From assembly GCA_016931365.1 (NCBI GenBank), contig JAFGEY010000330.1, forward strand, positions 1-9,363: a DNA stretch of 9,363 nt, in the 5' to 3' direction. The position numbers and the translations under genes are program-made. The notes under the pieces were generated by a model, which saw nothing but the letters and a program-made list of their open reading frames with translations, was not told the DNA's origin and did not search any database. This document shows positions 1 through 9,363 of this stretch, one piece after another; the first letter of the stretch is position 1, and every line of letters starts with the position of its first letter. This stretch comes from Anaerolineae bacterium. GTDB lineage: Bacteria > Chloroflexota > Anaerolineae > JAFGEY01.

Positions 1-1614
1 CAGCTTGAACTGGACCACCAGCGCTTGCAGGTTCTGGGCCATCTCGTTCAGCGCCTGAGCGGAGGCGGTCACCTCTTCGGACTGGGCGCTCACCTCTTCC
101 ACCGTCGCGCTGACCTCTTCCGTCGAGGCGCTGTTTTCTTCCGAGATGCTGGTGATGTTTTCGATCATCATCGCAAAGTCACTCGCACCGGCAGACATCT
201 CCTCGGTCGCGGCAGTGTTCTCCTCGACGATGGCCGAGACGGTGTCCATCGCACCCACCATCTCGTTGGCCGACGCATTCACCTGCTGGGCCGCCGCAGC
301 GATCTCGCCCACCTGTCGATTCGTGGATTCGACCGCTTCGAGGATCGCCTGCAGCGCTTCGCCCGATTGAGTCGAACGCTTGACCCCCGCCTCCACCTCG
401 GTCGCGCCGTCGTTCATCGCCTGCGCGGCTTCGGCAACCGTCTTTTGCACCTGCTTGATCAGCGTGGCGATCTCTTTGGTCGCCCCCGCCGCATTCTCGG
501 ACAGCTTGCGCACCTCGTCGGCCACAACGGCAAAGCCCTTGCCGTGCTCGCCGGCGCGCGCCGCCTCGATCGCCGCGTTGAGCGCGAACAGGTTGGTCTG
601 TGAGGCGATATAGTTGATCGTCTGCACAATGTCGCCGATCTCTTCCGAGCGCTGTCCCAGGTCTTGCACTTTCTGAACAGCCAGGTTGACCTTGGCGCGA
701 ATGGTTTCCATCCCGACCACGGTCTCGCGCACGATCTCGACGCCGGCGCGCGCCGTGCGGGCGGCGTGAATCGAGCTGTCTGTGCCGGCCTGGGCGTTGC
801 TGGCCACCTGCTGGATGGCGGACGAGATTTGGGCGGTGATTTCGGCAGAGCGCGCCACGGCCGTCGCCTGTTCCTGCGCGCCGTGCGCCACCCCATCGAT
901 CGCCCGCGTCACCTGGTCGACCGTGCCCATCGTCTTGGTCATGCTTTCGGTCTGCGCCGCGGTGCCCTGAGCCACCTGCTGGATCGTCGTCGCCACCTGC
1001 TGCGTGCCTCCGGCCGACTGTTCGGCGGCCGCCGAGATCTGCTGGCTAGCAGTGGCTACCTGATGCGCGCTGGACTGCACCTGTCCGATCAGGGTGCGTA
1101 GGCTGACGATCATTTGGGCAAAGGCATTGCCCAGCCGGTCTTGATCCGACTTGGGCGCGACGCCAATGGTCAAGTCGCCTTGCGCCAGACTGTCTGCCGC
1201 AGAAGCCATGGCTCGCTGATATATAATTGTTTCGCGCAAGGCAGTGGCCAGTTGGCCGATTTCATCTTTGCTCGCATAGTCGGTCGTTTCCCTCAGATCG
1301 CCTTGAGCGATCCTCAACGCAATGCCAATCAAGGTCTGAATAGGAACGACAATGATGCGATACATCACATAAAGTACACCTAGCGTGGTAGCCATGCCAC
1401 CGCCGGCGATGATGATGACATTCAGGGTTGAAAGCCCGAGTTGTCCCAAAAGGAATGCTAACTCGACATCTATTGACACTGCGATCATGATCGCGATTGC
1501 CAGTTTGAGAATAATGCCTTGGCCGGTCAGTGCTCTAACAACGAACATAAACGGGACTGATCCGAACAAAATTACCGCAAGTATGAGCAAGCTATTCTCA
1601 AGTACTGTATTCAT
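1..1614 (-). CDS. Methyl-accepting chemotaxis protein, C-terminus cut by window edge
   Basis: Membrane chemoreceptor that would relay signals to the CheA/CheW kinase complex. The frame is open from ATG at 1614 to the window edge (538 codons). Residues about 8-28, 34-57 and 63-88 are hydrophobic, with no sizeable extracellular loop, so there is no classical periplasmic sensor domain. A HAMP domain follows (about 88-142, Pro91 and DEIG at 117-120), then a second HAMP-like stretch (about 143-180) with the repeated AQGDL motif. The rest is a long coiled-coil signalling domain with the hairpin tip around residues 335-370 ([20 protein letters not shown]). The last visible residues, VVQFKL, are typical of an MCP end, so probably only a few residues are missing. 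A purine-rich RBS, AAAGGAGAG (1625-1633), supports the start. The input could be intracellular, membrane-derived or via a partner; the ligand is unknown. Confidence 0.95.
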
Positions 1615-1764
1615 GTTTTTATCGCTCTCCTTTGCACATCCAATGCACGGTCAGTCGTTATCATGCGCCGGGCGGACTATTGCCCGCCGCGCGCCACTAA
1701 ACATAAAAAAGCTTCGTCCCGGTCGGAAACCATTGTCAGGTCGGACTTCAAAGTGCTTTATAAC
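1615..1764 (-). other. Untranslated leader of the chemotaxis gene
   Basis: No convincing gene lies here. If the promoter at 1765-1793 is used, this is a 5' leader of about 140-150 nt. It holds one small GC-rich hairpin (stem 1671-1675 with 1684-1688, 8-nt loop) and the ribosome binding site at 1625-1633. I see no recognisable riboswitch. The leader may only be a spacer; the hairpin is short and could be chance in GC-rich DNA. Confidence 0.4.
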
Positions 1765-1793
1765 ATCATAACATATCCGAAGGCAAAGCGCAA
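1765..1793 (-). promoter_or_regulatory. Putative sigma-70-type promoter for the chemotaxis gene
   Basis: Read on the minus strand, TTGCGC (1788-1793) and TATGAT (1765-1770) are separated by exactly 17 bp. TATGAT differs from TATAAT at one position and is preceded by TGT, an extended -10 element. The site is about 150 bp upstream of the chemoreceptor ATG and 27 bp outside the IS256-like element, so the insertion did not disrupt it. Assignment rests on consensus matching only. Confidence 0.45.
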
Positions 1794-1820
1794 TGTGGTT
1801 TCTGGGAGCAATGCTATTGG

Positions 1821-1844
1821 GAGATATCGTCAAATGTTGTGGAT
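1821..1844 (+). repeat. Left terminal inverted repeat of the IS256-like element
   Basis: Starts GAGATATCGTCAAATG and matches the reverse complement of 2218-2241 at 22 of 24 bases. The differences are a C/T and a G/A change. Similarity stops at 1845. Confidence 0.75.
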
Positions 1845-1870
1845 ATTGGACTTGGGACAAACGTCAAAAG

Positions 1871-1946
1871 GTAGGCGCGGTTTCCATACCGCGCGCCACC
1901 CATCATCTTGGATATTCACAAAGCGCGCTATAGAAAGCGCGCCTAC
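1871..1946. repeat. BIME-like pair of inverted GTAG-REP units
   Basis: Two 24-bp units face each other: 1871-1894 on plus and 1923-1946 on minus, separated by 28 bp. Each reads GTAG, a 6-bp stem, an 8-nt loop and the return stem. They differ at three positions. Two of these are the paired stem positions 10 and 19 (G-C in one unit, C-G in the other), so pairing is preserved; the third is in the loop (TTTCCATA versus TTTCTATA). A GTAG tetranucleotide at the 5' foot of a hairpin, with units arranged head-on, is the classic architecture of enterobacterial REP/BIME elements. This family is distinct from the 34-bp palindromes elsewhere in the window. It sits inside the 5' part of the IS256-like remnant and so arrived after that element, or was captured by it. 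Confidence 0.75.
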
Positions 1947-1971
1947 ACCCGCTGACCCTAAAGGATACGCC

Positions 1972-2174
1972 ATGCTCAAGAGTGTCACCAGTCAAGAATC
2001 TGAACAAATGGCCGAACTGGCCAAACTGACGCTGGATGAGATGGCCCGCGAAGGCGCTCGCCGGATGATTCAAGCCGCACTTGAGTGCAAGTGACAGAAT
2101 ACATCGAATCACTGAATCACCTGCTGCCGCTGGTACAGGCCGGTGTTGTGTTCAAGGATGGAGTCAAGCAGTAG
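1972..2174 (+). pseudogene. IS256-like transposase remnant, frameshifted and internally deleted
   Basis: From ATG 1972, 40 codons give a segment ending LDEMAREGARRMIQAALE, which resembles the conserved N-terminus of IS256-family transposases (usually about 400 residues). The frame then ends at TGA 2092-2094. Moving to the frame starting at GTG 2091 continues the expected alignment with VTEYIESLN, so about one base has been lost near 2084-2090. That frame then passes straight into HLLPLVQAGVVFKDGVKQ and stops at 2172-2174. This last piece resembles the family's C-terminus (typically a HLVALVRAG-like run followed by F-x-x-G). The catalytic DDE core is wholly absent, so no active transposase is made. 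Family identification is by eye. Confidence 0.65.
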
Positions 2175-2217
2175 CCGGAACCGTTGTGCGATCCTCTGGA
2201 TACGTCTGCCCAGGTCG

Positions 2218-2241
2218 ATCCATAACATTTGACAATATCTC
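2218..2241 (-). repeat. Right terminal inverted repeat of the IS256-like element
   Basis: Inverted partner of 1821-1844 (22 of 24 identical). It ends 32 bp past the stop codon of the membrane-protein gene at 2274. Confidence 0.75.
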
Positions 2242-2273
2242 TTCATTATGCGAGGAGTTGTGAGAGAACTCGT

Positions 2274-2918
2274 TTACCGATTATCCAGCTCCCATCTTTC
2301 AATGGCTCGCCTGATCAGATCAGCCTGACTGGCGTTAGGGTGGCGCTTGCGTTCAAACTCGATCAACCGTTGTGCTGCGGCGTGGTCGCCGTGCACTTTG
2401 ACCAGCAGATTGCGGTACAGCTCTGGATATGCCACACCAGGGTGCGTCCGTGTTTGCGCGCGCCGCTCGCGCGCCGCCGGGTCGAGCTGCCAACTCGAAA
2501 AAAACGACTTGGGCTTGGATGCGTCCAATGCCTGTTTGATCCTCGGTTCGGCGCGCAACGTCAGCCAGTAAAACAAGCCGATCCCCAACAACGTCTGTAC
2601 AGCATCATACCAATCGACCAGACGCCCGAATAACAGCGGGGGCAAAAACATCGATGCCGTCGCTGCCAGGGCAAACCCTGCCGATCGCCAGGTGCGAGAA
2701 GCAAGCAGCCGCAACGGAGATCGAAAGGGAGCACAAACGAGCAGGAACAGGCCGAACAAAAAGAAGGCGATCATCGCCTGAACGAACAGTGATTGACCGA
2801 TATCGAGCGCAAAAGCGCCCCAGCCCCCAATATCGAAGGCCAGGATGACGCATAAACCGAGCCCGATTGCCCCGCCTACAACAAGAAAGCTCTGATATAC
2901 CCTGGATCGATCGCGCAT
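2274..2918 (-). CDS. Four-helix membrane protein with charged helical C-terminal tail
   Basis: 214 residues, function not recognised. Four hydrophobic helices are visible at about 10-29, 42-63, 79-98 and 105-121. A basic, hydrophilic stretch (about 122-160) follows, then a compact helical tail (about 164-214) with the pattern Y-x-x-L-L-x-x-V-x-G-D, R-L-I-E-F-E-R and A-I-E-R-W. I recall similar tails on assorted small proteins of Chloroflexota and cyanobacteria but cannot name a family. The start is supported by AGGAGG at 2925-2930, six bases before ATG 2918. It begins 52 bp after the nuclease-helicase stop on the same strand, so co-transcription is likely. It may be a membrane partner of the helicase, or unrelated. 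No signal peptide beyond the first helix. Confidence 0.85.
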   Translation of the reverse strand: MRDRSRVYQSFLVVGGAIGLGLCVILAFDIGGWGAFALDIGQSLFVQAMIAFFLFGLFLLVCAPFRSPLRLLASRTWRSAGFALAATASMFLPPLLFGRLVDWYDAVQTLLGIGLFYWLTLRAEPRIKQALDASKPKSFFSSWQLDPAARERRAQTRTHPGVAYPELYRNLLVKVHGDHAAAQRLIEFERKRHPNASQADLIRRAIERWELDNR

Positions 2919-2970
2919 ATCCCCCCTCCTCGTGCACGCTCAATGCCATGACGGCGGGCATAGCCTTACC

Positions 2971-5900
2971 TTACTCCACGAGCGCCTCACTACAAATGAT
3001 GCGCGTCAAGGCGTCATTTTCGCCGTCGCTTTCTTCGCGACGGGTTCTCGTTTCATCGAGTCCATAGACATGGTAGACATTGCCGAGCATATCCAGCAGC
3101 GCTTCGCCGGTCAGTCCTTCGCGACGGATGCGGTTCAGCTCGTTGCGCACGGTTGGCCGTGGGCCGGGCTGCAAAAAAGCCGCCTCAAGGACTTCAATCT
3201 GCCGGCGCAGGTCTTCGTCGGGCGTAGCCTGGTACAAAACGCGCAGTTCACGCCGCACGTACTGCTGCGCCTTGGTCAACGATACCGTGTGTCTTTGCTC
3301 GGCGCGTCGAGATTGTACCTCGTGATCAAAGTGCCGCTTGATCTGCATGACTTGTTGATTGTAACCTGCCGGCAGCGGCCGGGCCGGCGTATCCGGCTCA
3401 CATTTCAACACCCCGAGGATCACAGCGGGATCGCGGCTCTTGATCTCTCCGCTTTCGTCCACCAGATACAATTGGCGATAGTGCCCGGCCCGACAGAAAA
3501 CCACTGTGCCGGGTTGACCGGTCTGCTGCGCACAGCGAATGCCATCGCGCAGAGCGGCGATGTACCGGTATCGTTGGGGTTGATCCTCTTTGAGCTGGCG
3601 GATGATCTCTTCGGCCTCGTTCAGATCCAGGTATTCATCGTCGCCATCCTCTTCGTAGCGACCGATCTCTCCATGCGTATAGATGGTGTACATCGCTTCT
3701 TCGTTGATCTGTTCGCCCGGATCGAGGATGGCGGCATCTTCGCCGATGGTCTCATGGATTTCCTGGATGCGCCGGGCGAGTTTTTCCCGCAGACCCAGGT
3801 TCTTTTCCAGTTCGGTTTCGGGCATAAAGTTGTAGCCGTAAATCATTTCATGTTCCGAGCCGATGCGATCGATGCGGCCAAAGCGCTGGATCAGGCGTAC
3901 CGGATTCCAGTGCAGATCATAGTTGATCACACTGTCGCAGTCCTGGAGGTTCAAGCCTTCAGAGAGCACGTCGGTTGCCACGAGTGTATCGATCTCGACC
4001 ACTTGGAACGGCGAATCCGGCAAGTGCTGCTGTGGATTGGCGCGGGGGGCGAAACGCCCCACGATTTCAGCCTTGCTCTTTTCCCGGCTATAGATGACCT
4101 CGACATCGGGCCGGCTGTGATCTGGATCGAGGTTTTCGTAGAGGTACTGCGCGGTATCCGCGTATTGGGTAAAAATCAGCCGCTTGCTCCCGTGCAGTGG
4201 CGGGCGTTCCAGCAGGGCTAACAGCGTTTGCAGCTTGGCGTCCCGTGCGGGTGTGATCGGTTCGACAAGCGCCTGTATTTCGTTCAAGACGCCCATATCC
4301 TGTTCAATGTCGGCGCGAAGCGCGTCAAGGTCGAAATCGTTGACTTGGTAGCGGCCGCTGACCTGCTCCAGGGCATCCAGCAGCGCCTGTTCTTCGTTCA
4401 GATCGGACTCGTAGAGCAGCTTTTGAGCCTCTTCACCGGCAGCGACGATGCCCTGATCGAGTGCGGCCAGGAACTGCTGGTGGATGCGCGACAGTCGCCG
4501 GATCGTTTGCTGAAACGCATAGACGCTGGACTCGAAACGTTTGAACAGCATCACCCGCATCAGACCGCGCAGGTTGGCCCCCGCGCGCTGTAGGTCGGCG
4601 TAGGGCGGCTGGTTGTGTTTGGCGGCGTGGACGTAATTCCACAGGCCGTAACGGGCATAGGTCAGATGGTGGGTAGACCTGTCAGGTCTCTCAAGACTTG
4701 TCAGGTCTGGGAGCCGCCCCAGGAAGCCGCGAAGCCGTTCATACAGTCCTTGATACGTTTCCTCGATGCTGTATGCGACCGTTTCCAGTTGCCGCTTGGG
4801 AAAGAACTGCTTGCGTCCCGCCACCTTGACGTAGGCGCGCCGCTGGCCTTCTCGATAGGGTGCGAATTGATCGGGGTCTACACGCTGATCGCTCCGCTCG
4901 TCATAGCCGTACCAACGCAGGATGTGCATGCGCGTGCGGCGAATCAGCAGATTGGCCAGCAAGGCCGGCAGTCGACGCTCGCCATCCTCGACCAGCTTGA
5001 AATACTGGCGCAAATGGGGCGGATCGATGGGCAGCGTGGTGATCTCGTCCTGGTGAAAGAGTTTGAGCTGGTTGTAGATATCCCACACCGATTTGTTGCG
5101 CGGCGTGGCGGTCAGGAAAACACACCGCCGGTCGCCAAAGTTCAGATAGCTCTCCAGCACTTTGTAGCGCTGGCTCTCGGTGTTGCGAAAGTTATGGCTC
5201 TCGTCGACGAGAACAAAATCGCGGTAGCGATAGCGTTCGTCGTGGATCATCCATTCCGGGCCGTTGCGTTCATCTTCGCGCAGCATGCCCAACGACAGGA
5301 CGCGGGCGTTGAGCTGGTACGCTTCGTTGTAATGCTCCCACATGTCTACCAATGGAGCCGGGCAGACGATCAGCGAGCGGGCCCGGTCGTGGCGCTCAAA
5401 GTGCTTGATGATCGCCGCGCCGATGTAGGATTTGCCCAGGCCGACCACGTCGGACACAAAGCAGCCGCCGTAGCGGCGGATCATCGTCACCGCCTGGCGC
5501 ACGGCGCGCTCCTGAAACTCGGTCAGCACGGCGGTGATGTCGTCGCGCCACAAGAATTCGTCGGCCTCTGCGCCTTCGATGTGCTCGCGGACCAGCTCGT
5601 ACAGTGTCTTGAGATAGATGTCATATGGCGTGACCTGGGCCAGCGGCCACGAGCGGCGCAGTTCGCTCATCAGGTGAGGCTCGAAATCCTGAGCTTCGGC
5701 CCATAGTGCGTCAAACCAGCGGCTCAGTTCGCCGTGGTTGGCGTCGCCGAGCACCTTGACGTTCAATTCGCTGTTGCTGGTGATGCCGGAAAGGGTCAGG
5801 TTGCTGGAACCGACGATCGCCATCCCCTGGCCGTACGGGCTGTTGGGGGGATAGTCAAAAATATAGGCTTTGGCGTGCAGGCGTCCCTGGGTGTAAACGC

Positions 5901-6306
5901 GCACCTTGAGCCGGCCTTCTTCGATCAGTCTGACCAGCGCGCACACAAGCTGCTCCGCTTCCTGCGTTTGATCCATCAGCGCCGCCGTCTGGCCGATCTG
6001 GGTTGCGGCGGCGTCGGCGATGAGCGTCATCTGCGCCCGCTTGGGATAGGCGACCTCTTCGATGGCGTTTTGCACCTGTTCCAGCCGGCGGTAGCCTTCG
6101 GCGATCTGTTCGATCGTCTCGCGGCTGGAGGTGTTGCCGATCAGCAGACACAGTTCGGCAACGTTCTCCAATGCGTCGGCGATGGCCTCCAGGCCGGAGA
6201 GAAAGAAATAGCCGACGGCAAACTTGGCCGCCTGGCTGCCGGGCAGGACGCGGCGGATGTGATCGACGAGCTTTTCGGCGCGGTTGTCGATGATGTCGTG
6301 GGGCAT
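2971..6306 (-). CDS. Phospholipase-D-like nuclease fused to SNF2-type helicase
   Basis: 1111 residues, apparently full length. The N-terminus carries one HKD (PLD) half-site: H144, K146, D151 and GSSN at 166-169, typical of PLD-family nucleases that work as dimers. An SNF2/superfamily-2 ATPase core follows: Q-like motif near 264, Walker A variant DVVGLGKS (286-293), motif Ia at 311-317, DESH (368-371), LTATPRNK (398-405), FTQYADT (712-718), TDVLSEGLNLQD (778-789) and QRFGRIDRIG (807-816). The remaining ~290 residues are a C-terminal domain without a motif I can name. The likely role is ATP-driven movement on nucleic acid coupled to cleavage, in the cytoplasm; such proteins occur in defence and repair loci. 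AAGGAG (6312-6317) precedes ATG 6306. A REP palindrome is read through in frame at residues 533-544, between the motif III and motif IV regions. Confidence 0.93.
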   Translation of the reverse strand: MPHDIIDNRAEKLVDHIRRVLPGSQAAKFAVGYFFLSGLEAIADALENVAELCLLIGNTSSRETIEQIAEGYRRLEQVQNAIEEVAYPKRAQMTLIADAAATQIGQTAALMDQTQEAEQLVCALVRLIEEGRLKVRVYTQGRLHAKAYIFDYPPNSPYGQGMAIVGSSNLTLSGITSNSELNVKVLGDANHGELSRWFDALWAEAQDFEPHLMSELRRSWPLAQVTPYDIYLKTLYELVREHIEGAEADEFLWRDDITAVLTEFQERAVRQAVTMIRRYGGCFVSDVVGLGKSYIGAAIIKHFERHDRARSLIVCPAPLVDMWEHYNEAYQLNARVLSLGMLREDERNGPEWMIHDERYRYRDFVLVDESHNFRNTESQRYKVLESYLNFGDRRCVFLTATPRNKSVWDIYNQLKLFHQDEITTLPIDPPHLRQYFKLVEDGERRLPALLANLLIRRTRMHILRWYGYDERSDQRVDPDQFAPYREGQRRAYVKVAGRKQFFPKRQLETVAYSIEETYQGLYERLRGFLGRLPDLTSLERPDRSTHHLTYARYGLWNYVHAAKHNQPPYADLQRAGANLRGLMRVMLFKRFESSVYAFQQTIRRLSRIHQQFLAALDQGIVAAGEEAQKLLYESDLNEEQALLDALEQVSGRYQVNDFDLDALRADIEQDMGVLNEIQALVEPITPARDAKLQTLLALLERPPLHGSKRLIFTQYADTAQYLYENLDPDHSRPDVEVIYSREKSKAEIVGRFAPRANPQQHLPDSPFQVVEIDTLVATDVLSEGLNLQDCDSVINYDLHWNPVRLIQRFGRIDRIGSEHEMIYGYNFMPETELEKNLGLREKLARRIQEIHETIGEDAAILDPGEQINEEAMYTIYTHGEIGRYEEDGDDEYLDLNEAEEIIRQLKEDQPQRYRYIAALRDGIRCAQQTGQPGTVVFCRAGHYRQLYLVDESGEIKSRDPAVILGVLKCEPDTPARPLPAGYNQQVMQIKRHFDHEVQSRRAEQRHTVSLTKAQQYVRRELRVLYQATPDEDLRRQIEVLEAAFLQPGPRPTVRNELNRIRREGLTGEALLDMLGNVYHVYGLDETRTRREESDGENDALTRIICSEALVE
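4675..4708. repeat. 34-bp REP palindrome inside the helicase gene (copy R1)
   Basis: The most diverged of five copies. Two 15-bp halves flank a 4-nt centre; the left half AGACCTGTCAGGTCT is itself palindromic, and the long stem has two mismatches. It is translated on the minus strand as PDLTSLERPDRS (helicase residues 533-544), without breaking the frame. GTAG is present at its left foot (4673-4676). Confidence 0.85.
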
Positions 6307-6320
6307 AGGGACTCCTTCAA

Positions 6321-6354
6321 AGACCTGACAGGTTTAGGAAAACCTGTCAGGTCT
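6321..6354. repeat. 34-bp REP palindrome between transposase and helicase (copy R2)
   Basis: Perfect 15-bp arms (AGACCTGACAGGTTT and its complement) around AGGA. The arm centre is A where the other copies have T. An extra AGGTCT at 6357-6362, offset by 8 bp, extends it into the transposase stop codon (6362-6364). The helicase RBS begins four bases beyond the other end. It would form a strong hairpin in the mRNA just ahead of the helicase start. Confidence 0.95.
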
Positions 6355-6361
6355 TCAGGTC

Positions 6362-6967
6362 TCAATCAAAATCATCCAATACCAGCGATTCGATCCGAGA
6401 TTCAGCGACATCCTGACGGTGCGCGAGATCAAAGCCCTCCAGGCCCTCAAACCAGCCCAGGACATCGTCGCGATCGAGGCGCGTCGGCTTGGTTGAACGC
6501 AGGGCATGGTAGGAAGAGTAGGGCCAGTCGCGAAAATCGTCAACAAAGCCGTGCTTTTCGGGGTTCCGGTGGATGTAGGTGACCAGGCGACAGAAATAGC
6601 GATCTGATGTGACCGGAATGCGGCCAAACGGGCGCTGGAACAAGGCGCCCGTGCGGCCGTAGGCCTTGTTGAAGGCCCTGGTGTAGGCATTGAACAAGTT
6701 GGAGAAGGACTGGCTTGGCGCTCGAGACCTGTCAGGTTTCGGAAAACCTGACAGGTCTTCGGGGGCATCCTTGATACGCAACAAAAAGTGAAAATGATTT
6801 CCGAGCAGGCAGTATGCATAGACCACGGCTATAGGGCAAATGTGCTGAGCAAAGCGCTGCAAAAAGTAGCGATAGTTGCGCTCTTGACGAAAAATATCCT
6901 CGCGGTTGTTGCCCCGGTTATAGATGTGATAATATTGACCGTATTGCAAAGGTATGTTTTCGGGCAC
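6362..6967 (-). CDS. rayT: REP-associated tyrosine transposase (Y1/HUH family)
   Basis: 201 residues, normal to slightly long for a RAYT single-strand transposase, which nicks DNA at REP sequences and forms a 5'-phosphotyrosine link. The HUH-type metal site is H58-F59-H60 within GNHFHFLL. The likely catalytic tyrosine is Y131 in YIHRNP, followed by the family pattern DWPYSSY (147-153). The ORF begins with GTG at 6967; AGGAGG at 6974-6979 lies six bases upstream, fixing this start. It is flanked by REP palindromes 14 bp upstream and 7 bp downstream, the expected arrangement for a RAYT and its substrates. A third palindrome lies inside the gene (residues 70-81), in the linker between the HUH motif and the following helices, without breaking the frame. 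Motifs look intact, so activity is plausible. Confidence 0.9.
   Translation of the reverse strand: MPENIPLQYGQYYHIYNRGNNREDIFRQERNYRYFLQRFAQHICPIAVVYAYCLLGNHFHFLLRIKDAPEDLSGFPKPDRSRAPSQSFSNLFNAYTRAFNKAYGRTGALFQRPFGRIPVTSDRYFCRLVTYIHRNPEKHGFVDDFRDWPYSSYHALRSTKPTRLDRDDVLGWFEGLEGFDLAHRQDVAESRIESLVLDDFD
6725..6758. repeat. 34-bp REP palindrome inside the transposase gene (copy R3)
   Basis: Perfect 15-bp arms (AGACCTGTCAGGTTT and complement) around CGGA. It is read on the minus strand as part of the transposase, giving EDLSGFPKPDRS at about residues 70-81. Unlike the intergenic copies it lacks the extra 8-bp tandem GGTCT unit on its right. Confidence 0.95.
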
Positions 6968-6973
6968 GTCGAT

Positions 6974-6979
6974 CCTCCT
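6974..6979 (-). promoter_or_regulatory. Ribosome binding site fixing the GTG start of the transposase
   Basis: AGGAGG on the minus strand, six bases from GTG at 6967. No in-frame ATG lies near a comparable site, so GTG is the likely start. Confidence 0.8.
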
Positions 6980-6980
6980 G

Positions 6981-7014
6981 AGACCTGTCAGGTTTAAGAA
7001 AACCTGACAGGTCT
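6981..7014. repeat. 34-bp REP palindrome upstream of the transposase (copy R4)
   Basis: Perfect 15-bp arms around AAGA, identical over all 34 bp to copy R5. A tandem 8-bp unit, GGTCTGCG at 7010-7017 and 7018-7025, extends it to within two bases of the TAA stop (7028-7030) of the upstream membrane-protein gene. The other end abuts the transposase RBS. Confidence 0.95.
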
Positions 7015-7027
7015 GCGGGTCTGCGGG

Positions 7028-7738
7028 TTACGGCTTGACTTCCAGCTCGATCACATCCGGCAGCAGGTCCGGCTTGAGATCGATGTTTTGCTCCCAGCGT
7101 TGGTAGCCCGTTTCTTCCACGATCAACCGCCCCGGCTGCCCGGCATGCGAGGCAGGGATCAGAATGCGCGTGTAACCGTTCGAGTCGGTATAGTCGTCAA
7201 TGGGCGCTTTGCCGCCGACCTCGATGATCACTTTGGCACCTTGGATCGCCTCGTCTTTGTCTTTGATACGCACGCGCACGCCATAATAAAAACTGCCGTC
7301 GGGGTTTACTTCTACAGTTGGCTGAGCGGTCGGGTTGGCCAACCATTTCTCGATCAGCGGGACGCCCAGCGTGCCGATCAGCGCGATCAGCGCGACGATA
7401 ATGGCGCTGATCAACGCAACCTGCTGCACGGCGGGCAGTGACTTGAACCAGGATACCTTGGATGGCGTTGCAGGTATCCCTGTCTGACGAGTTGCCGACC
7501 GAAACAAATCGCCAAAGTGGGCCGCAATTTCGACGATATCGGCAGGAGTATGGACATCAGGAATATCATAATACTGGCTCAAGTAGCCTTTGATGTTTTC
7601 CCATTGCCGTTCAATGGCGCGCTGGCTTGCGAGTTTTTCTTCCGACCGGCTGGTCGTTTGAATCGTCTGCTCGTGCTCGCGAATGATTGCATACGAATCG
7701 CGAATCATTTGTTCCAGGTGTGTTTTGCTTGCCATCAT
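7028..7738 (-). CDS. Single-pass membrane protein: helical effector-associated-like N-terminus, outer beta domain
   Basis: 236 residues. Residues 1-60 are a charged helical domain (IRDSYAIIREHEQTI, then ERQWENIKGYL). This resembles effector-associated (EAD-type) adaptor domains of Chloroflexota conflict proteins, an identification from memory only. A basic linker precedes one transmembrane helix at about 104-125. The outer part (about 150-236) looks like a carboxypeptidase-regulatory or Big-like beta sandwich: GAKVIIEVGG, then TDSNGYT and a run of beta strands. The helical domain would be cytoplasmic and the beta domain extracellular. The same beta-domain pattern appears in the gene upstream (9363-7802). 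The start could be ATG 7738 or the adjacent ATG 7735. A signalling or adaptor role is inferred; no catalytic motif is visible. Confidence 0.85.
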   Translation of the reverse strand: MMASKTHLEQMIRDSYAIIREHEQTIQTTSRSEEKLASQRAIERQWENIKGYLSQYYDIPDVHTPADIVEIAAHFGDLFRSATRQTGIPATPSKVSWFKSLPAVQQVALISAIIVALIALIGTLGVPLIEKWLANPTAQPTVEVNPDGSFYYGVRVRIKDKDEAIQGAKVIIEVGGKAPIDDYTDSNGYTRILIPASHAGQPGRLIVEETGYQRWEQNIDLKPDLLPDVIELEVKP

Positions 7739-7739
7739 T

Positions 7740-7744
7740 CCTCC
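7740..7744 (-). promoter_or_regulatory. Ribosome binding site favouring the second Met of the membrane protein
   Basis: GGAGG lies one base before ATG 7738 but four bases before ATG 7735. The second methionine is therefore the better-spaced start, and the protein may be one residue shorter than the longest reading. Confidence 0.5.
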
Positions 7745-7757
7745 CCTATCTTTGAAT

Positions 7758-7791
7758 AGACCTGTCAGGTTTAAGAAAACCTGACAGGTCT
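7758..7791. repeat. 34-bp REP palindrome after the propeller gene (copy R5)
   Basis: Perfect 15-bp arms around AAGA, identical to R4. A tandem 8-bp unit (GGTCTACC at 7787-7794 and 7795-7802) reaches the first base of the propeller gene's stop codon (7802-7804). On the minus strand this places GTAG at the 5' foot, in two tandem copies. Confidence 0.95.
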
Positions 7792-7801
7792 ACCGGTCTA
7801 C

Positions 7802-9363
7802 CTACCAGTCCGGGTCTTCGTTGTTGCCCTGATTTTCGGTGAGCTGCGTCCAAACCGCCCTCGATCCGCTGTTGAGCACGTCGGCAAAGGAGACAATGTA
7901 AATGTCATACTTGCCGCCCTTGTTGGACACAAAGGCGATGGTCTGGCCGTCCGGCGACCAGCAGGGCGACCGATCTTCCGTTGCAGCATCGGTGAGCTGA
8001 GTGCGGCTGTTGCCCAGGCTGTGATACAGCTCCAGGTTGCCGGTGTGGTTGGAGACAAAGACGAACCGATCCGCGACCGGCGAGCGGGCTGGCTCTTGCT
8101 GGTTGTCTCCCGAGGCAGCGTGATGCATCTCGTCGCCGCCGCCGAGGTTGACCGAGTAGATTTGCCAATAGCCGCCGCCGCGATTGGACTGAAAGGCCAC
8201 CCGCTGCCCGTCGGCAAACCAGGAGGGATGTTCGTCGTGCGCGCCCGCATACCGGACAATGGCCCGCAGGTCGCTGCCGTCCGGTTTCACCAGGTAGAGG
8301 TCATAGTCGCCGTTGCGATTGCTCTGAAAGGCGATCCACTCGCCGCTGGGCGACCAGGCCGGCCACATGTCGTTGGCCGTGTGCTGGACGATGCGCGTCT
8401 GCCCGCTGCCGTCGGCGTTCATTACGTAAATGTCGAAATTGCCGGTGCCGATCTCGCGCGCAAAGACGATCTGGCTGCCGCCGGGCGACCAGCTCGGATG
8501 GCGGTCGTTGGCCGAGGTGGAGGTGAGCCGCTGCACGCCGCCGCCGTCGGCGTTCATGCTAAAAATATCGTAATTGCCGTAGCGGTTGGAGGTAAAGACA
8601 ATCCGTCCCGTCGCCGCCACGACTGTGCCTGTTGGTGTGGGCGTGGGCGAGCCGGATGGCGTCGGGCAGGCGGGCCAGCCGGGCGTGGGCAGGGCCTCGA
8701 AATCGCCGTCCCAGTCGAAGCGCTTGCCGTCGGCAAAGCCTTCGACGCCTGCCGCGTTGCGGACGTACAGCCAGTTGCCGTACTCGGAGCGCCCCAGCAC
8801 GTCGACGACGTCGTTGGGCTCGACCTTGCCAAGTTCGTACCCGGTTTTGGCCTCCGGCCGGCAGTAGATGCTGGCCCACTGGGTAGCGACGGCGGTCAGC
8901 GCATCGGGATCGCGCGTGGGGGTGGGCGTTGGAGTGGCGGTGGGCGTTGCCGTTGGGATGGGCGTTGGCGTTAAAGTAGACGTTGGCGTCTCTGTCGCGG
9001 TGCTGGTTGGCGAATCCGGCTTGGGCGTGTGGGTGGGGACTGTTTCTTCGGCTATGGTTGGTGTCGGAGTGAAGACGGGTGTTTCTGTACTTGTTGGGGT
9101 TGGCGTACAAGTAGGTTCAACATATGAGCCGATCGGTTCGATCTCGATCCGTTCAGGTAATGCATCTTTGCGCAAGTTTTTCGATTCTGTACGACTATGG
9201 AAATTATCCTTGCTTACCGTGATTTTAGCCAAAGCCTCGGCTTTAAATATAGGGATTTCAAATATTGCTATACCATTTGCATCAGTCCATTCGGTCAATG
9301 GAGCTAATCCACCAACTGCAATCGTCACTTTAGCATCGCTAACACATTGTTCGCCACCTTGTA
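7802..9363 (-). CDS. Surface protein with SH3-like domain and TolB-type propeller, N-terminus cut
   Basis: At least 520 residues. The frame is open through the window edge (SDAKVTIAVGG continues upstream of an internal GTG at 9328), so the true start lies outside. Domain order: regulatory-like beta domain (about 9363-9130) with TDANG; a Thr/Pro-rich linker (9118-8903); an SH3-like domain (about 8900-8720; VEPNDVVDVLGRSEYGNWLYV); a second short Pro/Thr linker; then six PD40/TolB-like repeats (8608-7805), with motifs such as IVFTSNR, YDIFSMNADG and HPSWSPGG. Such propellers bind proteins or glycans outside the cell; no enzyme motif is seen. The protein is probably exported or membrane-anchored through the unseen N-terminus. 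The beta domain resembles that of the next gene downstream, suggesting a shared architecture. Its stop lies 63 bp before that gene. Confidence 0.9.
   Translation of the reverse strand, partial: QGGEQCVSDAKVTIAVGGLAPLTEWTDANGIAIFEIPIFKAEALAKITVSKDNFHSRTESKNLRKDALPERIEIEPIGSYVEPTCTPTPTSTETPVFTPTPTIAEETVPTHTPKPDSPTSTATETPTSTLTPTPIPTATPTATPTPTPTRDPDALTAVATQWASIYCRPEAKTGYELGKVEPNDVVDVLGRSEYGNWLYVRNAAGVEGFADGKRFDWDGDFEALPTPGWPACPTPSGSPTPTPTGTVVAATGRIVFTSNRYGNYDIFSMNADGGGVQRLTSTSANDRHPSWSPGGSQIVFAREIGTGNFDIYVMNADGSGQTRIVQHTANDMWPAWSPSGEWIAFQSNRNGDYDLYLVKPDGSDLRAIVRYAGAHDEHPSWFADGQRVAFQSNRGGGYWQIYSVNLGGGDEMHHAASGDNQQEPARSPVADRFVFVSNHTGNLELYHSLGNSRTQLTDAATEDRSPCWSPDGQTIAFVSNKGGKYDIYIVSFADVLNSGSRAVWTQLTENQGNNEDPDW
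8903..9118 (-). repeat. Low-complexity Thr/Pro-coding tract
   Basis: Degenerate short repeats (GGCGTTGG/GGTGGGCGTT types on plus) encoding about 72 Thr/Pro/Ser-rich residues, an extended linker between two outer domains. It is densest at 8918-8990. Such tracts are common in Chloroflexota surface proteins and can vary in length by slippage. Confidence 0.85.

Follow-up and report, generated by a model that had tools for sequence, protein, structure and literature searches.

Palindromic repeats translated inside a RAYT gene and a helicase gene of an uncultured Anaerolineae bacterium

Intragenic palindromes in known systems and in the window

REPs are called extragenic, and copies that lie within genes are usually put down to harmless accidents. 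In-frame REPs inside the genes of RAYTs (REP-associated tyrosine transposases) have already been published for TnpAREP/RAYT subclass 2.4 (Quentin et al. 2018, PMC6006769). According to the main-text sections of that paper, subclass 2.4 has REPs both in the gene and flanking it, a feature called unique to 2.4 (and some 2.8), as well as a GT[AG]G foot on the REPs and the motifs WQ and YIxNNP; no covariation or synonymous-site test is reported in those sections. Short palindromes translated in unrelated genes, helicases and repair genes included, are described in passages of Di Nocera et al. (2013, PMC3733652), where they are defined by GTAG or CGTC ends and flexible loops are suggested as their hosts. 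The same passages describe the Rickettsia palindromic elements (RPE) as in-frame insertions in many proteins.

The stretch analysed here (the window, 9,363 nucleotides in all) contains five copies, R1 to R5, of one 34-bp palindrome family, two of which, R1 and R3, are intragenic (Table 1). R1 is the worst copy, with 26 of 34 self-complementary positions; R2 to R5 have 30 each. R2, R4 and R5 lie in inter-ORF gaps of 55, 60 and 63 bp respectively, R2 and R4 bracketing the RAYT gene. The family was absent from all 200 dinucleotide-preserving shuffles of the window. An Rfam search gave no match, and a literature search with the repeat letters found no study of this repeat family, as judged by title and start of abstract.

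Table 1. Genes and palindrome copies of the window
Feature	Positions	Strand	Details
RAYT gene	6362..6967	-	201 aa; HUH motif NHFH; Y motif YIHRNP; apparently intact
Helicase gene, host of R1	2971..6306	-	1111 aa; PLD-like (PF13091), SNF2-related (PF00176), Helicase_C (PF00271); Pfam
R1, imperfect palindrome within helicase ORF	4675..4708	-	codons 533-544, read as PDLTSLERPDRS
R2, palindrome between RAYT stop and helicase start	6321..6354	.	
R3, palindrome within RAYT ORF, β3-αC loop	6725..6758	-	codons 70-81, read as EDLSGFPKPDRS
R4, palindrome immediately upstream of RAYT start	6981..7014	.	
R5, palindrome between ORFs 7028-7738 and 7802-9361	7758..7791	.	identical to R4

The first-pass annotation placed the repeats in a RAYT-type family; it had missed that R3 is a member of the transposase's own repeat family. 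The gene combines the HUH motif with a single catalytic Y in the context Y---NP, as in RAYT/TnpAREP (class 2 TnpAY1), and is flanked by genome-dispersed palindromes: R2 and R4 in the window, with 3-68 copies of the window's palindrome type in 9 of 10 relatives' genomes and 0 of the reversed pattern. The protein scored 59.6 bits against NCBIfam NF047646, below the family cut-off of 80, and a search with it returned 3758 database proteins with E ≤0.001. Its best fold match is E. coli TnpAREP (PDB 4ER8; Foldseek E 4.6e-9, profile match E 2e-4), with which it shares the fold and the HUH/Y1 core. Differences are a sequence identity of 20% in the fold alignment and, by our reading of the profile match, a shorter stretch from HUH to W. 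In the predicted model, which is good (mean pLDDT 89.2), R3 spans the loop between β3 and αC, with residues 73-80 at pLDDT <50.

As in the published account of subclass 2.4, the REP is inserted in the gene, in the variable β3-αC region. Unlike in that account, most arms resemble ACCTNNNAGGT and lack a regular GT[AG]G foot, and the window gene has FQ and YIHRNP rather than WQ and YIxNNP. In the 67 related RAYT genes parsed below, NHFH is present in all and Y(I/L)HxNP in 64; YIHQNP and YIHRNP are the commonest Y motifs (YIHNNP 7/67; YIHQNP or YIHNNP 28/67), and the W motif is FE in 24, FQ in 19 and WQ in 1, the pattern finding none in 23. Subclass 2.6 is given in the same source as having NH[LIV]H, YIH[QN]NP and a 21-aa αC-β4 insertion. 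The window's NHFH and YIHRNP depart from this and no such insertion is apparent, while atypical repeats are a trait of 2.6 and of the window family alike. By motifs, the subclass placement of the clade is ambiguous. A RAYT-internal palindrome is known from a related enzyme group; what is new here is another RAYT clade, with signs of hairpin preservation.

The window family also resembles the GTAG/CGTC REPs, as presented in the passages of PMC3733652, in being short palindromes translated inside unrelated genes. It differs in its ends, GTAG adjoining R1 (plus strand) and R5 (minus strand) and none of R2, R3 and R4 by reading of the sequence, and in its RAYT-internal copies, which those passages do not contain. 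The likeness to RPE, palindromic elements in frame inside proteins, is one of behaviour and by description; the source describes CGTC-ended elements and longer RPE-1 insertions, whereas the family here has a RAYT association and uses several frames.

Palindromes in the RAYT loop and in other genes

Relatives of the RAYT were found in Chloroflexota, Bacteroidota and Gammaproteobacteria. Of 81 loci, 80 of them fetched and one the window itself, 14 were dropped because the linker pattern was unmatched, leaving 67 parsed genes. A palindrome with a stem score ≥11 occupies the corresponding loop downstream of the HUH motif in 40 of the 67 (window included), compared with 2 of 67 for the best segment of the same length elsewhere in the same gene; at a score ≥12 the counts are 38 and 0. 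This repeated occupation of one site across RAYTs had escaped the first-pass annotation.

The other 27 genes score <11. A few hold remnants (shuffle p ≤0.015 in L018, L019, L053 and L081, L018 being a half unit), and 26 of the 27, by our count, keep a flanking stem ≥12 on at least one side. This makes the internal copy dispensable. On a quick tree, many of whose branches are weak, it switches between presence and absence at least 14 times, as casual gain and loss would predict.

In 35 of the 40 loci with an internal palindrome the same arm (≤2 mismatches) occurs a further time in the locus, in most cases immediately outside the gene; in 33 of these 35 (our count) a matching arm starts no more than about 105 bp from the matched gene. 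No own-arm copy was found in L006, L015, L023, L035 and L058, although L006 does match with a 13-mer; the flanks of L035 carry the arm of another family. The own-arm match in the ±250 bp flanks averaged 12.13 of 13 positions compared with 9.94 in permutations (sd 0.19; n = 39, L038 being left out for its short arm), and exceeded the highest of 5000 permutations, 10.77. The own arm was strictly better than every unlike arm in 14 of 39 loci and best or tied in 26.

The family also occurs in loops of unrelated genes: Cas6, HsdR (the same site in two genomes), glycosyltransferase, histidine kinase and others. The fetched stretches contained 132 occurrences (130 distinct contexts), and 15 of these occurrences were judged to lie within genes; the stretches covered all 42 copies of genome G005 and, for the other genomes, the first-listed places and some further stretches. 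The selection passed from 50 palindromes and 65 candidate ORFs to 30 ORFs scanned with Pfam, 20 with hits and 15 kept; L110, L125, L135, L162 and L190 were dropped, the palindrome being at the end and outside the domains found, and the least certain of those kept are L106 (a possible run-on of two genes), L139 and L173. In IMG/VR the palindrome was found in 3 contigs, none of which matched the RAYT motif pattern.

R1 begins in a helicase loop with pLDDT <50 (residues 533-541) in a mediocre model (pTM 0.41). As predicted in the first-pass annotation, R1 and R3 thus both fall in linkers, modelled as low-confidence loops. The alignment of helicase homologues that it had proposed showed a variable, unrelated linker at the R1 position in most of 120. 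Six of the 120 (window included) match the pattern for R1's frame, which was written for that one frame, and these fall in three places of the tree with a minimum of 4 changes. R1 would be an ordinary tolerated copy of the palindrome.

Conservation of the arms as a hairpin

The arms vary among RAYTs, yet both sides change together. Among palindromes that had been selected by Watson-Crick complementarity, the 14 of 15 with a 1-nt loop used for covariation (L029 is identical to L027 and L031 and was left out) were 99% paired, with two-sided changes in 13 of 15 pairs and one-sided changes in none, and all 40 stems together had 630 Watson-Crick, 2 G-T and 7 other pairs. Since G-U pairs are almost absent, the hairpin would act as DNA more probably than as RNA. 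Arms could stay paired in the absence of selection if imperfect palindromes were repaired by template switching.

Codons for the same residue were identical in 259 of 294 comparisons in the arms and in 3169 of 5958 outside the linker; the groups came from the tree, an earlier grouping by arm family having been partly circular. L058/L069 showed no excess (3/7 vs 0.50). In 50 pairs with ≥68% protein identity the arms were 0.869 identical and the rest 0.744, the arms being higher in 43. In a clade of seven RAYTs the 15-nt arms are perfectly paired and in six of them the flanks carry the matching arm variant, while the 65-nt loop has largely diverged (0.44-0.80 identical). Among 120 homologues of one member, L041, conservation is 97-99% in the arm peptides, 64% in the loop and 86% over the whole protein.

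One explanation is that R1 and R3 are tolerated insertions of a mobile palindrome in permissive loops and that R3 has no role, the RAYT being hit often as it is near the mover and offers one permissive loop. The copies in loops of unrelated genes and the coming and going of the internal copies, with so many genes under threshold, fit this. Neutral fossils, however, should unpair and drift from the flanks, whereas here the pairing of the arms and the synonymous sites persist as the loop decays, and we judge the explanation unlikely.

Alternatively, the internal palindrome might be kept perfect and current, without any function, by repeated re-insertion, by conversion from copies in the flanks or by template switching at the hairpin. 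The match of internal to flanking arms and the complementarity of the two arms speak for this. Replacement by other copies is possible because four of the seven long-form internal loops (L030, L042, L051, L059) are no closer to their best internal relative than to the best dispersed copy. The loops of L041 and L050, on the other hand, are 0.80 alike and ≤0.72 alike to any dispersed copy, as under vertical descent, with identical arms that match the flanks, and conversion confined to two 15-nt arms is awkward. This explanation is doubtful.

Reading frames and a proposed role

R1 and R3 are read through on the minus strand, as first annotated, and both begin at codon position 3, giving a common frame; the first residue of each peptide (P or E) is mostly host sequence. 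The frame DL..(K/R)P.RS is the sole one free of stops on both strands in all five copies, and on the minus strand it is the only open frame in R1 and one of two in R3. Other copies read as DLTG..NLSG, ETCQV..NLTG or RPDRF..KPVRS, and RAYT genes with other arms as TLRVS..KPLGS. The common frame of R1 and R3 is weak evidence because it is the sole both-strand open frame and related genes use several; as an argument it was set aside, being mostly accounted for by stop codons. The constancy of frame in diverse proteins, which the first-pass annotation had asked about, did not emerge: several frames are used, and the DL phase was seen in 11 of 15 intragenic copies where open frames alone predict 7.0 (one-sided p = 0.033; a homologous pair enters the count twice), a frame preference that is weak at most.

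Selection of the encoded peptide itself, innocuous or useful, is very improbable. Arm peptides are almost invariant within one clade and the weak phase preference points the same way, but synonymous sites are conserved and clades read the palindrome in different frames as unrelated peptides, which already largely refutes it; the peptide-level explanation was rejected because homologous RAYT loops are read in several frames. The tolerance of a RAYT-associated palindrome in frame, in variable loops and in an RPE-like manner, is supported. The reason offered for it, an innocuous peptide from one frame, is not, since several frames are used and the DL frame is the one free of stops. Nor is it a general rule, as had been claimed, that each insertion brings or loses bases: in CarB the element coincides with native residues and there is no net gain, unlike in a fucosidase, where it lies in a 39-residue extra stretch. 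Nothing was found in favour of coincidence or assembly error, which can be dismissed, given the shuffles and the similar genes in many separate records.

The explanation that we consider probable is that R3, lying in the ORF of the RAYT, is that enzyme's cognate hairpin and is maintained as DNA, with R1 a tolerated copy. The window would then be a REPtron of an uncultured bacterium, consisting of the RAYT gene and the bracketing R4 and R2, with R5 and R1 as dispersed copies. R3 is a third family copy within the RAYT ORF, translated as a floppy β3-αC loop. In the RAYT clade this loop is a recurrent palindrome seat, the arms usually matching the RAYT's flanking repeats, and their joint change and kept synonymous sites point to preservation as a DNA hairpin. 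The analysis shows that the palindromes are there, where they lie, that they are openly translated, that their arms match and covary and that synonymous sites are conserved, whereas the RAYT as mover, its binding and any function are inferred. The internal copy may be kept as the enzyme's cognate hairpin, its likeliest role being a self-binding site, for autoregulation or as substrate. R1 and the other in-gene copies would be ordinary insertions or replacements mediated by the RAYT, and only variable loops and stop-free frames would tolerate them.

More tentatively, RAYTs of this clade might carry in their own coding sequence a selected cis-acting DNA hairpin, the cognate REP of the enzyme read in any open frame. 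Its two arms would evolve in step with the REPs in the flanks and elsewhere in the genome, and the gene, the specificity of its product and the internal site would form one co-evolving unit. Should the RAYT-internal copy be maintained in hairpin form, it would link the enzyme with its repeat and provide a natural record of joint change in specificity and repeat. The many RAYTs with different arms at the same site in the gene would permit direct tests of hairpin recognition.

Palindromes of the window and their reading frame

The 34-bp palindrome is present in five copies in the window and in none of 200 shuffles. The first-pass annotation had R1 and R3 translated in one frame within two unrelated genes, and coordinates and translation confirm this. 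The first base of each copy falls at codon position 3, and the peptides are those already reported, PDLTSLERPDRS from R1 and EDLSGFPKPDRS from R3. Six-frame translation showed that DL..(K/R)P.RS, the "DL phase", is the sole frame that no stop interrupts on either strand in any of the five copies, and thus the shared frame is about what stop codons force. Read on the minus strand, R1 has no other open frame and R3 has one other. The nearest RAYT (REP-associated tyrosine transposase) and helicase homologues, where named, come mostly from Anaerolineae or Chloroflexota, so the host of the window probably belongs there too. A second inverted repeat, at 1871-1946, lies directly upstream of a small ORF and has 24-nt arms that are 88% complementary and 28 nt apart.

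Copies of the 34-bp palindrome and their surroundings
Copy	Positions	Strand read	Location
R1	4675-4708	minus	inside 1111-aa PLD/SNF2 helicase gene
R2	6321-6354		between ORFs, 55-bp gap
R3	6725-6758	minus	inside 201-aa RAYT gene
R4	6981-7014		between ORFs, 60-bp gap
R5	7758-7791		between ORFs, 63-bp gap

Copies in the helicase and other genes

The proposed linker at the R1 site is borne out by aligned helicase homologues, where it is variable, most of 120 having an unrelated short sequence. A pattern written for R1's frame, which copies in other frames would escape, matches 6 of the 120 (window included), and these sit at three places on the tree with a minimum of 4 changes. The R1 peptide falls at a low-confidence loop of the helicase model (pTM 0.41). 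Six homologues (P0177, P0181, P0183, P0187, P0213, P0222) have SPLLGEGQGEGE-like peptides at this site which, judged from the peptides alone, resemble the translation of a different dispersed repeat. The window helicase (2971-6306) has a PLD-like domain; it also resembles DISARM DrmD and a PLD-type anti-phage protein, though far below cut-offs.

Screening of fetched stretches of related genomes gave 132 occurrences of the palindrome family in 130 distinct contexts, and 15 copies were judged intragenic from Pfam domains. The hosts include Cas6, HsdR, CarB, a glycosyltransferase, a fucosidase, an FAD oxidase and a histidine kinase. In the Cas6 gene (L161:1115-2050) the palindrome separates the N and C domains, in the glycosyltransferase it likewise falls between two domains, and in type I restriction HsdR from two genomes (L122, L153) it occupies one shared site with differing spacer lengths. 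Insertion had been expected to bring or lose bases. The fucosidase element does lie within a 39-residue extra stretch relative to the nearest solved relative, 1hl8; the CarB element overlies native residues of E. coli CarB with no net gain.

The DL phase is used by 11 of the 15 copies, where open frames alone would predict 7.0 (one-sided p = 0.033, one homologous pair being counted twice). Since several frames are in use, the earlier idea that copies are tolerated because one frame yields an innocuous peptide is not supported; its other part, that variable loops tolerate copies, is. Overall, the copies point to variable loops as the common feature and not to any special peptide. A copy that lands in another gene would persist where the loop tolerates it and a frame is open, R1 being one such. 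REPs lying inside unrelated genes are described in passages of Di Nocera et al. 2013 (PMC3733652), which also refer to the Rickettsia elements.

Palindromes in the transposase linker

The window RAYT model (mean pLDDT 89.2, 35-sequence alignment) is of low confidence only at residues 73-80 and the ends. Residues 73-80 fall within the R3-coded stretch, which the model places between beta3 (58-65) and alphaC (84-103), in agreement with the surface linker proposed for the transposase. In fold the model most closely matches 4er8, the complex of E. coli TnpAREP with a REP hairpin. Among the 120 closest RAYT proteins the loop after the HUH motif varies in length and has repeat-like peptides in several registers: by pattern, 16 are DLxG..KPxRS, 36 DLxG..DLxG, 9 TLRVSETLKV-like, 49 other or none, and 10 unparsed.

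At the DNA level, the linker was parsable in 67 of 81 loci, the window plus the best 80 of at least 534 relatives from species genomes. Stem scores reach 11 or more in 40 of the 67 and 12 in 38, whereas the top-scoring stretch of equal length from the rest of the gene gets to 11 in two and to 12 in none; 43 linkers exceed codon shuffles at p ≤ 0.005. Record titles assign the 40 genes to Chloroflexota, Bacteroidota and Gammaproteobacteria. The arms vary (ACCTGACAGGT, ACCTCACAGGT, ACCTTCCAGGT, ACCCTAAGGGT, CGCTGGCAGGG and more). A few of the 27 sub-threshold genes retain remnants, a half unit in L018 and decayed forms in L019 and L053. Two RAYT loops, L025 and L027, have two successive palindromes each, with arms unlike one another in L025. 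Some RAYT ORFs (L057, L044, L061) seemingly run into a downstream palindrome, their last residues looking repeat-coded; such ends read DLQGLQDLEGL, TCQVFETWQVW and QTWQVSS.

The internal arm recurs elsewhere in its locus with at most 2 mismatches in 35 of the 40, and in 33 of these a copy starts no more than about 105 bp from the matched gene. As a control, unlike arms taken from other loci gave per-locus means of 0 to 2.7. No such copy was found at that threshold in L006, L015, L023, L035 and L058. With a 13-mer the flanks of L006 match in full, and those of L035 match the arm of another family. Over 39 loci, own arms match own flanks at a mean of 12.13 of 13 positions, against 9.94 (sd 0.19) for permuted arms, the highest of 5000 permutations being 10.77. 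The own arm is best or tied in 26 of 39 loci and strictly above every unlike arm in 14, a count limited because ACCT..AGGT is common to many families. In an uncontrolled count, sub-threshold genes have a flanking stem of at least 12 on one side or more in 26 of 27 and on both in 20.

Pairing, possible homogenisation and the proposed role of the hairpin

In a gapless alignment of 14 palindromes with one-nt loops, 99.0% of cells are paired, a figure biased by their selection as palindromes. Two-sided changes occur in 13 of 15 pairs and one-sided changes in none. Shuffled and slid controls fall far below these values except for pair types, of which there are an ordinary 17 (reached by 183 of 500 shuffles). 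The 40 stems pooled, with the same selection bias, have 630 Watson-Crick pairs, 2 G-T pairs and 7 of other kinds. G-U pairs are thus almost wholly missing, which suggests that the internal hairpin acts as DNA, not RNA. In 50 gene pairs whose proteins share at least 68% identity outside the linker, identity is 0.869 in the arms and 0.744 in the rest, the arms being ahead in 43 and the L035 pairs opposite. Codons for the same residue are identical in 259 of 294 cases in arms versus 3169 of 5958 outside the linker, in seven groups from a tree built without the linker, the pairs not being independent. The L058/L069 group has no synonymous excess (3/7).

One clade of seven RAYTs (L030, L041, L042, L050, L051, L055, L059; SH-aLRT 91) has an internal 95-nt form. 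Its 15-nt arms are perfectly paired in all seven, and its 65-nt loops are 0.44-0.80 identical, below 0.60 in 15 of 21 pairs; shuffled loops average 0.52-0.58 and reach 0.72. The arm variants AAGGG (L041, L042, L050) and AAAGG (L030, L055, L059) match their own flanks, and in L051 both arms depart from the flanks in paired fashion. Across 120 homologues of the L041 protein, conservation is 97-99% for arm peptides, 64% for the loop and 86% for the whole protein; 109 have both arm peptides by pattern and 7 were unparsed. Beside the 33-35-nt form, Anaerolineae loci (L030, L041, L048, L050, L061, L070 and others) have a longer one of about 95-100 nt; its arms are of the same kind, its middle has diverged, and in places it stands in REPIN-like close series.

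A live rival is homogenisation, whether by conversion or by hairpin template switching. It gains weight from four of the seven long-form loops, whose similarity to another internal loop does not exceed that to a dispersed copy. A fossil explains R3 less well than a kept hairpin. The internal palindrome is dispensable and, over evolutionary time, mobile: it is absent or decayed in 27 of 67 genes, and its state shows at least 14 changes on the RAYT tree.

Passages of Quentin et al. 2018 (PMC6006769) describe in-frame REPs within tnpAREP genes, generally between the HuH and Y motifs. They treat this as unique to subclass 2.4, with some cases in 2.8; the REPs concerned are of the GT[AG]G type, and the suggestion is that activity is little affected. 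The window RAYT motifs fit neither subclass 2.4 nor 2.6 cleanly. Insertions were not found in the searched part of PMC8266576 under the terms used, and titles and abstract openings of open-licence literature revealed no study of repeats of the window's type, nor any of covariation in RAYT-internal REPs. E. coli TnpAREP cuts REP single strands, according to Quentin et al. 2018 (PMC6006769), and by analogy the window RAYT may do likewise. R3, if it is a kept hairpin, could serve for self-binding in control, or as a substrate. REPs within genes are themselves already known from the passages cited (PMC6006769, PMC3733652); what is new is a testable claim that a hairpin is maintained within the transposase gene.
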